This document shows positions 1 through 64,000 of a stretch of 64,000 nt of DNA, piece by piece. Each line of letters opens with the position of its first letter. The first letter of the stretch is position 1. The notes under the pieces were generated by a model, which was given only the letters and a program-made list of their open reading frames with translations, did not search any database and had not been told where the DNA came from. Origin of the DNA: Neolewinella agarilytica. Its GTDB lineage: Bacteria > Bacteroidota > Bacteroidia > Chitinophagales > Saprospiraceae. The DNA is taken from NCBI RefSeq assembly GCF_900110645.1, contig NZ_FOFB01000008.1, positions 1 to 64,000 on the forward strand, given 5' to 3'. The translations under genes were made by a program, and so were the position numbers.

Positions 1-118
1 TTTAGTGAAACAATGGACGGAAGCTAGGGTAACCCTTCAGAGAATTACAAGTATTCTTAAGTGAGACGGGGGAAGTTGGACGGGGTTTGTTCAACATACT
101 TGTATTCGTAACTCTTAC

Positions 119-237
119 GCATACAGCCAATATCTAGACCACTCAATTGTGCATACAGACCAATATCCAAGGGGTAAAGCACAACTCCTGGTAAAAGTGA
201 CGCATTCAGCCCAAGTTACGCATACAACCCCATATTC
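119..237. repeat. three imperfect direct repeats, GCATACA..CAATATC type
   Basis: GCATACAGCCAATATC (119-134), GCATACAGACCAATATC (151-167) and GCATACAACCCCATATTC (220-237) are imperfect copies spaced about 32 and 69 bp apart. A partial copy (GCATTCAGCCCAAG) lies at 202-215 and an inverted TGTATGCA at 243-250. The stretch 1-255 holds no gene that I can support. The repeats lie just downstream (3') of the minus-strand Fic gene of a mobile-element-associated pair, so they could be element-end or att-like sequence, or decayed iterons. Function unknown. Confidence 0.5.
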
Positions 238-255
238 GGCACTGTATGCACAACT

Positions 256-849
256 TCACCCCGCAAAATCCAGCAACAACCCATAATCCCCCCCATCCGC
301 CGCCCGCAGGGCCGCGATATACCGTCGTCGTTCTTCCGAAGCAGATACCATTCCCGCTGCTCGCCAGGAGAAGGCGGTTTGTCCGAATACATTTTCCATC
401 AATACATCCGCCATGATGCGGGAGTGCCGGCCATTCCCGTTGGGGAAGCAATGTATGCTGACCAGGCGGTGCTTGAAGCGCAGCGCAATTTCTGCCGGCG
501 GGAAAGTCTCGTTTTCTATCCAGAATAAGGTGTCATCGAGTAAAATCCGGAGCTCGCGCCCGATCATCACCCAGCTCACGCCGATGTTTTTTTCGGAGCG
601 ACGAAACACGCCCGCCCATTTCCAGACGTCGCCGAACATCTTTTTGTGGAGCTTTTTCAGAAAGGCCTCGCTCAGCGCGGCTTCGGGCGTAAGTTTTTGC
701 TTTTTGAGCCAGATTTTGGCCTTCGTGATGTTCAGTAGCTCAAATTCATCGAGCTCCCGCTGTAGGGTGATGGATTTCACCTTCAGGCCCGGCATTTCGT
801 CTTCGCTGATGGGAGTTTGCCCTTCTTCGTGGTTGTACTTCAGTCCCAC
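256..849 (-). CDS. mobile mystery protein B (Fic/DOC domain)
   Basis: A 197-residue Fic-domain protein. The motif HCFPNGNGRHSR (residues 133-144) matches the Fic signature HxFxxGNGRxxR, which binds nucleotide and transfers a nucleotide (usually AMP) to a hydroxyl side chain. The acidic residue usual before GNGR is Asn here. Length, the N-terminal segment and the partner gene match the family called mobile mystery protein B, which co-occurs with mobile mystery protein A and is often found in integrated elements. The chosen start is a GTG at 849, inside the last codons of the upstream gene, giving a 10-bp overlap and probable translational coupling. The target is unknown. An antitoxin-like or regulatory role for the XRE partner is inference. 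Confidence 0.85.
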   Translation of the reverse strand: MGLKYNHEEGQTPISEDEMPGLKVKSITLQRELDEFELLNITKAKIWLKKQKLTPEAALSEAFLKKLHKKMFGDVWKWAGVFRRSEKNIGVSWVMIGRELRILLDDTLFWIENETFPPAEIALRFKHRLVSIHCFPNGNGRHSRIMADVLMENVFGQTAFSWRAAGMVSASEERRRYIAALRAADGGDYGLLLDFAG

Positions 850-1298
850 AGCTTCCGGTCTACCTTTCGCACCAGTTCCGACGCGATCTCCTTGACCATA
901 TAAGCCGCTCGTTCCTCGTTCACCATCTGGTTCTCCAGGCTCATCTGCTGGTTGGCGCTGCTGATGATCTCATTAGCCAGCTCGCGGGCGCGCTTTTCCA
1001 CATAGTTTTCCAGGGTACCGTCTTTTGGGACGATGGCGTAGACCAGGTGCATATCAAGAGCTTCTGCCGCTTCGCGCAGATTTTGCAGGCTGATGCTTCC
1101 GGCAGCCTCTCTCGCCTCCAGTTGACTGACCGCCTGCCGGGAGATACCCATTTTACGGCCCAGCTGTGCCATCGTCATGTTCAGGGCAGACCGGATCGCT
1201 GCTACCCAACCGGATGGCGGGAGCTGCGAAGACTTCAACTCTTCGAAAGGAGCAATCTTCTGACTCAAGGAATTAACTTCTAAGTTTTTAGCATTCAT
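840..1298 (-). CDS. mobile mystery protein A (XRE-family HTH regulator)
   Basis: A 152-residue protein with an XRE/Cro-type helix-turn-helix at about residues 42-85 (TMAQLGRKMGISRQAVSQLE), followed by a helical tail. The HTH, the length and the overlapping downstream Fic gene match mobile mystery protein A. It probably binds DNA at its own promoter and controls the pair, by analogy with HTH-Fic and toxin-antitoxin modules (inference). The ATG at 1298 lies about 25 bp after a TATATTTG element. No signal peptide or membrane segment is present. Confidence 0.85.
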   Translation of the reverse strand: MNAKNLEVNSLSQKIAPFEELKSSQLPPSGWVAAIRSALNMTMAQLGRKMGISRQAVSQLEAREAAGSISLQNLREAAEALDMHLVYAIVPKDGTLENYVEKRARELANEIISSANQQMSLENQMVNEERAAYMVKEIASELVRKVDRKLWD

Positions 1299-1322
1299 GG
1301 CTTACGTAAACTTATGACTTGA

Positions 1323-1330
1323 CAAATATA
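1323..1330 (-). promoter_or_regulatory. putative -7 element of the mobile mystery A/B pair
   Basis: On the minus strand TATATTTG fits the Bacteroidota -7 consensus TAnnTTTG. It predicts a transcript start near 1316 and a leader of about 18 nt. No clear TTG is seen 19-21 bp upstream, so the call rests on the -7 element alone. A 7-bp inverted repeat (GCTTGCT at 1383-1389, AGCAAGC at 1404-1410, around an AT core) lies about 55 bp upstream and could be an operator. Confidence 0.4.
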
Positions 1331-1427
1331 ATGCTTTTGTTAAGCTTTAAGTTGACAGAATAAACTACAAAGTAAAGCTATGGCTTGCTCTATTTAAATA
1401 TAAAGCAAGCGATAGGTTGCTAAACGC

Positions 1428-1504
1428 GGACGCTCGAAGGTCCCGCAATACTGCGGGACGCTTCGAGGACCGCTTAGCCCCGCCAAAGGGACCTCAAAGC
1501 GTCG
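1428..1504. repeat. intergenic repeat cluster, GGACGCTTCGAGGTCC family
   Basis: Three related 16-mers occur here: GGACGCTCGAAGGTCC (1428-1443), GGACGCTTCGAGGACC (1456-1471) and the inverse GGACCTCAAAGCGTCG (1489-1504). The same family recurs at 41949-42009. Between the first two lies the near-perfect palindrome GTCCCGCAATACTGCGGGAC (1440-1459), whose sister copy sits inside the giant gene at 46007-46026. The cluster lies 3' of mvaD and could form stable RNA hairpins. Confidence 0.7.
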
Positions 1505-1522
1505 TGGAGCGCGCCTTTCTCC

Positions 1523-1561
1523 CATTCACTCATTCAAGCATTCAAGCATTCACTCATTCAC
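1523..1561. repeat. short tandem CATTCAAG/CATTCACT repeat over the mvaD stop
   Basis: A run of CATTCACT, CATTCAAG, CATTCAAG and CATTCACT units, about 39 bp of 8-mers, covers the stop codon of mvaD (TGA at 1550-1552 on the minus strand). Such low-complexity tandems can change in copy number and shift the C-terminus of the protein. Confidence 0.7.
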
Positions 1562-2647
1562 CTCCAACCGCTCCGGCCCCTTCCCGACCCGATCCGCGAG
1601 GTACATCTTGTCTTCGCAGAAGTAGAGTAACTCCTCGCGGATGAATTGCTTCACCTCTGCCGCTACGGCGTGGGGATACAGCAGGTGCAGGTTCGGTCCG
1701 GCATCCAGGGTGAAATACAGCGGATTGCCCGTATCCGCACGATAGCGATGAATTCGCTCGATCACCTGCAGGGTATTCGGCCGGATCAGGATGTAGGGCG
1801 GGTGGCTGCTCATCATCAGCGCGTGCAGCGTCAGCGCTTCGGATTCAAGGATTTCGCCGAAACGTTCCACGTTCCCGTGTTTCAACACGGAAAGCATCTC
1901 ATCCGTTCTCCGGTTGGCCTGCGCGTAGCGCGCAGTGGCGTAGGGGTTGCCCTCCATCAGGCCGTGCCCCGCACGGCTGCTGACGGACTTCTCTGATTTA
2001 GAGATCAGCAGTATATCGTCGTGGTAATTTTTAAAGACCTCGTGCAGGCTCTCCGTTACGGAGACGGCGTACTCATCACTACTCCCGTCCAGGCCCGGGA
2101 GCTTGCCCCAAACGGCCGCACCGCCGTAGACGGATCGGCAGGCGCTGCCAGAGCCCAGTCGGGAGAGGTAACTCGCTTTCGCCAGAAACTCGGCCCGGTC
2201 CGCAAAGGGCTCAAATAATTCCTCTTCCAGACTGACCAGGCAAAGCGCTAACGCACTCATGCCGGAAGCAGAACTTGCAATTCCTGCCGAATGTGGAAAA
2301 CTGTTGCTTGTTTCAATCGTAAAGCTTAATTGTTTTAAAAACGGATAAACCGGCAAAAGCTTCTCCAGGAAGGCTTTTGTCCGCTCCGTGAAGCCCGAAT
2401 TTGGCGTTCCATCGAGCAAAAGGGCTACTTCGACGCTCTCTCCGGCCTCCTGACGGCTTTTATAGCGCAAGGTGGTATCAGTAGCTGCCCCACTCAGCGT
2501 AAAGCTCACAGAAGCGTTCTGTGGGAGTTGGTTTCCGTGTTTTCCCCAATATTTTACCAACGCAATGTTTGAAGGACTCCGCCATCGAATGGCTCCGGGA
2601 ATAATTTCACTGCTGATGACGGTGAGGCTGGGGTTGTGGTAATTCAA
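1550..2647 (-). CDS. mvaD: diphosphomevalonate decarboxylase
   Basis: A GHMP-family enzyme that converts mevalonate 5-diphosphate to isopentenyl diphosphate with ATP, in the cytoplasmic mevalonate pathway. The family sequence SPSNIALVKYWGKHGNQLPQ near the N-terminus, the glycine/serine loop PHSAGIASSASGMSA and the C-terminal FTLDAGPNLHLLYP are diagnostic. No ATG lies near the conserved start. I chose the TTG at 2647, which gives about 365 residues and a normal leader before SPSN. A longer frame to 2788 would add residues encoded by a GC-rich intergenic hairpin (CCCTCCC/GGGAGGG arms at about 2698-2750), so it is rejected. No other mevalonate gene is in the window. Confidence 0.9.
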   Translation of the reverse strand: MNYHNPSLTVISSEIIPGAIRWRSPSNIALVKYWGKHGNQLPQNASVSFTLSGAATDTTLRYKSRQEAGESVEVALLLDGTPNSGFTERTKAFLEKLLPVYPFLKQLSFTIETSNSFPHSAGIASSASGMSALALCLVSLEEELFEPFADRAEFLAKASYLSRLGSGSACRSVYGGAAVWGKLPGLDGSSDEYAVSVTESLHEVFKNYHDDILLISKSEKSVSSRAGHGLMEGNPYATARYAQANRRTDEMLSVLKHGNVERFGEILESEALTLHALMMSSHPPYILIRPNTLQVIERIHRYRADTGNPLYFTLDAGPNLHLLYPHAVAAEVKQFIREELLYFCEDKMYLADRVGKGPERLEVNE

Positions 2648-2896
2648 AATATTACTATTTTTATAATATAAAATTGGTCGGGCTTTTATAACACCCCCCT
2701 CCCAACCGTTCGCTTCGCGTCTGCCTGCGGCGGTCCCAAGGGGGAGGGTCATTAAAACGCTAAGCGTTTCGGATAAAAATGATCGCAACTGCTCTTTCGT
2801 GCAACCGCCCGCAAAATACGAAGGGCCGGGTCAACCCGAAAGCTGCCCGACCCTAAGAGATCAAATTTGAAGTAGGTGATCTATCCCGGAAGGTTA

Positions 2897-5230
2897 CTAA
2901 CGATTAGAACCTTCCTTCTCTTTAGCCCGACGATCGCGCTGCATGGGGTTTTCACCGCCGCCACGGCTACGGCTCTTGTACAGGTCAAAACGACTTACTT
3001 CCGTTTGGGAAGGGTAGTAGTTGTTGCTACGGTCCGTGTCGGCTGTTTCCAGGAAAGGATCGAGGTTGATACTTTTTACTTCCTTGGTGAAGGGGAATAC
3101 CTTACTCACCTTCTTGTAGTCCTTTCTCCAGATTTCAGCGGGGATGCGCTGTACTTCCGTCGTACCATCGGCAAAGGTAAACTCAAGAATGATGGGCATC
3201 ACCAATCCACCCTTATTTTCAAAGGTAAGTTCGTAGTAATACTTGTTAGCGGCCAGCACGGCGCGCTCCGCGTCGTTCAGACCTTTGAGGTACTGCTCGT
3301 ACTCTTCTTTATCCAATACGGTGCTGGACAGTGGATCGTATTCCGTGTAGAAGTCCCGTAGCGTACGGTCCTGCTCATCGTAGGTTTGGGCGATCTCTTC
3401 CCGGTTGCGGATCGTGCTGATGTTTTCCTCCCGGGCTTTCATCTGCTGCTTCGTCATTTCGTTTTCCACCATCGGGTTGCGGGTGTTAACCCGGAATGGC
3501 TCAACGCTGCTCAGGGCAATGTCGGTATGATCAGTGGTAAAGAACCAGCCGCGCCAGAACCAGTCGAGATCAATGCCCGAGGCATCTTCCATCGTCCGGA
3601 ACAAATCAGCGGGGGCGGGGTGCTTGAACTTCCAGCGGTTAGCGTACTTCTTAAAGGCGTAGTCAAACTGCTCACGGCCCATGATCGTTTCCCGCAGGAT
3701 GTTCAGGCCAGTAGCGGGCTTACCGTAGGCGTTGTTACCAAATTGCCAGATAGACTCGGAGTTGGTCATAATGGGCGAGATGAACTTCTTGTCACCTTTC
3801 ATGTAGTCGACAATCTTATGGGCGGGGCCACGGCGGCTGGGGTAGTCCCGTTCCCACTGCTGTTCGGTCAGGTACTGCAGGAAGGTGTTCAGGCCTTCGT
3901 CCATCCAGGTCCACTGACGCTCATCGGAGTTAACGATCATCGGGAAGTAGTTGTGGCCTACTTCGTGGATGATTACCCCGATCATACCGTACTTCGTTCG
4001 TTCGCTGTAGGTGCCGTCTTCTTCGACGCGGCCGAAGTTGAAGCAGATCATGGGGTACTCCATACCGATGTTAGCGGCGTTGATGGACCATGCCACGGGG
4101 TAGGGGTAATCGAAAGTGTAGTGACTGTACCACTTCAGAGTGTGCGCAACGGCCTTCGTACTGAAGCGCTCCCAGAGTGGATTACCTTCTTTGGGGTACA
4201 TAGACATCGCCATGACGGTGCTGCCGTCAGACTGCTTTACGGCCATTGCATCCCAGATGAACTTCCTGGAGCTGGAGAAAGCGAAGTCCCGTACGTTCTC
4301 GGCGTTGAAGTGCCAGGTCTTCTCTTTGGCAGACTTCGTCTTTTCGCGCTCTACGGCTTCCGCCTGGGTGGCGATGATGACGGGCTGGACGAATTCTTTA
4401 GCGGCCTCGTCCAGGCGCTTCCGCTGTTCACGCGTCAGCACGTCGTTCGGGTTCTGCAGGGTTCCGGTGGAGGCTACGAGGTGATCAGCCGGTACGGTGA
4501 TCTTCACGTCGTAGTCGCCAAAGGTGAGGGCAAACTCACCACTGCCCAGAAACTGCTTATTCTGCCAGCCTTCGTTGTCGATGTAAACCGCCATCCGGGG
4601 AAAGAACTGGGCGATGGTGTAGAGGTAGTTATCGTCCTCTTCGAAGTACTCAGAGCCGGAGCGGCCACCGCCGTCTTTCATCCGGTCGTTGATGTTGTAC
4701 CACCACTTTAGTTGCAATTCAGTGCTGGCGCCCGGCATCAGTGGTTCGGCCAGGTCTACCCGCATCATGGTTTTCTCGATGGTGTAGTTGGCGGCTTTAC
4801 CGCTACCGTCTTTTACGTAGTCGATCTTGAAGCCGCCATCAAAGGTGGGCTCCAGGCGGGAAAGGCTGCGCAGGGTCATCCGTTCATTGACGTTGCTGGT
4901 ACCAATCTTATAGGTATCGCTGTCGAGGGCACGAACGTTCTGGTCCAGTTGAATCCAGAGGTAGTCCAGCGCATCCGGAGAGTTGTTATGGTAGGTAATC
5001 TTTGAAGTACCGTAGATCTTCTGCTCGGCGTCGTCCAGACGAATTTCCATTTCGTAATCAGCCTGCTGCTGCCAGTATTCGTGGCCGGGTGCGCCGGCAG
5101 CATTACGGTATACGTTGGGGGTGGGAAGCTCGGTGTAGAGCTGGCGGAAAGGATTCTTATTGACGTTCTCCGTCTGGGCAAACAGACCAGCAGAGAGAAC
5201 CATCAACAAGGCAAACAAAGTAATTCTCAT
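2897..5230 (-). CDS. secreted M1-family metallopeptidase (aminopeptidase N-like)
   Basis: A 777-residue zinc peptidase with a signal peptide at residues 1-19 (MRITLFALLMVLSAGLFAQ). The gluzincin motif HEVGH at 422-426, followed 18 residues later by Glu445 (WMDEG), supplies the zinc ligands and the catalytic Glu. The exopeptidase motif near NIGMEYP departs from the usual GAMEN, as happens in Bacteroidota M1 members. The N-terminal third is the M1 beta-sandwich. It is probably periplasmic or surface-exposed and releases N-terminal residues from peptides. It stands alone; the gene upstream on this strand is thrC, beyond a terminator. Confidence 0.9.
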   Translation of the reverse strand: MRITLFALLMVLSAGLFAQTENVNKNPFRQLYTELPTPNVYRNAAGAPGHEYWQQQADYEMEIRLDDAEQKIYGTSKITYHNNSPDALDYLWIQLDQNVRALDSDTYKIGTSNVNERMTLRSLSRLEPTFDGGFKIDYVKDGSGKAANYTIEKTMMRVDLAEPLMPGASTELQLKWWYNINDRMKDGGGRSGSEYFEEDDNYLYTIAQFFPRMAVYIDNEGWQNKQFLGSGEFALTFGDYDVKITVPADHLVASTGTLQNPNDVLTREQRKRLDEAAKEFVQPVIIATQAEAVEREKTKSAKEKTWHFNAENVRDFAFSSSRKFIWDAMAVKQSDGSTVMAMSMYPKEGNPLWERFSTKAVAHTLKWYSHYTFDYPYPVAWSINAANIGMEYPMICFNFGRVEEDGTYSERTKYGMIGVIIHEVGHNYFPMIVNSDERQWTWMDEGLNTFLQYLTEQQWERDYPSRRGPAHKIVDYMKGDKKFISPIMTNSESIWQFGNNAYGKPATGLNILRETIMGREQFDYAFKKYANRWKFKHPAPADLFRTMEDASGIDLDWFWRGWFFTTDHTDIALSSVEPFRVNTRNPMVENEMTKQQMKAREENISTIRNREEIAQTYDEQDRTLRDFYTEYDPLSSTVLDKEEYEQYLKGLNDAERAVLAANKYYYELTFENKGGLVMPIILEFTFADGTTEVQRIPAEIWRKDYKKVSKVFPFTKEVKSINLDPFLETADTDRSNNYYPSQTEVSRFDLYKSRSRGGGENPMQRDRRAKEKEGSNR

Positions 5231-5325
5231 TGGTATGGGGGTAATTGATAATAAGTGCTAAGGTAACTAATGGTGCTAACACAGATCAGACAAAGGTGTT
5301 CTACGGTCCTTTAGCATACATAAGA

Positions 5326-5432
5326 GGGCGCTACACGCAGGTGCAAGGTTGGTTTGTACCGCCGGCTTCAGCCGGCGGTGGGCAGACTAAACTCGGCCCT
5401 ACAGCTCCCCCCTGCACCTGCGTGTAGCGCCC
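5326..5432. repeat. inverted pair of the 20-bp interspersed repeat, with internal hairpin
   Basis: GGGCGCTACACGCAGGTGCA (5326-5345) and its exact reverse complement (5413-5432) frame a second perfect hairpin, ACCGCCGGC-TTCA-GCCGGCGGT (5358-5379). The 20-mer is a member of the TGCACCTGCG(N3-4)GCGCCC family that is scattered through the window. The structure lies between the M1 peptidase start and the parS-like sites and resembles a composite REP-type unit. No coding potential was recognised. Confidence 0.85.
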
Positions 5433-5435
5433 CAA

Positions 5436-5451
5436 TGTTCCACGTGGAACA
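5436..5451. other. putative parS centromere site 1
   Basis: TGTTCCACGTGGAACA is a perfect 16-bp palindrome fitting the parS core TGTTnCACGTGnAACA bound by ParB in chromosome partitioning. A second perfect copy lies 46 bp away (start to start). ParB/ParA genes are not in the window, so binding is inferred from sequence and pairing. Confidence 0.7.
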
Positions 5452-5471
5452 AAGGGAGCAGTGCCAAAAGA

Positions 5472-5507
5472 AAGAGGGTGATGTTCCACGTGGAACATCA
5501 CCCTCTT
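5472..5507 (-). terminator. terminator of the thr operon, with parS in the stem
   Basis: A 36-bp perfect palindrome (arms beginning AAGAGGGTGATG, centre CCACGTGG) lies 21 bp past the thrC stop. On the minus strand it is followed by TTTCTTTT, the pattern of an intrinsic terminator. Its centre is a full parS-like site, so one sequence could act as RNA terminator and as DNA-binding site. Confidence 0.75.
5482..5497. other. putative parS centromere site 2
   Basis: The same TGTTCCACGTGGAACA palindrome, here forming the tip of the larger 36-bp perfect palindrome at 5472-5507. Having two sites in 62 bp makes chance very unlikely and is typical of parS clusters near replication origins. Confidence 0.7.
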
Positions 5508-5528
5508 ATTACTCGTGTTTGAGCAGGT

Positions 5529-6863
5529 CTAACCAAAGGTTTTCCGCAGCCAATCCTTCACCGGCTCGTAGGCAGTGCTCATTTGTTTGGCTACCTTTTG
5601 CTTGTGTTCCAGCTCCTTCAGGCGAGTGGGAACCTCAATAGGATGGCCGAGGATACGCTCAACGTCAGGCTTGAATTTACTGGGGTGAGCTGTTTCCAGA
5701 ATAACCCCACGGGTGTTGGGATTTTCCTTCTGCCACTCATTGAGCGCCAAATAACCAACCGCTCCGTGAGGATCAATAACGTAGCCAAAGCGTTCTTCTA
5801 CTTCCCGTACGGCCTGTTCCGTGCTGGCGTCATCGTAGGCGTAGCCAGAGATCAGTTCCAGCATGGCAGCATGGGTAGCGGGGGAGGAGGCGTCTTTTCC
5901 GTTGACGTGACCGTAGAGATTGAGCATGCGGGCAAAGTTGCTCGGGGCTCCTACATCCATCGCATTGGAAAGCGTAGCTACCGAAGGACGGGGACTGTAG
6001 ACACCACTACTCAGGAACTCCGGTACTACGTCGTTACGATTCGTAGCCGCAATGAAATGACTAACGGGAAGCCCCATTCGCTGCGCCAGCAATCCCGCCG
6101 TGAGGTTGCCAAAGTTGCCACTGGGAATACAGAAAGCAACGGGATCGCCCGCAGCGCCCAGTTGTTTATAGGCTTCGAAGTAGTAGAAGGACTGAGGAAT
6201 CAGGCGGGAGATATTGATGCTATTGGCGGAACTCAGGCGAATCTCGCTACGCAGTTGCTCATCCAGGAAGGCCTGCTTCACGATGGCCTGGCAATCATCA
6301 AAGGTCCCGTCTACCTCCAGGGCGTGGATATTATGCCCCAGGGTGGTTAGTTGTTTTTCCTGCAAGAGACTCACCTTCCCCTTGGGGTAAAGGATCACCA
6401 CCTGAATGCCCGGGGTCTTATAAAAGCCAGCCGCTACGGCACCACCGGTATCTCCGGAGGTAGCCACCAGAATGACTAATTCTTTATCGTTCCCTTTATT
6501 GAAATGCCCCATCAGGCGAGACATGAAGCGGGCACCGAAGTCTTTAAAAGCCAGGGAAGGGCCGTGAAAAAGCTCCAGCACGTAGCGCTTATCGTCCAGC
6601 TTAACTACGGGAGCGGGGAAGTTAATGGCGTCGTAGACCAAAGCTTTCAGCTCTTCGTCGGGCACATCATCTTGCAGAAGATGGCGGCTTACCTGAAAGC
6701 CGATCTCCGCAAAAGACATATAGGGTAGCTCCTTGAAGAAAGCTGCGGGCAGCGGCTCCAGGCGTTCGGGCATGAAGAGGCCATTGTCTGCCGGTAAGCC
6801 CCGGAAGATCGCTTCGGGTAAATCAGCCTTTAGCTCGGGGTTGTTAGTACTGTAAAACTGCAT
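5529..6863 (-). CDS. thrC: threonine synthase
   Basis: A PLP enzyme of 444 residues that converts O-phosphohomoserine to threonine, the last step of the threonine branch. The N-terminus (MQFYSTNNPELKADLPEAI) is typical of the short bacterial thrC clade. Lys107 in SLAFKDFGARF is the PLP Schiff-base lysine; the phosphate-binding loop ATSGDTGGAVAAG follows. It is the third gene of a thrA-thrB-thrC operon read from 10292 downward, 24 bp after thrB. A strong hairpin at 5472-5507 ends the operon. Confidence 0.95.
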   Translation of the reverse strand: MQFYSTNNPELKADLPEAIFRGLPADNGLFMPERLEPLPAAFFKELPYMSFAEIGFQVSRHLLQDDVPDEELKALVYDAINFPAPVVKLDDKRYVLELFHGPSLAFKDFGARFMSRLMGHFNKGNDKELVILVATSGDTGGAVAAGFYKTPGIQVVILYPKGKVSLLQEKQLTTLGHNIHALEVDGTFDDCQAIVKQAFLDEQLRSEIRLSSANSINISRLIPQSFYYFEAYKQLGAAGDPVAFCIPSGNFGNLTAGLLAQRMGLPVSHFIAATNRNDVVPEFLSSGVYSPRPSVATLSNAMDVGAPSNFARMLNLYGHVNGKDASSPATHAAMLELISGYAYDDASTEQAVREVEERFGYVIDPHGAVGYLALNEWQKENPNTRGVILETAHPSKFKPDVERILGHPIEVPTRLKELEHKQKVAKQMSTAYEPVKDWLRKTFG

Positions 6864-6887
6864 AGTTCAGATAGGGTAGGGAGGCGG

Positions 6888-7823
6888 TTAAAGAATAACG
6901 ACGCCGTCCTGATTGATGGGAGAAACGTACAACTGGCTATTGACGCCATGAAGCGCAAAGGCCTCCTGCATACCCTGGCCCGCTGCCTGCGCCAGGTAGC
7001 CAGAATCACAAAGGGCAAAGACGGATGGGCCAGCACCACTGATGCTACAGCCCAGTGCCCCGCACTCGAGGGCTGCTTTCTTTACGTCGTCAAAGCCTTT
7101 GATCAGCTGCTTGCGCTGTGGCTCAACGATGTGGTCTTCCAGTGAGCGCCCGAGTAAGGGGAGATCATTGGTGTATAGTGCAGTGATAAAACTGGCGAGG
7201 CTTCCCGTCTGCCGGATAGCTTTCTTAAGGCTGATCGTATCACTCAGCACCGCCCGGGCATCCCGGGTGAGGATTTCAATGTCAGGGTGCACCACCGCAA
7301 CCTGCAGGTTCTGGGGTACGGGCAGGTGATGAATATCCAGCGATTCGTTAGAGCGAATCAGGGTAATACCACCTACGAGAGAAGGGGCTACATTGTCTGC
7401 ATGAAAGCTACCGTCCGCTACTTCTTCACCCAGGACGGAGAAGTAGAGCAAAGACTCCCGGCTCAGGGGTGCGCCCAGCAATTCATTGACGGCCACCACT
7501 GCGCCGGCTGCGCTGGCGGCGCTGGACCCTAAGCCACTGCCGAAGGGCATTTTCTTGTGCACCTCCAACTCAATACCCAGGTCTTCTTTTCCCAGATGCT
7601 TCAGCAAGGTGTAAGCCGCTACGCCAGCGGTATTCTCTAATACTTCGGTGGGCAAAATCTTATCGCCCGTGCCGGTGATGGCAACGATCTTAAGCCCTGT
7701 AATATCCGGGTTGAGCCGAGCGACGATCTCGTCTCCGGGCCGGTTAATGGCAAAGCCCAGGATGTCAAAACCAACGGCAACGTTGGCTACCGTAGCCGGT
7801 GCAAATACGCGTACTTCTTTCAT
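6888..7823 (-). CDS. thrB: homoserine kinase
   Basis: A GHMP kinase of 311 residues that phosphorylates homoserine with ATP to give O-phosphohomoserine. The ATP-binding loop MPFGSGLGSSAASAAGA at about 92-108 and the C-terminal GCSISGAGPSVFAL motif are those of ThrB. It starts 6 bp after the thrA stop and is followed by thrC, so the three steps are probably co-translated from one transcript. Confidence 0.95.
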   Translation of the reverse strand: MKEVRVFAPATVANVAVGFDILGFAINRPGDEIVARLNPDITGLKIVAITGTGDKILPTEVLENTAGVAAYTLLKHLGKEDLGIELEVHKKMPFGSGLGSSAASAAGAVVAVNELLGAPLSRESLLYFSVLGEEVADGSFHADNVAPSLVGGITLIRSNESLDIHHLPVPQNLQVAVVHPDIEILTRDARAVLSDTISLKKAIRQTGSLASFITALYTNDLPLLGRSLEDHIVEPQRKQLIKGFDDVKKAALECGALGCSISGAGPSVFALCDSGYLAQAAGQGMQEAFALHGVNSQLYVSPINQDGVVIL

Positions 7824-7829
7824 TGGGCC

Positions 7830-10292
7830 TTAGCTTAAGAATTTACCGATCTTGATGATTTCTGCGAAGACACCTGCTGCCGTTACTTCGGCTCCGGCAC
7901 CGGGGCCACGAACAACCAGTGGGCGTTCGCGGTACCGGTCCGTCGTGAAGACGATCATGTTATCGCTGCCACTCAGGTTGTAGAATGGACTGTCCGTATC
8001 AACGGCCTGCATACCAACGCTGGCCTTCTCGCCTTCCAGAGTAGCAATCATCCGTAGTACTTTGCCTTCGGCTTTAGCGTCAGCCTGGAGCTTAGCGAAG
8101 TAATCCTGATTGTTTTCCAGCACCTGGAAGAAGTCGTCTACGGACTCCGCCTCCATCGCTCCTTCGGGGAGGAAGCTCTTCAGCTCGATGTCTTTGGCTT
8201 CCAGCGCAACGCCGGTCTCGCGGGCAAGGATGAGAATCTTACGACCAACGTCTTTACCGGAAAGATCAACCCGGGGGTCCGGCTCCGTGAATCCTTTCTC
8301 TTTGGCTTCGCGGACGATCTCGTCGTAAGGTCGGCTACCATCGAAGTTGTTGAAGATGTAGCTCAGGGAGCCACTCAGTACTCCCTCAATTTTCCGGATG
8401 CGGTCTCCGCTGTCCAGCAGATCCCGCAGAGTAGAGATGACGGGCAGGCCGGCACCAACGTTGGTTTCGTAATGGAACTGTACACCGCGCTTAGCGGCGA
8501 TGGCCTTTAGGCGCTGGTACTGCTGGTAGCTGCTGGAGGTGGCTACTTTATTAGGAGTAGAGATACTGATGCTCTCATCCAGAATGCCTTCGTAGTAGGT
8601 CGCGATTTTATCGTTCGCGGTGTTATCTACGAAGATGCTGTTGCTGAGATTGAGGTCCCGCATCCGGCCAACGAAGACGGCCAGGTCTGCTTTGGTCTCA
8701 CTTGCCTTCAGGCGTTTCTTCCAGTCTGTATCCAGCTCCAGGCCTTCCACATCGAAGATCATCTTTTTGGAGTTGGCCATACCAACAACCTTCACTTCCA
8801 TCCCCAGCTTTTCGCGGAGGTATTCGTTTTGCTCTCGGATCTGGCGTAGCAGCGTACTGCCGATTAAGCCGACACCCACGATGAAGAGGTGGAGCGTTTT
8901 ATAGTCCGACAGGAAGAAGGCCTCGTGCAAAGCGTTGAGCGCTTTGTTTTCGTCTTCGCGGGGAATGACGACGGAAACGTTCAGCTCGCTGGAGCCCTGA
9001 GCAATGGCCACGGCGTTGATACCGTTCTTGCCCAGCGCCTGGAAGAGGCGGCCGGAGATGCCCGGCTGGTAGCGCATGTTCTCACCGATGATGGCAACAA
9101 CGCTGAGTTCACGTTCAACTTTGACGGCGTTCACGACGCCTCGTTCGATTTCGTACTCGAAGGCTTTCTGTACGGCCTTCTTCGCTTTATCCGCATCGTC
9201 CGGCTTAACGGCGAAGCTGATCGCGTGTTCGCTGGAGCCCTGGGTGATGAGGATGATGTTGACCCCTTCGGTTGCCAGGCCACTGAAGAGCCGGGCGGAA
9301 ATGCCCGGCACGCCGAACAGTCCGCTACCCGAAAGCGTCAGCAGTGCAATGTTGTTGATGGAGCTGATGCCCCTGACGGCTACACCATCCCGACTACTCT
9401 CCTCACTAACTTTAGTGCCCGGAAAAGACGGATCAAAAGTATTCTTAATATATAACGGAATGCGTTTGTGTAGCGCCGGCATCAGCGTTGGCGGATAAAT
9501 CACCTTTGCCCCGAAGTGGGACATCTCCATGGCTTCCGCATAAGTCATCATCGGAATGGTGAAGGCTTTCTTTACCCGGCGCGGATCAGCGGTGAGTACG
9601 CCGCTTACGTCCGTCCAGATTTCAATAGCGTCCGCCTGCAGGCCCGCTGCGATGAGAGAAGCGGTGTAATCTGACCCACCACGGCCGAGCGTGGTTGTCA
9701 ATCCGCCTTTAGCCGAAGCCACAAAGCCCGTAACCACCTGAACCTTAGGGTGTTCGGTGTAATAATTACGTATTACCTGGTAGGTTTTGTCGAAATCAAC
9801 CTTTGCGCTGCTGAAGTTTTTGTCCGTCCGGATAATTTTACGGGCGTCGAGGTACTCAGCGGGGATCCCTGCGTGGCGCAGGGTCTGGGCGATGATGTAA
9901 GCCGAGGAGCGTTCGCCAAAACTGAGGACGTAGTCCATCGTCCGTGGGCTGGCTTCCCGAACGAGAAAAATACCGTAGAGCAGGTTCTTGAGTACTTCGT
10001 GGGACTTCTTCATCTTGTCTGCCGTTTCCTTGCGGAGGTCTCCGGCAGGCAGCAGTTCTTTGATGGCGTCCTGATGCCGTTTGGCAAAAGCCTGGAAGGC
10101 TTCGCCGTAGCGATCGTCTCCGGTAGCGGCAATGGAGCTCATTTCAATTAAGCTGTCGGTCACTCCGCCAAAGGCGGAGAAGACTACGGTGAAGTGATCA
10201 CCGGAAGCGTAATAATCTTTGAGGATATCAACGATGCCGCGAATGCGTTCCGGCTTAGCGACGGATGAACCGCCGAACTTGAGGACTTTCAT
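7830..10292 (-). CDS. thrA: bifunctional aspartate kinase / homoserine dehydrogenase I
   Basis: A fused enzyme of 820 residues, the same length as enterobacterial ThrA. The N-terminal kinase (KFGGSSVAKPERI at 4-16) phosphorylates aspartate. Two ACT domains around residues 315-465 are the usual site of threonine feedback. The C-terminal part, with the NAD(P) fold (FIVGVGLIGSTLLRQ) and a typical dehydrogenase core, reduces aspartate semialdehyde to homoserine. It is the first gene of thrABC. A leader hairpin lies about 20 bp upstream of the ATG, but no leader peptide with Thr/Ile codons was recognised. Confidence 0.96.
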   Translation of the reverse strand: MKVLKFGGSSVAKPERIRGIVDILKDYYASGDHFTVVFSAFGGVTDSLIEMSSIAATGDDRYGEAFQAFAKRHQDAIKELLPAGDLRKETADKMKKSHEVLKNLLYGIFLVREASPRTMDYVLSFGERSSAYIIAQTLRHAGIPAEYLDARKIIRTDKNFSSAKVDFDKTYQVIRNYYTEHPKVQVVTGFVASAKGGLTTTLGRGGSDYTASLIAAGLQADAIEIWTDVSGVLTADPRRVKKAFTIPMMTYAEAMEMSHFGAKVIYPPTLMPALHKRIPLYIKNTFDPSFPGTKVSEESSRDGVAVRGISSINNIALLTLSGSGLFGVPGISARLFSGLATEGVNIILITQGSSEHAISFAVKPDDADKAKKAVQKAFEYEIERGVVNAVKVERELSVVAIIGENMRYQPGISGRLFQALGKNGINAVAIAQGSSELNVSVVIPREDENKALNALHEAFFLSDYKTLHLFIVGVGLIGSTLLRQIREQNEYLREKLGMEVKVVGMANSKKMIFDVEGLELDTDWKKRLKASETKADLAVFVGRMRDLNLSNSIFVDNTANDKIATYYEGILDESISISTPNKVATSSSYQQYQRLKAIAAKRGVQFHYETNVGAGLPVISTLRDLLDSGDRIRKIEGVLSGSLSYIFNNFDGSRPYDEIVREAKEKGFTEPDPRVDLSGKDVGRKILILARETGVALEAKDIELKSFLPEGAMEAESVDDFFQVLENNQDYFAKLQADAKAEGKVLRMIATLEGEKASVGMQAVDTDSPFYNLSGSDNMIVFTTDRYRERPLVVRGPGAGAEVTAAGVFAEIIKIGKFLS

Positions 10293-10313
10293 GGGAAATT
10301 TTCACTTGGCTGG

Positions 10314-10333
10314 GGGCTGGCGTTACGCAGCCC
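10314..10333 (-). promoter_or_regulatory. hairpin in the thrA leader
   Basis: GGGCTGGCGTTACGCAGCCC can fold with GGGCT/AGCCC and inner GCG/CGC pairs. It sits 22 bp upstream of the thrA start on the transcribed strand. It could influence translation or be an attenuation element. No TAnnTTTG promoter was found in the 133-bp gap. Confidence 0.3.
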
Positions 10334-10425
10334 ACTAAAAAGTCCGTAAAGATGTGGAAATTAAACGTTTCTCTCCCGCTTTGCCGATAACAATGGTGGG
10401 GGGAATTACGATTGGAGAACCCGTA

Positions 10426-11517
10426 TTAACGATTAACAATCTTAAGGAGAGGCCGGAATTCGTATAAAGTAGGGACACGTGTCGTACCGGGCCTGCTTAT
10501 TTCAACAATGCGGTTTTGCTCCAGTTCTTTCAGTATCCTGATTAATGTTCTCTTTCCAACTCCGGGTAACTGATAAAAGGTAGTGTTACTGAAAATTGGA
10601 TTACTAAAGATGAAATCCTGCGTACTTCCTGCGTGCACAGAATTAGTTGCTTTAGCAATAACTGACTTCATTTCCTCATAAAGATCTAGTGTACTCTTTG
10701 CTTGCCCAATCGTTTTTTGTGCTTGCTCTACAACACCGTTTAGAAAAAAAGTTATCCAGCCATTCCAGTCTTCACTTGTGCTGATTGCTTGTAACCGATG
10801 ATAATATTCAGACCGGTTCGCCTCCAGGTAATCACTCATGTAGAAAAAAGGCTGGTGAATCACTTCCTTATGATACAGGAATAGCGGAATCAGAATCCTG
10901 CCCAACCTACCATTTCCATCAAGAAAAGGGTGTATGACTTCAAACTGAGCATGCATAATCGCCAATTGAATCATGACATCTTCACCTTCTGCATGCAAAT
11001 ATTTTTCCCATTCATAAAGTGCTTCCAGCATAGCTGGTGGAGATGGAGGTACGTGTGATGCTGTTTCAAGCGTACTTCCTGGCGGGCCAATCCAATTCTG
11101 TATTCTACGAAAGTTGCCACGGTCACTATGTTGCCCCCTTACACCATTCATCAATACACTATGAATCGTTCGAATAACATTGAGTGTTAAAGGCAATTTT
11201 TCCATCTCGTCTTTACCGGCCAACAGTGCCGTACGATAGTTTAAAACCTCTTCAAGGTCATCTTTGTCCGTACCTAGAGGCGTACGTTTTCCGTCAAAAC
11301 TAGCGATATCCTCAAAGGTCGCTCTGGTACCTTCAATCTTGGAGGACAAGACTGCCTCCTTATTTCTTAGCGGCGATATTAGTAATTCAGGACTAACGAC
11401 TGCTCTTAATATACCGTCATACCGTGCTACAGATCGATTAGCCTTCCCCGCCAGAGGAATTAGCTGACGAAAATTCAGGTCCTTAATTGGCAACCGATGT
11501 GGAATAAAAGGCTTCAC
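10426..11517 (-). CDS. class II Fic protein with C-terminal winged helix
   Basis: A protein of about 363 residues from the GTG at 11517 (V-K-P-F-I-P-H-R-L-P matches the usual N-terminus of this family; a TTG ten codons earlier would place the start inside an operator palindrome). The Fic motif HPFLDGNGRLGR is intact. An N-terminal SSKIEG segment fits the inhibitory motif [S/T]xxxE[G/N] of class II Fic proteins, which blocks the ATP site. The last 60 residues form a winged helix (GVGKRTLIRILKELEQNRIVEI), suggesting DNA binding and autoregulation through the palindromes upstream. It probably AMPylates a protein target; the target is unknown. Confidence 0.88.
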   Translation of the reverse strand: MKPFIPHRLPIKDLNFRQLIPLAGKANRSVARYDGILRAVVSPELLISPLRNKEAVLSSKIEGTRATFEDIASFDGKRTPLGTDKDDLEEVLNYRTALLAGKDEMEKLPLTLNVIRTIHSVLMNGVRGQHSDRGNFRRIQNWIGPPGSTLETASHVPPSPPAMLEALYEWEKYLHAEGEDVMIQLAIMHAQFEVIHPFLDGNGRLGRILIPLFLYHKEVIHQPFFYMSDYLEANRSEYYHRLQAISTSEDWNGWITFFLNGVVEQAQKTIGQAKSTLDLYEEMKSVIAKATNSVHAGSTQDFIFSNPIFSNTTFYQLPGVGKRTLIRILKELEQNRIVEISRPGTTRVPTLYEFRPLLKIVNR

Positions 11518-11536
11518 TGGTCGAAGATAAGAAAAA

Positions 11537-11641
11537 ATTAGTGCCAAAAATTAAAAAAATGGCACTAATAGCCATTAATAATCCCCATTAGTGACACGTG
11601 TGTCACTAATGGGGATTATTAGTGACACGTGTGTCACTAAT
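11537..11641. promoter_or_regulatory. palindromic operator array upstream of the fic gene
   Basis: Three inverted repeats share TTAGTG half-sites. IR1 is ATTAGTGCCA (11537-11546) with TGGCACTAAT (11560-11569). IR2 has two 18-bp arms (11580-11597 and 11600-11617) around GT, core ATTAGTGACAC. IR3 repeats the core with 11-bp arms (11618-11628, 11631-11641). IR2 and IR3 both contain GACACGTGTGTC. A related GACACGTGTC lies near the 3' end of fic (10474-10483). The winged helix of the Fic protein is the obvious candidate to bind here (inference). Confidence 0.7.
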
Positions 11642-11670
11642 CCCCATATCATTGCTCATCCAGTTAAACT

Positions 11671-11707
11671 CCCCCATTTGGGGCCGGGGCGGAGCCCCGA
11701 ATGGGGG
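11671..11707. repeat. GC-rich hairpin between ybeY and fic
   Basis: CCCCCATT-t-GGGGC pairs with GCCCC-g-AATGGGGG across a 9-nt loop. It is followed at once by a copy of the interspersed 19-mer (11709-11727). On the minus strand it lies 22 bp past the ybeY stop and could act as terminator or RNA-stabilising stem, but no T-run follows. Confidence 0.55.
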
Positions 11708-11708
11708 C

Positions 11709-11727
11709 TGCACCTGCGTCCGCGCCC
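11709..11727 (+). repeat. interspersed 19-bp repeat (TGCACCTGCGTCCGCGCCC)
   Basis: An exact copy of the consensus of the dispersed TGCACCTGCG(N3-4)GCGCCC family. It ends 1 bp before the ybeY stop codon on the minus strand. Confidence 0.85.
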
Positions 11728-11728
11728 A

Positions 11729-12172
11729 CTACTCCAAAAGCTCCTCCGGCCGTAAGCCCAAAGCCCAGTCCTCTAACCTGCGCATTTCCACTGCCTCTTC
11801 CTCCGTCTTATCTCCCTGCCCACAAAGATGGAGCACCCCGTGAATGATGACCCGGTGGAGTTCATCCTGATAAGCGACCTGCAGGTCAGCCGCGTTATCG
11901 GCAACCCGTTCCGTAGAGATAAAAAGATCTCCGGAAACCAGGGGGAAAGTTTCGTAGGGGAAAGTGATGATGTCCGTCAGGGTATCATGATCCAGGAACT
12001 CAACGTTCATCTGGTGCAGGTACTCGTCTCCGCAAAAAATATAATTGATGGCCCCTGCCTGGCCTTCCTTCTGTTGAATAACGGTTTCAATCCACTGCCG
12101 TAAAAGCGGCTCTTGTGCAGTCGGTACTTCCGTACCTCCTGTTTCGGTGTGGAACAATATGTCCTGCTCCAA
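11729..12172 (-). CDS. ybeY: rRNA maturation endoribonuclease YbeY
   Basis: A 147-residue zinc-dependent RNase for 16S rRNA 3'-end processing and ribosome quality control. The motif HGVLHLCGQGDKT (111-123) matches YbeY. His111 and His115 are present; the third ligand of the usual HGxLHLxGYDH is shifted to GQGD, close to the KDKT-type ending common in Bacteroidota. The conserved TDIITFPYE stretch is at 66-74. It starts 1 bp after the stop of the upstream ATPase gene, so the two are probably co-transcribed. Confidence 0.93.
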   Translation of the reverse strand: MEQDILFHTETGGTEVPTAQEPLLRQWIETVIQQKEGQAGAINYIFCGDEYLHQMNVEFLDHDTLTDIITFPYETFPLVSGDLFISTERVADNAADLQVAYQDELHRVIIHGVLHLCGQGDKTEEEAVEMRRLEDWALGLRPEELLE

Positions 12173-12173
12173 A

Positions 12174-12563
12174 TTACTTAATCTTAAACTGCATCTCTAC
12201 GGTAGAACCACCGTTGATGTAACGAATCTTATCACAGAGTTGATTCATCAGGAACACGCCCCGGCCACCACATTCGCAAAGGCGTTCGGGTGAGGTTGGG
12301 TCAGGAAGCTGGTCGTAGTTAAACCCGCAGCCCTGATCACTGACGCGTACGGCCAGACCGCTGCGCGTCTGTGCTAGTTTGATGCTTACCATTTTGGACC
12401 GATCCTGCTTGTTACCATGAATGATGGCATTGTTTACCGCCTCGGTGAGGCTGATGAGCATGTTCGTATGCTTTTCCTGATCTAGTTTATATCGATCAGC
12501 AATTTGGCTGACGTACTTCTCCACCTTGGTAATGTTACTTGGATCTGAAGCTAGCTTTAGCAT
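12174..12563 (-). CDS. RsbW-like ATP-binding protein (HATPase fold)
   Basis: A 129-residue GHKL/HATPase domain alone: N-box SLTEAVNNAIIHGNKQD, G1 VSDQGCGFN and G2 GGRGVFLMNQL. It resembles anti-sigma factor/serine kinase proteins of the RsbW/SpoIIAB type. These bind ATP and a sigma factor or antagonist. No cognate sigma or anti-anti-sigma gene is adjacent; the next gene is ybeY, 1 bp away. The exact partner is unknown. Confidence 0.85.
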   Translation of the reverse strand: MLKLASDPSNITKVEKYVSQIADRYKLDQEKHTNMLISLTEAVNNAIIHGNKQDRSKMVSIKLAQTRSGLAVRVSDQGCGFNYDQLPDPTSPERLCECGGRGVFLMNQLCDKIRYINGGSTVEMQFKIK

Positions 12564-12714
12564 ATAAGTCTAAATAAGTGAGTTGAATTCTGACAAAAAC
12601 CTCTTGTGGGTAATATAACAACATTACTCAGCAATTTGGTTGACTTTACCGCAAACTGATTTTCAGGAGGTCCTGACACTCAGCGACTAAAGCACCACGG
12701 CACTAGTACCGGAT

Positions 12715-12736
12715 AAATTCGATAATGTTCGAATTT
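12715..12736 (-). terminator. hairpin downstream of the DUF4175 gene
   Basis: AAATTCGA (12715-12722) and TCGAATTT (12729-12736) form an 8-bp stem with a 6-nt loop, 13 bp past the stop codon on the minus strand. It is AT-rich and lacks a clear T-run, so termination is only likely. Confidence 0.4.
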
Positions 12737-12748
12737 TCCTCCTGTATC

Positions 12749-15700
12749 TTACTTATCTCCACGCAGGGAGCGGAAGTATTCATCCACCAGTCCCTGGAAA
12801 TAAGGATTCAACTCAGGTGTTACCCGCTTGAACATTTCAATTTCGGCTTTGCGCTGCTTCAGGTATTTTTCCAGGCTTGGTGGAATTTCCTTACGCTGCT
12901 GCTCGGCCGTTTCCGACTTGCGTTTTTCTTCCATTTTCTGTTCCCGCTCCGCCCGTTCGTGCTCGAGCATTTTGCTAAGGATTTCCTGCTGCCGCTCCAT
13001 CATCTGATTGGTCAGGCGCTTATTCACCAAGTCCTCTTCGGCCTGATTCATTTTATCAATCAGTTCCTGTAGCTCGGGGTCCGTTCCTTCGCCACCCTGC
13101 TGCCGGGCTTTCTGCTTCGCTTCGAGGGCCTTGCGCAGTGCCGCCTGCCGGGCGGCCATCTTAGCGAACTCCTTACTGGAGCCACCTTCACCGCCTTTGC
13201 CGTCTTCTCCTTTTTTCAAACCTTCCTTCATGCCTTCCATGGCATCGTTCAGACTACGCTGAGAATCGCTTCCCGGATTATCGCTGGGTTTTCCAGGTTT
13301 GTTCCCCTTGCCAGAGCCCGGGTTTTCACACTGCTGGTCACCAGCCATCATACCCGCCATTTGCTGCTGCATGTTCTCCATGCTCTCGTTGAGCATGAGG
13401 GCCAGATCGTTCAGACCGGTCATCGCACGCTGCTGCACGTTGGCCGCTTGTGGCGTCCGGCGTTCTTCCAGTTCGCTAACCGTCTTTTTCAAATTACCCC
13501 GAATCTCCGTCACTTTCTCCGTGATGAAGGTTTCGATCTGTGCGTTACGCTTAGCCAGCGCATTCAAAGAATCGCGGACCAACTCAAAGTCATTATTGAT
13601 CTGGAACTGATCCTGAACCAACTCTACAAAACGAGGCGTGTTGACGGTCGTCTTGTTGATGTTATTCATCGTCTCTTCCTGGTCGAAACTCAGATCAACG
13701 ATATTCTCCAGCAACTGACGAAGCGCATCCATGTCCTCTTCCATGCCTTCCTGCTGCATGCTCTCCATGGCCGCACTCATTGATTCGGCCATTTCCTTCA
13801 TCTTCTGTCCGGCCTTCTTCTGCTTTCCGGCGGCGGCTTCGTTTTCTTCTTTTTTCAGTTCTTCCTGAGCGCCCTCCATGTCTTCCTTGACTTCTTCCTG
13901 GGCTTCCTCCTGCGTATCGAGGTCCATTGGCTTTTCGAGCTCTTCGTTTTTCTCTTCCATTTCCTCCATCTTCTCCTGGAGTTCCTCGAATTCTTCCTTG
14001 ATCTCTTCCTGCTTTTCTTCCAACTCTTCCTGAGGGGTTTCTCCCTTTTCGGTTTCCTCGGCCAGCTTCTCCTGCTCTTCAGCGAGTTCTTCCAGCTTTT
14101 CGATGGTTTCCTGCATCTCTTTTTCTACCTCCAATTGTTTGAAGAGTTCGAGCATGCGGTCGAGTTCGGCTTCCGTTTCTTCGTCGGAGAGTTCCATCTC
14201 CTCCATTTTCTCCAGGGCCTCATCTTTTTCCAGTTCCTCCATGAGTTCCTGAATCTGCTGCATGAGCTCCTGCATCTCCTGGTTCAAAGATTCTTCGAAC
14301 ATCTCCTGCAGCTTTTCCTGCTTTTGCAGAATCTGCTCGTCCTGAGATTTCTCTTCGTTCTGAATGTTTTCTTCAAAGGCTTTCTGAGCTTCATTGATCT
14401 GCTTCTGCACCTCCTGCTGGCGTTCGGCCAGCTTTTCGAGTTCCTTGCGCATCTTCCAGTCCATCTCCTTTTCCTGCAACATTTTTTCGCGCAGTTCCCG
14501 GGTCTGTTCCTGAAGGTCCTTCGTTGCTTCGAGGGCTTTTTTCAGTTCTTCCTTTACTTTATTGTCGTTGGCATCCGCCTGCTCTTCGAGCTCTTCTTCG
14601 CTGGGGCTGCGGAAAGCCATTACGCCAGTACGGGCACTTTTGGCACCGTTAACGCCGTCGTTGTCAAAGGTTTCAAAGTAGTAGGTTAGTTCATCACCGG
14701 GCTGTAGGTCCAGGTCGGTGTTCAGATCCCAGACGTAGTCATAGGGCGTTTGCTTTCCGGCGGGGCCGCTGATGGGGATGATCTGCTTGTCCGACTCTGC
14801 CCCCGTTTCTCCATCCTTAATGATGTAGACGAAGTTCAGCTTACTGATGCCATGGTCATCACTGGCTTCGCCAACGAAGAAGAGTAACTTCTCGTCGGTG
14901 CTATCCCGGAAAGTTTCAACGCTGATCTGCGGGTAGAGATCGGGAATAACGTTGAGAGTGTAGCTTACCGAATCGGCCAGTGGCAAACGTTCGTTGCCGA
15001 TAAAAAGCGTGTAGCGATCATTTTTCATCGCCCGTTTATCGAAGCTGTAGAGGTTGCTGCCGTCGCGACGAAGTTCGTTGTACTCTCCTTCACTACTGAA
15101 GCGGAGATCAATGTTATCGGTGTTCTCCGTATCAAAGGACCATTTCAGACGGGTGCCGGCGGGAACGGTCAGGTCTCCGATGTTGGCCAGCTGCTCGTCG
15201 CGGCGACCGAGGTAGCCGGGGTAATCAACGTCTACGGTAAAGGCCGCGATATTGGGCTTGGGTAATACCTCGAGGGTGTAATCCTTACTTTCCACTTCCG
15301 CAGCGGAAAGTTTGAAGGCTGTATTCTGTTGAACGTTGCTGAACTGATAGGTAAAGGTTCCGGCATTTTCTTTCTGCAGACGGTAGCGGTAGCCGTCCAC
15401 TTCGATGTAAGCTTCGGCGGGCAGAACATCACCGTCTACTTTCACGGTGAGGGGGAAGTCTCCGTACTGAATGACTTCCAGATCATCGGATTGTTCCACG
15501 ACAAAAGAGAAGGGGGCGGGCCGTTCGAACACTTCGTTGTTGCGAATCAGACGGTTAGTAGAATCCTTGATCAGGCTCGGGGCAACGATCATAATGCCCG
15601 CCAGCAAAGCCAGGGGCGGTAGTGCATACTTAAGGTAGCGGCGGTTTTGGCTCAGATCAATGGCGGAGCGGAAAGGAACCGGGCTGATTTCAGAAGCTTT

Positions 15701-16108
15701 CTGATCAATGGAAGCCAGCAACAGGCTAGTATCCGCGGCACCATTTGCCTGCCGGCGAAGTTGAAGTACATTAAGCAGCTTATCCTTTACGTTAGTAAAA
15801 TGCTGACCGATAATGTCCGCCGCTTTATCGTGACTGATCACAGCTCCCAGACGGAAATAACGGGCCAGGGGTAACAATACCCAACCGGCAAAAGCCACGA
15901 GGCTAAGTCCGACAAAACCGAAGAACATCATCTTACGCGTTCCGGGGTTGAAGAAGAACTGAGACTCCAGCAAACTCACCACCAGAAAAAGTGCAAGCAC
16001 AAGGCCGACGGTGTAGAGCAGACCTCGGATAACGCTGTTCATGTAGTACTTGCGCGTAAAGGCGTCAAGTTTGGCGATCAGCTGGTCGTAATGATTCGAT
16101 TGGGGCAT
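12749..16108 (-). CDS. large DUF4175-family membrane protein with long coiled coil
   Basis: A 1119-residue protein. Hydrophobic segments lie at about 25-45, 57-78 and 163-183. A beta-rich region (about 190-500) follows. From about 505 to 830 there is an extreme Glu/Lys/Gln coiled coil, then a Gly/Lys-rich stretch and another helical, charged C-terminus. This layout matches DUF4175 proteins of Bacteroidota, whose function is unknown. It is probably anchored in the inner membrane with the coiled coil exposed as a scaffold (inference). It appears monocistronic; a hairpin lies downstream. Confidence 0.8.
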   Translation of the reverse strand: MPQSNHYDQLIAKLDAFTRKYYMNSVIRGLLYTVGLVLALFLVVSLLESQFFFNPGTRKMMFFGFVGLSLVAFAGWVLLPLARYFRLGAVISHDKAADIIGQHFTNVKDKLLNVLQLRRQANGAADTSLLLASIDQKASEISPVPFRSAIDLSQNRRYLKYALPPLALLAGIMIVAPSLIKDSTNRLIRNNEVFERPAPFSFVVEQSDDLEVIQYGDFPLTVKVDGDVLPAEAYIEVDGYRYRLQKENAGTFTYQFSNVQQNTAFKLSAAEVESKDYTLEVLPKPNIAAFTVDVDYPGYLGRRDEQLANIGDLTVPAGTRLKWSFDTENTDNIDLRFSSEGEYNELRRDGSNLYSFDKRAMKNDRYTLFIGNERLPLADSVSYTLNVIPDLYPQISVETFRDSTDEKLLFFVGEASDDHGISKLNFVYIIKDGETGAESDKQIIPISGPAGKQTPYDYVWDLNTDLDLQPGDELTYYFETFDNDGVNGAKSARTGVMAFRSPSEEELEEQADANDNKVKEELKKALEATKDLQEQTRELREKMLQEKEMDWKMRKELEKLAERQQEVQKQINEAQKAFEENIQNEEKSQDEQILQKQEKLQEMFEESLNQEMQELMQQIQELMEELEKDEALEKMEEMELSDEETEAELDRMLELFKQLEVEKEMQETIEKLEELAEEQEKLAEETEKGETPQEELEEKQEEIKEEFEELQEKMEEMEEKNEELEKPMDLDTQEEAQEEVKEDMEGAQEELKKEENEAAAGKQKKAGQKMKEMAESMSAAMESMQQEGMEEDMDALRQLLENIVDLSFDQEETMNNINKTTVNTPRFVELVQDQFQINNDFELVRDSLNALAKRNAQIETFITEKVTEIRGNLKKTVSELEERRTPQAANVQQRAMTGLNDLALMLNESMENMQQQMAGMMAGDQQCENPGSGKGNKPGKPSDNPGSDSQRSLNDAMEGMKEGLKKGEDGKGGEGGSSKEFAKMAARQAALRKALEAKQKARQQGGEGTDPELQELIDKMNQAEEDLVNKRLTNQMMERQQEILSKMLEHERAEREQKMEEKRKSETAEQQRKEIPPSLEKYLKQRKAEIEMFKRVTPELNPYFQGLVDEYFRSLRGDK

Positions 16109-16416
16109 AATTGGAAAGCTTCTGTAACACTCAAGGAGTCCGTTATAAACGGGCTCAAAACGGTGAACAAGATACGGAAAGCGTTTGGTTTACTACTAAC
16201 GTAGTTTTAGGCGTTAAAATTAGGCGTTTTATCGGCCCTATGTCGGGGTTTAACAAACCATTGGGCGCTCACCGCGGGTGCGGGGGGAGGTTTTCAGAGC
16301 AGGGGGGCTCTCTATCCTATGCGATATATTGGTAATATTGATGATTCCCAGCGAGGAACGTAATCGCCGCGCAGCGGACGATGGAGTTCCTCGAAAACGT
16401 GGCGATACATCTTCAT
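16109..16416. other. gene-free stretch with repeat variant and hairpin
   Basis: No gene is supported here. A degenerate member of the interspersed repeat, GGGCGCTCACCGCGGGTGCG, is at 16263-16282. An 8-bp inverted repeat, CGAGGAAC (16352-16359) with GTTCCTCG (16386-16393), lies about 25 bp past the Nramp stop and may act as its terminator. The promoter of the DUF4175 gene must also lie here, but no clear TAnnTTTG was found. Confidence 0.5.
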
Positions 16417-17646
16417 TCAACGCTGTTTACGCCCCCGCCGCCCATACATCAGCCCCCCCACCCCGATCAAGTAGACAACCGCTAAAGCCTGCGGCCAAAC
16501 GCTATCGGCAACGCCTAGTTTCCCCAACAGCAGATCAAAGTTCTTAGCTGCCAGAAAGCCGGCCACCAGCAAACCTGCCATATTTTGCCAGTGGGCATTG
16601 ATGTTATTTTTCAGCAGCTCCCGATCGTTAGCGAAAACCAACACAATGGCAGCGATGAAAGGAAGCAGAAAACCATTCGCTACCTGTGCGGCGAGAATGA
16701 CACCGATAATATCGAGCTCAAGACAAGCGACCAATAAGCCGACGGCCAGCACCCCGCCCCAGATGATTCGGAAAGGCGTTGAGGTATTCCCCATCTCGCG
16801 GCCCAGCAACTCCCGGCCGGCAAGGCCGGCCGCCAACGGCGCCGTCACCGCGGAGCTAAAGCCGGCGGCAAAAAGCCCGAAGCCCAGCACCCCCTTGCTC
16901 ATTTTACCCAGGCTTGCATCCAGCGTCCGCGCCAGATCCGCAAAAGTGGTGAAGCTACCCGCTACACTTGCCACCAAAACAATACTCATCGTGATGATGG
17001 CCCCTACGATAAAAGAGCCCGCCAGTCCCATCCGCATTTCGTTAAGCTTTTGCCCTTTGCTCAGTCCTGCGGCCAAAAAGAAATTATAGGGCACGATCGT
17101 AGTGCCCACCAAACCAATAATGGTTGCCGTAGCCACTTCTCCCCCGCCGGTCAGTGAGCGGTCACTAAACAGCAAAAAGACCGCGGCGATTACAAAAGCG
17201 ATGCCCATCAATACTACAATGTTTGATAGTGCTTTACCAATTAGTCGGGTGTCTCCCTTCCACAAAATCAAGACCGCCAACAGACCAATTAACAGTACCC
17301 AAAGCCGGTGAACGGGCATCAGTAACTGAGCCCCGCTTAAGGCGCCCAGCAAATTCCCGGCCTGATAAGCCATACAGCCTAACACTACCGCCCCAAAGCA
17401 AGCGTAGGCCAACAACTTTCCTCCTTTTCCCAAAATCCCCCCCAGAGACTGTTCGCTCACCAGGGTTATTCTGGCCACCATCTCCATCAGCAGCAAACCC
17501 GCAACGGCCGCCAACAAAACATAGGGCAGATAATACCAGCCCCCCTGGCTTCCTGCTTTAGCCGCAGTGGTAACGGTGCCCGGACCAATAAAGGCAGCAG
17601 CGATAAGAGACCATACAATCGCACGGGAAAAAGAAGACTTCGACAT
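16417..17646 (-). CDS. Nramp-related transporter with atypical metal site
   Basis: A membrane protein of 409 residues from the ATG at 17646 (a start 60 bp upstream adds an unlikely leader). About 11 hydrophobic segments fit the LeuT-like Nramp/SLC11 fold. In TM1 the canonical DPGN is replaced by GPGTVTTAAKAG, and in TM6 the canonical MPHN by VPYNFF. Both usual metal-coordinating residues (Asp, Met) are therefore missing. Substrate is uncertain: a divalent ion or another solute. It stands alone between heme A synthase and the DUF4175 gene. Confidence 0.82.
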   Translation of the reverse strand: MSKSSFSRAIVWSLIAAAFIGPGTVTTAAKAGSQGGWYYLPYVLLAAVAGLLLMEMVARITLVSEQSLGGILGKGGKLLAYACFGAVVLGCMAYQAGNLLGALSGAQLLMPVHRLWVLLIGLLAVLILWKGDTRLIGKALSNIVVLMGIAFVIAAVFLLFSDRSLTGGGEVATATIIGLVGTTIVPYNFFLAAGLSKGQKLNEMRMGLAGSFIVGAIITMSIVLVASVAGSFTTFADLARTLDASLGKMSKGVLGFGLFAAGFSSAVTAPLAAGLAGRELLGREMGNTSTPFRIIWGGVLAVGLLVACLELDIIGVILAAQVANGFLLPFIAAIVLVFANDRELLKNNINAHWQNMAGLLVAGFLAAKNFDLLLGKLGVADSVWPQALAVVYLIGVGGLMYGRRGRKQR

Positions 17647-17853
17647 TAAGAGAAAAGATTGAACGACGAGATGACAGCAAGTTAGTTTTAATTCGTCGTT
17701 AATCAAGCTCCCCCCGGCTAGCCCTCCCGTTTTACTGTCCTTCTTTTATCCGGCCAGAATAGCAAAAGGCAAAAGAAAAATTCGGTGGAAAAGTACCACC
17801 TGAAATGGCGAACTTTCGCTGCATAAGACCCCGTCTTAACAATAACAAATTTT

Positions 17854-18987
17854 TTAAACCACATTTTCCACCGTTTTATCCACAGCTTTCAACAGGGTGC
17901 CGGGGCGGAACAAATAGTTGAGGTAAACGATGGCTCCAACCAGGGCAATTGCCCCAAACTGATGGGCAACTCCAAGGCCTACCGGCACCTGTCCCTGACT
18001 ACTCATTACCGTTGCTATTCCAAGAATTGCCTGAGTTATCAACAGGATTATCAACAGGGTATTCGCATTCTGCGTATATGCCCCGATTTTCGCCTTTCGC
18101 GTCTGTAATAGATAGGCTATCACCATGATTATCAGTGTATAAGCGGTCATCCGGTGCAAGAACTGGATTAAGGCTGGTTGGAAGAGGCTTTGCTCGTAAT
18201 ACACCAAGTTATCCACAGTCCATGCCGAAGCATCGTGTAAAATAGGCGGCACAAAGTGTCCATTCATATCGGGCCAGGTCGGGTAGGGCAAAGCTGCTTT
18301 CGCTCCACTCATGATTCCGCCCAGTATGAGCTGAAGAAAAAGGACGATATTCAGGGGCCAAAGCCACTTATCCACGGCAGAATGTGGAAAAGCTCTTGTT
18401 TTTGGTTGGATTACTTTTAGGATTGTCCACAAAAGGTAGGAAAAGAGGGAAATCCCCAGGCAGAGGTGAATCGTGAGCTTGTAAGCATTCACCCAGGGAC
18501 GATCAATAAGCCCGCTGGCGACCATGATCCACCCAAAGCTGGCCGCCAGGGCCGCCAGCAGTACCGTAATGCCCAAACGACGCATCAGCGGGCCATCCAG
18601 CCACCCTTTACGCCAAAAGATGGCAAAGCCTACGGCGAAGACCAATCCCATCATACGCGCCCACTGCCGATGGAACCATTCCCAGAAGTAGATAAACTTG
18701 AAATCCTCCATCGTGATGTCCGCAAAGATCTTCTCATACTGAGGGCTGGCCTGGTACTTCTCAAACTCAACCTGCCAATCAGCCGCGTTCAGTGGCGGCA
18801 TGGCACCACTCAGAGGTTCCCACTCCGTAATCGAAAGCCCCGACTCCGTCAGCCGGGTAATGCCACCAATTACGATTTGCCCCACCACCATGATGAGCCC
18901 AACGATGAGCCAGATCTTAACTGCGCGGTGATAGCCTCCGCCGATCAAATTCGGTTGCCCGTCCGTTTTTTTTACACTCGCCTCCAT
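17854..18987 (-). CDS. ctaA: heme A synthase (COX15/CtaA)
   Basis: A 377-residue inner-membrane protein with about eight TM segments that oxidises heme O to heme A for cytochrome c oxidase. The N-terminal IGGITRLTESGLSITEW and WEWFHRQWAR motifs are those of COX15-type synthases. Conserved heme-ligand His residues are visible in WFHRQ, TIHLCLG, FLHRMT and VAHQFG. The rest of the oxidase operon is not nearby. Two perfect TTATCCACA sequences occur inside the gene (17876-17884, 18209-18217), part of a DnaA-box-rich zone that continues upstream. Confidence 0.94.
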   Translation of the reverse strand: MEASVKKTDGQPNLIGGGYHRAVKIWLIVGLIMVVGQIVIGGITRLTESGLSITEWEPLSGAMPPLNAADWQVEFEKYQASPQYEKIFADITMEDFKFIYFWEWFHRQWARMMGLVFAVGFAIFWRKGWLDGPLMRRLGITVLLAALAASFGWIMVASGLIDRPWVNAYKLTIHLCLGISLFSYLLWTILKVIQPKTRAFPHSAVDKWLWPLNIVLFLQLILGGIMSGAKAALPYPTWPDMNGHFVPPILHDASAWTVDNLVYYEQSLFQPALIQFLHRMTAYTLIIMVIAYLLQTRKAKIGAYTQNANTLLIILLITQAILGIATVMSSQGQVPVGLGVAHQFGAIALVGAIVYLNYLFRPGTLLKAVDKTVENVV

Positions 18988-19622
18988 CTCTTAATAGTTA
19001 TTAATACTTTTTCAAAATTTAAATCCTTTTATCGTTATTAGGACTGTGGAAACGGGGAGAACTTCTTGCCTTTTCATTAGGTCTTGCCGTTCTGCCCATT
19101 ATTCCACGTCTTTTCCACGGTGGCCTAACAGTGAAAAGCCTTTATTGATCAGGCTTTGGCAAAATTATCCACAAGAGCGACTATCATTGTCAACAGAATA
19201 ACTTTTTCGCTTCTGAGTGGGGAAATATGACGGCAAACTGTCAGTGGACTGTTAGGCGACAAGGGCAAAAAATGTGGAAATGTGGATAAAGTGGCCGTTT
19301 TGGTGACCATGGGCAAAAGCACTGTTGATAAGTGGGGAGTACTCCACGCTTCTCCACTTTTAGAGCGTGGAAAACGCGATTAGCTAAACAGCTGGTAAAC
19401 AATGCCTTTACGTATACTTAATCTTGGGGCTGTGGAGAACGGTTTTTCGGGTTGGAGCTTCCGTCGGGTAATTAGTACAGCGTATACCGAGGAGCGAAAC
19501 CTCTGAAAACACCTTCGCCATTGCCAGCTATTAAAACCTGCCGCGTTGTGTTATGGATCAAAATAGAATCGCCGCTGTATTATGTTAAGTAGGTTGATTT
19601 GTGCAAAAGTCTTTCATGAGCA
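18988..19622. other. candidate chromosomal replication origin (oriC)
   Basis: A 635-bp stretch without a gene. It begins with an AT-rich block (18990-19041, unwinding-element-like). It then carries many DnaA-box-like sites: perfect TTATCCACA at 19165-19173 (+) and 19281-19289 (-), TTATCAACA at 19323-19331 (-), TTGTCAACA at 19187-19195 (+), and weaker boxes near 19046, 19098, 19273 and 19428. More boxes lie in the flanking ctaA gene. Bacterial origins combine exactly these parts. The nearby parS-like pair and the change in gene orientation at 23.5 kb agree. dnaA itself is not in the window, which is not unusual in Bacteroidota. Confidence 0.65.
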
Positions 19623-20066
19623 CTAGCGGATCCCTTCAATCCTCATGGTCTCTCCTTCCAGCTGCAGCCGGGTGAAATCGCGTAGGTTATCGGTATAGAG
19701 TACTTCTGCCCCGGCTTTAAGGGCGGCTTCATAGTGGAGGGCATCATAAATGACGGAACTCATAAGACCCAACTCACTGCAACGGCTTATGGCTGCCTCA
19801 TAATCGGCTTTAGTCAATTCCACAATAGTCAAAAGATTACCAATACCATTTATGATAGTTTCTGCAGCAGCGGCTGGAGAAAGATGTATGCCAAACTTTG
19901 TGGGCTTGGTAATATTACGGTACAACTCAGCATAAGCATGTGTGGTAGTGGATACTGCAGTACCACTGGAAAGAGCCTTTTGCAAAGTCAACTTAGCTTT
20001 GTCGTGCAGCTCATGTTTAGTGATGAGAGCTGCAAGTAAAACGGAAGTGTCAAAGTAACTAATCAT
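19623..20066 (-). CDS. PIN-domain toxin (VapC-like RNase)
   Basis: A 147-residue PIN domain. Acidic metal-binding residues are visible at Asp6 (SYFDTSVL), Glu47 (AYAELYRNI), Asp108 (SVIYDALHYEA) and Asp126 (YTDNLRDF). VapC toxins cleave RNA with Mg2+ and are held by an overlapping antitoxin. Here the ATG overlaps the stop of the AbrB-type gene by 8 bp (ATGATTAG), the normal arrangement. It lies directly beside the candidate origin. Confidence 0.9.
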   Translation of the reverse strand: MISYFDTSVLLAALITKHELHDKAKLTLQKALSSGTAVSTTTHAYAELYRNITKPTKFGIHLSPAAAAETIINGIGNLLTIVELTKADYEAAISRCSELGLMSSVIYDALHYEAALKAGAEVLYTDNLRDFTRLQLEGETMRIEGIR

Positions 20067-20343
20067 CTAAGCCAAGGAGTTTTCTACCACGCTCTTCATG
20101 GCCTTCATTGATGAAGTTTTTAATGTCAAAATAGACCTTCTCTTCCTCCTGGTACATAATAACGGGCCAACCCCATTCCGTATATTCTACATAAGGCTGT
20201 ACTGCGGGGAACTGCTTGAGAATGATAGAATTGGAGAAAATATCGAACTCAAGTTCGAATTCTGTTCCATTATCTATTCCTGCCTCATCACGCAGTTTTT
20301 TAGGAATCAAGACCCGACCAAATTTGTCAATTGTAGCCCTCAT
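20059..20343 (-). CDS. AbrB/SpoVT-type antitoxin of the PIN toxin
   Basis: A 94-residue protein from the ATG at 20343. The N-terminal MRATIDKFGRVLIPKKLRDE is a swapped-hairpin AbrB/MazE DNA-binding domain; the C-terminal half is the toxin-binding part. It would neutralise the PIN protein and repress the pair. Upstream TTGGCAA motifs (20356-20361, 20375-20381, 20388-20394) are possible operator half-sites. An upstream ATG at 20394 would read through the neighbouring terminator, so it is rejected. Confidence 0.88.
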   Translation of the reverse strand: MRATIDKFGRVLIPKKLRDEAGIDNGTEFELEFDIFSNSIILKQFPAVQPYVEYTEWGWPVIMYQEEEKVYFDIKNFINEGHEERGRKLLGLDD

Positions 20344-20354
20344 TACACTAGTAA

Positions 20355-20394
20355 TTTGGCAACTAAACACTTTTTTGGCAAAAAAAGTTGGCAA
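20355..20394. promoter_or_regulatory. possible operator of the PIN/AbrB pair (TTGGCAA repeats)
   Basis: TTGGCAA occurs three times in 40 bp upstream of the antitoxin start (TTTGGCAAC, TTTGGCAAA, GTTGGCAAG). AbrB-type antitoxins usually bind such repeated half-sites in their own promoter. The last copy is also the distal arm of the T9SS gene terminator. Confidence 0.4.
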
Positions 20395-20414
20395 GAATCA
20401 TCATTATTGCCAAC
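20380..20414 (-). terminator. intrinsic terminator of the T9SS surface-protein gene
   Basis: On the minus strand GTTGGCAA and TTGCCAAC form an 8-bp stem with a 12-nt loop (20387-20414), followed by seven T residues. It begins directly at the stop codon at 20415 and separates this gene from the downstream toxin-antitoxin pair. Confidence 0.8.
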
Positions 20415-23400
20415 TCACCGCAAAACCGTCACGTCCCCCGAAAACTCCAGCACGGAACCATTAATATAGCGCACGGAAGTGTAGTAAACGAAAACGGCGG
20501 GGTTGACGGGCTTGCCGTCTACCTTTCCGTCCCAGCCGAGGCTGGGCTCATTGGGCAGAAAGTCGTTGCGTTCGAAAACGAGGCCGCCCCAACGGTCATA
20601 GATACGCAGAGAGTTGATTTGATCCACCGCCCGGCCGCCGAATACGGTGAAGCCGTCGTTGGCACCGTCTCCGTTCGGGCTGAAGACGTTGGGAATGTAG
20701 AGCGGTTTGTCTTCGATCACTTTCACGGCGACCATCGCGGTATCCTGGCAACCCGCAGGGTTGGTGCCAATGACCGTATATATGGTAGTGGCAACGGGGG
20801 CGGCGCGGACGCGGGTGCAGAGTGCGTCCAGACACAGCAGTGAATCCGGGCCCCAAACATAGCTCACCGGCGTATAGTTACTGACCGCCCGGAGGATGGT
20901 GTCAAAGCCCAGGGTAATGGTTCGCTCCGGACCGGGATCAATGATGAATTCCCGGGGCTCGGTCAGGGTACCATCAAGGGAGTCAATGCAGCCATTAGCG
21001 TCCTGCACGTAGAGGCGGTAATCTCCCGCCAGCAAATTTTCCAGCAAGGGGCCTGTCTGGAAGGTCTGCCCGTCAGCACTGTACCCATAGTCCGGCGTAC
21101 CGCCGGTAGCGGAGAGCAGGAAGGAGCCCGTAGGCTCACTATTACAGGTCAGGTTGTTGGTCTGCTCCAGCACGGGAAAAATCTCGTTGGGCTCCGTCAG
21201 GGTTTCGGTCAGTGTTCTTACGCAACCGTTTTGGTCGGTGAGGCTGATGGTATAAGTGCCGGGGACGAGGTCCGTCCGGACAGAATCCGTCGTGCTGCCA
21301 TCTGACCAGCGGTAACTGTAGCCCGGCCGACCGCCGCCGGATAGCACGGTGATGCGTCCGTCGTCCGTACCAAAACAGGTGCTGCCTTCGGCATCTCCCA
21401 CCAGGGTAATGGCCGGTGGCTCCGTAATGATGATCTCGAATTCTCCGCGGCAGCCCGTCGCGTCGAGCGCCGTAACCGGGTAAGTGCCAGCCGCCAGCCC
21501 GCTGCGAACATTACTGGGCTGGAACCCGTCGCCAAAATCAAACTGGTAGGCGGGCTGGCCGTTGGCCAGCTGGATCTCAATCCGGCCCGTAGCTTCGCCA
21601 GCGCAGACCGGCTCAGTAAACACCGGTACCCCCTGCACCAGGCCGAGTTCAAGCTCGTTCACCTCAATGTCTTGCTCAACGGGGCAGCCATTGGCATCCT
21701 GAACCCGGACGTTTACGGTACCGACGGACAGGTCAGTCAGCTGGTTGTTGGCGCTGAAGGGGCTATTGTTTAAGCTGTATTCGTAAGGTCCTTGTCCGCC
21801 GCTCAGGACGGTAAATTCCAGTGCCCCGTTCGTGCCACCGGCGCAGTCGGGCATGGTGATCAAGGTATCAAAAGTGAAAACCGGCGGACCACCGACGCTG
21901 AAGGAAAAAGCCTCTTCGCAGCCGGAAGCATCGCTCACGGTGACGGTGTAATCTCCCTGGGCCAGGTTGTCCAGGTCTTCGCTCATTTCGCCGTTATCCC
22001 AATTAAAGGAAAGTGTTGTTGGTGAAAAGCTACTGCTGGCTGTCAGGTTGATGGAACCGGTGATGTCGTTAGGGCAGAGTACATCCGTAGTCATCGCCGT
22101 ACCCGTAAACTGACCGTCACAGCAGATGACATTTACTTCCTGCTGGTTGAGAATCTCGCGGCATTCGCGGGAGGTCTCGATGATGAGCGAAACTTCAGGA
22201 CTACCCGGCACGCCGAAGACGACGGAGTGTGGGCCCGGGCCGCTGGCCGTCTGGGGCGTGGCCGTTGGGCCAAAGTCCCACTCCCGGGAGACGATCATGT
22301 CCAGCGAAGTAGACTGATCTTCAAAAGTAAGCGCATCGCCCACGCAGACTTCGCTGCTGCTGAAGGTGAAGGCGGGCTCCGGGCCAACGAAGGTTCCGGT
22401 GCCTTCAAACTCGATCGAGAAACCGTCTCCGGAAGCAGAGAAGTTGAAAATTACCACAGCGTAGCTTCTCCCGGATATCATATTGATCGCCGACGCAAAA
22501 TTATTGTTTCCGGTTTGGCAACCGCAGCTTTCAGAGACGTCCGGATCGGTAAGGCTCAGCCCCGTTGGCCCCAGGCAGGGAAGGTTTGCTGAATCCGGAT
22601 TGCCTCTGGTTTCGCCTGAATACATACAACGTAAAGTTTGCCGGGAGCCACAGTCGTCTAGCCCATTGGTAAGTTCATATACCGCAAAGTCAATGTCTTC
22701 GTTTACTGCCGGGCCAAGTGGGGTAATGGTAAAACCAAGAGTACCGGATTGGTCACAGGTCCATTTATACCAGGAAGAGTTATCTTCTGTCGGAAGGCAA
22801 TCATTATCCACACAGCCTTGTGCCTGTAGGTCTTCACGAATAAGACCATTCCCCGAGAGAGACTGTACGCTAAAGGGAGATTTATCACAAAGAACTACGC
22901 CGGTGGAACAATCCGCGTTTGGTTCGGGAACGGCATCAAACTGATTGACACAGAGCTCGAAAGTACCGTCATTACCATTGCGTGCACCAACAAGAATAAG
23001 ATAGGTTTCGCCTACCACAAGGTCCGTGAGGATAGCATTTACGCCATGGACGTTTTCAAAGGGAGATTTACACACCAGAGCATCCGCATCGGTTAGGGAG
23101 CCGCAACCATTTTCATAAACGGTCATTTGTGGTTCCCGAAGAGTCCCGCGCTGGTTGCCGGGTATGATACCGTCAACGGTAACCGTAGCAGAATTACGCA
23201 AGGCAACGAAGGAGTACCATACATCCCGCATTTGATCAGGCTCACTGATACAGACGTCGTATCCATTTTGATCAAAAGACGCGCTGGCCCCTACTGTAGA
23301 AAAAGCCCCGTTTCCGGAGCAGAAATCCAGTACTTCAGGAAGAACGATGGCATCAATACATTCATCGTTCGCCTGCTGGGCAAAGGAAACGAAAGAGCAA

Positions 23401-23438
23401 AGGCTAAAAAAAGCAATAAAAAAGTAACGTGATTTCAT
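20415..23438 (-). CDS. large T9SS type-B sorted surface protein with SprB-like repeats
   Basis: A protein of about 1007 residues from the ATG at 23438. The signal peptide is MKSRYFFIAFFSLCSFVSFA. The N-terminal half contains pre-peptidase-like beta domains and a PKD-like segment. The middle carries several SprB-type repeats of the pattern Y-x-V-x-V-x-D-x-x-G-C (for example YTVTVSDASGCEEAF). The C-terminus (IPNVFSPNGDGANDGF to the end) is the gliding-motility-associated type-B sorting domain, which directs export by the type IX system. It is probably an adhesin or surface filament. It ends in an intrinsic terminator. Confidence 0.9.
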   Translation of the reverse strand: MKSRYFFIAFFSLCSFVSFAQQANDECIDAIVLPEVLDFCSGNGAFSTVGASASFDQNGYDVCISEPDQMRDVWYSFVALRNSATVTVDGIIPGNQRGTLREPQMTVYENGCGSLTDADALVCKSPFENVHGVNAILTDLVVGETYLILVGARNGNDGTFELCVNQFDAVPEPNADCSTGVVLCDKSPFSVQSLSGNGLIREDLQAQGCVDNDCLPTEDNSSWYKWTCDQSGTLGFTITPLGPAVNEDIDFAVYELTNGLDDCGSRQTLRCMYSGETRGNPDSANLPCLGPTGLSLTDPDVSESCGCQTGNNNFASAINMISGRSYAVVIFNFSASGDGFSIEFEGTGTFVGPEPAFTFSSSEVCVGDALTFEDQSTSLDMIVSREWDFGPTATPQTASGPGPHSVVFGVPGSPEVSLIIETSRECREILNQQEVNVICCDGQFTGTAMTTDVLCPNDITGSINLTASSSFSPTTLSFNWDNGEMSEDLDNLAQGDYTVTVSDASGCEEAFSFSVGGPPVFTFDTLITMPDCAGGTNGALEFTVLSGGQGPYEYSLNNSPFSANNQLTDLSVGTVNVRVQDANGCPVEQDIEVNELELGLVQGVPVFTEPVCAGEATGRIEIQLANGQPAYQFDFGDGFQPSNVRSGLAAGTYPVTALDATGCRGEFEIIITEPPAITLVGDAEGSTCFGTDDGRITVLSGGGRPGYSYRWSDGSTTDSVRTDLVPGTYTISLTDQNGCVRTLTETLTEPNEIFPVLEQTNNLTCNSEPTGSFLLSATGGTPDYGYSADGQTFQTGPLLENLLAGDYRLYVQDANGCIDSLDGTLTEPREFIIDPGPERTITLGFDTILRAVSNYTPVSYVWGPDSLLCLDALCTRVRAAPVATTIYTVIGTNPAGCQDTAMVAVKVIEDKPLYIPNVFSPNGDGANDGFTVFGGRAVDQINSLRIYDRWGGLVFERNDFLPNEPSLGWDGKVDGKPVNPAVFVYYTSVRYINGSVLEFSGDVTVLR

Positions 23439-23626
23439 CGGAATGGAGAATACGTGAGAACGAGAAAGGACTGACAAGTTAAGAGACTTGCCTAAGGATA
23501 ACATCTTTTCAGACGTCTGAGGTACGTCATTTAGTTGGTAAATAGCGGACTAAATACACGGTTTACGGGTTTGATAACATTTTCCAGTCTCTCCATCTTC
23601 CTTGCAGGCTGCGTACCTTGGCTCTC

Positions 23627-24349
23627 GTGAAAAAGTGGATCCCCAACTCAATTACGCTGCTCAACCTCTTCTGCGGTTGTGCGGCCATCATTAATATTCT
23701 GGACCATCAGTTCGTTCCGGCCTTTTGGTTCTTGTTCGCTGCTGGCTGGTTTGATTTTGGTGACGGGCTGGCGGCCCGTCTGCTCAACGTTAGCTCTGAG
23801 CATGGTAAAGAGCTGGATAGCCTGGCGGATATGGTCTCCTTCGGGGCGGTGCCGGGGGTAATTTATTATACGCTGCTCTTCATCGGTCAATCCTCTGCAC
23901 CTGCGTCCGCGCCTTCCGTCACCTGGTCCTGGTATGCCGCCCCGGGCTTGCTGGTGGTTCTTTTTTCCGCCCTGCGACTGGCTAAGTTTAACCTCGACAC
24001 CCGGCAAACAGAAAATTTTATGGGGGTCGCTACGCCAACGAGCACTGTTTTTGCGGTAGGCCTTATGCTCATTTATGCCCTTGATCCCTTCGGTTGGTCA
24101 GCCTATGCACTCAGCCCCTGGGTGCTCTACCCCGCTATTGTGGCCTTCAGTTACCTGCTGATCAGTGAGCATCCCATGTTTTCTTTCAAGATCAAAGGCG
24201 CGAAGTGGGTTGGCAACGAGACGCGAATTATCTTTGCGGTTCTTGCCATCGCCCTGCTCATCGGGCTGCGGACGGCGGCTTTTCCTTTCATCGTCGGCGT
24301 CTATCTGATCATTAACCTCATCTCGCCGCCGCAATCTTCTCCTACATGA
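23627..24349 (+). CDS. pssA: CDP-diacylglycerol-serine O-phosphatidyltransferase
   Basis: A membrane enzyme of 240 residues making phosphatidylserine, the precursor of phosphatidylethanolamine. The CDP-alcohol phosphatidyltransferase motif is complete: DFGDGLAAR, then G and the last two Asp in HGKELDSLAD. The start chosen is GTG at 23627 (V-K-K-W-I-P-N), matching the usual MKKxIPN; a TTG three codons earlier is the alternative. A copy of the interspersed repeat (23896-23913) is read in frame as SAPASAPS in a loop between TM segments. The stop overlaps the purS start (ATGA). Confidence 0.93.
   Translation: MKKWIPNSITLLNLFCGCAAIINILDHQFVPAFWFLFAAGWFDFGDGLAARLLNVSSEHGKELDSLADMVSFGAVPGVIYYTLLFIGQSSAPASAPSVTWSWYAAPGLLVVLFSALRLAKFNLDTRQTENFMGVATPTSTVFAVGLMLIYALDPFGWSAYALSPWVLYPAIVAFSYLLISEHPMFSFKIKGAKWVGNETRIIFAVLAIALLIGLRTAAFPFIVGVYLIINLISPPQSSPT
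23896..23913 (+). repeat. interspersed repeat inside pssA
   Basis: TGCACCTGCGTCCGCGCC, 18 of 19 consensus positions, lies inside the coding region and is translated as APASAP. It occupies a region between two hydrophobic segments, so the insertion is probably tolerated in a loop. Confidence 0.85.
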
Positions 24350-24600
24350 AGTTTCTCGCCCACATCAACGTTATGCCCAAGGCCGAACTACTCGACCCTC
24401 AGGGTAAAGTGGTCGTCAAAAACCTGCCCAACATCGGTATCGATGGCGTCGATGATGTTCGCATCGGTAAGCACGTCACCATCAGCCTCTTTGCCAAGAA
24501 CCCGAAGGAGGCCAATAAAAAAGTAGAGGCTGCCTGCAAGAAGTTGCTCGCCAACGTAATTATGGAGAGCTACGACTTCGTGATTGAAGAAGTAGAGTAA
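24346..24600 (+). CDS. purS: phosphoribosylformylglycinamidine synthase subunit PurS
   Basis: An 84-residue protein (MKFLAHINVMPKAELLDPQG...GVDDVRIGKH) with the PurS fold. It bridges the PurL and PurQ subunits that make formylglycinamidine ribonucleotide in purine synthesis. It overlaps the end of pssA by 4 bp, so translation is likely coupled. purL and purQ are not in the window. Confidence 0.93.
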   Translation: MKFLAHINVMPKAELLDPQGKVVVKNLPNIGIDGVDDVRIGKHVTISLFAKNPKEANKKVEAACKKLLANVIMESYDFVIEEVE

Positions 24601-24624
24601 AACGGTGCTTGTCGGCAAGCTTAG

Positions 24625-24677
24625 GCGCAGCCAACGAAGTTGGCGTTTATGCTGAGCCAAGCCGAAGTACGGGTGCA
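24625..24677. repeat. dispersed 53-bp intergenic repeat, copy 1
   Basis: The segment beginning GCGCAGCCAACGAAGTTGGC and ending CCGAAGTACGGGTGCA aligns without gaps to 55195-55247, with about 42 of 53 positions identical. It lies 25 bp after purS. It includes an AACgAAGTT near-palindrome. No gene was seen between 24600 and 24770. Confidence 0.7.
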
Positions 24678-24769
24678 AAAAAGGTTGATGTAGCAGGGTG
24701 CTCGTGATAAAGTGGATTGATGGAAAAGACGTCTGAAAACCCTCCTCCGTTTTCGCGTGTTTCCATGGT

Positions 24770-25180
24770 ATGAAATCTGCTGAAAACTACAATTCTCTTA
24801 CACCCGAAGAAGAGCGCATCCTGGTGCACAAGGGCACCGAAATGCCCTTTACCGGCGAGTATAATAATTTTAAGCTCGACGGCGTCTTCGTCTGCCGCCG
24901 TTGCGAAGCACCTCTCTATGACAGCAAAGACAAGTTCAGCAGCGGCTGCGGCTGGCCCAGCTTTGACGATGAGGTGCCGGGCGCGATTGAAAAAATCCGC
25001 GATGCTGACGGCCGGCGGATAGAAATTCTCTGCAACAACTGTGGTGGCCATTTAGGGCACGTGTTCGAAGGCGAACGTTTTACGCCCAAGAATACCCGTC
25101 ACTGCGTCAACAGTCTTTCGCTCAAATTTATCGGGCGGGAGAAGTACGAGGCCAAAAAGGCAGCGGAAAACGCTGACTGA
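24770..25180 (+). CDS. msrB: peptide-methionine (R)-S-oxide reductase MsrB
   Basis: A 136-residue enzyme reducing methionine-R-sulfoxide in proteins. Two zinc CxxC pairs (Cys42/45, Cys88/91) and the catalytic Cys112 in RHCVNS are present, with GCGWPSF at 59-65. The reading frame continues past its TGA stop straight into an MsrA domain in the same frame, so the gene looks like the first half of the fused B/A reductase common in Bacteroidota, divided by one stop codon. Confidence 0.93.
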
Positions 25181-25195
25181 AGGGCAAGGCTCTAT

Positions 25196-25681
25196 CTGGC
25201 CAGTGGCTGTTTCTGGGGGCGGGAGTTTTACCTGCGCCAGTTGCCGGGAGTGATCAGTACCCGAACGGGCTTTGCCGGCGGGCATCTCCCCCACCCCAGT
25301 TATCAACAAGTTTGCACTAAGGAAACGGGCCACGCCGAAACGGTGGAGGTGACTTATGACCTTCGCCTGCTATCGACCAAGGCCTTGCTCACGGAGTTTT
25401 TCGTGTTACATGATTCCTGCATCGACCGCAGGGCAAATGGAGGCCAATACCGCTCGGCAATTTTTCTTGAGCAAGATGGTAAGCACGCTGATGAACAGGA
25501 GTACGTGGCTAAACAAGCAATAAGGAAGCTGCAGGATAATGGTGTGTTATCAACCACCGAAATAAGCAGGATAAGGGGCTTTTTTGCCGCTTCGTCCCGC
25601 CACCAACAATACTGTTCCGTGAAGGGAATTGTCCCCCAAAGGCGCGTTTCTGAAGAAATTAGGCAAATTTTAACACTTTAG
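25196..25681 (+). CDS. msrA: peptide-methionine (S)-S-oxide reductase MsrA (non-standard start)
   Basis: The frame directly after the msrB TGA encodes R-A-R-L-Y-L-A-S-GCFWGREFYLRQLPGV, an MsrA N-terminus with the catalytic Cys in GCFWG. Downstream GFAGGHLPHPSY, TGHAETVEVTYD and GGQYRSAIF follow. No ATG, GTG or TTG lies before GCFWG; CTG at 25196 is the best initiation codon, and the first TTG (25241) would remove the active site. Either CTG is used, or the TGA is read through, or the gene pair is a broken fusion. The C-terminal part is divergent from typical MsrA. Confidence 0.7.
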   Translation: MASGCFWGREFYLRQLPGVISTRTGFAGGHLPHPSYQQVCTKETGHAETVEVTYDLRLLSTKALLTEFFVLHDSCIDRRANGGQYRSAIFLEQDGKHADEQEYVAKQAIRKLQDNGVLSTTEISRIRGFFAASSRHQQYCSVKGIVPQRRVSEEIRQILTL

Positions 25682-26067
25682 TTTCAGCGAATTTTCGTTC
25701 CGTTTTTCCTGAATTCAGGAGAAAGTTTATTCTGTAGAAGTGGGTCCTGCCGACGGAAATAGGGAGAAAATTCCGAATGGCGAAGAAATAAAGGGAGATC
25801 AGTGCTTAGCGCGAAACAGCCCTTTGGCACATTCCCTGCCCCTTAGGCGTTGAAAAACAAAGCGTTAGGCACCAAAAGCTTGCCTCGCGGTGTTGCATGA
25901 CCCTATCTTTGCGGCCGCTAGGTAAGAAGTTGATCTTACCGCGATATTGTTTTTAGCAGTCATCCTTACCCCAGGTGGCTAATTGAAATGCTGATCGAAG
26001 AGCCGCGCCCCCCCATGAACATAGCGGCAGTGAGGCGGTCAGTGATTGTTTAACGAAATTATTCTTA
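25682..26067. other. gene-free stretch before the lytic transglycosylase
   Basis: No gene is supported. The stretch holds the promoter at 25880-25911 and an inverted repeat, GGTAAGA/TCTTACC (about 25921-25940), in the predicted leader. The remaining sequence shows nothing recognisable. Confidence 0.5.
25880..25911 (+). promoter_or_regulatory. Bacteroidota-type promoter upstream of the lytic transglycosylase
   Basis: TTG at 25880-25882, 21 bp, then TATCTTTG at 25904-25911, fits the TTG/TAnnTTTG pattern. The predicted start is near 25918 with a leader of about 150 nt. A 7-bp inverted repeat (GGTAAGA/TCTTACC) lies at the start of that leader. Confidence 0.55.
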
Positions 26068-27189
26068 ATGAGCAAGCTACTGAAGTACTTGTGTCTGACC
26101 CTCCTATTGGCGATGACTGTTAGTGCAAAGGCTAACTCGATTGAAAATTCGACTTCCTTTTCATCCGACAACGACCCTACGTCTGAGATCAGTCGTCGTC
26201 TTGCCGGATTAGAACTTCCCTTAACTACTAAAGCTTCCGATGCTCACCTGCAGCGGAAGATCAACGATTACCTGGACAAGGGTAGCCACAGCACCGAGCG
26301 TATGCTTGGCCGGGCTAATCAGTATTTCCCGGTTTTCGAATACTACCTCCAGAAGCATGATATGCCCGAAAGCCTGAAGTATCTGGCCGTCGCGGAGTCC
26401 ATGCTGGTGCCCGGAGCAGTATCCTCTGCGCGTGCTGCCGGTCTCTGGCAGCTTATGCCTTCCACCGCCCGGGCCATGGGCTTGCGGGTGGACGGTGTTG
26501 TGGACGAACGACTGGACATCTACCGGTCAACGGAAGCTGCCGTTATTATGCTGAAGGCATTGCACCAGCAATTTGGTGACTGGCACCTGGCGATGGCGGC
26601 CTATAACTGTGGCCCAGGTCGGGTACGCCGCGCTATCCGCGCAGCTGGCGGACATACTTACTACCCGAAGGTTCGGCGCTTCCTGCCAAAGGAATCCCAA
26701 AAGTACGTAGCCGCTTACGTGGCTGCTGCCTACACCGTAAACTACTATGACGACTACGGACTGACGCCCGCCTCCTTCCTGCTGGAAGATAGCGTAGCCT
26801 CGCTGACCGTCTACCGTTCCCTGAACCTTCGCCGGATGGCGAAGGCCTGTGGCATCCCCGTCGCTCAGGTGTATAAAATGAACCCCAGCTTCGTCAAAGC
26901 CTACGTGCCCCGTAACCGCAGCGGTTACCGACTCCGCGTACCGCTGGAGTACAAGTTGCAGGTGCAGGAATACGTTTGGGGACAGCCAAACCTGGTAGAG
27001 CTCCCGCAGGGAGATGACCCGAAGTTAGCAGCGCTGGTGGCCAATGACCTTGGCTTCGATGCCCGCTCCTGGCTCACGGGCTGTTACTCCCACAATCTGT
27101 TGTCTCAACCATCCATTAAGATGGACAACCAGATTAATAACTGGAACCTGAAGGTAGAGGCGGAATACCGGGCGGTGGCGATGTTGTAA
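26068..27189 (+). CDS. lytic transglycosylase, MltD-like with LysM-like C-terminus
   Basis: A 373-residue secreted enzyme with a signal peptide in the first 22 residues. The SLT domain holds the catalytic Glu110 (AVAESMLVPGAVSSARAAG) and the GLWQLMPSTA and AAYNCGPG motifs. It cleaves peptidoglycan glycan strands to 1,6-anhydro ends. The C-terminal segment (LNLRRMAKACGIPVAQVYKM and onwards) resembles a LysM wall-binding module. A strong bidirectional terminator follows. Confidence 0.92.
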   Translation: MSKLLKYLCLTLLLAMTVSAKANSIENSTSFSSDNDPTSEISRRLAGLELPLTTKASDAHLQRKINDYLDKGSHSTERMLGRANQYFPVFEYYLQKHDMPESLKYLAVAESMLVPGAVSSARAAGLWQLMPSTARAMGLRVDGVVDERLDIYRSTEAAVIMLKALHQQFGDWHLAMAAYNCGPGRVRRAIRAAGGHTYYPKVRRFLPKESQKYVAAYVAAAYTVNYYDDYGLTPASFLLEDSVASLTVYRSLNLRRMAKACGIPVAQVYKMNPSFVKAYVPRNRSGYRLRVPLEYKLQVQEYVWGQPNLVELPQGDDPKLAALVANDLGFDARSWLTGCYSHNLLSQPSIKMDNQINNWNLKVEAEYRAVAML

Positions 27190-27220
27190 AAAAGACTAAA
27201 CGCCCGCAATTTCACCGAAA

Positions 27221-27264
27221 AACGAAAGGCCAGCTCCCCAATTAGGAGCTGGCCTTTCGTTTTT
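27221..27264. terminator. bidirectional terminator between the transglycosylase and smpB
   Basis: A perfect 17-bp stem, AACGAAAGGCCAGCTCC (27221-27237) with its complement (27245-27261), has a 7-nt loop and a T-run on the plus side and an A-run on the other. It serves two convergent genes. Confidence 0.9.
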
Positions 27265-27277
27265 AAGGAAGTATCTT

Positions 27278-27736
27278 TTACAAACTCTTCAAAGCCCGAT
27301 CCAAAGCCCGCTTATTATCCTTCGCTTTGATGGACTCCCGCTTATCGTGGACCTTTTTACCCTGCACGAGGGCGATCTCCAGTTTGACGAGCCCCCGCTC
27401 ATTCAGGTAGAGCCGGTAAGGAACGATGGTGAAGCCTTTTTCTTTGACCTTCTTTTGCCATTTATTGAGTTCCTGTCGCTTGAGCAATAGCTTTCGGGCG
27501 CGGCGCTCTTCGTGGTTGTGGACGTTCCCTTGCTTGTACTCCCCAATAAAGATGGACCGGCACCAAAGCTCGTCTCCCTGAAAGGCGCAGTAAGCATCCC
27601 GAAGGTTGACGTGGCCATTGCGAATACTTTTGATCTCCGTACCCGTTAGCATGATACCAGCTTCAACAGTTTCGAGGAAGTGGTACTCATACTTGGCTTT
27701 ACGATTGACGAATTCTATGTTTTTTGGCTTTGCCAT
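27278..27736 (-). CDS. smpB: SsrA-binding protein SmpB
   Basis: A 152-residue protein from the ATG at 27736 (MAKPKNIEFVNRKAKYEYHF). It has the SmpB beta-barrel with GTEIKSIRNGHVNLRDAY and a basic C-terminal tail (KDNKRALDRALKSL). It binds tmRNA and delivers it to stalled ribosomes. The tmRNA gene ssrA was not found in the window. Confidence 0.95.
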   Translation of the reverse strand: MAKPKNIEFVNRKAKYEYHFLETVEAGIMLTGTEIKSIRNGHVNLRDAYCAFQGDELWCRSIFIGEYKQGNVHNHEERRARKLLLKRQELNKWQKKVKEKGFTIVPYRLYLNERGLVKLEIALVQGKKVHDKRESIKAKDNKRALDRALKSL

Positions 27737-27814
27737 GGCAAGAGTATAATTAGTGGGGCCCAATATAATGTCTGGAAGGAAGGCAAAGTTTCCAGAAAGC
27801 CTGTAAACCGGCTT

Positions 27815-28237
27815 TTAATACTCCTTCCACTTCTTTAAGTGGATGGACGCTGACGGCTGATCACCGGAAAAGCGAGTCGCAATTTCTGCAAAGCTGGGCG
27901 CGCGCCAACGGGAAGGAGGCGGAGTAGCAAAGCCATAAGGCTCGGCGGGGGCGCCAAAGACACTGGTGTCCAGAATACCATTTCCGTTGAGGTCGTGAAA
28001 AGCGGCGATCACGTAAGCACCATTAGCCGGAAGGGGAATCTCCAGGGTGATGGCCTTGCCACTACAATCCTTGATAACGGAGAAAACGTTTTGTTTCTGC
28101 TCAAAGCCTTCCTCGCTGTCATAAACGGCCAGGTGGATTTGCCCACCCTCCGGGCAGGTACTGGTCAGCGTTACTTCGATGGCTGGCGGAGTGGCCGGCA
28201 GGAAGAATAGCCCCGTGAGGAAAAAGAGAAGTTGCAT
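27815..28237 (-). CDS. DUF2141 secreted protein
   Basis: A 140-residue protein from the ATG at 28237 with a signal peptide (MQLLFFLTGLFFLPA). The stretch YVIAAFHDLNGNGILDTSVFG is the signature of DUF2141, a small beta-sandwich exported protein common in Bacteroidota and of unknown function. The GNGILD part resembles a calcium-binding loop. Confidence 0.85.
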   Translation of the reverse strand: MQLLFFLTGLFFLPATPPAIEVTLTSTCPEGGQIHLAVYDSEEGFEQKQNVFSVIKDCSGKAITLEIPLPANGAYVIAAFHDLNGNGILDTSVFGAPAEPYGFATPPPSRWRAPSFAEIATRFSGDQPSASIHLKKWKEY

Positions 28238-28414
28238 CGTCAATGAGGTGAATCAGATATACCGTCAATGTAAACGCTTTCCGACTACAATTTGTGTACG
28301 CTGGCTGACTTATAGTCTTCTTAAAAAAGCAATCTTTAGAAGACAATCTTGCCCAAACAGCGAGCGCCACCCGCAAGACGGATGGCGCTCATTTACTTCA
28401 GCTAAACGGGAAGT

Positions 28415-28828
28415 CTAGCAGTAGCGGTCGAAAGCCATTTTCAGATTTTCGGCAATGATTTCGGCGGAGCGACCTTCAATGTGGTGGCGCTCCAGGAAGT
28501 GAACCAGCTCCCCGTCTTTGAATAGCGCAATGGCCGGGCTGCTGGGTGGGTAAGGCAATAAATGCTCACGTGCGGCGGCGGTCGCCTCCCGATCAACACC
28601 GGCAAAAACGGTGTAGAGCTTGTCTGGAGATTTCTCGTGGCGAGCAGCCATTTTAGCGCCCGGACGAGCGTTGGCTGCGGCGCAGCCGCAGACAGAGTTG
28701 ACCACCAATAAAGCAGTGCCTTCCTTCTTTTCCAGCGCAATGTTTACCTCATCAGCGCTCTTCAGGCCAGTAAAACCGTGAGCGGTAAGGTCCTTTGACA
28801 TCGGGATCGTTAGTTCAACCGGATACAT
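28415..28828 (-). CDS. BrxA/BrxB-family bacilliredoxin
   Basis: A 137-residue thioredoxin-fold protein with the CGC motif (Cys47, Cys49 in NSVCGCAAANARPG) characteristic of the YphP/YqiW bacilliredoxins. They remove bacillithiol from mixed disulfides on proteins. The cytoplasmic location fits the lack of a signal. The ATG at 28828 gives MYPVELTIPMSKDLTAHGF. Confidence 0.92.
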   Translation of the reverse strand: MYPVELTIPMSKDLTAHGFTGLKSADEVNIALEKKEGTALLVVNSVCGCAAANARPGAKMAARHEKSPDKLYTVFAGVDREATAAAREHLLPYPPSSPAIALFKDGELVHFLERHHIEGRSAEIIAENLKMAFDRYC

Positions 28829-28888
28829 ATTGACGTTTTTTAAAAGTAATTTGGATAGATCAGGCAGCGTTCCCGTCAGGATTACGGT

Positions 28889-28896
28889 TAAATTTG
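28889..28896 (+). promoter_or_regulatory. putative -7 element upstream of the cytochrome cluster
   Basis: TAAATTTG matches TAnnTTTG. It lies 76 bp before the start at 28972. No TTG is seen at the expected -33 position, so support is partial. Confidence 0.35.
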
Positions 28897-28971
28897 CGGT
28901 GCTGATCGCTGTTTTACCTACAAATAAGGTGAACGTTTGGTTGGCCGCTCTCCTCTTTAAAGATTAGTTCT

Positions 28972-29358
28972 ATGCGTTTTTCTTTGTTTCTCGTCTTCCT
29001 GACAACGCTATTGCTCTGTATGGGAAGTTGCACCAACGATGCTTTGCCGGAACCCAGTGAAGTGCAGTGTGTTGAAGAAGGATTGACCTACGAGGAAGAC
29101 GTGCGGCCCATCATTGAAGAGACCTGCGCCTACAGTGGTTGCCACCTTGGTGGAGCACCCGGAGTGTACAATAGCTATGACGGCTTATTGCAGGATCTGG
29201 AAGACGGATCTTTTCGGGACCGCGTTATTACCCAGAGAGCAGATCCTAATGTAGGTATGCCTCCTGATTATGCACCAGCTGACCGGGCGGAAGACCTTAC
29301 GGAAGAAGAACTAACCATCATTAGCTGCTGGCTGGAAGCTGGCTATCCGAGGGAATAA
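28972..29358 (+). CDS. small lipoprotein c-type cytochrome (CxxxCH)
   Basis: A 128-residue lipoprotein: signal peptide with lipobox ending at Cys20 (CMGSC). A single heme-attachment-like motif, CAYSGCH (52-57), has three residues between the cysteines instead of two. Such C-x3-CH motifs appear in Bacteroidota lipoproteins annotated as cytochrome c-like. A Met (VGMPPDYAP) could be the distal ligand. It is the first gene of a cluster with a beta-barrel protein and a diheme cytochrome. Confidence 0.75.
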   Translation: MRFSLFLVFLTTLLLCMGSCTNDALPEPSEVQCVEEGLTYEEDVRPIIEETCAYSGCHLGGAPGVYNSYDGLLQDLEDGSFRDRVITQRADPNVGMPPDYAPADRAEDLTEEELTIISCWLEAGYPRE

Positions 29359-29439
29359 GCCATCATTGCTTTTTAAAAACGAACCTTTGCATCCTGCGGA
29401 AGCGCCCCCAGAATGCTTTCGCCGTCATAACGATCAAAC

Positions 29440-30327
29440 ATGAATAATTATCTACTTCTTATCCTCGTCTTCCTGGGCCTGAGTGTGCAACTTGACGCTC
29501 AGCGGGAACGGGTATATCGTACGTTTAAAGACACCCGGGCCGTAAATATCCATAGCGTGGAAACGCTGCCAAAGGGTAAGCTGGACGTGCGGATCAGTCA
29601 CCGCTTCGGGGATATGTTCGGAGATAACGGTGGCTGGGCCACCTTCTATGGTCTGGAGACGGCAGAAGATGTTTCCATTGGCGCAGAGTATGGATTCAGT
29701 GATAATTTCAACCTGGGCCTGTATCGTGCTAAAGGGGCGGGGGCCACACCGCTGGGGCAGGCCGGCTTACGCCAAAACCTTAACCTGGTTGCAAAACTTC
29801 GCCTTTTGTATCAGGAAGAGGAAGGCACGCCACTGTCGATTACCGCTGTTGGAACCGCCACCATGAGCACCAGCTCTAAAATTGAAGGCAACGATGACCT
29901 GCTGCGTAGCTTTCCAAAGTTTGCCCACCGCATGGCCTTTAATGGTAGCCTGGTGGTGGCCCGGAAATTCAGCCCGACGTTCAGCTTTCAAATCGTTCCC
30001 GGCGTAACCCACCGGAACCTGGTACCCTTTGAAGGGGAGAACACCATCTTCAGCCTTGGGGCAGCGGCCAGGGTGCAAATCACAAAAGTGATGGCCCTCA
30101 TTGCGGATGTTACCCATCCTTTCAGCAATACCATCACCACAGAGAATGGATACAGTACACCCATCGGCCTTGGCCTGGAGTGGGATACGGGCGGCCACGT
30201 TTTTCAGCTGAATTTCACCAATGCAACGGGACTTTTTGAGACGGATTACGTCCCATATACCACCAGCAGTTGGGGAGAAGGTGAATTCCGGATGGGCTTT
30301 ACCATCAGCCGCTGGTTCAATCTTTAG
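29440..30327 (+). CDS. DUF5777-family outer-membrane beta-barrel protein
   Basis: A 295-residue protein with a signal peptide (MNNYLLLILVFLGLSVQLDA). Amphipathic beta strands run through the whole length, with the opening TFKDTRAVNIHSVETLPKGK and ISHRFGDMFG typical of DUF5777 proteins. It probably forms an outer-membrane barrel. Its place between two c-type cytochromes suggests an electron-transfer or redox-linked role (inference). It is separated by 81 bp from the gene before it. Confidence 0.8.
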   Translation: MNNYLLLILVFLGLSVQLDAQRERVYRTFKDTRAVNIHSVETLPKGKLDVRISHRFGDMFGDNGGWATFYGLETAEDVSIGAEYGFSDNFNLGLYRAKGAGATPLGQAGLRQNLNLVAKLRLLYQEEEGTPLSITAVGTATMSTSSKIEGNDDLLRSFPKFAHRMAFNGSLVVARKFSPTFSFQIVPGVTHRNLVPFEGENTIFSLGAAARVQITKVMALIADVTHPFSNTITTENGYSTPIGLGLEWDTGGHVFQLNFTNATGLFETDYVPYTTSSWGEGEFRMGFTISRWFNL

Positions 30328-30356
30328 TTTTTGCGGCCCTTCGATAAGCTAAAGCA

Positions 30357-30375
30357 GGGCGCGGCCGCAGGTGCA
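30357..30375 (-). repeat. interspersed repeat copy between DUF5777 gene and diheme cytochrome
   Basis: GGGCGCGGCCGCAGGTGCA is an exact member in reverse orientation, with a central GCGGCCGC. It lies 21 bp before the start of the next gene. Confidence 0.85.
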
Positions 30376-30395
30376 CAGTAAAGTTAAAAAAAGCA

Positions 30396-31415
30396 ATGAA
30401 GTACTCCTTCCTACTACTACCTTTTCTCCTGATCGCATTCATGGCACTGACCGGCCGGCCGGATGTGCTGCCCGTCGCCGACGGCGACACCCCGGTGAGC
30501 GAAGTGCTTCGCTCGCTTGGCGCTCCGGAACGGGCGGACACCAAGGTCCGCCCCATCAACGGAGCCTCCGCTGAGCTGGGGCGGGAAATTGTGCTGGAAG
30601 GAAGGCTGACCAACGGCAAAAAACAGAGCGCGCACTTCCAGTGCACCAGCTGCCATAACACGGTGAAGGAAGACCCGCTGCTGACAGCAATGGACCCAGA
30701 AAGCCGCCTGGCTTACGCCATCGATAACGATCTCCCCTTCCTGCCGGGAACAACGCTCTGGGGGGCCGTCAACCGGGAGTCTTACTACAACGGCGACTAC
30801 GACAAAAAGTATGGCGACCTGGTGAAGAACGCCCGGCGAAACCTGCGCGGTGCCATTCAGCTTTGTGCTACGGAGTGCGCACAGGGGGAAGCGCTGAACG
30901 AAGTCGAGATGGAATCCGTCCTTGCCTACCTGCACGAGATCGGGCTGAAAATGAAGGACCTGTCCGGAATGACCGGCCAAATGGACCAGATCAACCGTGC
31001 CATTGACCGAAAGGATAAAAACAATGGCGGCCTGATCAAAGCGATCAAAAAGAACTATCAACTGGCCAGCCCGGCCACCTTCGTCTACCCGCCCAAAGAT
31101 CGTAAAGCAGGCTATGCTTCGGTGACGGATCGGGATCCGGTGAACGGTAAAGCTATCTACGAACTGGCCTGCCTGCACTGCCATGAGGAGAAGCGCTACA
31201 GCTTTTTCGAGTTAGCAGAAAGAGAGGATCACTATGCTTTTATGACGAAGCATTTTCCCCGTTATACCCGCTATTCGACTTATCAGGTTACCCGCTATGG
31301 TACCAGTCCTATTCCGGGGAAACGCGCCTATATGCCGCATTACACTAAAGAGCGGATGAGTGATCAGCAGATTGAAGACCTGAGGGGCTATCTGGCGGCG
31401 GAGGCTTCCCGGTAG
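30396..31415 (+). CDS. secreted diheme c-type cytochrome
   Basis: A 339-residue protein with a hydrophobic N-terminus (MKYSFLLLPFLLIAFMALTG). Two canonical heme motifs, CTSCH (83-87) and CLHCH (259-263), indicate two cytochrome c domains. A further CATEC is not followed by His. The protein resembles soluble periplasmic cytochromes with a TsdA/SoxAX-like layout, but the exact family is uncertain. It is the third gene of the cluster starting at 28972. Confidence 0.8.
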   Translation: MKYSFLLLPFLLIAFMALTGRPDVLPVADGDTPVSEVLRSLGAPERADTKVRPINGASAELGREIVLEGRLTNGKKQSAHFQCTSCHNTVKEDPLLTAMDPESRLAYAIDNDLPFLPGTTLWGAVNRESYYNGDYDKKYGDLVKNARRNLRGAIQLCATECAQGEALNEVEMESVLAYLHEIGLKMKDLSGMTGQMDQINRAIDRKDKNNGGLIKAIKKNYQLASPATFVYPPKDRKAGYASVTDRDPVNGKAIYELACLHCHEEKRYSFFELAEREDHYAFMTKHFPRYTRYSTYQVTRYGTSPIPGKRAYMPHYTKERMSDQQIEDLRGYLAAEASR

Positions 31416-31448
31416 TTTTTGATGGCTACGGTTCTACCCGCACCGTTC

Positions 31449-32891
31449 CTACCCTTTCTCTTTCTCTTCCTCTTCTTCCGGCAGGGTGATCAGAATTTCC
31501 TCGATACGCCTTTTGCTAAGAGACATGACTTTGAAGCGATACTTTCCACACTCCACCTCCCGCTCGGGCTCAGGGAACTGGCCAAGTATCTCCAGCAATA
31601 AACCGGCGAGCGATTCTGCGTCGCCCTTCTCCTCGTCGAAGGTGTTGGTGGGCAGGCTGAGGACCCGGCAGACATCGTTGAGGAGCGTCTTACCGTCGAA
31701 GACGTAGTTGAGGTCATCGATTTGCTCGTAGATGAGGTTGTCGTCTTCGTCAAACTCATCCTGGATATCACCGATAACTTCTTCCAGAACGTCCTCCAGC
31801 GTCACGATGCCTTCCGTGCCACCGTATTCATCCACCACGATGGCCATATGCATTTTCTGCTGCTGGAAGTCTTTGAGCAGATCGCTGATTTTTTTATTCT
31901 CAGGGACATAGAGAACTTCTTCCCGGACGAGTTTCTGCCAGTCAAAAGTCTCTTCCTCCTGGCGGTGGCCAAGGAGGTCCTTTACGTAGAGCAGCCCCTG
32001 GACTTTATCAAAATCTTCGCTGAAAACCGGAATGCGGCTGTAGCCATGTTCCCGGATTACGGCGAGTAGCTCGTGATAATTAATCCCCTGTTCGACGGCA
32101 ACAACGTCTACGCGGGAGCGCATGATCTGACGTACCGTCACGTTCGCAAACTGAACGATGCGTTTAAGGATGTCAACATCCTGCAAGCCACCTTCTTCTC
32201 CGTCATCATCGTGGCTTACGGTAAGATCGATCGCTTCGTCAATGTCTTGCTGGCTGGCGGCGGCGGCATCCTGGCTGTGATTGACCAGCCGGCGTTCAAC
32301 CACGGCTGCCCCATTAACGAGTAAGAAAGAGAATGGCCGGAATATGCCCAGCAAAAAATGGAGCGGCCGGGCCATGGCCAGTGCCAGGCGTAGCTTGTTG
32401 TAGCGGGCGTAGACTTTGGGCGCAACCTCCCCAAAAAGGACGAGTAGAAAGGTAACACCGATGACGGTAATCGAAAACTTGATGCCAGTGGCCCATTTTT
32501 GCGGGCTAATAAAGTCGAGCATCGGCCAGGAGTCCGTCAGGCTTTCTGCCCAGCCGGTAAACAATGATTCCGGTAATAACTGTCCCAGAAGCCACTCCGA
32601 AATAAGGACGATGGCAATATTGATGAAGTTATTGGTAATCAAAATCGTGGCCAGCAACCGGCGGGGAAACTCTTTAAGGGCCAGTACTATTTTGCTGGCT
32701 TTGCTTTCCAGCGCTTCCACCTCCTCGTAGTCGTTGGCGGTAAGGGAAAAATAGGCTACTTCAGATCCGGAGATGAGCCCGGACAGGATCAGTAACAGAA
32801 GGATGCCCGAAAAGCCAAGCACGAACTGCATGCCCGTGCTCATCAGGAGCATACCATCAAAGAATAAATACGATAAGTCGGGTGGTTCCAA
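31449..32891 (-). CDS. gldE: gliding-motility protein GldE (CNNM/CorC-like)
   Basis: A 480-residue membrane protein with an N-terminal DUF21/CNNM region (four hydrophobic segments to about residue 200), a CBS-domain pair (about 255-380, with [20 protein letters not shown]) and a C-terminal CorC_HlyC domain. In Bacteroidota this family member next to ssb and mutY is GldE, which supports gliding motility and type IX secretion. The order mutY-ssb-gldE is present; gldD, which often follows, is not here. Confidence 0.88.
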
Positions 32892-33032
32892 CGGAGTTGC
32901 GAGCGATTGTTAACTACAAAGATAGGGTGAAAACAGGGGCAGATGCCAACGTCTTCAGTTCACCGGTACTCTTTAATTCAAGAACACTCAATGAATACTC
33001 AGTTTACGGGGTGCCAGCAACACTAGACGACC

Positions 33033-33524
33033 CTAAAAAGGAAGATCTTCTCCGTCTCCGTCTCCATCTCCGGAAGGAGCGGGAGACGTTGGGGCAGCGG
33101 GAGTTGCGGGAGCTGCTGCCGCCGTTTTTGGTGGTGGAGCGGACATCGTCTGGGCGGGCTCTTCTTTGGGCATATAGTTTCCACTACCGCTGTTTTCGTT
33201 CCGGCTGCTTAGCATGCGGAAATAATTAGCGACTACCTCCGTCGTCTTCCGGGGGTTGCCGTCTTTATCCTGCCATTTCCGGTGCGTTAGCTTCCCTTCC
33301 AGGTAAACCAGGGAGCCTTTCTTGAGGTACTCTTGCGCACGTTCGGCCAGGCCTCTCCACAAAACGACATCGTGCCATTCCGTTTGTTCTTGCCACTCGC
33401 CGCTTTTGTCCCGGTAGCTCTCAGAAGTAGCCAGGCCGAATTTAGCAACCATAGCACCACTCTCCAGGGTACGTACTTCAGGATCTGCGCCAAGGCGCCC
33501 GACTAAGGTGATTTTATTGACCAT
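33033..33524 (-). CDS. ssb: single-stranded DNA-binding protein
   Basis: A 163-residue SSB: OB fold with VNKITLVGRLGADPEVR at the N-terminus and EQTEWHDVVLWRGLAERAQEYL, then a Pro/Ala linker and the acidic tail ending in EDLPF, which recruits repair and replication partners. It is 21 bp from mutY and 141 bp before gldE on the same strand. Confidence 0.95.
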   Translation of the reverse strand: MVNKITLVGRLGADPEVRTLESGAMVAKFGLATSESYRDKSGEWQEQTEWHDVVLWRGLAERAQEYLKKGSLVYLEGKLTHRKWQDKDGNPRKTTEVVANYFRMLSSRNENSGSGNYMPKEEPAQTMSAPPPKTAAAAPATPAAPTSPAPSGDGDGDGEDLPF

Positions 33525-33545
33525 GTTGGAAAACAGCTTTTGTGG

Positions 33546-34634
33546 TTAGAACAAGTCTAAAAGTAGACTTTTATCCGCAAAGAACTTATTGATAAGCCGC
33601 GGAAATGCAAAGTTAACCAACAGTTTGTTCTTTACGACCTGAGCAGCAGATACTTTTTTGGGCATGGCCTTCCACTGAAACTGATGAAAAGTGGCCATAA
33701 TGGTCTGGTGAGTCAGTTGTTGCTTAAAAGGTCGGCTTCTTTTGACGAAAGTGAGCTCGCCGGCGGGTAGAAATTCGGGCCAGTCCTGATGGGTGGCCAG
33801 GGAGCTGGTCTCTACGTCCGAAGAATTGGTTTCCAGCAGCGGAAACTGGTAAAGATTCTGCCAGATGTCTTTGTCCAGCCGCTGCTCAATGATAGTCCTT
33901 TCCTTGTCATCCGAAATAACGAGGTAATGAAAATGACGATTACGGCGCTTGAGTTTTTTCTCCTTCAGGGGCCGTTCATAAACCGTAGCTACACGGTAAG
34001 CGGCGCACCTGGCTGCCATTGGGCAGCTTTCACAGAGCGCCTTTTTGGGCGTACAAACCAAGGCCCCAAAATCCATGATCGCCTGATTGAAACGTTTTGC
34101 TGAGGTGTCGCCCAATGCATCGTCAACCAACATTTGATAGTGCTTCTTCCCTTTACCGGTATCAATGGGGGTGGAGTCATTGGTGTAGCGCGACAGAATT
34201 CGGAAGACATTACCATCCAAAACGGCAACCTGCCGGTCAAAAGCAAAAGAAGCAATGGCTGCTGCCGTGTAGGGGCCTACGCCTGGTAGCTTCAAAAGTC
34301 CGGCATAGGTGTCAGGAAATTCTCCGCCGAATTCAAAGGCAACCATCCGTGCGGCTTTCAGCAAATTGCGGGCACGGGAATAATAGCCCAGGCCTTCCCA
34401 AAGCTTCATTACCACATCATCTTCTGCTGCGGCCAGTTCATTAACCGTCGGGAAGGCAGCCACGAACCGCTCAAAATAAGGTAGCCCCTGGGCCACCCTG
34501 GTCTGTTGAAGAATGATCTCACTTAGCCAGATGTGATAAGGATTATCAATGGCCTTCCAGGGCATAGGCCGTCGGTCAGCCCGATACCATTTCAGTAAGC
34601 TTTCTCTGAAAAACGACCAGTCAGGTTCTTCCAT
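33546..34634 (-). CDS. mutY: A/G-specific adenine glycosylase MutY
   Basis: A 362-residue enzyme from the ATG at 34634, removing adenine paired with 8-oxoguanine. It has the helix-hairpin-helix LPGVGPYTAAAI, the catalytic Asp region VAVLDGNVFRIL, and the 4Fe-4S cluster Cys pattern C-x6-C-x2-C-x5-C (VCTPKKALCESCPMAARC). The C-terminal NUDIX-like part reads 8-oxoG. An earlier start (34721) would place a terminator hairpin inside the gene. Confidence 0.94.
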   Translation of the reverse strand: MEEPDWSFFRESLLKWYRADRRPMPWKAIDNPYHIWLSEIILQQTRVAQGLPYFERFVAAFPTVNELAAAEDDVVMKLWEGLGYYSRARNLLKAARMVAFEFGGEFPDTYAGLLKLPGVGPYTAAAIASFAFDRQVAVLDGNVFRILSRYTNDSTPIDTGKGKKHYQMLVDDALGDTSAKRFNQAIMDFGALVCTPKKALCESCPMAARCAAYRVATVYERPLKEKKLKRRNRHFHYLVISDDKERTIIEQRLDKDIWQNLYQFPLLETNSSDVETSSLATHQDWPEFLPAGELTFVKRSRPFKQQLTHQTIMATFHQFQWKAMPKKVSAAQVVKNKLLVNFAFPRLINKFFADKSLLLDLF

Positions 34635-34653
34635 ATTTACAAAGCTGCAAAAA

Positions 34654-34685
34654 AATAAGTCATGGCCAAAAGGCCACGACTTATT
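34654..34685 (-). terminator. terminator of the ECF sigma factor gene
   Basis: On the minus strand AATAAGTCGTGGCC-TTTT-GGCCATGACTTATT folds with a single mismatch and is followed by a T-run. It lies between the sigma gene and mutY and argues for the shorter mutY start. Confidence 0.85.
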
Positions 34686-34761
34686 GAATAATGAAAATAA
34701 ATTAGAGGCAATTAATAACACATGAACGATAATTCAGAATAGCTTACTGCACTCATTCTAT

Positions 34762-35286
34762 CTAAGATCGTACACGAAGCTTTCCATACTGCCGCGCAAT
34801 CTGAGCCTTAAGGTCCTTGCGGGCAAAAAAGATTCGACTTTTAACTGTACCCAGGGGTAAATCAAGATGATCAGCAATTTCCTGATACTTGAAGCCCTGA
34901 TAATGCATCATAAATGGAATCCGGGTGCTGTCATCAAGCAGATCGATCATGCCGGTCAGTTCTTTGATCAGAATGTTGCTGTCGGCTGCATTATCAATGG
35001 AATTACTACCTGAATTCAAATAGTAGAGGTTGTCCGTATTGTCCATGATAGTGTTCGCCTTCATCTTTTTGCGGTAGTTATTGATGAAGATGTTCTTCAT
35101 AATCGTAAACAACCAGGCTTTAAGGTTAGTGCCCGGACGGAACTTATCCCGATTCGTCATGGCACGAAACGCTGTCTCCTGATAGAGGTCTTTAGCATCC
35201 TCTGAATTTTTGGTCAGGTTATAAGCGAAGGAGTTGAGTAAAGTGGTAAGACGATTAAACTCCGTAAAAAATTCTACTTGCGACAT
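34762..35286 (-). CDS. ECF RNA polymerase sigma factor
   Basis: A 174-residue sigma-70 family protein of the ECF type. Region 2 (YNLTKNSEDAKDLYQETAFRA) and region 4 (YQGFKYQEIADHLDLPLGTV) are clear. No anti-sigma gene is adjacent, so the sigma may be a housekeeping-type Bacteroidota ECF. A well-formed promoter lies upstream (35318-35348) and a terminator downstream. Confidence 0.92.
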   Translation of the reverse strand: MSQVEFFTEFNRLTTLLNSFAYNLTKNSEDAKDLYQETAFRAMTNRDKFRPGTNLKAWLFTIMKNIFINNYRKKMKANTIMDNTDNLYYLNSGSNSIDNAADSNILIKELTGMIDLLDDSTRIPFMMHYQGFKYQEIADHLDLPLGTVKSRIFFARKDLKAQIARQYGKLRVRS

Positions 35287-35317
35287 TGTGTATGGGCCAT
35301 TAGCCGTTTTGTTGAAC

Positions 35318-35348
35318 CAAATCTACTGGAAAGTTAGATAAAATGCAA
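35318..35348 (-). promoter_or_regulatory. promoter of the ECF sigma factor gene
   Basis: On the minus strand TTG (35346-35348), 20 bp, then TAGATTTG (35318-35325), a full match to the Bacteroidota consensus. The predicted leader is about 25 nt. Confidence 0.7.
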
Positions 35349-35713
35349 GTTTATGGACTTTTAAACGGGCATGTTTTCATACTGATAATGTGTGTTTGTT
35401 GTATAAGTTGCTGTTTATCAGTGATTAATGGTTTGTAATTTAGTTTTCAAATTTTCAGAAAAAAATGAAAGATGTTTAAGCTTTGGTGGTCTCACTTTTT
35501 GCGTAACAATACGCTTCCGTATTTTGGGCGCTGACGCGGGTGCAATGATTTGCTTGCCAAGGCTGTGTTATGTTGACGGGGCAGCCCTTTGGATAAAGTC
35601 ATAAGCTGTCTTTCTTTAGGGATTCAGGCTTCTATAATCTATCCCGCCGTCCGCGCGTTAATAAAGAGGGAACTCAATTTGATGGGTTCACTAAGTCTTT
35701 TAAAAGCAATCCT
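35349..35713. other. gene-free stretch upstream of the S41 protease
   Basis: No gene is supported. A variant of the interspersed repeat, GGGCGCTGACGCGGGTGCA, lies at 35526-35544. The promoter of the protease gene must be in the last 150 bp, but no exact TAnnTTTG was found. Confidence 0.5.
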
Positions 35714-37351
35714 ATGTCTTCGCGTAAAAAAGCCGCTGCCGGTATTGTCACTGCTCTAGTTTTTGTGCTCTGTACCGCTGCTACCGTCAGCCCCGTTAAC
35801 GATAAGTTCTTCGAAATAATGAAGGCCATTGAGGTCTACACGAATGTCTATAAAGAGGTGAACACCTACTATGTAGACGAGATCGAACCCAATAAGCTGA
35901 TGCGGACCGGCATTGAGGCCATGGTTAGCTCGCTGGATCCCTATACCAATTACATCAGCGAAACGGATGTGGAGCTGGCTCGCCTCCGGCAAAGCGGGAA
36001 GTACCAGGGCGTTGGTGCCAAAATCGAGTACATCGATGGCTTGCCAACCATTCTGACGCTTTATAAAGACCAGCCCGCGGATGCCGCCGGCCTCAAAACC
36101 GGTGATCGCCTGCTTACCGTTGATGGCCGCGAAACTGAAGGCTACAACCGTGAGCAGCTGGAAGAGATCATGCGCGGTTTCCCTGGCACAACCATGCAAC
36201 TGACCGTTGACCGTCCGGGCGTCGGTAAAAAAGACATCAGCCTCATCCGTGGAGATGTCAATATCCCAAACGTCCCCTATTCCGGAATGCTGGCGGATAA
36301 CGTAGGCTACGTAGCCCTGACTACCTTCACCCAGGCCGCTGGTAAGAATGTTCGTGATGCCGTCGCTAAGCTCCGCGCCGAAAACCCCGAGCTGAAAGGT
36401 GTAGTGCTCGACCTGCGAAACAATGGTGGTGGTCTGCTGAACGAGGCAGTAGATATCGTTAATATCTTCGTTCCTAAGGATGAGCTGATCGTTACCACCA
36501 AGGGCAAAGTCCGGGACTGGGACCGCAGCTACTCCACCAAAAACAACCCCCTCGATCTGGAGCTACCCGTGGCTGTATTGATAAACGGTCGCTCCGCCTC
36601 TGCTTCGGAAATTGTTAGCGGCTCGCTGCAGGATCTTGACCGGGCGGTACTCATCGGACAGCGTAGCTACGGAAAAGGCCTGGTACAGAATATCATGGAA
36701 ACAGGCTACGGCAGTCGGGTGAAAATTACCACTGCGAAATACTACATCCCGAGTCTGCGCTGCATTCAGGCCCTGGAATACAAAGATGGTAAGCCCGTCA
36801 ATATCCCGGATGACCAGCGGGCGGTCTTCAAGACCCGCGCTGGCCGGAAGGTACTGGACGGTGGTGGCGTTGCTCCGGATATCGACCTGCCGGTCCTGGG
36901 CGGTAAGGCGGTCACCCAGGGTCTACTGGAGGAGTTCGTCATTTTTGACTTTGTAAACGACTGGGTAACCAGCCATCCGAGCATCGATTCTGTGGCAGAC
37001 TTCCGCTTTCAGGATTGGGATCAATTCGTCGGCTTCCTCCAACGGGGAGACTTCGAATACACCTCTAAAGCAGAAAAAGCACTGGAAGAAGCACTCCTGG
37101 CCGCGAAGGAAGAAGGCTATGAAGTAGCCGATCAACTCCAGGCTATCCAGAAGCGGGTGGATGAAGAACAGATGGCTGCCATTCAGAGTTACAAAGATGA
37201 GATCATCAGCATCATCGAAAAGGAAATTGCCGGTCGCTACTACTATCAGCGCGGGGAGGTACAAATGGGGCTGCGTAATGACAGAGAGGTGCAGGAAGCT
37301 ATATCCGTACTTAATGATCCGGCGCGCTATGCTAAACTGTTGAAGCCTTAA
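35714..37351 (+). CDS. S41-family C-terminal processing peptidase
   Basis: A 545-residue periplasmic protease with an N-terminal signal or anchor (residues 8-25). A PDZ domain (about 85-175) precedes the catalytic core. The Ser/Lys dyad is visible in NGRSASASEI (Ser294-298 region) and SYGKGLVQ (Lys321). It trims or degrades exported proteins from their C-terminus. A helical, charged region lies at about 455-515. Confidence 0.93.
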   Translation: MSSRKKAAAGIVTALVFVLCTAATVSPVNDKFFEIMKAIEVYTNVYKEVNTYYVDEIEPNKLMRTGIEAMVSSLDPYTNYISETDVELARLRQSGKYQGVGAKIEYIDGLPTILTLYKDQPADAAGLKTGDRLLTVDGRETEGYNREQLEEIMRGFPGTTMQLTVDRPGVGKKDISLIRGDVNIPNVPYSGMLADNVGYVALTTFTQAAGKNVRDAVAKLRAENPELKGVVLDLRNNGGGLLNEAVDIVNIFVPKDELIVTTKGKVRDWDRSYSTKNNPLDLELPVAVLINGRSASASEIVSGSLQDLDRAVLIGQRSYGKGLVQNIMETGYGSRVKITTAKYYIPSLRCIQALEYKDGKPVNIPDDQRAVFKTRAGRKVLDGGGVAPDIDLPVLGGKAVTQGLLEEFVIFDFVNDWVTSHPSIDSVADFRFQDWDQFVGFLQRGDFEYTSKAEKALEEALLAAKEEGYEVADQLQAIQKRVDEEQMAAIQSYKDEIISIIEKEIAGRYYYQRGEVQMGLRNDREVQEAISVLNDPARYAKLLKP

Positions 37352-37644
37352 TTAAATTGCCAGCCTGTGGTTGTTCAACCAGACGTTTTTACTCATCCAA
37401 TATCTGGTTTTAATACGGGGTCTACTTCGAGGCACCGTCTGTAATGATTTTGTTGGATTTGGTGATTAGCAACTTTTTCGAGGAGAGGTTTTGACGTTGT
37501 CGAGATACTTGCAACGTGGCAAATTTTCCTGTATTGGTGACCTCATGAGGCATCTCCCGTCAAATGGAGGACTGATATTTCAGAAGCCTGCTTTTGGATT
37601 ACCGCATAGCAATTATCTGGAATCAGAATAAAAACCAACACACC

Positions 37645-37869
37645 ATGAAGTTACTAATCACCTCGCTCATGGCGAGCATACTTTTGTTGTTCATCGCTTG
37701 CGGTGAACCCAGTCCATCTGAAGCTGATCTTGCCGCCGAGGCAGAGGCAGAACGCATTGAAGCACTTAATGAAGATGTTTCAACTTCCGTCGAAAAAATA
37801 GAGTCTACAGCTGATGAACTCGTAGTTGCTCTTGACTCCCTCGACTTACTCTTTCCCGAAGAAAATTAG
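37645..37869 (+). CDS. small lipoprotein, unknown function
   Basis: A 74-residue protein from the ATG at 37645: signal peptide with lipobox ending at Cys19 (LLFIAC), then an acidic helix rich in Glu/Ala (EADLAAEAEAERIEAL). The ATG 51 bp upstream of this start is not supported by a signal peptide. It is followed 40 bp later by another exported helical protein, and the two may be co-expressed. Confidence 0.7.
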   Translation: MKLLITSLMASILLLFIACGEPSPSEADLAAEAEAERIEALNEDVSTSVEKIESTADELVVALDSLDLLFPEEN

Positions 37870-37909
37870 GCTTCCTTTTTAATTCATCTACTTTTAAACC
37901 AACCGAATT

Positions 37910-38638
37910 ATGTTGATCAGAAAAATTATTCCACTGGTATGTTGCATGCTACTGGCTTTCTGTTTCACCCAACCCGTTTACGCTCAGAATAAAGGCAAAG
38001 AAAAACAAGAAGCCAAGGTCAAAGGCAAAGCTGAGGAGATGCAGGCCAGAGGTAAAGACAAAGCTGAAGAGATGCAGGCCAGAGGTAAAGACAAAGCTGA
38101 GGAGATGCAGGCCAGAGGTAAAGACAAAGCTGAGGAGATGCAGGCCAGAGGTAAAGACAAAGCTGAGGAGATGCAGGCCAGAGGTAAAGACAAAGCTGAG
38201 GAGATGCAGGCCAGAGGCAAAGACAAAGTTGAGGAGATGCAGGGCAGAGGTAAAGACAAAGCCGAGGAGATGCAGGCCAAAGTGAAAGACGGCAGTGCTA
38301 AACTGGATGATGATGGATCTGGTAATGCTTACGGTAAGAACAAAGGGGAACTATCCGGAAAAGCTTTTGGCCAGGCCCGTGCCGAGGCTGCCAGGTCAAA
38401 GCAAAAAGAAGTGAAGGAGGAGGTCGATGAAGTTACCGAACAGAGTGAGGCGCTGGAATCGGAAGCCCGACAAAAGATAAGCAAGGCCCGGGAAATGCTT
38501 GAAAAAGAAAAGGCTGCTGGAAAAGCTTCTGCTGAACAGCTTGCCAGGAAAGAAGCGGCTATCCAGCGTGCTGAAGCGAAGCTTAAGGAGCTCGAAGCTG
38601 ACGTTGAAGCTGTTAAGCAGAAGGTAGGAAATGGATAA
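37910..38638 (+). CDS. exported protein with eight 11-residue tandem repeats
   Basis: A 242-residue protein with a signal peptide (MLIRKIIPLVCCMLLAFCFT...VYAQ). Residues 37-124 are eight units of GKDKAEEMQAR, forming a charged, probably amphipathic helix of 11-residue period (LEA- or apolipoprotein-like). The rest is helical coiled coil (SKAREMLEKEKAAGKASAEQ). Family unknown. A stress-protective or envelope structural role can be suggested from LEA-like composition only. Confidence 0.8.
   Translation: MLIRKIIPLVCCMLLAFCFTQPVYAQNKGKEKQEAKVKGKAEEMQARGKDKAEEMQARGKDKAEEMQARGKDKAEEMQARGKDKAEEMQARGKDKAEEMQARGKDKVEEMQGRGKDKAEEMQAKVKDGSAKLDDDGSGNAYGKNKGELSGKAFGQARAEAARSKQKEVKEEVDEVTEQSEALESEARQKISKAREMLEKEKAAGKASAEQLARKEAAIQRAEAKLKELEADVEAVKQKVGNG
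38018..38281 (+). repeat. 33-bp tandem repeat, eight units
   Basis: Eight in-frame 33-bp units encode VKGKAEEMQAR, then five GKDKAEEMQAR, one GKDKVEEMQGR and one GKDKAEEMQAK. The central units are nearly identical at the DNA level, implying recent slippage or unequal exchange, so copy number probably differs among strains. Confidence 0.95.
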
Positions 38639-38673
38639 TCCTTTCTTTCGGAGCTGATGGCAAGTTCCGCAAC

Positions 38674-38716
38674 AAAAAAGCCTCCGTGTACATCATCGTA
38701 CGCGGAGGCTTTTTTT
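38674..38716. terminator. bidirectional terminator between convergent genes
   Basis: A GCCTCCGtGTAC/GTACgCGGAGGC stem with a 6-nt loop is flanked by an A-run on the left and a T-run on the right. It serves the repeat-protein gene on the plus strand and the MBL-rhodanese gene on the minus strand. Confidence 0.88.
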
Positions 38717-38730
38717 GTCAGTATGCTAGT

Positions 38731-40116
38731 CTAGCTGTTAACTTCTACCGCCAGAATATCCGCCACCTTGTCCTGTACATTAATCAGCCGGTCAAAGCCC
38801 CGGGCTTTGAGCAGACTAATGCCGATTGTAGAGCGATAGCCACTACCGCAATGCAGGTGATAGGTCTTTTCCGGGTCCAGCTCCTTCATCCGGGCATTGA
38901 GCTCAGCGAGCGGAAGGTTGACGGCTTCTTCCAGGTGGCCATTCTCAAATTCGGAGACTTTGCGAACGTCAAGGATGTGGCTTACTTGTCCGTTCCTGAG
39001 TTGATGGCCGAAGACCTCTGCCTTGATGGTGTCAATGGTGTCTACCTCCCCGCCGTAGGCCCGCCAGGCTTCCAGGCCTCCATCGAGGTAGCCAAGAGTG
39101 TTATCGTAGCCGACGCGACTAAGGCGTTCAACGGCTTCAGCTTCCCGCCCTGGGTCCGTGACGAGAAGAATGGGCTGCTGCAGGTCTGGAATCATCTCTC
39201 CGGCCCAGGGGGCGAAGCTACCGTCCAGCCCGATGAAAACGCTGTTCGGGACGAATCCCCCGACGAAGTCTTCCTTAGCCCGTACGTCCAGAATAAGCGG
39301 GCGCTCATCGTTGGCTACCCGTTCAAATTCTTCAGGGGAGAGCGCAACGGCTCCGCGTTCCATTACATCCGCGAAAGCTTCGTAGCCTTCCTTGTTCATT
39401 CGTACGTTCTCGGCGAAGTAGGCAGGCGGCGGCAACAGGCCAGCGGTGACTTCTTTGACGAATTCCTCGCGGGTCATATCCGCGCGGAGAGCGTAGTTGG
39501 TCTCCTTCTGGTTGCCAAGGGTGTCCTGTGTCTCCCGACTCATCTTTTTACCGCAGGCGGAGCCTGCGCCGTGGGCGGGATAGACGATGACATCGTCCGG
39601 CAGCAGCATAATTTTACGGCGGAGGCTGTCGTAAAGCAGGCTGGCGAGGTCTTCCATCGTCAGTGCACCTTTTTTCTGAGCAAGGTCCGGCCGGCCAACA
39701 TCGCCAATAAAGAGGGTGTCTCCGGAGAAAATGGCGTGGGGGCGGCCGTTTTCGTCGAGCAGCAGATAGGTGGTACTCTCCAGCGTATGGCCGGGCGTAT
39801 GCAGCACACGGATGGTGAGCTTCCCGAGGGGAAACTCTTCCATGTCCTTTGCCTCATACTTTTCGTAATCCGTTTTTGCTCCCGGGCCGTATACGATGGT
39901 GGCGCCGGACTCCCGCGCCAGATCAAGATGACCGCTCACGAAGTCAGCATGAAAGTGCGTCTCAAAAATGTACTTGATCTTGCTGCCCGCTTCCTGCGCC
40001 CGCTTCAGGTAAGGCTCCGGACTACGCAGAGGATCGATGATGGCGGCTTCGCCGTCACTCTCAATGTAGTAAGCGCCCTGGGCCAGACAGCCGGTGTAAA
40101 TTTGATCTATGACCAT
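38731..40116 (-). CDS. MBL-fold hydrolase with two rhodanese domains (persulfide dioxygenase-like)
   Basis: A 461-residue protein. The N-terminal metallo-beta-lactamase domain has ETHFHADFVSGHLDLA (His54, His56, Asp58, His63) and HTPGHTLES. Two rhodanese domains follow. The first (about 265-355) has Asp in place of the active-site Cys (LLVTDPGREAEA); the second carries HCGSGYRS with the active Cys. Such fusions act on glutathione-like or bacillithiol persulfides and sulfide. The likely role is sulfide and persulfide detoxification in the cytoplasm. Confidence 0.88.
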   Translation of the reverse strand: MVIDQIYTGCLAQGAYYIESDGEAAIIDPLRSPEPYLKRAQEAGSKIKYIFETHFHADFVSGHLDLARESGATIVYGPGAKTDYEKYEAKDMEEFPLGKLTIRVLHTPGHTLESTTYLLLDENGRPHAIFSGDTLFIGDVGRPDLAQKKGALTMEDLASLLYDSLRRKIMLLPDDVIVYPAHGAGSACGKKMSRETQDTLGNQKETNYALRADMTREEFVKEVTAGLLPPPAYFAENVRMNKEGYEAFADVMERGAVALSPEEFERVANDERPLILDVRAKEDFVGGFVPNSVFIGLDGSFAPWAGEMIPDLQQPILLVTDPGREAEAVERLSRVGYDNTLGYLDGGLEAWRAYGGEVDTIDTIKAEVFGHQLRNGQVSHILDVRKVSEFENGHLEEAVNLPLAELNARMKELDPEKTYHLHCGSGYRSTIGISLLKARGFDRLINVQDKVADILAVEVNS

Positions 40117-40212
40117 TAATACATGATGTTTTCTTCATGTATTAAGGTGCGAGAGGGGAGGAAGGTTGAAACTTCATGGTAGAAGATAAAATTACACTCT
40201 AACACCGCTCCT

Positions 40213-40710
40213 TCAACTTGCCTCTGCACCTGCGACTGCGCCCATATTATCGCTCTTTGAAAACGCCTTCCCCGTCATCACCAGCGGTAGCCCAATCAGG
40301 ATTAATGCCACTAAATTGATCATCACCACATTATGCACGGCTCCGTAAACCAGCGAGATGCCACTGTCAATCAAAAACCAGCTTAGTATTCCCGTCCACA
40401 TGGCCCGATAAGCCCATCGCTCCTTCCGTTTGAAAGCGTATTCGGAGATGAAAATCATCAATATATGGAACCCGACGATGGTGCCGCCGATGATGCCAAA
40501 GAGCCAGTTCTTAAGCTGGATGGTCTCCGGCGTAAAACCGGTCTCGGGGAAAAATACCCGCTCCGTCCCGGCATTATGAAGATCAAAAAACAGGCTGTTG
40601 CCCGCGAAGGCAACGAGCAGACCGACGCCGATGGTCATCACATTTGCCCAGGTAAGCCATTTTTGCCAGAAGGAAAAGTGAGATGGTTTCACACCTTTAA
40701 AATTAGGCAT
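40213..40710 (-). CDS. four-TM membrane protein, unknown function
   Basis: A 165-residue protein with four hydrophobic segments (about 22-42, 69-89, 100-118 and 125-146), consistent with an inner-membrane protein of unknown family. The last residues (GAVAGAEAS) are encoded by a copy of the interspersed repeat (40225-40243, reverse strand), so the original C-terminus was probably shorter or different. Confidence 0.65.
   Translation of the reverse strand: MPNFKGVKPSHFSFWQKWLTWANVMTIGVGLLVAFAGNSLFFDLHNAGTERVFFPETGFTPETIQLKNWLFGIIGGTIVGFHILMIFISEYAFKRKERWAYRAMWTGILSWFLIDSGISLVYGAVHNVVMINLVALILIGLPLVMTGKAFSKSDNMGAVAGAEAS
40225..40243 (+). repeat. interspersed repeat at the 3' end of the membrane-protein gene
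   Basis: TGCACCTGCGACTGCGCCC. On the minus strand it is read as GAVAGA just before the stop codon, as if the element was inserted at the end of the coding region. Confidence 0.8.
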
Positions 40711-40815
40711 AAATTGGAATATGGGAAGGCAAGAACTTGTCTCGTAACCGGAGGGTTACAAGTACTCCGTGCCGCTCTCCAACGTGCGGCAGCCTACCAA
40801 CACCACCAGACTACC

Positions 40816-41808
40816 CTACGGTACTTCCACTACATTCAGCACTCGTGCAATGATGTCTTCCTGCTTGATGTTCTCGGCTTCCGCTTCATAGGTCAGGCCG
40901 ATGCGATGACGCAGCACATCTTCGCAGATGGCGCGCACGTCTTCGGGGGTCACGTAACCCCGGCGTTCGAGGAAGGCGTGTGCTTTAGCCGCTTTGGCCA
41001 GGTTGATGCTGGCACGAGGGCTGCCGCCAAAACTGATAAGCGGCTTAAGGTCGCTGAGGCGGTAAGCTTCGGGCTCGCGGGTAGCGAAGACGATGTCGAT
41101 GATGTAGCGCTCGATCTTATCGTCCATGTAAATGTTGCGGGTCGTTTCCCGGGCTTTCAGGATTTCGGCCGTAGAGGCCACGGCATTTACTTTTTCAAAA
41201 CCCTGAGCGAGGTTGCGACGCATGATCTCCCGCTCATCTTCCCGCGTAGGGTAGCCGATGGTACACTTGAGCATGAAGCGGTCGGTCTGGGCCTCGGGCA
41301 GCGGGTAGGTCCCTTCCTGCTCGATGGGGTTCTGAGTGGCCAGTACGAGGAAAGGCTCTTCGAGCTTGAAGGTCTCATCACCAATGGTAACCTGTCGTTC
41401 CTGCATGGCTTCCAGCAGGGCAGACTGTACTTTGGCGGGGGCACGGTTGATCTCATCCGCCAATACGAAGTTGGCGAAAACAGGGCCCTTACGAACGGTA
41501 AAGTCGTTGATGCTCTGGTTGTAGATCATCGTACCGACAATGTCAGCCGGAAGCAGATCGGGGGTGAACTGAATACGGCTGAAGTCAGCAGAGATCGTTT
41601 TTGCCAGGGTGTTAATGGCCAGGGTCTTTGCCAGGCCGGGCAGACCTTCCAGTAGAATGTGCCCTTTACTCAACAAACCCAATAGCAGACGGTCAATCAT
41701 GTATTGCTGCCCGACAATCACTTTAGCGGTCTCCTGCCGGATACGCTCCACTACTTCGGAATCTTGGTGGACTTTCTGGTTAAGAGCTTCGATGTCAATG
41801 CTGGCCAT
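40816..41808 (-). CDS. MoxR-family AAA+ ATPase
   Basis: A 330-residue AAA+ ATPase. Walker A GLPGLAKT (55-62), Walker B VLADEINRAP and the sensor stretch LVLATQNPIEQEGTYPLPEA are typical of MoxR. MoxR ATPases act with VWA proteins as chaperone-like or metal-insertion machines. The usual DUF58/VWA/Bat partners are not adjacent; a VWA protein of the DUF4132-linked type is at 61.7 kb and a DUF4132-like giant at 43.3 kb, which may be functional partners (inference). Confidence 0.92.
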   Translation of the reverse strand: MASIDIEALNQKVHQDSEVVERIRQETAKVIVGQQYMIDRLLLGLLSKGHILLEGLPGLAKTLAINTLAKTISADFSRIQFTPDLLPADIVGTMIYNQSINDFTVRKGPVFANFVLADEINRAPAKVQSALLEAMQERQVTIGDETFKLEEPFLVLATQNPIEQEGTYPLPEAQTDRFMLKCTIGYPTREDEREIMRRNLAQGFEKVNAVASTAEILKARETTRNIYMDDKIERYIIDIVFATREPEAYRLSDLKPLISFGGSPRASINLAKAAKAHAFLERRGYVTPEDVRAICEDVLRHRIGLTYEAEAENIKQEDIIARVLNVVEVP

Positions 41809-41948
41809 GGAGGTCGTTTAATGCTTTACTTCTTTGGGTAAGGGCCGCAGAATAGTCGTGCAGCCGAAAGTGGACGTTCAAAAGACCATTTTATCCTGCG
41901 TTACGCTTAGGAAAATAGGTGCTTCGACGCCCCGACGACCAGTTTTAA

Positions 41949-42009
41949 GGACCTCGAAGCGTCCTCAAACGTAGCCGGAGGCGGAGTTGTTGAGGTCCTT
42001 TGAGCGTCC
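41949..42009. repeat. intergenic repeat, GGACCTCGAAGCGTCC family, second locus
   Basis: GGACCTCGAAGCGTCC (41949-41964) and GAGGTCCTTTGAGCGTCC (41992-42009) belong to the family seen at 1428-1504. They lie between a beta-barrel gene and the MoxR gene and could form a hairpin 3' of the former. Confidence 0.65.
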
Positions 42010-42054
42010 GGAAACCTTACGATTACCCTGGGTAAGGGCCGCTAAGATAACTAC

Positions 42055-42624
42055 CTATTTAGGAATCGTGAAAGTATAGGAGATACCGAAGGCATTTGCT
42101 GCATATTCATCCCCATCTTCACTAACGTAGTTCTGAGCAGTGTAGGTAAGCGCAAGACCCTTATAGCCCGCTTCAATCCTTGGGCCGAAAGCGGCATCAA
42201 AGGGGATGTCTGCTCCAAGGCCATCCGCTTTGAATTTTATTCCTGTATGCATGACGAGCCCGCCACCAATGTGAATAGCGTCTGTAATCAAATAGTGAGC
42301 CGTAAGGAGAACGGGAACGCGCGTCATTCTGATATTGACGTTTTCGGCAGCAGTTGTAACGTATTTAAAGCCTACTGTACCACGCAAAAATACCTGATTA
42401 AGACTTGGGATATGGACTTGGGCTCCTGCAAAAAGTGAGCCTCCCTGACCGGCATTAACAGACTGAGAGTCACCGTTAGTGAATAAAACTTCAGCAACTT
42501 CATCTCCACCGAATTCGAGTGCGCCACTCAACACCAGTTTAACAGGGGTAGGTTTGCTTTCGCTCTGAGCAAAAGAAGATAGTGACAGGCAAGATAAAAT
42601 AAGGAAGATGTAGAATCGTGTCAT
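42055..42624 (-). CDS. outer-membrane beta-barrel protein, unknown
   Basis: A 189-residue protein with a signal peptide (MTRFYIFLILSCLSLSSFAQ). Alternating hydrophobic strands (LNQVFLRGTVGFKYV, HIGGGLVMHTGIKF, GLALTYTAQNYV) and a terminal aromatic-rich strand fit a small 8-strand outer-membrane barrel. Function unknown. It has a clear promoter (42676-42705). Confidence 0.7.
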   Translation of the reverse strand: MTRFYIFLILSCLSLSSFAQSESKPTPVKLVLSGALEFGGDEVAEVLFTNGDSQSVNAGQGGSLFAGAQVHIPSLNQVFLRGTVGFKYVTTAAENVNIRMTRVPVLLTAHYLITDAIHIGGGLVMHTGIKFKADGLGADIPFDAAFGPRIEAGYKGLALTYTAQNYVSEDGDEYAANAFGISYTFTIPK

Positions 42625-42675
42625 CGTAAACAGATTATGGTGAAGAAAACAGGATTAGCTAGTTCAAGACTTGTA

Positions 42676-42705
42676 CAAATGTAAGTGTAATTTTTTTGAT
42701 ACCAA
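42676..42705 (-). promoter_or_regulatory. promoter of the beta-barrel gene
   Basis: On the minus strand TTG (42703-42705), 19 bp, TACATTTG (42676-42683). It overlaps nearly back to back with the divergent promoter at 42709-42738. Confidence 0.7.
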
Positions 42706-42708
42706 AAT

Positions 42709-42738
42709 TTGATTTTATCAATTTTTGGATTATGTTTG
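42709..42738 (+). promoter_or_regulatory. promoter of the small protein / DUF4132 operon
   Basis: TTG (42709-42711), 19 bp, TATGTTTG (42731-42738), a full consensus match. The predicted leader is about 25 nt before the ATG at 42769. Confidence 0.72.
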
Positions 42739-42768
42739 CATTGTTCCTCTAATTTTAATTATCTATAG

Positions 42769-43185
42769 ATGCCCGACATTAGTATCCGCCTCAAACGTCT
42801 TGGCAAAAAACGGATTCATAGCGTGCCGTATGTCATCACTTCAGAAGTGTCTACTCTTCGGGAACTGATCCGCGCCTGTGTAGAAAAAGAGGTAGACCGT
42901 TTTAATGAATCCCGGGAAGAACCCAAAGTCTTCGCTTTTCTGACACCCGCGGAGATTCAATCTCAGTCGCAAGATGGAAAAGTCAGTTTTGGTGAGCTGG
43001 CTAATCAGAACAAGGCCGATCAGGAGCAAGCCATCGCCGTTGCTCTGCAAGCGCACGAAGACGGCGTTTTTTGTGTCTTCATTGATGATGACGAAATTCG
43101 CTCCGCCAGCGACTCCATCACACTACAGGACGGAAGCATCGTCACTTTTTTACGCCTCACGTTTTTAACCGGTACGTTGTGGTAG
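42769..43185 (+). CDS. small conserved-looking protein, possible beta-grasp fold
   Basis: A 138-residue cytosolic protein, no recognised family. The order of elements is beta-hairpin (ISIRLKRLG..IHSVPYVIT), helix (TLRELIRACVEKEVDRFNE), strand (GVFCVFIDDDEI) and a final DGSIVTFLRLTFLTG. The final segment resembles the L-x-D-G-x-x-V-x-F-L ending of ubiquitin-like/beta-grasp proteins. It is 77 bp upstream of the 1700-residue gene and shares its promoter, so the two probably work together. The fold assignment is tentative. Confidence 0.55.
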   Translation: MPDISIRLKRLGKKRIHSVPYVITSEVSTLRELIRACVEKEVDRFNESREEPKVFAFLTPAEIQSQSQDGKVSFGELANQNKADQEQAIAVALQAHEDGVFCVFIDDDEIRSASDSITLQDGSIVTFLRLTFLTGTLW

Positions 43186-43262
43186 CCCTGTCTGGTTCTT
43201 AACTGACCAGCGTCGTTCTATTCTTTTGAGTATCGAGACCCTACACGAAAAAACAACCCTGA

Positions 43263-46200
43263 ATGATCTCTTCCGAACAGGCACAAAAATTTCTGAAACA
43301 GCATCAGTCTCCGCAGATTGAGGCAAAGCACTTCGCTCACCTCTCTGCTTCCTATCGTCAGCTGGGGAATATCATTACGCTTTGGGATCGTGGATCCCAA
43401 AAACGATCAGAGCGCGATGTATTTATCGAAGCCTTCGGAGAAGACCCGACTTTTAATCCCTTCACGACGACCGATGGTGCTAAACTCGCCGTCATCCTTT
43501 TCGGTGCGCCGAAGGCGCACCTCGTCCCCGCCATTTGGGAGCTCACCCACCGGATGCCCTACCAGGGCGGTTATTCCCGCCGGCCCTTCCGCCGCAAGCC
43601 GGAGGCCAACCCACTGGAACGTCGCCTCGAACGCATGCGGCAAATCTTCCAGGCGGGCAAGCTGGGCTTCTCCGGCCTCGACGTTTTTCAGACCGCGCAG
43701 TACGCCGGCTATTACCAATGGCAATCCAGCCAGATGGCACCATGGTTTGCTGCTGCGCTCAATGATCCGGCGACCGCAGACAAATTCCGCACACTACTGG
43801 CTGACATCATCGCCGGGGAAGACGAAATCGGTATTGTCAACCGGGGCATCATCAACGGATTACTGCTAACGGACGATCCGCAAAACTGGGCCATCGTCGA
43901 AGGGCTTCTCCTTGCCGCTCAGCGGCAGGAAGGTTTACGGCAGACCATTCTGGAGAGCTTAGACGAAACCTCCACTGGAGCGCTGAACCATTTTATCGGC
44001 ATCGTTCAGGAGCATAAACTGGCGCGTTTCAGCGCCGTCGTCCGGGCCGTAGATACCTGGTTTGGTTTTGGCTGGGAAGCGCCCAAACAGAAGACCATTG
44101 AGCGGACCCTTGCCCTGGCCCAGGGCTACCTCAATGATCCGGTTTCCGTAACCGATGGCCTGGCCGACAAAGACTCCCTCGTTTCCTACGTCGCCCTCTG
44201 GAGTGTGGCACTCACCAATGTGGATGAAGCCCTGAAACTGGCCGTGAAATTGCTCTTCGGCGAAGACCGGACGAAGAAGCTGCTCGCCCTGCTCTTCATC
44301 AGTGAAACGGGCCTGAGCAACACCCGGATAGAAAAGTACATCCACGACCATTTCGGCGAAGACCTGGAGATTGATTACTGGCTGTTGCGCAACGCACCTT
44401 CCGGAACGGAGATTACGGACAGCCTCTTCGACCGGATCATCCACTACGGAGACAGCTTGCCGAAAGAAGGGACAAAATTCGTGGGAACAATCTTTAGCTG
44501 GCGGACGACGGAGGCTACGCAGACCTACTTCTACAGCTGGCTCGTGCGCCGGGGCGGGAAGGAGCAGTTGCGGCGTTTGTGCGAAGACGTCAGCAAAATA
44601 CCGTCTACTACCCGCGAGCAATTGCTCCGCCGGGTATTCCCCAACGCTTATAGTTATTCCCTGAACTACAGTAATCCACTCGACAAAGAGACGGCGAAGA
44701 AAGCGGCGGGCGAAGACTGGAAGCGGGAGCTCATCCGCCAATCGGCTACCGACCGAAACTCGGCCGTGATGGCCACCGGAGTCCGTTTCCTGGGCGCATT
44801 GGAGCTGGAAGAAGCTGACCGGACGCTGATTATGGACCTTCTCCGCCGAAAGGGCAAAGACCTGCGGGCGGAACTGATCAAGGTCATCCTCGGTCAGGAT
44901 GAGCAGACCCTGAAGGCGATGGTCAGCGAGCTTATCGCCGCCAGAAGCGTCGATCAGCGGCTCGCTGCGTTGGAGATCATGACCGTTCTCTACGAAAAAG
45001 ACCAACTGACGACCTTCGTCCTTGCCCAACACGGCCTCTACCGGGAACGCGGTAAATTCAATAAGAATGAAGAAGTGTTGCTGGCGAAATTCGATGCGCC
45101 GCTGGAAGGGGAAATCTCCTACAACAACGGTTTTGGTATTATCGATTTTGACAATCTCACGCCGCTGATTGAGCCCAAAATTCAGTTTACGGAGAAGAAC
45201 GCCAGCGGTCTGGCCGGGCGGCTGAAATCGGCAGCTGCCAATATCGTGAACCGAATGACAGCCGGAGGCGGTTTCCTCTTTCCGGAGTTGGTGGACAAAA
45301 AGAAGATGCTTGCCGCCCTCAATGATTTGCTCAGTTTGCTGCAAAAACACGGAAAGCACGAGTACGAGTGCTGGAGCAGCAAGCAGTACTCCAATCTGAC
45401 TTTGTTAGAAAATGATTTTGGCCTCACGGAGGCAAAAGCCCACGATTTACCTCCGCGGGAGCGCTTGAATTATCTGCCGCTTCCGGAGGTGTGGCAAGGC
45501 TGGCATGAGCGCTGGCAGCTTACTGATTTTGAATTGATCTTTAGCATCCGGACGCTTAATCAGCACAATGCTTCATCGTGGTATAATGACAGTCCGCTGG
45601 CTCCGTTCCTGCAGCAATATGCCCCGGGCATGGCTCCGCCTGACTTGCCGGGAACCCCCGCTGAGAAGCGGGCGATGCAGTACGGTATGTCTCAACTACT
45701 GCGGATGTTTTTGGCCGCTTACGGGGACGATGATGTCATTTTTCAGTTTCAGGTAGACGTGCTGGAAGATATGATCGCCCGCCTGCCGGAAAAGCTCAAA
45801 GGGTGGATCCACTACAAAAATCAGTACGGCTACGACAATAAGATTTTCTGGGCGGACCAGCTTGCTAACGCCGTGCCGGGTGGCCTGCAGCGGATGGCTA
45901 ATAGAGACGTAGAAAAACGAGACCCCAAGGTGTTGAAACGGCTTTGGGATTTGCAACTGTACCTGATGGCGCAGAGCATTCTGAGCAAGGAAGAGGGCGA
46001 CGGGCCGTCCCGCAGTACTGCGGGACCGGGAACGGTAAAGAGCAGTGTACTAGACATCGCCAGGTTCCGCCCTAAGCGCCATAATGGCCGGCACCCGTTT
46101 CCGACGGTATGGACCAGCCTTCACCTCCACGAAAAGGGCCTCATCAATGATGATGATTTGCTGGTGCAAAGTCTTCAGCTTCCCGGCATCTTTCAACTGA

Positions 46201-48365
46201 TGAACGGTAACCGGATGCTGTTGCACCGGCAGAACAAAGAGGAGATGGTCATTCCCACCCGCCTCATGGATCCGTTACGGAAGAACCTCCTCGATCTGGA
46301 ACTGCAGCGCGGAGACCTGGAGACAGACGCGACCCCCTACGTAAAACAGCTACCCGTAGTGGAGGGCATGGATTACGTGTTCCGCACCCTCGAACGCCTG
46401 GGGAAAGAGACCCTGCAACGGGGTTACAGTTATTCCTCCGGCACTTCCAAAAAGGAGAGTTTCTCTGCTGTCCTGAAGAAAAGCATTGCTTCCTCAACCG
46501 ACACGGCACCTGCGTTCAGCGCCCGCGCCAAAACCTCCCCCATTCTCCCTCAGCGCTGGCTCGAAGTGGCTATGTATGCGCCGCAGTGGGCGCCCTGGAT
46601 TGCCGAGCACCTCAAAATGAAAGACCTCGAGATTGCCGTCTGGTGGTTTCACGCGCACGCCAGCGATTATATGAGCGGGCAAAAAGAAAAAACCATCGCT
46701 CAGCTCAGTCCCATTCCGAAAGAAGACTTTGCCCAGGGAGCGATTGACATCGACTGGTTCTACGTCGCCTACGCAGGCGTTGGCAAGCGCAACTGGAAAC
46801 TACTGCACGATGCGGCTAAATACATCTCAGACGGTAACGGCCACCGGCAGGTGAAAACATATTCATCGGTCATGTTGGGCGAGGTAAAAATCACCGAAAC
46901 CCTGAAGAGAATTAAGGAGAAGCGCGACAAGGTTTACGTCAAGGCCTTAGGCCTCATTCCCTTCAGCCGGACCCGCCCGGAGAAAGATATCCTGAACCGC
47001 TATAAAGTGCTACAGGAGTTCGTCCGCGAAAGCAAACAGTTTGGTGCTCAACGGCAGGAAAGCGAGAGAACGGCGGCCCGCATTGGCCTGGATAACCTGG
47101 CCCGAAACGCCGGTTATGACGACGTAACCCGCTTCACCTGGATCATGGAGGCCGAGGCTACCCGCACGATCATGGACCGCTCACTGGTAAGCATTGACAA
47201 CGTGGCTATTCAGCTGCTGATCGACGAAGACGGAAAGGCGGATATTCGGGTGACGAAGGATAATAAGCCGCAAAAATCCATCCCCGCCAAGCTGCGGAAG
47301 AACAAGGCCATCCTTACGCTCAAAGAGCATAAAACAGACCTTCGCCGGCAGTTCAGCCGTACCCGGCAATCGCTGGAAAACGCTATGCTGGCGGGCATCA
47401 CTTTCAGCCCTGAAGATCTGGTGAAGATTAATCAGCACCCGGTCGTGAAGCCGATGCTCGCGAAGCTGGTTCTCTTCGCCCCGGAGCGCGGCCTTACCGG
47501 ATTTTGGCGGCACAATCAATTGCTGGACGCCACGGGCAAAGCCCATGATCTAAGCGAGGAGGATCGCATCGTCATCGCCCACCCCGCCCACCTGTACCGG
47601 GCGATAGAATGGGACCGCTATCAACGCTATGCCTTCGACGAAAAACTAGTGCAGCCCTTCAAGCAAATCTTCCGGGAGTTGTACCTGATCACGGACGATG
47701 AGCGGGAGCAGAAAATTCAGTCGCTCCGCTATCAGGGGCACCAGATTCAACCTAAGAAAGCCGCCGCACTGCTGCGGACCCGTGGCTGGACGGTCAGCGA
47801 CACCGAAGGCCTGCAAAAGGTATATCACAAGCAAAACGTGGTGGCAACCATGTACGCGCTGGCGGATTGGTATTCTCCCTCCGACGTCGAAGCGCCCGTC
47901 ATCGAAGGCGTTACCTTCCACAATCGCCGCCGTGAAATACTGCCGCTCGAGGAGCTGGACCCCGTCCTCTTCAGTGAAGTCATGCGAGACATTGACCTGG
48001 TGGTAAGCGTCGCTCACGTTGGTGGTGTTGACCCGGAGGCCAGCCACTCTACCTTACAGATGCGGGCCGCGCTGGCCCGCGAGTCTGCCCGCCTCTTCAA
48101 AGCCGACAACGTGGAGGTGAAACAACGCCACATCGTCATTGAAGGTAAAATGGGCAGCTACAATATCCACCTCGGCAGCGGAATGGTGAGCAAGGGTGGA
48201 CTGCAGCTCAACATCATCGCTGTGCAAAGCCAGCATCGCGGCCGCCTCTTCCTCCCCTTCCTGGATGATGACCCGAAGTCCGCCGAGATCATCTCCAAGA
48301 TGAAACTGCTGGCCGAGGATGACCGAATTAAGGACCCTACGGTGTTGGGGCAGATTTTGGGGTAG
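43263..48365 (+). CDS. giant DUF4132-like protein (MolR/YehI-type)
   Basis: A 1700-residue soluble protein with no signal peptide. HEAT-like helical stretches run through the first 700 residues. The C-terminal third (YRAIEWDRYQRYAFDEKLVQ, FHNRRREILPLEELDPVLFS, then the closing NIHLGSGMVSK) is like DUF4132/MolR-family proteins. E. coli YehI and MolR, of related type, lie near a MoxR ATPase (YehL) and a VWA protein (YehP). Enzymatic activity is unknown. Two repeat insertions (46007-46026 and 46506-46524) fall in an ill-conserved area. Confidence 0.75.
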   Translation: MISSEQAQKFLKQHQSPQIEAKHFAHLSASYRQLGNIITLWDRGSQKRSERDVFIEAFGEDPTFNPFTTTDGAKLAVILFGAPKAHLVPAIWELTHRMPYQGGYSRRPFRRKPEANPLERRLERMRQIFQAGKLGFSGLDVFQTAQYAGYYQWQSSQMAPWFAAALNDPATADKFRTLLADIIAGEDEIGIVNRGIINGLLLTDDPQNWAIVEGLLLAAQRQEGLRQTILESLDETSTGALNHFIGIVQEHKLARFSAVVRAVDTWFGFGWEAPKQKTIERTLALAQGYLNDPVSVTDGLADKDSLVSYVALWSVALTNVDEALKLAVKLLFGEDRTKKLLALLFISETGLSNTRIEKYIHDHFGEDLEIDYWLLRNAPSGTEITDSLFDRIIHYGDSLPKEGTKFVGTIFSWRTTEATQTYFYSWLVRRGGKEQLRRLCEDVSKIPSTTREQLLRRVFPNAYSYSLNYSNPLDKETAKKAAGEDWKRELIRQSATDRNSAVMATGVRFLGALELEEADRTLIMDLLRRKGKDLRAELIKVILGQDEQTLKAMVSELIAARSVDQRLAALEIMTVLYEKDQLTTFVLAQHGLYRERGKFNKNEEVLLAKFDAPLEGEISYNNGFGIIDFDNLTPLIEPKIQFTEKNASGLAGRLKSAAANIVNRMTAGGGFLFPELVDKKKMLAALNDLLSLLQKHGKHEYECWSSKQYSNLTLLENDFGLTEAKAHDLPPRERLNYLPLPEVWQGWHERWQLTDFELIFSIRTLNQHNASSWYNDSPLAPFLQQYAPGMAPPDLPGTPAEKRAMQYGMSQLLRMFLAAYGDDDVIFQFQVDVLEDMIARLPEKLKGWIHYKNQYGYDNKIFWADQLANAVPGGLQRMANRDVEKRDPKVLKRLWDLQLYLMAQSILSKEEGDGPSRSTAGPGTVKSSVLDIARFRPKRHNGRHPFPTVWTSLHLHEKGLINDDDLLVQSLQLPGIFQLMNGNRMLLHRQNKEEMVIPTRLMDPLRKNLLDLELQRGDLETDATPYVKQLPVVEGMDYVFRTLERLGKETLQRGYSYSSGTSKKESFSAVLKKSIASSTDTAPAFSARAKTSPILPQRWLEVAMYAPQWAPWIAEHLKMKDLEIAVWWFHAHASDYMSGQKEKTIAQLSPIPKEDFAQGAIDIDWFYVAYAGVGKRNWKLLHDAAKYISDGNGHRQVKTYSSVMLGEVKITETLKRIKEKRDKVYVKALGLIPFSRTRPEKDILNRYKVLQEFVRESKQFGAQRQESERTAARIGLDNLARNAGYDDVTRFTWIMEAEATRTIMDRSLVSIDNVAIQLLIDEDGKADIRVTKDNKPQKSIPAKLRKNKAILTLKEHKTDLRRQFSRTRQSLENAMLAGITFSPEDLVKINQHPVVKPMLAKLVLFAPERGLTGFWRHNQLLDATGKAHDLSEEDRIVIAHPAHLYRAIEWDRYQRYAFDEKLVQPFKQIFRELYLITDDEREQKIQSLRYQGHQIQPKKAAALLRTRGWTVSDTEGLQKVYHKQNVVATMYALADWYSPSDVEAPVIEGVTFHNRRREILPLEELDPVLFSEVMRDIDLVVSVAHVGGVDPEASHSTLQMRAALARESARLFKADNVEVKQRHIVIEGKMGSYNIHLGSGMVSKGGLQLNIIAVQSQHRGRLFLPFLDDDPKSAEIISKMKLLAEDDRIKDPTVLGQILG
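46007..46026. repeat. perfect 20-bp palindrome inside the giant gene
   Basis: GTCCCGCAGTACTGCGGGAC is its own reverse complement. It is read as PSRSTAG in the protein. A copy with one change lies in the intergenic region at 1440-1459. Confidence 0.8.
46506..46524 (+). repeat. interspersed repeat inside the giant gene
   Basis: GCACCTGCGTTCAGCGCCC (4-bp spacer form). Translated APAFSA in the same frame used in pssA and the LytTR regulator. Confidence 0.7.
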
Positions 48366-48503
48366 CAGGGATAGATTGATAGTAGAGGTAGTATGGTAGT
48401 AGTCGCTATGAGTTCAAGCTTCCGTCTTGGACTGGTAGGCGGTGCGTGCAATACGATAAACTAGTAATTCCGCAACACGATAAACTAATTTTTCCGCAGA
48501 ATG

Positions 48504-51500
48504 TCAAAAAAACGCCTGTACCTGCGCCCGCCCAACATGCACGGTTTTGGCCTCTCCCGTTTGCCGGCCTTCGTAGCTGAGGGTGAGCTGAAGGTAGGAG
48601 CCGAGTTGGCGGGTAGCACCCACATTCCAGAGCAGGTTGCGGCCGGGCTGTAAACCCTGCAGCAGGGCGAAGCCTACGGGGCTGCTGGAATCGCCTTCAA
48701 AAGCAATGTCGATCCAGCGGAAAGAAGTCGTGAGCCAGTTTTTGTAGTTGCCCTCAAAGCTGAGTTCCAGGCGATCCGTTGCTTCGTTGTTGCCCGCTGC
48801 CAGTACGTTGGTTTCCTGGCCGATCAGTAGCTTGGTTACCAGGCGGAGTTCACCAGGTTGCCAGTTAACGCTGGGCTCCAGGCTCTGGCGCTGAATCTGG
48901 AAATCTTTGTTGTTGAAGAACTCCGAGTCCGCCTCCCGGCGGCCAGTCAGGCCCGCTGCTTCGAGGCTTAGTTGATCATTGGGTCGGTAGCGGAAGCGGA
49001 GGGTCCAGTCTTCCTGCCGGCTGGACTCATAGCCGGTGGTGAGTACCCGCCGGTTACGGCGGTCGCTGTTGCTGAGCTGGACGTCGTATTTTGGGTTGGC
49101 GCGGTTAAAGAAAAGCCCGTGACGACGGCTCAGGGAGAGCGCCACCAGGCTGGAATCCGCTACGGCTAGTTGCAGCGGGTTCCACGATTGGATGGCATCG
49201 CTGTCACGGGTCTTGCGGTCAATCTGCAGGTTGGTGTTGAAGCTGAACTTGCGCAGGGTCTTGCGCAGGCCCCTGGCGTCTTTCCAGATCCGGGCGGGAT
49301 CCCAGTTGAGCTTTTGGTTCAGGGCGACGTTGTCCGTCCGGATGAAGTCGTTGCTGAAGACGGAGACGCGCACGTAATCGGCAATGTCCGCAAATGGGGC
49401 AATCTCCATCTCGTTGGGTTGGATTTTGTTGTCGTTGTTATACAGACTGTCCTGCCAAATGTATTGCCCCTGCCCGGCCCCGACGAAAAGGTACTGGAAG
49501 TCGACCCGGGGCTCCCGCCCGTTCCCAACCTGATAAGTGGTCTGGGTTCGGAAAGCTTGCTGAATTGCCGTCGTTCGCAGGTCAAGACGCCCTAAAAAGG
49601 TGCGGCTGGGCTGATCGTCCGTCACCAATTCAGGGTCTTCGATGGAGAGATCCCGAAAGGTGAAATTACCGCCAAACTGGATGTGTTTACTGGCGGTATA
49701 ATTTCCCTCTGCACTCACCTCGCTGGCGCGGGTGCTGACGGCTAGTTCGCGGCCTTTTGGTAACTGGTCCGTTCGTTGATTGACGGTCAGTCCGAATTTA
49801 TATTTATCATTCCCGGGTGCCGTGATGCCTGCCAGGTATTTATCGAACTGAAAGGAGAGCGGCGAGAGGGTATCCTGGCCGGTCTCCTGCCGAATGGACT
49901 GCTCTCCTTCGTAACTTCCGCTGATGCCCCAGCCGCCGAGTGATTCAAAGGTTTTACTCAGTTTTACGGACGGGCGGCGGAAGCTTCCCGAGGCTGTAAG
50001 ATCTTCACTATCGAGGAGGCTGGCTTTTGCATCCAGTGCCCAGCCTTTTGACCGTAGGCTGGCCGCGGCCGCATGCCGGTTACCGGCGTAGCTTTCGCCA
50101 CGGGTAAATTGCTCGAAGTCGTAGTCCAGTCGGCCCAAACCATTTCGCAACAGCCCGATGCCTGCGCCTACGATCTGTTCCTGTTCCCGTTCGGGTTGGC
50201 TGGTGCCCAGGCGGTTACTCAGGTTCCAACTCCGGAAAAATTCAGGAGATCGGTAGGGGTTGATGGTATTGAAGGTCTCCTCCACCAGTTCGTAATGCCC
50301 GCGGGTGCTGACGGACCAACCGGCGCTGTCGGGACCGATGCGCAGCGTTCGGTCGGCGTCAATGCGCAGGGCGTTGCCGTTGTCGTCCTCACTGTCTAGC
50401 CGGCTGAATCGGTTGCGGTCCAGTTTGGAACGGGAGCCTTCGATGCGGAGGCTGCCTTCACCGTCAAAACGATACTCTCCGCCCAGGGCGATGAGCTGTT
50501 GTTGTTCCGGGGCAACAAGGTCGATCAGTGGGGCGAAACTGCCCAGTGGGGTGCAGGTTTCCGGGTCAAAGCCTACGTAGCGGTATACCCGTTCGTTGGC
50601 TGGCCGTTCCGGGTCTAATTCATACTGGCCGTTGCCACTTCCCCGATCGGTGAAAGAGGCGATGTAACGACCGTTAGCATCGGCGAGCAGGTAGAAGGTG
50701 TCGCGGGTGATGCCACCGCAGGTGTAGGTAGTGTCTACCAACGAATAGGTAGCGCGTACCTCGGAGCGACCATTGAGTGTATCCAGGCTGAAGATGGGGA
50801 TTCCGCCTGTGATGTCGCCGGCTTCGCTGAGTTGCTGTCGCTGATTGGCGGTTAGTTCAAGATCGCCGGTGGCGGTGCGGCTGTCTTGTTGGGTGTAACC
50901 GTTGAGGTAGGCGCTGACGCGGCCATGATCGTAACGGGTGCTGCCGGTGGCGAGGGTGCGGACGTAGCGCTGGTCAGCAAATTCATATTCGGCCGTGATG
51001 CGGCTGTCTCGCGTGATGAGCCGTCGGGTAGTGAAGGTGAGTTCGGCCAGGTTGTAGTCGATGGTGTAGTCAGCGTCGAGCCCTCTCCTTAATAATTGGC
51101 CGTCGAGGAAGATACGCTCCGTGCCAGCCAGTACGATGAGGAATCGCTGGCCGCCGTCTCCGGTTAGTTGATAAGGACCCTGGTTACCCTCAATGGGTTG
51201 AATTTGCTGGCGGGTAAACTGGCCACGGGCAACGGCGATGGAGGCCGTGGTGGTAAGTAAGGGGGGAAGGGAATAAAGAGTTGAGTGGGAAGGAGGAGGC
51301 CTTTCACTCTTTGCTCCCTTAACCCCTTTCCCTGCACCTGCGTCCGCGCCCGAAACCGTTGTGAAAGTAGCACCTTCCAGTTTTTTGAAGTAGCGTAGAA
51401 AATAACCGTCGGGGTTACGCAATTCGTAGTCTCCGGCCGTCAGCTGCGTACGGTTTTTTCGCAACTGGATGAAAATTTTATCAAACTCCCGCAGTTGTTG

Positions 51501-52082
51501 GGTAGTGCCTTCGGGTTGCACGGGCAGACTCTCGTCAGTAATGGCCGCAGAGACTTCGATACCGTTGCCCAGCTCGCCGTCCATTTGCAGATTGAAGGCA
51601 GAATTCAATACTAAATCCTGGCGGTTACCAAAACTGATGGCCCGGCTGAAGCTGCCGCTGGTGCGTACTTTTCCGTCGTTACCCAGCAGTCCGGAGCGTA
51701 CATAATCATCATAACCACCGATGACTAAACCGCCTTCCTCGGTCTGCAGGGAGGCAGAGTCCAGCAGCCGGACCCGCTCGTCCAGCGCAAAGGGCAGTAC
51801 GCGGAAAAGCATCCGTACGGAGTCTGGCAGGTCGACGGATTGCCAGCGGAGGTAACGGCCATTTAGTGCGTAGTCGGTAGTCGGTAGACGGAAGCTGGTG
51901 GCGGCGTCAAATATTTCAAAACTACCTGGCGCTACCGTCAGGGTATCGACGAGTTGGCCTGCGGGATTGACGGCAACGGTGGTGTCCCGGAGGTTGGACA
52001 GTGGGTGGGACTGGGCCAGCAGACTGCCGCTAAGCAGTAGCCAGAGTGGGAGGGTCCATATCCACGTTTTACATCCAATCAC
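48504..52082 (-). CDS. large outer-membrane beta-barrel protein, unknown
   Basis: About 1192 residues from the GTG at 52082 (signal peptide IGCKTWIWTLPLWLLLSGSL...AQ); a longer frame to 52199 begins in the interspersed repeat and is rejected. The stretch EFDKIFIQLRKNRTQLTAGD is like that of large Bacteroidota barrels (SprA-like region). The rest is a long series of amphipathic strands. Probably in the outer membrane; function unknown. An insertion at 51230-51351 (read GADAGAGKGVKGAKS) is made of repeat sequence. Confidence 0.7.
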   Translation of the reverse strand: MIGCKTWIWTLPLWLLLSGSLLAQSHPLSNLRDTTVAVNPAGQLVDTLTVAPGSFEIFDAATSFRLPTTDYALNGRYLRWQSVDLPDSVRMLFRVLPFALDERVRLLDSASLQTEEGGLVIGGYDDYVRSGLLGNDGKVRTSGSFSRAISFGNRQDLVLNSAFNLQMDGELGNGIEVSAAITDESLPVQPEGTTQQLREFDKIFIQLRKNRTQLTAGDYELRNPDGYFLRYFKKLEGATFTTVSGADAGAGKGVKGAKSERPPPSHSTLYSLPPLLTTTASIAVARGQFTRQQIQPIEGNQGPYQLTGDGGQRFLIVLAGTERIFLDGQLLRRGLDADYTIDYNLAELTFTTRRLITRDSRITAEYEFADQRYVRTLATGSTRYDHGRVSAYLNGYTQQDSRTATGDLELTANQRQQLSEAGDITGGIPIFSLDTLNGRSEVRATYSLVDTTYTCGGITRDTFYLLADANGRYIASFTDRGSGNGQYELDPERPANERVYRYVGFDPETCTPLGSFAPLIDLVAPEQQQLIALGGEYRFDGEGSLRIEGSRSKLDRNRFSRLDSEDDNGNALRIDADRTLRIGPDSAGWSVSTRGHYELVEETFNTINPYRSPEFFRSWNLSNRLGTSQPEREQEQIVGAGIGLLRNGLGRLDYDFEQFTRGESYAGNRHAAAASLRSKGWALDAKASLLDSEDLTASGSFRRPSVKLSKTFESLGGWGISGSYEGEQSIRQETGQDTLSPLSFQFDKYLAGITAPGNDKYKFGLTVNQRTDQLPKGRELAVSTRASEVSAEGNYTASKHIQFGGNFTFRDLSIEDPELVTDDQPSRTFLGRLDLRTTAIQQAFRTQTTYQVGNGREPRVDFQYLFVGAGQGQYIWQDSLYNNDNKIQPNEMEIAPFADIADYVRVSVFSNDFIRTDNVALNQKLNWDPARIWKDARGLRKTLRKFSFNTNLQIDRKTRDSDAIQSWNPLQLAVADSSLVALSLSRRHGLFFNRANPKYDVQLSNSDRRNRRVLTTGYESSRQEDWTLRFRYRPNDQLSLEAAGLTGRREADSEFFNNKDFQIQRQSLEPSVNWQPGELRLVTKLLIGQETNVLAAGNNEATDRLELSFEGNYKNWLTTSFRWIDIAFEGDSSSPVGFALLQGLQPGRNLLWNVGATRQLGSYLQLTLSYEGRQTGEAKTVHVGRAQVQAFF
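51309..51351. repeat. composite repeat inside the outer-membrane gene (34-mer + 19-mer)
   Basis: A 34-nt segment (51309-51342; it ends in TGCACCTGCG) matches 58703-58736 inside the helicase gene at 29 of 34 positions, and runs into a full 19-mer TGCACCTGCGTCCGCGCCC (51333-51351). It is translated on the minus strand in a different reading frame from the helicase copy. Confidence 0.8.
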
Positions 52083-52179
52083 GATAAGGGGAACGATTAG
52101 GAAGCTTGCTTTGGTTTGATGCCTTGGGAGATAGCGCCCGTGGCCCGACGTGTTCTGGCATTTAGGCAAGCTCATTGGG

Positions 52180-52198
52180 GGGCGCGGCCGCAGGTGCA
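52180..52198 (-). repeat. interspersed repeat between divergent genes
   Basis: GGGCGCGGCCGCAGGTGCA, an exact member, lies between the outer-membrane gene (minus) and the kinase gene (plus). Confidence 0.85.
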
Positions 52199-52288
52199 AA
52201 GCATGTTTTATAGCAGAGATCGCTGTTCTGACACAAAACCCCTACTTTCGGTATTGTCTACTTACGTTTTACTTAATGTTATCCCAAA

Positions 52289-54628
52289 ATGCGATTTTCT
52301 ATTCTATATCTGTTGCTGCTTACTGGCAGCGGTGTGTTTGCACAAACGCCTAAGTTGGACAGTCTGGTCGGTATTCTGGCAATTCACGCTACGATGGATA
52401 CAGAACGGGTATTACTTCATCTTGACATCGCCGAGGTCGCAAAAGACAATGAACCGGAACTACATGCCCTCCATGCCCGGGCAGCCGCTGAGTTGTCTTC
52501 TGACCTGAATTACCCTGATGGTATTCACCTTGCCAATGAATCGCTTGGGTTTCTGGCGCTTAATGCAGCAGAATTTGACCGGGCGGAGGAGCTCTTCACC
52601 CTGGCACTCGATTACGGACGTACCTCGGGTAACCTCCATTTTGTATATCGTGGCCTGGACCACCTGGGAGTTCTTCACGCCCAAAGGTCCGAAAACAGAA
52701 AGGCGACGGAATTATTTGAAGAAGCATTGGCAATAAAGAAGAAGGTTGCTGGCCGGGCAGAGATCGCTGCCTCCTGCAATTACCTGGGACTGGTATCCTT
52801 ATCAGGGGGAAAGCAGGAATTGGCGGATTCTTTACTCAAGGCCAGCAGAGATGAATACCAGAAAGCGAACGACCCTGCGGGAGTTGATTTGGTGGATATT
52901 AGCCTGGCAAACTTGATGATAGATCGTGGGGACGCTGAGGCCGCCGCAGCCACTTATCAGCAGGCTGCGGAGAAAATGCGGGCCTCTAATAAAGCGAACT
53001 ACTTGCTGGCGCTGAGTGGCTATGCGTATTCGATGCATACTCTTGGAAAGCTCGCCGAAGCAACGGAAGCCTACGGCGAAGTTTCGCTGTTGGCCACTGA
53101 GCTGAAACGGCCTTTACGTATTGCCAACGTTAAGATGTCATTTGGGGGGCTGTATCAAATGAGCGGACAAAACGATCAGAGTAAACTCAACCACGAACAG
53201 GCACTGGCCATTTATCGGGATGTCGGGCTGTGGGGAGGTGTCGGGGAGGCTTACGCCCGCTTGTCTAATCTGGCAGTTGCAGCAGGAGATGGGGCGGAGG
53301 CCTTACGACTGGATCTGCTGGCGTTAGAGGCCTTCGAAAAAGTGGATGACCTCGCCAAAACGAGCGAGCGCAACAGCTCGATCGCCTACTACTACATCGA
53401 AACGGGAGAGCTGGAAAAAGCCCGGTCTCACCTGGCTATCGCCAGTAGACTGGCGGTAGAATCCGGAAATCTTTCGACCGTGGCTATGTGCCACCTGAAT
53501 AGCTCTCTCTTTCATGCGCGTGCCGGACGAATTGACTCGGCCCGGCTGGAGGGAGACCTGGCCATCAGCGTTTTTGAAGAGGCCGACGATCAGGATGGTG
53601 TAGCCTTTGGCCATTACCACCTCTACGACGTGGAAAAGGAAGCAGGGAATTTCGCCGCTGCACTGGAGCACTTCGAAAAAGACCGGCAAATCATGGATGC
53701 TATGAACAGCGAAAACGCCCGGGAACTCATCGCCCGGGAACGGGCCCGCCAGAACGTAGCGGACGCTGAAGAAGCCCAAATTATCGCCGAAGAGCAAGCC
53801 GCTCTGCTGAGTGAGCGCAACCGGCTTTACCTCTTTCTGGCGCTGGCTTTACTTGGCTTAATGGCCGTAGGGAGTTGGTTCTTTTTTCAGCTTCGGCGGA
53901 GCAAACGACAGATCGAGGCACAGAACCTCCAACTCCAGCAACTCAACGCTACGAAAGACAAGTTTTTCGGCATTATTGCACACGACATCCGCAGTCCCAT
54001 TGTTGCCCTCAATGGCGTTGGGGAGCAGATGAGCTATTACCTCGAAAAAGGAAAGACCGATAAACTGGAACGCCTCGCCGACCGGGTAGACGGTACGGCT
54101 AAACGGCTGAGCGGCCTGCTGGATAATCTCCTCAACTGGGCACTACTGCAGCAGGGCGTTATCCCCTACCACCCGAAAGCCATCAATATTACGGATACCG
54201 GAAACGAAATCTTTGAGATGTTCCGCAGCAACGCGGAAGTGAAAAATATCTCACTCCGCCTGGAAGTAGAGGAGGGGCTGAAAGTCCACGCCGACGAAGC
54301 CGCTCTGCAGACCATTCTCCGTAACCTGGTCTCCAACGCCATAAAATTCACCCCGGAGGGCGGCAGCGTCTCCATCGGTACCGAAAGCCAGGGCGATAAA
54401 GTCTTCATTACCGTCAACGACACCGGCACTGGTATTTCGGCGGAGAAAATGAAGCAACTCTTTACCCTGGAAAAAACCAGCGAACCCGGCACCGCCGGAG
54501 AAAAAGGTACCGGCCTGGGGCTGACCCTGGTGAAGGAGCTGGCCGAACTCAACAAAGGCTCGCTGGCGGTGAGCAGCGAGCCTTTGCGGGGGTCAGAGTT
54601 TAGGGTGGGGCTGCCGTTGGCGGCCTGA
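52289..54628 (+). CDS. TPR-containing sensor histidine kinase
   Basis: A 779-residue kinase with a signal peptide, TPR repeats to about 480, one TM segment at about 512-532 (LYLFLALALLGLMAVGSWF), a dimerisation domain with phospho-acceptor His565 (IIAHDIRSPI) and an HATPase domain (N-box LRNLVSNAIKFTPEGG, DTGTGIS, GTGLGLTLVKEL). The TPR part is probably periplasmic and senses a signal. The LytTR regulator at 55440 is the likely partner, separated by a PLC remnant. Confidence 0.9.
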   Translation: MRFSILYLLLLTGSGVFAQTPKLDSLVGILAIHATMDTERVLLHLDIAEVAKDNEPELHALHARAAAELSSDLNYPDGIHLANESLGFLALNAAEFDRAEELFTLALDYGRTSGNLHFVYRGLDHLGVLHAQRSENRKATELFEEALAIKKKVAGRAEIAASCNYLGLVSLSGGKQELADSLLKASRDEYQKANDPAGVDLVDISLANLMIDRGDAEAAAATYQQAAEKMRASNKANYLLALSGYAYSMHTLGKLAEATEAYGEVSLLATELKRPLRIANVKMSFGGLYQMSGQNDQSKLNHEQALAIYRDVGLWGGVGEAYARLSNLAVAAGDGAEALRLDLLALEAFEKVDDLAKTSERNSSIAYYYIETGELEKARSHLAIASRLAVESGNLSTVAMCHLNSSLFHARAGRIDSARLEGDLAISVFEEADDQDGVAFGHYHLYDVEKEAGNFAAALEHFEKDRQIMDAMNSENARELIARERARQNVADAEEAQIIAEEQAALLSERNRLYLFLALALLGLMAVGSWFFFQLRRSKRQIEAQNLQLQQLNATKDKFFGIIAHDIRSPIVALNGVGEQMSYYLEKGKTDKLERLADRVDGTAKRLSGLLDNLLNWALLQQGVIPYHPKAINITDTGNEIFEMFRSNAEVKNISLRLEVEEGLKVHADEAALQTILRNLVSNAIKFTPEGGSVSIGTESQGDKVFITVNDTGTGISAEKMKQLFTLEKTSEPGTAGEKGTGLGLTLVKELAELNKGSLAVSSEPLRGSEFRVGLPLAA

Positions 54629-54632
54629 AGCT

Positions 54633-55160
54633 TTACTTCAAAAGAGCTGGATGTTCATTGAATTTTAATAATTGCCGTACGAGTTTTTGGGAAGGGAAAT
54701 CCAATGCCACAACGCCAAAAGCTCCTTTTCTGTCTCTCCAGTTACCCTTCAAGCGCTCGTTGTGGTTGTTACCCGTGTGGTGCCAGTCGCCAGGGGGCGT
54801 CATGAGATAGTTGGTGTGGTAAGGAATACCACCGCTGGCTTTGCCGCAAAAGTCCAGTAATACTACCTTTCCACGGGCTTGTCCCAGCGTAGGCCAGTTA
54901 GTGCCTAGGCAGAAGGTGGAGCTATAAGTAGTTTTCCGGGCTTCCCATGCTGCGGAAAAGGTCGATTTTTCCGTGTCATCATACTCATCTTTATAACGCA
55001 TAATGATCGTCTCCTGGGGGTGTGCACTCAGGAAGGCTTTGACGTCCGTCATGACGTCCATCGCCCGGAGTTGCCTGCGTCCATTGAGCAGAAAGACCCG
55101 GAGAAAAGAAGAGCCCACAAGCTCTAAAGCTCTAAATGAGGAAATAAAATGGATAGTCAC
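54633..55160 (-). pseudogene. remnant of a PI-PLC-like phosphodiesterase
   Basis: Only the C-terminal half of a phosphatidylinositol-specific phospholipase C-like protein is visible: DVMTDVKAFLSAHPQETIIM, LGQARGKVVLLDFCG and VALDFPSQKLVRQLLKFN. The N-terminal part with the two catalytic His residues is missing. The first 33 residues do not match the family, so homology begins near 55061. Probably a decayed gene. It converges with the kinase gene at a 4-bp gap. Confidence 0.55.
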
Positions 55161-55194
55161 ATCAGGGATGAATTAAGCAGCCAAATAGAAAAGA

Positions 55195-55247
55195 GCGCGG
55201 CCAACATAGTTAGTGTTTATACCGAGCGCAGCCGAAGTACCGGTACA
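55195..55247. repeat. dispersed 53-bp intergenic repeat, copy 2
   Basis: Begins GCGCGGCCAACATAGTTAGT and ends CCGAAGTACCGGTACA. It aligns to 24625-24677 without gaps. It is 35 bp from the PLC remnant and upstream of the regulator gene. No gene is supported from 55161 to 55439. Confidence 0.7.
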
Positions 55248-55398
55248 TTAACAGGGAGTAAAGAGCAGTGCGGCCACGCCCGTTGCTTTACAAAAGTGAG
55301 GTTTCCAACTTCCCTGAATTGACCAAAACCAGCGAACGGTAAACTGGACCACACGAAAGGTAAGCCCGGTTTATACCGACGGTCTGACGGCTAAGCCC

Positions 55399-55406
55399 TA
55401 CTTTTG
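55399..55406 (+). promoter_or_regulatory. putative -7 element of the LytTR regulator gene
   Basis: TACTTTTG matches TAnnTTTG, 33 bp before the ATG at 55440. No TTG at -33 was found. Confidence 0.45.
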
Positions 55407-55439
55407 GGTAGCCTGTTGTATCCATCATCTCTACTAACT

Positions 55440-56252
55440 ATGTCCTTCAAAATCCTCATTGTAGAAGACGAAGAACTCTACGCCGACCAGCTCGAAATGC
55501 TGGTGGAAAAGCTGGGCTATGAGCATCTCGGTACGGTGGACAACTCCGCTGATGCGCTGGCTACAATTGAAAACACGCCCCCCGACCTTATCCTTATGGA
55601 CGTCCACATCAATGGAGAGCACGACGGTATTGAGTTAGCGGGCCTCATTCAGGAAAAGCAATTAATCCCGATCATTTTCATCACTTCCCTGCAGGATGAC
55701 CTTACATTCAGGCGCGCCAGCCGCACCGGCCCGCTGAACTTTCTCGTTAAGCCCTTTAACCAGTTGCAGCTGCAACGGACCATTGAGCTTACGGTGCGTA
55801 AGCTCACCGAGAATACTCCCGTGGCTTCTCCAACTTCCTCTGCACCTGCGGCCGCGGCCCCTGCTGAGCCTTCCGAAGCGCCCGAAAAAGAACCGCCGAG
55901 CAGCAAAAAATCAGCGTGGGGTTCTGACTTCCTTTTCGGCGAGCACTTCTTCATCAAGAACCGCCAGCAACTCGAAAAAGTAGCCGTAGCCGATGTTCTC
56001 TATCTCGAAGCCGACGGCCACTACTGCCTGGTGCATACCGATAAACGAAAATTTATCGTTCATCTGCCCATGTCTGAATTGGGCGCAAGATTAGCCGGCG
56101 GTTTCATCAGTTGCCACCGCAGCTACATCGTCAATGTCACTAAAATTACGTCCGTCGATATTCAGGATAATGTGGTCAGGTTGGGCGATCGACAGGTTCC
56201 CATGAGCCGTCGCAGTAAGGAAGCAGTGCTGGAACGCCTGGATTGGATTTAG
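55440..56252 (+). CDS. LytTR-family response regulator
   Basis: A 270-residue regulator. The receiver domain (1-125) has the phospho-acceptor Asp54 (LILMDVHING) and Lys near 105 (VKPF). The C-terminal LytTR DNA-binding domain begins near 165 (FIKNRQQLEKVAVADVLYLE). The linker holds a copy of the interspersed repeat (55841-55860) read SAPAAAAPAEP, making it long and Ala/Pro-rich. Likely controlled by the kinase at 52289. Confidence 0.93.
   Translation: MSFKILIVEDEELYADQLEMLVEKLGYEHLGTVDNSADALATIENTPPDLILMDVHINGEHDGIELAGLIQEKQLIPIIFITSLQDDLTFRRASRTGPLNFLVKPFNQLQLQRTIELTVRKLTENTPVASPTSSAPAAAAPAEPSEAPEKEPPSSKKSAWGSDFLFGEHFFIKNRQQLEKVAVADVLYLEADGHYCLVHTDKRKFIVHLPMSELGARLAGGFISCHRSYIVNVTKITSVDIQDNVVRLGDRQVPMSRRSKEAVLERLDWI
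55841..55860 (+). repeat. interspersed repeat in the linker of the LytTR regulator
   Basis: TGCACCTGCGGCCGCGGCCC, a variant form. It encodes APAAAA in the inter-domain linker, where length variation would be tolerated. Confidence 0.8.
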
Positions 56253-56577
56253 GAAAGCCCGCCCGGAATTTTACCATTCAAGTACATTTTTATCGCCGTT
56301 AGTGCCTGAGGATACTCCACTGGTGTCATCCAAGCTCATTCGTTAGCAGTTGCCTGGCATCTTTGTCAAACAAGCTGTGGGGCTTTTCCCGCTGTTCGTG
56401 AACGTTTTTCTCAGGTGAGACCAGTTGTTTTTCAACGGGGCATCCCGCAGCTCCGGCTATGTAAAGACCTCTTTGAGGAATGGATGAAGCCCGGAATTGT
56501 ATTGATGAAACCAATGAAAATGCAACACAATTTTTTGCCCCTCTGGCTACGTCCGGAGGGGCTTTTTTGGGCAGGAA
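56253..56577. other. gene-free stretch with a plus-strand terminator
   Basis: No protein gene is supported. An intrinsic terminator (56537-56568) faces the plus strand about 290 bp past the regulator stop, so a long 3' leader or a small RNA may lie here. No known RNA family was recognised. Confidence 0.4.
56537..56568 (+). terminator. plus-strand intrinsic terminator
   Basis: GCCCCTC and GAGGGGC form a 7-bp stem with a 12-nt loop followed by TTTTTT. It is near the end of the helicase gene on the other strand, but lacks a T-run in that direction. Confidence 0.7.
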
Positions 56578-59500
56578 TCAGGTCCAGTCATCCACCTCGT
56601 CCACTCGTTCCAGCGGCACTTCTTCGCGCAAATCCGCCACAAAGCGGCACCAGTCACAATCATCCTCTCCGCAGCCCGTGAATTGCTGCGCCTGAATTCC
56701 GTCCCAGGCCTCCCGCATGATGAGGCGCAGCGCGTCCTGATCTTTAGGGCCCATACTTACGCTGACTTCAGGTTGTTTGCCATCGGTGTTTACCAACAGA
56801 AAACTAATCTTTCCTTCTTTTACCCGGCGGATATTACCCGGGCGGTTATCGTACAATAGCTTGTAGAAATTGAGCTGCCGCCAGTAGTTGCCACCGTAGG
56901 GTTTTGATTTCGTAGGGCCTTTGATTTTAGCGGAGAGGCTGCTTTTACCTGACCCACTGGTCTTGTAATCTACCACCCGTACCCAGGCATCGCTTAAGAC
57001 ATCGACCCGGTCGATCATGCCGACAAGGGGAATACCGTCCACTTCGGCATTACGGATGAGCATTTCCACATCGACGTCCGTCGTCCAGCTGGTATGATAA
57101 GTATCGTAATAGCTTCCGAGTTCCAGGGTGCCCTGCCGCAGCCGGTTGCGGAAGCCTTCGGGCGTGAGCAAGCCACGGCGCTTGCCGAGCGCCTGCTCGA
57201 AGTTGTAGAGGAGTTCCTGCCGGCTAGGGAAGATGTTGGATGTGTCCCGCTTCATGCGGAGGAAGAAAGTCTCCAGCGCATCGTGCAGGGCTGAGCCGTA
57301 GAGGGTTTGCTCGCGCTCCAGGTCAGGGACGCCGAGCAGCTTTTCGTAGAAGAAGGCTGTGGGGCAATTCAGGTAGCTGTAGAGTGAGCTGACGCTGAGG
57401 CGGAAGTCTTTGAGGAGTTCTTCTACGGCGGCGGCTTCGAGACCGGGCAGGCGGCTGTCGTCCGTTGGTTGAAGTTGCAGGGTGGCCGTCAGAGCGGTCT
57501 CTTCGGCGGAGAGGCCGGCTTGCTCGATCTGTAATCCGGCATCGCTCACAAGTTCATCGAGGAAGGAGACGCGCTGCTGCGCTTTACCCTTGCCGTCAAT
57601 GTCCGCTACGGAGAGGACCAATTCGGTCTTGGCGCGGGTCATGGCCACGAAGAAAAGACGGCGGCGGGCTTCCTCTTCGCTTTCGGCACCGGTATAGGTC
57701 AGGGTGTCAGGGAGCTTGAATTGAGACTTTCGTCCACCGGCAGATTTACCCCATTTCGTTTCGGCGCAGTCGAGCATCCAGACTTTGTCAAACTCCAGCC
57801 CTTTGGCGCTGTGGGCGGTTACCAGCAATATAGCCTCGGCCTGATCGAGGTGAGAACGCAGGGGAAGTTGGATGCGGTTGGCGTCCATTTGCCGGAGGGT
57901 TTCCAGCAGGTCTTCTAGCATTATTCTGGGGCGGCGGGCGACTTCGGAGACGGTGAAATCCGCGAAGGTGGCCAGGTGCTGCAGTAGTATAGCGCGGTTC
58001 GGGTGGCGCAAGACGGTGGGCAGCAGCCCGGAGCCGTTCATGGCCCGCTCCACATATTCCGTGAGGGGGTAGAGGCCAATCTCTCCGATCATATCTTCCA
58101 GCCAGTCGGCGGCTACCTGAATGGCGTCTCCGTCGCGGAGGTCCGCTGGCCAGTGAGCGGGGCTTTGCAGGAAGTCTCGCCAGGTAGGGAAGAAGCCATC
58201 GCTGTCTTTAGCGGCCAGGCGGGCGCGGTTCATCCGCGCCAGATCGTGGGGCCAGAGGCCGAAGCAACGGAAGTGCAGCACGCGGAAGAGCAGGTATTCA
58301 CCGGTGCCCGGCCGGGTGTATTCCGCCTGCAGGTAGTGCAGCATGTCGAGTAGCTGGCGGACGGGCCGGCCATCGAGTACGTTCGGGCGGCGCTTGCTGC
58401 GGTAAGGGATGCCGGCGCGCTCCAGCAGGTGGATGAGTTCGGCAGCCTGATGGTGCTTGGCGTAAATGACGGCCATCTCGGACCAGGGGGTGCCGGCCTC
58501 ATTCCAGCGGCGGAGTTGGTTGATGAGGTAGCCGGTTTCCTGGTTTTGGTCGGGGAAGGAGAGGAGGCGGATCGGAGAAGATTCTCGATTCTCGATTCTC
58601 GATTTTGGATTCTTGATTTGGCTACCGCTCGTTGGAGGTGCTTCTTTTGGCGCGGCCGCAGGTGCAGCGGAAGCTGAAAGAGCAGGGGGGGCTCCTTTTT
58701 TTCCTTGCTCCTTTAACCCCTTACCTTGCACCTGCCGAAGGGCCACCAAATCCGGATTGCTGGCAATAAGCTTTTTGTCTACTTCGAGCTCCGGCAGCTT
58801 ATTCCCAATGCGTAGCTCGTTCTTCCCGATCAGCGTTGAGGCGGCGTTCAGTATTTCCTGCCGGCTCCGGTAATTCTCCGTCAGCGTCACCAACTTCACG
58901 CTATCGTAGCGCTGGAAAAAATCGATCATCGAACGCAGTCGTGCGCCCTGAAATTCATAGATCGCCTGGTCATCATCGCCCACGATAAAGACGTTGGGCC
59001 GCTCCCAGTAATCCACCAGGCTGCGCACGATCATGTCCTGCGCACCGTTCGTGTCCTGAAACTCATCCACCAGCACGTACTGGTAGCGTTCCTGGTAGGT
59101 CCGCAGCAGGGTCGGGAAGTCGTTAAAGGCCCGCAGCACCCAGCCGATCATATCGCCGTAATCGTAGCGGCGCTGTTTGCGCAGGGCGTCCTGATAAGCC
59201 GGAAACAGGTGGATGGCCGCCCGCAGGCGGTTCATGCGGAGGACTTCCTCCGCAATGGCCCCTTCCTTCGGCGTTCCGGCCTCCTTGCCTTTATATTTTC
59301 TCTTGTAGACGAATTCCGGGTGCGTCGGCAGGCTGGCCACGTAGCGATCAATCTTCTGTTCCATATCGTCCACCTCCCAGTTCTCCGCTTTGATGGCGGA
59401 GAAAAGGTGCTTCAGGTGGGGCTCATAGAAGTAAGGATCGTGGTAACCCTGCCGCAGGGGCGTGTCTTGTTCCTGACCATCGAGGAGAGCCCGGATGATG

Positions 59501-59886
59501 CTGATCTGTTCCAGCTCCGCCAGTGGCTCCAGGTCCGGCTTACCGAAGTATTGAAGATTCTGCTGAATGAGGTTGCTGCAAAAACCATGGAAGGTGTAAA
59601 TTCCGATCCGGTGGGCCTCCGGCCCAATAAACTGCAGGAGTCGTTCCCGCATCGCTTTCACTCCGGCTTCCGTGAAGGTCAGGCAGAGGATGTTGTGTGC
59701 GCCGGTATCCGTCTCCGTCAGGATGTTCCCGATGCGGGCGGCCAGCAGGTGGGTCTTGCCCGTGCCGGGGCCGGCCAACACCATTACGGGGCCATCTACC
59801 TGTTCCACGGCGGCCCGCTGGCCGGCGTTGAGGCGGGCGATTTCGGTCTGGAAGGAGGCGTTGTGGAGGTTGAGTGAGGGGCGCAA
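56578..59886 (-). CDS. UvrD/RecB-type helicase-nuclease with Fe-S cluster
   Basis: A 1102-residue protein. The N-terminus is a superfamily 1 helicase: Walker A GPGTGKT (39-45), DEFQDT, VTAHSAKGLEFDKVW. The C-terminus is a PD-(D/E)xK nuclease (GMIDRVDVL, VVDYKTSGSG) with four Cys (SYLNCPTAFF and CGEDDCDWC) for an AddB-like 4Fe-4S cluster. Probably involved in DNA break repair. Residues about 385-436 (RQVQGKGLKEQGKKG...SRIENRE) are built from repeat DNA, not domain sequence. Start is a TTG 3 bp after the stop of the upstream PIN frame. Confidence 0.9.
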   Translation of the reverse strand: MRPSLNLHNASFQTEIARLNAGQRAAVEQVDGPVMVLAGPGTGKTHLLAARIGNILTETDTGAHNILCLTFTEAGVKAMRERLLQFIGPEAHRIGIYTFHGFCSNLIQQNLQYFGKPDLEPLAELEQISIIRALLDGQEQDTPLRQGYHDPYFYEPHLKHLFSAIKAENWEVDDMEQKIDRYVASLPTHPEFVYKRKYKGKEAGTPKEGAIAEEVLRMNRLRAAIHLFPAYQDALRKQRRYDYGDMIGWVLRAFNDFPTLLRTYQERYQYVLVDEFQDTNGAQDMIVRSLVDYWERPNVFIVGDDDQAIYEFQGARLRSMIDFFQRYDSVKLVTLTENYRSRQEILNAASTLIGKNELRIGNKLPELEVDKKLIASNPDLVALRQVQGKGLKEQGKKGAPPALSASAAPAAAPKEAPPTSGSQIKNPKSRIENRESSPIRLLSFPDQNQETGYLINQLRRWNEAGTPWSEMAVIYAKHHQAAELIHLLERAGIPYRSKRRPNVLDGRPVRQLLDMLHYLQAEYTRPGTGEYLLFRVLHFRCFGLWPHDLARMNRARLAAKDSDGFFPTWRDFLQSPAHWPADLRDGDAIQVAADWLEDMIGEIGLYPLTEYVERAMNGSGLLPTVLRHPNRAILLQHLATFADFTVSEVARRPRIMLEDLLETLRQMDANRIQLPLRSHLDQAEAILLVTAHSAKGLEFDKVWMLDCAETKWGKSAGGRKSQFKLPDTLTYTGAESEEEARRRLFFVAMTRAKTELVLSVADIDGKGKAQQRVSFLDELVSDAGLQIEQAGLSAEETALTATLQLQPTDDSRLPGLEAAAVEELLKDFRLSVSSLYSYLNCPTAFFYEKLLGVPDLEREQTLYGSALHDALETFFLRMKRDTSNIFPSRQELLYNFEQALGKRRGLLTPEGFRNRLRQGTLELGSYYDTYHTSWTTDVDVEMLIRNAEVDGIPLVGMIDRVDVLSDAWVRVVDYKTSGSGKSSLSAKIKGPTKSKPYGGNYWRQLNFYKLLYDNRPGNIRRVKEGKISFLLVNTDGKQPEVSVSMGPKDQDALRLIMREAWDGIQAQQFTGCGEDDCDWCRFVADLREEVPLERVDEVDDWT
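58581..58736. repeat. repeat hot spot inside the helicase gene
   Basis: It combines three elements in 156 bp: a heptamer tandem ATTCTCG x3 (58581-58601), the 18-bp interspersed repeat (58649-58666, reverse orientation) and the 34-mer at 58703-58736 shared with 51309-51342. All is kept in frame. The segment is an insertion between the helicase motifs. Confidence 0.8.
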
Positions 59887-59889
59887 TGG

Positions 59890-60280
59890 CTAGAGGCTAT
59901 GGAGGTTGATGGTCTTTATGCCATCGATATCTTTAAAGTCTTTTTCGTTGCGAGTTACAATCGTTAGGCCCATGAGTAATTGCGGTGGCTGCAATTACCG
60001 CATCAGGGAGTTTGATTTTCTTTTTTCGCTTAATCAAAATTGTATTCGCAACAACTTGCGAATCAATTGGAATAGACTTTGATCCGTTTATAAATAATTC
60101 AGCTCTTTGCATTTCATCAGGTTCACCGTTGTAACCAAGGACTTCAATTTGGTTGATTGGTGAAATACAATGTTCTTGATTATTCACTTTTTCAATCAGC
60201 CAAGACACTCCCTGGGACGGCAAATTACCAATCAAAAACTCAATAATTACATTAGAGTCAATCAGAAATTGCGGTCCCAT
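59890..60280 (-). pseudogene. PIN-domain toxin with a C-terminal frameshift
   Basis: The frame encodes a PIN domain (MGPQFLIDSNVIIEFLIGN, PINQIEVLG, KLPDAVIAATAITHG) and then leaves homology at 59972. In the next frame the missing end is intact: L-T-I-V-T-R-N-E-K-D-F-K-D-I-D-G, ending TAG at 59890. A single extra C in CATGGGCCTAACG explains this. It could be a real mutation, programmed slippage, or an assembly error. Its antitoxin gene overlaps the start by 19 bp. Confidence 0.8.
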
Positions 60281-60471
60281 TCGTTTTTGCTTTCTTCAAC
60301 GTGGGCCAACATGGCTTCACCTGTTTTTTTCGATATTGAGCCAACCCACGACTCATCAATCTGAAGCGGTTCGCTGGGTTCTGTCACGACACGCAATAGC
60401 TGCAATGCCTCTAAGCTACGGATGAGATTGAGCGTCTCTTCATTAGTAACTTCTATCATCATTCTTGTCAT
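60262..60471 (-). CDS. antitoxin of the PIN pair
   Basis: A 69-residue protein (MTRMMIEVTNEETLNLIRSL) with an N-terminal strand-helix segment and a C-terminal helix, of a type paired with PIN toxins in Bacteroidota. The family is not recognised further. Its end overlaps the toxin start. It is intact even though the toxin is frameshifted. Confidence 0.7.
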   Translation of the reverse strand: MTRMMIEVTNEETLNLIRSLEALQLLRVVTEPSEPLQIDESWVGSISKKTGEAMLAHVEESKNEWDRNF

Positions 60472-60532
60472 GACGTAATGTTTATTGCAATATAACGGTT
60501 TCTTGCAAACGCTAGTTGCAGGTTCTTACTTC

Positions 60533-61492
60533 CTACCCCACAAACAACGCCGAAATCGACTCATTGTCGTGCGTCTTCTTAATGCCCTTCGCGAAGAGGG
60601 CAGCAGAAGACAGGACCTTGATCTTGGGCGAAATCTGTTTCAGCGGCACCGCATCACAGACGATGAGCGTCTCCAGGGCAGACTTTTCGATTTTCTCGTA
60701 AGCGTTACCACTCAGGATGGGGTGGGTGGCGATGGCACGGACGGACTTGGCGCCGCGCTCCATGATCAGGTCCGCCGCCCGGCACAGCGTGCCGGCGGTA
60801 TCGACGAGGTCATCGACCAGGATGACATCGGCGCCTTCCACGTCACCAATCAGGGTCATGCCGGCAATCTCGCCGGCGCGCTTGCGGTACTTGTCACAGA
60901 TCACGACGTTGCGTTCGTAGTACTTGGCGTAGTCGCGGGCCCGCTTCACGCCGCCCATGTCGGGGCTGGCGAAGGTGACGTTGCTCATGTCCTGCGTATC
61001 GAAATATGGGATATAGATGGCCTGACTTTTGAGGTGATCCACGGGGATGTCAAAGAAGCCTTGAATCTGGTCCGCGTGCAGGTCAAGCGTCATGATCCGA
61101 TCGGCACCGGCTTCTACGAGCAGGTTCGCGATGAGTTTGGCGCTGATGGGGACCCGGGGGCGGTCTTTACGGTCCTGGCGGGCGTAGCCAAAGTAGGGCA
61201 TCACGCAGCAGATGTAACCGGCCGAAGCCCTGCGGGCCGCATCGATGGTCAGCAGCATCTCCATCAGGTTATCGTGTGGCTGGAAGGTGCTGCCGATGAT
61301 GAAGACGTATTCACCGCGTACGCTCTGCTTGATGATGGGCTGCATTTCCCCGTCGTTAAAACGGGCAACTTCCAGTTCGCCTAATTCCTGGCCATAGGCC
61401 GTAGCGATTTTTTCGGAGAGGTATTGACTTCCCGTAACGGACAGTAAGGTCACGTTATCATTCATCGGGGTGAGGCGGGGCTTGTGGGACAT
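60533..61492 (-). CDS. prs: ribose-phosphate pyrophosphokinase
   Basis: A 319-residue enzyme making PRPP from ribose 5-phosphate and ATP. Diagnostic sequences are ARFNDGEMQP, GYARQDRKDRPRVPISAKL, the Mg-binding LDLHADQIQGFFDIP, and the PRPP loop VILVDDLVDTAGTLCRAAD. The start could be M1 (61492) or M10. It feeds nucleotide, His and Trp synthesis. It is divergent from the VWA gene. Confidence 0.95.
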   Translation of the reverse strand: MSHKPRLTPMNDNVTLLSVTGSQYLSEKIATAYGQELGELEVARFNDGEMQPIIKQSVRGEYVFIIGSTFQPHDNLMEMLLTIDAARRASAGYICCVMPYFGYARQDRKDRPRVPISAKLIANLLVEAGADRIMTLDLHADQIQGFFDIPVDHLKSQAIYIPYFDTQDMSNVTFASPDMGGVKRARDYAKYYERNVVICDKYRKRAGEIAGMTLIGDVEGADVILVDDLVDTAGTLCRAADLIMERGAKSVRAIATHPILSGNAYEKIEKSALETLIVCDAVPLKQISPKIKVLSSAALFAKGIKKTHDNESISALFVG

Positions 61493-61556
61493 GGGGCAAA
61501 GATAATGGGCTGATGTCGGAACGTGGATTGTAAATTAAATGATCTCGTTTTATTTT

Positions 61557-61650
61557 CCGACTAAAGTCGGGGCTGTGTTACGAAGCTCTTCGAGCTGTTC
61601 TATCCATGAAAGCTCTTAGAGCTTCGTAACACAGCCCTGCGCTTCAGCGC
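61557..61650. repeat. REP-like composite hairpin region
   Basis: CCGACTaaAGTCGG (61557-61570), then a 20-bp inverted repeat GGGCTGTGTTACGAAGCTCT (61570-61589) with its complement at 61618-61637, then GCGC-TTCA-GCGC (61639-61650). The TTCA loop and stacked GC stems recall bacterial REP elements; a similar TTCA hairpin is at 5358-5379. It lies between divergent prs and the VWA gene. Confidence 0.75.
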
Positions 61651-61699
61651 AAATTAAAGCCATTCTTTCCCTTACTTTTACCCCACAAGCTTCCCTCCC

Positions 61700-62812
61700 A
61701 TCGAAGAAATCACTCCCAACGAAGAATACCTCCGCAAATGGCGCCTCATCCTCGGTCAGCAGTCCGAAGGAGAGGAAGGCGACACCATCGATCTGCCCGG
61801 CCAACTGGCCGGCATGGACGCGACGCTCGAAGCCCTCTACGCCGATCAGGAGCGCAAAGGCGGCCTCGGCAAAAGCAACCCGAACGTCAACCGTTGGCTG
61901 GGAGACATCCGCAAGTATTTCCCGACGGATACCGTGCAGCTGCTGCAGCGGGACGCCCTGGATCGCCTTGGACTGAAGCAAATGCTGCTGGAGCCGGAGC
62001 TACTCGAAACCATCGAGCCCGACGTCCATCTGATCGGCACCCTGCTGACGCTGAAAAATTTGCTGCCGGACCGGAGCCGGGAAACAGCGCGGGCGGTGGT
62101 GAAGCGCGTAGTGGAGCAAATTGAAAAAGAGTTGAAACGGCCGGTGGAGCAAGCCATTAGCGGTCGCCGCCGGCAGCACAATCGCAACCGCCGCCCCCGG
62201 CCCCAGGATATTGACTGGGATCAGACCATCCGCCGGAACATGAAACACTACCAGCCGGAGTATAAGACGGTGTTGCCCATCAACTTGCGGGGGCTCTCTC
62301 GGTCTAAGGCCGGGCTTAAGCACGTTATTTTGCTCATTGACCAGTCGGGTTCCATGGCCGCCTCGGTGGTCTACGCCGGGGTGATCTCCTGTATTCTGGC
62401 CAGTATTCCCAGTTTGAAAACCCAGGTTGTGGCCTTCGATACGAACGTGGTGGACCTGACGGATCAGCTCCCCGATCCACTGGAGTTGCTCTTCGCCCTG
62501 CAACTCGGCGGCGGCACGGATATTGGTAAAGCCCTCCGTTACGGAGAGCAGCTTAACACCAACCCGAAGGATACGGTGATGATATTACTGAGCGATCTGT
62601 TCGAAGGGGGATCTGTGGCGGGGATGCTGGCTACGGTCCGGCGCTTACAGCAGACAGGGCTGACCTTTTTGCCCATCCTGGCACTAAGCGATGAGGGGGC
62701 ACCAGCTTACGACAAAGAAATCGCTGCAGAACTGACGGAGATGGGGGTGACACCCTTTGCGAGTACGCCGGGGGCGTTTGCGGAGGTGTTGTCGAAGGCT
62801 TTGTATGGTTAA
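61700..62812 (+). CDS. VWA-domain protein of the MoxR/DUF4132-linked type
   Basis: About 370 residues. The first ATG (61814) would omit conserved N-terminal residues (ITPNEEYLRKWRLILGQQ), which lie in frame upstream without any ATG, GTG or TTG. ATC at 61700 or 61709 is the best non-standard start, about 20 nt after a TACTTTTA -7-like element. The VWA domain has the MIDAS DQSGSMA and QLGGGTDI motifs. A helical N-terminal part (ERWLGDIRKYFP-like, VDIDWDQTIRRN) matches the YehP-like family. It probably couples to a MoxR ATPase. Confidence 0.8.
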   Translation: MEEITPNEEYLRKWRLILGQQSEGEEGDTIDLPGQLAGMDATLEALYADQERKGGLGKSNPNVNRWLGDIRKYFPTDTVQLLQRDALDRLGLKQMLLEPELLETIEPDVHLIGTLLTLKNLLPDRSRETARAVVKRVVEQIEKELKRPVEQAISGRRRQHNRNRRPRPQDIDWDQTIRRNMKHYQPEYKTVLPINLRGLSRSKAGLKHVILLIDQSGSMAASVVYAGVISCILASIPSLKTQVVAFDTNVVDLTDQLPDPLELLFALQLGGGTDIGKALRYGEQLNTNPKDTVMILLSDLFEGGSVAGMLATVRRLQQTGLTFLPILALSDEGAPAYDKEIAAELTEMGVTPFASTPGAFAEVLSKALYG

Positions 62813-63321
62813 AAACTAGTATCCACCACCCGCAGCCGTCGGTATTTATTCGGCTTGAATTTTCGCTGACCGAAAATCTTGTTAATCAGGAAGCCGGTGC
62901 CAACGGAAGTGAGGGTGATCATCAGGTCCCGGCTTTCGTATTTTGTTAGCGGGTTGCCGTCGGTATAATTACCCGCCAGGCTCCAGAATGACCAGCCGAC
63001 GCCAAAGGTCATCAAACTGTAGCCCGCGGCGGCGCCGAAGGTCTTGCCCCGGTTGACCAGCTCGATTTCATCGAGCATCACGAAGCGATCGTTAATCACC
63101 AGCGCCTGGATATCGGGACGCATCTCCCGAATGGGGCCTTCCTGGTAAAAATTATCGCCCTTCAGCCGGAACTTCAGCCATTCGCCCTCATACATCCGGT
63201 CAGATTGAGAAGCCGTCAGTTTCTCGAATAAGAGCACACGTTGGGCACTGGCGTGGTTACTGAGCCAGCCGAACGTAGAAGTGCTAAAGGACAGGATAAG
63301 GAGCAGGGTGATGAGTCTCAT
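62809..63321 (-). CDS. exported or membrane protein, unknown
   Basis: A 170-residue protein with a signal peptide (MRLITLLLILSFSTSTFG). A single hydrophobic stretch lies at about 97-116 (GYSLMTFGVGWSFWSLAG); the C-terminus is basic. Family not recognised. Its stop overlaps the VWA stop by 4 bp on the opposite strand. Confidence 0.6.
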   Translation of the reverse strand: MRLITLLLILSFSTSTFGWLSNHASAQRVLLFEKLTASQSDRMYEGEWLKFRLKGDNFYQEGPIREMRPDIQALVINDRFVMLDEIELVNRGKTFGAAAGYSLMTFGVGWSFWSLAGNYTDGNPLTKYESRDLMITLTSVGTGFLINKIFGQRKFKPNKYRRLRVVDTSF

Positions 63322-63459
63322 AACGGAAAGATAGGTTTACCAATTAAATAGTTGGTAGTATCAGACTTTACCTCACTATCAATGTAATTACCGGCTAGGC
63401 GAACACCTGCCAGTACTGACCGTTCGAGACTGTACCTCTTTAACTTATTTCATTCATTG

Positions 63460-64000
63460 ATGAAACATACTTACCGCCGTCTATCCATTGCTTACCGCCG
63501 GTTTCAAATTAGCAGTTCTCCCCAGCTAAACCTCGTGTGGGGCTTCTTCCTCTATTCGCTGGTCGGTTGGCTTTTGCTGTCGCTTCCCATTTTCCATAAG
63601 ACGGACATTTCTGTTTTGGATAATCTTTTTACGGCCACCTCTGCCGTTTCAACCACGGGGCTAGTTACGGCGGGAATGTCGGAGTACAATCTGGCCGGGC
63701 AAATAATCGTCGCGGGGCTGATTCAGCTCGGAGGCATCGGCTACATGACACTTACCACTTATTTTTTACTCTTCACTACCCGGCGTATGACCTCGTGGCA
63801 TCAAAAAATAATCGGTGCAGAGTTCACCATGCCCAGCTCCATTAAAATCGGAGACTTCATTAAAAGTGCCATTGTATTTACGCTCATAATGGAAACTTTG
63901 GGGAGCATCTGTTTTTACATTGCCTTTATCCAGTCGGGTATGGCCGGAGGCCAGGCAGTATGGTATAGCATCTTTCACAGCATTTCCGCATTCTGTACGG
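63460..64000 (+). CDS. TrkH/KtrB-family potassium transporter (partial)
   Basis: The N-terminal 180 residues of a potassium transport subunit, cut by the window edge. The selectivity-filter segment TATSAVSTTGLVTAG, the following QLGGIGYMT and the FHSISAFCT motif of a second pore loop are typical of TrkH/KtrB. It starts at the ATG at 63460, 138 bp after the divergent gene. The regulatory TrkA/KtrA gene probably lies outside. Confidence 0.92.
   Translation, partial: MKHTYRRLSIAYRRFQISSSPQLNLVWGFFLYSLVGWLLLSLPIFHKTDISVLDNLFTATSAVSTTGLVTAGMSEYNLAGQIIVAGLIQLGGIGYMTLTTYFLLFTTRRMTSWHQKIIGAEFTMPSSIKIGDFIKSAIVFTLIMETLGSICFYIAFIQSGMAGGQAVWYSIFHSISAFCT

Follow-up and report, generated by a model that had tools for sequence, protein, structure and literature searches.

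We identify two copies of a 16-bp palindrome, lying between the threonine operon and an M1-family peptidase gene of Neolewinella agarilytica, as chromosomal parS sites of this bacterium. We put the probability of this reading, in which ParB binding is predicted from the sequence, at about 0.93. The pair very probably represents the only chromosome 'centromere' sites of the genome. Two of its features go beyond what the first-pass annotation of this DNA had recorded: site 2 is predicted to form the tip of a terminator hairpin, and the distance between the sites is one of a set of spacings that recur in helical phase among relatives. All positions refer to the window, that is, the whole stretch of 64,000 nucleotides that was analysed (Table 1).

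Table 1. Features at and around the parS pair in the window.
Feature	Position	Strand	Basis or remark
M1-family peptidase gene, conserved, flanking the parS pair opposite thrC	2897..5230	-	Pfam Peptidase_M1; synteny
Imperfect inverted repeat, 107 bp, beside parS site 1	5326..5432	.	45 partial matches across own genome
parS site 1, TGTTCCACGTGGAACA	5436..5451	.	exact match, one of two in the genome
Predicted intrinsic terminator of thrABC, perfect 36-bp palindrome centred on parS site 2	5472..5507	-	18-nt arms, then TCTTTT
parS site 2, TGTTCCACGTGGAACA	5482..5497	.	exact match, one of two in the genome
thrC, threonine synthase	5529..6863	-	Pfam Thr_synth_N, PALP; adjoins the site in most relatives
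thrB, homoserine kinase	6888..7823	-	Pfam GHMP kinase domains; operon position
thrA, aspartokinase-homoserine dehydrogenase	7830..10292	-	Pfam AA_kinase, ACT, Homoserine_dh
CtaA/COX15 gene, conserved beside the candidate origin	17854..18987	-	Pfam COX15-CtaA 1.2e-87; synteny
Candidate replication origin, intergenic DnaA-box-like cluster (635 bp)	18988..19622	.	7 boxes; same cluster by CtaA/COX15 in relatives

A pattern search of the window found both copies of TGTTCCACGTGGAACA to be exact, with 46 bp from start to start and 30 bp separating them. Each is an exact instance of TGTTNCACGTGNAACA, reportedly given by Livny et al. 2007 as the consensus for chromosomal parS (Bacillus subtilis, Caulobacter and Pseudomonas aeruginosa). 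The draft genome as a whole (74 contigs, 6,220,808 bp) contains no further exact TGTTNCACGTGNAACA site, and the remaining matches resembling it carry two mismatches each. The sites are thus few and clustered rather than scattered: two in 6.22 Mb, 46 bp apart. Because only about 0.02 exact TGTTNCACGTGNAACA sites are expected by chance in this genome, two of them inside 62 bp are not a chance occurrence. The first-pass annotation had described a 16-mer present twice exactly, 46 bp apart, and fitting the ParB-binding palindrome; we confirm this on every point. A genome-wide count of the 16-mer, proposed there as a check against many copies spread over the chromosome, returned two copies, both at this locus.

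Exact TGTTNCACGTGNAACA sites are widespread among relatives. We found them in 153 of 199 genomes of the family and in 293 of 392 genomes of the phylum, with one to seven sites per genome in both sets; the reversed pattern, used as a control, matched very few genomes (a handful in the family). Many genomes without exact parS carry one-mismatch copies instead: a one-mismatch search recovered a parS-like site in 15 of 20 genomes drawn from those lacking either an exact site or an exact pair. One of the 15 is G193, another member of the genus, which has TGTTCCACGTGGAACG and GGTTCCACGTGGAACA, again 46 bp apart. The position of the sites is also conserved. In N. agarilytica, the pair occupies a 298-bp gap between the M1-peptidase gene and thrC, the last gene of the thrABC operon, all of these genes being on the minus strand. 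Every locus of the genus that we read has its sites in this position, with M1 on one side and thrC on the other (the contig of one genome, G767, stops short of M1). In other genera of the family, the sites mostly adjoin thrC, thrB or M1. The thrC link was absent from the loci of other families examined, and linkage to thrC is therefore a trait of the family and no rule for the phylum.

These comparisons bear on two other readings of the palindromes. They could be operators through which either the thr operon or the M1 gene is regulated, or plain terminator stems that happen to resemble parS, which would suit their intergenic location and the placement of site 2 within a terminator hairpin. We consider this very unlikely, given that the 16-bp core matches the universal consensus for parS and is conserved while its flanks vary. 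The core stays near-exact even in genomes that have a gene other than thrC beside it, and it occurs in low, clustered numbers near a conserved DnaA-box cluster. Alternatively, the pair could belong to a plasmid or prophage that has integrated, and not be a chromosomal centromere. Neither parA nor parB adjoins the site, and no support for such an origin was found. It is contradicted by synteny, as the housekeeping block of thrABC, M1, mevalonate decarboxylase and CtaA is common across the family, and by the presence of a single ParB above the cut-off in the genome, so that we regard it as extremely improbable.

The chromosomal parS reading also requires a cognate protein, and N. agarilytica encodes one canonical chromosomal ParB. 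It is the single ParB above the family cut-off in the genome (2.2e-52, contig C20, 309 aa), contains ParB_N and HTH_ParB domains, and has chromosomal ParB, Spo0J and Noc as its closest solved relatives. The GERR box is present. In an alignment to Caulobacter ParB, the residues matching R173 and G201, taken to be parS-specificity residues, are kept; T179 is replaced by Y and A184 by N. The gene adjoins neither the parS pair nor parA. In a complete chromosome of the family (G125), parA does adjoin parB; in the parB neighbourhoods of the genus (own-genome locus L008, G000:C20:107931-111464) and of another relative, G127, parA was not found. ParB-parS systems are well studied in Proteobacteria, Firmicutes and Actinobacteria, and little in Bacteroidota. 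In ParABS systems, ParB bound to parS closes into a CTP clamp, slides off, and marks the origin region for segregation. By analogy with this established biology, the single ParB of N. agarilytica would bind both palindromes and would be loaded there as a CTP-dependent clamp. It would then spread over the DNA beside the pair, and the spread protein would mark this origin-proximal region for segregation.

A probable origin lies close by. The first-pass annotation had placed a candidate origin about 14 kb from the pair, and this is borne out by seven DnaA-box-like sites at 19045-19439, which make up the densest 500-bp bins of the window. The arrangement of COX15 and DnaA-box cluster recurs in seven further genomes of the genus (every one examined), as well as in G125 and G127. 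The near-complete 7.31-Mb chromosome of G127 allows this region to be set against GC skew, which changes sign at about 360-365 kb and a second time near 4.0-4.4 Mb. The parS pair (346.3 kb) and the DnaA-box cluster (378.3 kb) are both within about 20 kb of the first switch and far from dnaA (6.49 Mb). In G193 and G125, GC skew was too weak for an origin to be located. For N. agarilytica itself, whose genome is a draft, the assignment of the pair to the origin region is made through the conserved DnaA-box cluster 14 kb away and the GC skew of G127. In the complete chromosomes of G125 and G127, dnaA lies megabases from the parS/DnaA-box region; therefore, assemblies rotated to dnaA do not begin at the origin in this family. 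A PIN-domain gene (19623-20066) abuts the candidate origin in N. agarilytica; among the relatives' stretches checked, several of which stop short of the expected position, it was seen in G721 only. Another gene, encoding a Fic-domain protein (10426-11547), is located past the thr operon on the way to the candidate origin.

Taken with the motif, the low and clustered copy number, the synteny and the single ParB, the nearby DnaA-box cluster supports the earlier proposal that these are chromosomal parS sites. The pair itself is of a known type. It resembles the chromosomal parS of B. subtilis, Caulobacter and P. aeruginosa in its 16-bp palindrome, few copies, clustering near the origin and one chromosomal ParB. 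In contrast to those systems, there are just two sites here, 46 bp apart, one of them in a terminator hairpin, and parB is apart from both the sites and parA. The origin also differs in not being located at dnaA, as in some gut bacteria, where a Hi-C study found parS clusters at the origin and dnaA to be no safe origin marker (PMC10197239). Our findings locate the centromere in a large family in which dnaA misses the origin and, via the DnaA-box cluster, indicate where that origin probably lies.

Site 2 is highly likely to double as the predicted terminator of thrABC. The palindrome centred on it is perfect over its 36 bp, starts about 21 bp past the thrC stop codon, and is the best terminator in the scanned region. 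Folding of the hairpin as RNA gives -29.1 to -33.4 kcal/mol, with z scores of -5.6 to -8.4 relative to shuffled sequences. The locus has what defines an intrinsic (Rho-independent) terminator, namely, a stable, GC-rich hairpin directly past the stop codon of the gene, then a U-rich tract. What sets it apart from ordinary intrinsic terminators is that the invariant parS half-sites make up the upper 8 bp of each arm, leaving only the lower stem to vary. As RNA, site 2 would form the upper half of the hairpin that ends the thrABC transcript, and the terminator would stop thr transcription at the centromere.

The stem flanking parS is conserved by complementarity and not by sequence. In ten members of the genus, the thrC-proximal parS carries such a stem, with different sequences (gagggtga, ggcccgga, agccccaa, aggggtga, ccgggat and others) and with complementarity kept. 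Among these ten rows, which were picked for showing the hairpin (about half of the genus is without it), all eight stem pairs are altered on both sides and 95% of cells are paired. No shuffle or slid register approached the observed number of paired cells or the covariation score. Furthermore, parS-terminator fusions recur across the family and in other bacteria. Among unselected parS sites of the family, a helix extension of at least 7 bp was present at 27 of 160, compared with 0.3% under a null in which left and right flanks were re-paired. Among bacteria at large, the extension was present at 12 of 200 parS sites (0.1% under the null), including loci of Streptomyces, Chitinophaga and Phascolarctobacterium.

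The meaning of this coincidence is a separate question. It could be an exaptation with no selective meaning beyond termination, formed by chance and then kept, because the parS palindrome is a ready-made hairpin tip at which a terminator can readily arise. We find this somewhat probable, as fusions with different stems recur in unrelated bacteria well above the null and about half of the genus does without one. On the other hand, the stem is kept by compensatory change where it is present, which indicates that the hairpin itself is under selection; note that this says nothing about whether its linkage to ParB matters. The terminator may shield ParB loading, ParB may aid termination, or the palindrome may be merely a convenient hairpin tip. 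The fusion prompts one to ask how centromeres keep transcription away from ParB loading.

The second feature is the spacing of neighbouring parS. Within the family, start-to-start distances between neighbouring exact sites fall at 26-27, 36-40, 46-50 and 56-59 bp, and the 46 bp of the N. agarilytica pair belongs to this set. The clusters centre at about 26, 37, 47 and 57 bp, corresponding to about 2.5, 3.5, 4.5 and 5.4 helical turns. The fourth cluster was predicted before the range of 55-85 bp was searched; above about 60 bp, phasing was not seen, and the further peaks predicted near 67 and 77 bp did not stand out clearly. For 76 family pairs tested against a smoothed null, P was at the floor of 1/4001 (4000 draws). 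Related genomes are not independent and kinship was corrected by genus only: when each of 30 genera contributed a single pair, R was 0.56 at 10.5 bp (Rayleigh test, P of about 7e-5). An independent sample of all bacteria gave R = 0.70 (P = 0.001) for Bacteroidota, where n was a small 14, and no phase for other phyla (n = 75, R = 0.11, P = 0.4).

We therefore consider it likely, from these distances, that neighbouring parS are under a real phasing constraint. The 10-bp periodicity could instead reflect common ancestry and tandem duplication of short units with no constraint, and some close relatives are indeed alike in both spacing and inter-site sequence (for example, G127 and G587, or G410 and G263). 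However, inter-site sequences are mostly unrelated, and spacings of 27, 36-37, 46-49 and 57 bp, all of the same phase, occur within one genus. The signal also persists with one pair per genus and in the second sample, and we judge ancestry and duplication to be an unlikely explanation. A phasing constraint suggests that the rotation of one ParB dimer relative to its neighbour is fixed, with the two roughly on opposite faces of the DNA, either avoiding a clash or touching. We know of no such rule of half-turn cooperation for chromosomal ParB. With the spacing rule, it becomes simple to test whether ParB dimers at neighbouring parS are in contact or exclude each other.

The sopC centromere of the F plasmid, made of 43-bp repeats with palindromic sites, is alike in having tandem palindromic ParB sites with regular spacing of a similar size. 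It differs in ParB class and motif and in being an array, on a plasmid, of repeats that are identical; in the sites described here, the DNA in between is unrepeated and the spacing varies between species in steps of about 10 bp. We found no description of parS inside terminators, or of helically phased parS, in the open-access literature, which our search covered in part; the parS-terminator fusion and the phasing in Bacteroidota appear undescribed. Our combined model, which we advance tentatively and at slightly less than even odds, is that Bacteroidota parS are held at half-integer turns that would fix the rotation of ParB dimers, with one site placed in the terminator of the upstream operon, where transcription would stop at the centromere.

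Other arrangements of parS were also observed. In five genomes (G313, G558, G574, G568 and G149), two parS are 1.89-1.94 kb apart, as if bracketing one conserved gene. Several parS pairs were seen in other taxa, for example four in one Bacilli MAG contig (L181) and two, 5 kb apart, in G254 (contig C6). In G731, the sequence adjoining three parS copies repeats in tandem with a period of 193 bp. The 107-bp inverted repeat beside site 1 in N. agarilytica is a dispersed palindromic element, which we do not think is part of parS.

Follow-up and report, generated by a model that had tools for sequence, protein, structure and literature searches.

A candidate chromosomal replication origin beside COX15 in a Saprospiraceae-type bacterium, with a putative second array of DnaA boxes inside the gene

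The 635-bp gap next to COX15 in the window (the whole stretch of 64,000 nucleotides that was analysed) is in all likelihood the chromosomal origin of replication (oriC) of this Saprospiraceae-type bacterium (Bacteroidota). The origin is also likely, at a distinctly lower level of confidence, to be bipartite, with one sub-origin in the 3' half of COX15, an unrelated and intact metabolic gene, whose coding sequence would then be under selection both for the encoded protein and as a DnaA-binding site, throughout a clade to which Lewinella and Phaeodactylibacter belong. The preliminary description had proposed a chromosomal origin in the gap, and this proposal is supported because the region lies within about 12 kb of parS, a marker that does not depend on DnaA boxes, because its box cluster is unique, its boxes and the codons under them are conserved and a trio-like element and an AT-rich block follow one another in the order known from other origins, and because DnaA has the canonical motif and the contig with dnaA is free of perfect boxes. 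The linkage to parS we consider decisive.

Boxes and unwinding module of the gap

The window contains five perfect copies of TTATCCACA (17876, 18209, 19165, 19281, and 22804), exactly where they had been placed before, whereas 0.34 are expected in 64 kb and none of 100 shuffled windows reached five. Genome-wide the perfect box is not enriched (33 copies in 6.22 Mb; 30 of a reversed-pattern control), and the cluster at 17876–22812 is the only site of the genome with at least three perfect copies inside 5 kb. When 1.6-kb stretches of the 227-kb contig (C50) were ranked by a weighted box score, the best one (17832–19431) scored 25 and the runner-up 4, and in a relative (G013) the top stretch of the sampled 4.17-Mb contig was again at COX15 (16; next 6), uniqueness referring to the whole genome for perfect boxes and to contig C50, part of contig C37 and samples of one relative for relaxed boxes. 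The copy at 22804 is isolated and lies inside a gene for a cell-surface protein. The candidate origin had originally been confined to the gap. The gap boxes are real, including TTATCAACA at 19323 on the minus strand and TTGTCAACA at 19187, but the cluster extends beyond the gap, since the copies at 17876 and 18209 belong to a conserved array in COX15 (Table 1).

Table 1. Features of the candidate origin region and of the parS pair (positions in the window)
Feature	Sequence	Position	Strand	Remark
parS (ParB centromere)	TGTTCCACGTGGAACA	5436..5451	.	pair, first site
parS (ParB centromere)	TGTTCCACGTGGAACA	5482..5497	.	pair, second site
COX15/CtaA (heme A synthase) gene, intact		17854..18987	-	Pfam PF02628, 294 bits; left of gap
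In-gene DnaA-box array		17864..18431	.	eight box-like sites; 3' half of COX15
In-gene box	TTTTCCACC	17864
In-gene box	TTATCCACA	17876 and 18209
In-gene box	TTATCAACA	18036 and 18048
In-gene box	TTATCCACG	18368
In-gene box	TTTTCCACA	18383	-
In-gene box	TTGTCCACA	18423
Putative intergenic half of origin (oriC core)		18988..19622	.	between COX15 and PIN-domain gene
AT-rich candidate DNA-unwinding element		18990..19041	.	conserved blocks CTTAATAGTTATTAA and TTTATCGTTATTA
DnaA-trio-like element	CTA ATA ACG ATA	19030..19041	-	3 nt from box 19045-19053
Box	GTTTCCACA	19045..19053	-	beside trio-like element; nearly invariant in genus
Weak box	TTTTCCACG	19111..19119	+	box scan, genus comparison
Perfect DnaA box	TTATCCACA	19165..19173	+	kept across genus
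DnaA box	TTGTCAACA	19187..19195	+	box scan, genus comparison
Perfect DnaA box	TTATCCACA	19281..19289	-	one-base overlap with box-like ATTTCCACA at 19273-19281
DnaA box	TTATCAACA	19323..19331	-	TTATCCACA in most relatives
Weak box	TTCTCCACT	19350..19358	+	box scan, genus comparison
Weak box	TTTTCCACG	19366..19374	-	box scan, genus comparison
Weak box	TTCTCCACA	19431..19439	-	box scan, genus comparison

Up to about position 19440 the gap is conserved in about 20 genomes of the same genus, in which the boxes hold their positions, though the right-hand neighbour gene differs. At 19273–19281, for example, this genome has ATTTCCACA and the conserved sequence is TGTGGAAATGTGGATAA. COX15 and the conserved portion of the gap stay together in the same-genus relatives inspected; to the right these carry other genes than the PIN-domain and MazE-type antitoxin genes found here, a VapBC-like toxin-antitoxin pair (19623–20394) that adjoins the candidate origin and was not seen there in the relatives inspected. 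An explanation of the gap by an RNA is without support because the 64-kb window contains neither an Rfam family at the gathering threshold nor a tRNA. Other genes of the window encode a Fic/DOC family protein (Pfam; 10426–11547), a protein with the motif HCFPNGNGR (256–849) that resembles a second Fic-type protein and has a helix-turn-helix-like partner at 840–1298, and a predicted secreted protein (37910–38638) with several near-identical 11-residue repeats (MQARGKDKAEE).

As the preliminary description had stated, dnaA is absent locally: the gene is found on a separate contig (C37:150967–152328), on which the genome-wide search for perfect boxes found none. The DnaA encoded there carries GGRDHSTV, which we take to be the canonical box-reading motif of the protein.

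The AT-rich block at 18990, already recognized from its composition, is confirmed. No 50-bp duplex in the whole 227-kb contig is less stable than the one it contains, and the block is conserved in the genus. In Bacillus subtilis and Helicobacter pylori the DnaA-trio/BUS module consists of a box, a short GC spacer, triplets with a constant middle base and AT-rich DNA (PMC8235120; PMC8287927). On the minus strand the order from 19045–19053 onward is GTTTCCACA, GTC, CTA ATA ACG ATA and then the AT-rich block, and the same succession of elements, with triplets of the trio-like kind after the short GC spacer, is found across the family. A DnaA-trio requires a run of three or more 3'-NAN-5' triplets no farther than 16 bp from a box. 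Read 3'–5', the triplets of the window are GAT TAT TGC TAT, of which the third breaks the run; this triplet (ACG) is off consensus in this genome, and relatives have CTGATGATGATA. The relatives show CTG ATG ATG ATA or CTA ATA ATG ATA at this position, often behind two overlapping boxes (e.g., TTATCTACAAATCCACA), and four consecutive 3'-NAN-5' triplets are present in six of the loci (L064, L071, L076, L078, L081, and L163).

The box array inside COX15

The sites in COX15 occur at identical offsets in the gene of about 20 same-genus genomes, and their layout largely recurs in the loci of Phaeodactylibacter, Lewinella and other relatives (L162–L168 and L194). The array is absent from COX15 of the Chitinophagaceae, flavobacteria and one alphaproteobacterium compared. 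The boxes are spaced by about 160 bp (160, 161, and 159) and include two doublets at 12-bp spacing. Neither this array nor the parS pair, although both lie in the window, had appeared in the preliminary description.

Conservation of positions within a gene can be driven by the protein, which is why synonymous codons were compared only among sequences sharing the amino acid. Codon identity was 0.80 inside the in-gene boxes versus 0.49 outside (Mann-Whitney p about 3e-8; about 2e-8 with amino-acid correction), and isoleucine was encoded by ATA in 31 of 39 cases inside the boxes versus 33 of 374 outside. When the box pattern was slid along COX15 the mean was approximately 0 and the maximum of 185 shifts was 0.30, slightly above the observed 0.28, it being noted that shifted boxes can fall on other boxes. 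From the conservation of synonymous codons and the bias toward ATA inside the boxes it follows that the DNA of the in-gene boxes is itself very probably under selection. Synonymous sites at 18532–18573 are also somewhat more conserved and are outside any recognized box.

Linkage to parS and alternative readings

The clustering of parS near oriC in most bacteria is well established (see PMC7614844 and PMC3899335). In the 6.2-Mb genome TGTTCCACGTGGAACA is present solely as the twin sites in the window, about 12 kb from the gap, flanked by a peptidase M1 gene and the gene of threonine synthase. All 17 genomes of the genus that were examined, counting this one, have a parS near COX15 and always on its downstream side: in 16 of them the matches include copies at 6.0–12.6 kb from COX15, and in the remaining one (G013) there are two copies, with one mismatch each, at 10.3 kb. 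The relatives have one to four copies; some also have a few scattered two-mismatch matches elsewhere, which differ from the exact palindrome. Of 15 genomes from other genera of the family, 10 have parS and COX15 on a shared contig (0.9–33 kb apart), and the remaining five have them on separate contigs. Outside the family the linkage is mixed, with distances of 6 kb (G049), 50 kb (G056), and 169 kb (G054), and the rest mostly on separate contigs. The genome has, besides the parS palindrome, a ParB gene (C20:109431–109964), as is characteristic of a chromosomal ParABS system. This sole chromosomal-type ParB gene found is off the parS contig, and parAB is not beside parS in the draft assembly.

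GC skew, which had been suggested as a check on the origin, is uninformative in this group and speaks neither for nor against it: there was no usable turn in C50, in the 160 kb around dnaA or in samples of a relative's 4.17-Mb contig, the skew being weak and the assemblies incomplete. On the latter contig (G013) gene orientation is best divided by a single switch at 2.1 Mb (bootstrap range 0.25–3.15 Mb), and the cumulative orientation curve is also low at 0.73–1.28 Mb, COX15 being at 0.79 Mb. GC skew and gene orientation are here too weak to place an origin, and this is the chief weakness of the argument. A search for 16S gave no match in the genomes searched and did detect it in control genomes; in these assemblies the rRNA genes are therefore probably either absent or masked.

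The cluster of boxes could have arisen by chance in an AT-rich gap, and indeed single perfect boxes are no more common genome-wide than the reversed control. This reading has a negligible probability: no shuffled window gave five copies, and the conservation of positions and codons across about 20 genomes already refutes it. It is also conceivable, though very improbable, that the boxes regulate the transcription of COX15 or titrate DnaA and that the true oriC is elsewhere. The boxes do flank and overlap COX15, and DnaA doubles as a transcription factor in other bacteria. However, boxes so close to the 3' terminus of COX15 are ill placed for promoter control, parS is linked in all same-genus genomes, a trio-like element and an unwinding block are present, and there is no competing cluster in the sequence searched. 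On these grounds control of a promoter as the only function is rejected.

More serious is the reading that the gap with its unwinding block is by itself oriC, the array in COX15 being a separate site for DnaA titration or timing without contact with the unwinding complex. Some members of the family (L171, L173, L188, L198, and L199) have few or no in-gene boxes and yet have COX15 beside parS, most of them with boxes in the gap, so that an origin in the wider family can do without the in-gene array. Set against this are the fixed layout of the in-gene boxes in several genera and the fact that the two halves enclose the unwinding block, an arrangement known from bipartite origins. We regard a self-sufficient gap as possible but rather doubtful, and favor the array in COX15 as a working half of the origin, an assignment that we would call reasonably probable. 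As in a bipartite oriC, a spacer lies between two conserved arrays of boxes (17864–18431 and 19045–19440), and the region combines a unique box cluster with an AT-rich element beside the boxes and a parS 12 kb away.

The elements themselves, their uniqueness in the contig or the genome, their conserved positions and the selection at synonymous sites are observations; from them we infer DnaA binding, opening, looping and initiation at the locus as follows. DnaA would bind the gap boxes (19045–19440), and from the box at 19045 a DnaA oligomer would extend along the strand with the trio-like element (19030–19041) and open the AT-rich block (18990–19041), where the helicase would be loaded. The in-gene array (17864–18431), separated from the unwinding block by about 560 bp, would form the other half of the bipartite origin and act via DNA looping or by keeping DnaA nearby. 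ParB bound to the parS pair (5436–5497) would then segregate the newly copied origins.

Significance and comparison with known origins

In this large environmental group origins cannot be located by proximity to dnaA or by GC skew. COX15 together with parS provides a practical landmark, both for choosing the start points of genomes and for coverage-based estimates of growth rate. The in-gene array offers a clear example of a protein gene overlapped by likely replication signals, and its role, as part of the origin or only in holding DnaA, is directly testable by synonymous recoding. Our literature search found no paper that places an origin at COX15 or describes one from the Saprospiraceae; predictions for complete genomes of the family may exist in DoriC, which was outside the search. 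New here are the site beside COX15 and its conservation in the family, and the proposed bipartite layout with one half inside an unrelated, intact metabolic gene.

In Bacteroidetes a location of oriC remote from dnaA is described as common, one predicted example being chromosome 1 of Prevotella intermedia (PMC4755523), and the missing dnaA is therefore unsurprising in itself. The two cases have in common a cluster of boxes with dnaA elsewhere. They differ in that the prediction for P. intermedia came from skew transitions and Ori-Finder, whereas here skew is uninformative and the case is carried by the linkage to parS and by comparative conservation.

The bipartite oriC of B. subtilis and H. 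pylori consists of two box clusters separated by dnaA. The present region is similar in having two arrays several hundred bp apart, of which one stands beside a box, a GC spacer, a DnaA-trio-like element and an AT-rich block. It differs in that COX15 is in the place of dnaA, which is on another contig, that one array is inside coding sequence, and that the triplets are mostly ATG or ATA rather than CTA. As in BUS (PMC8287927), a DnaA box lies within 16 bp of triplets with a conserved middle base, followed by AT-rich DNA; the third triplet is off the rule in this genome, and several relatives conform to it completely.
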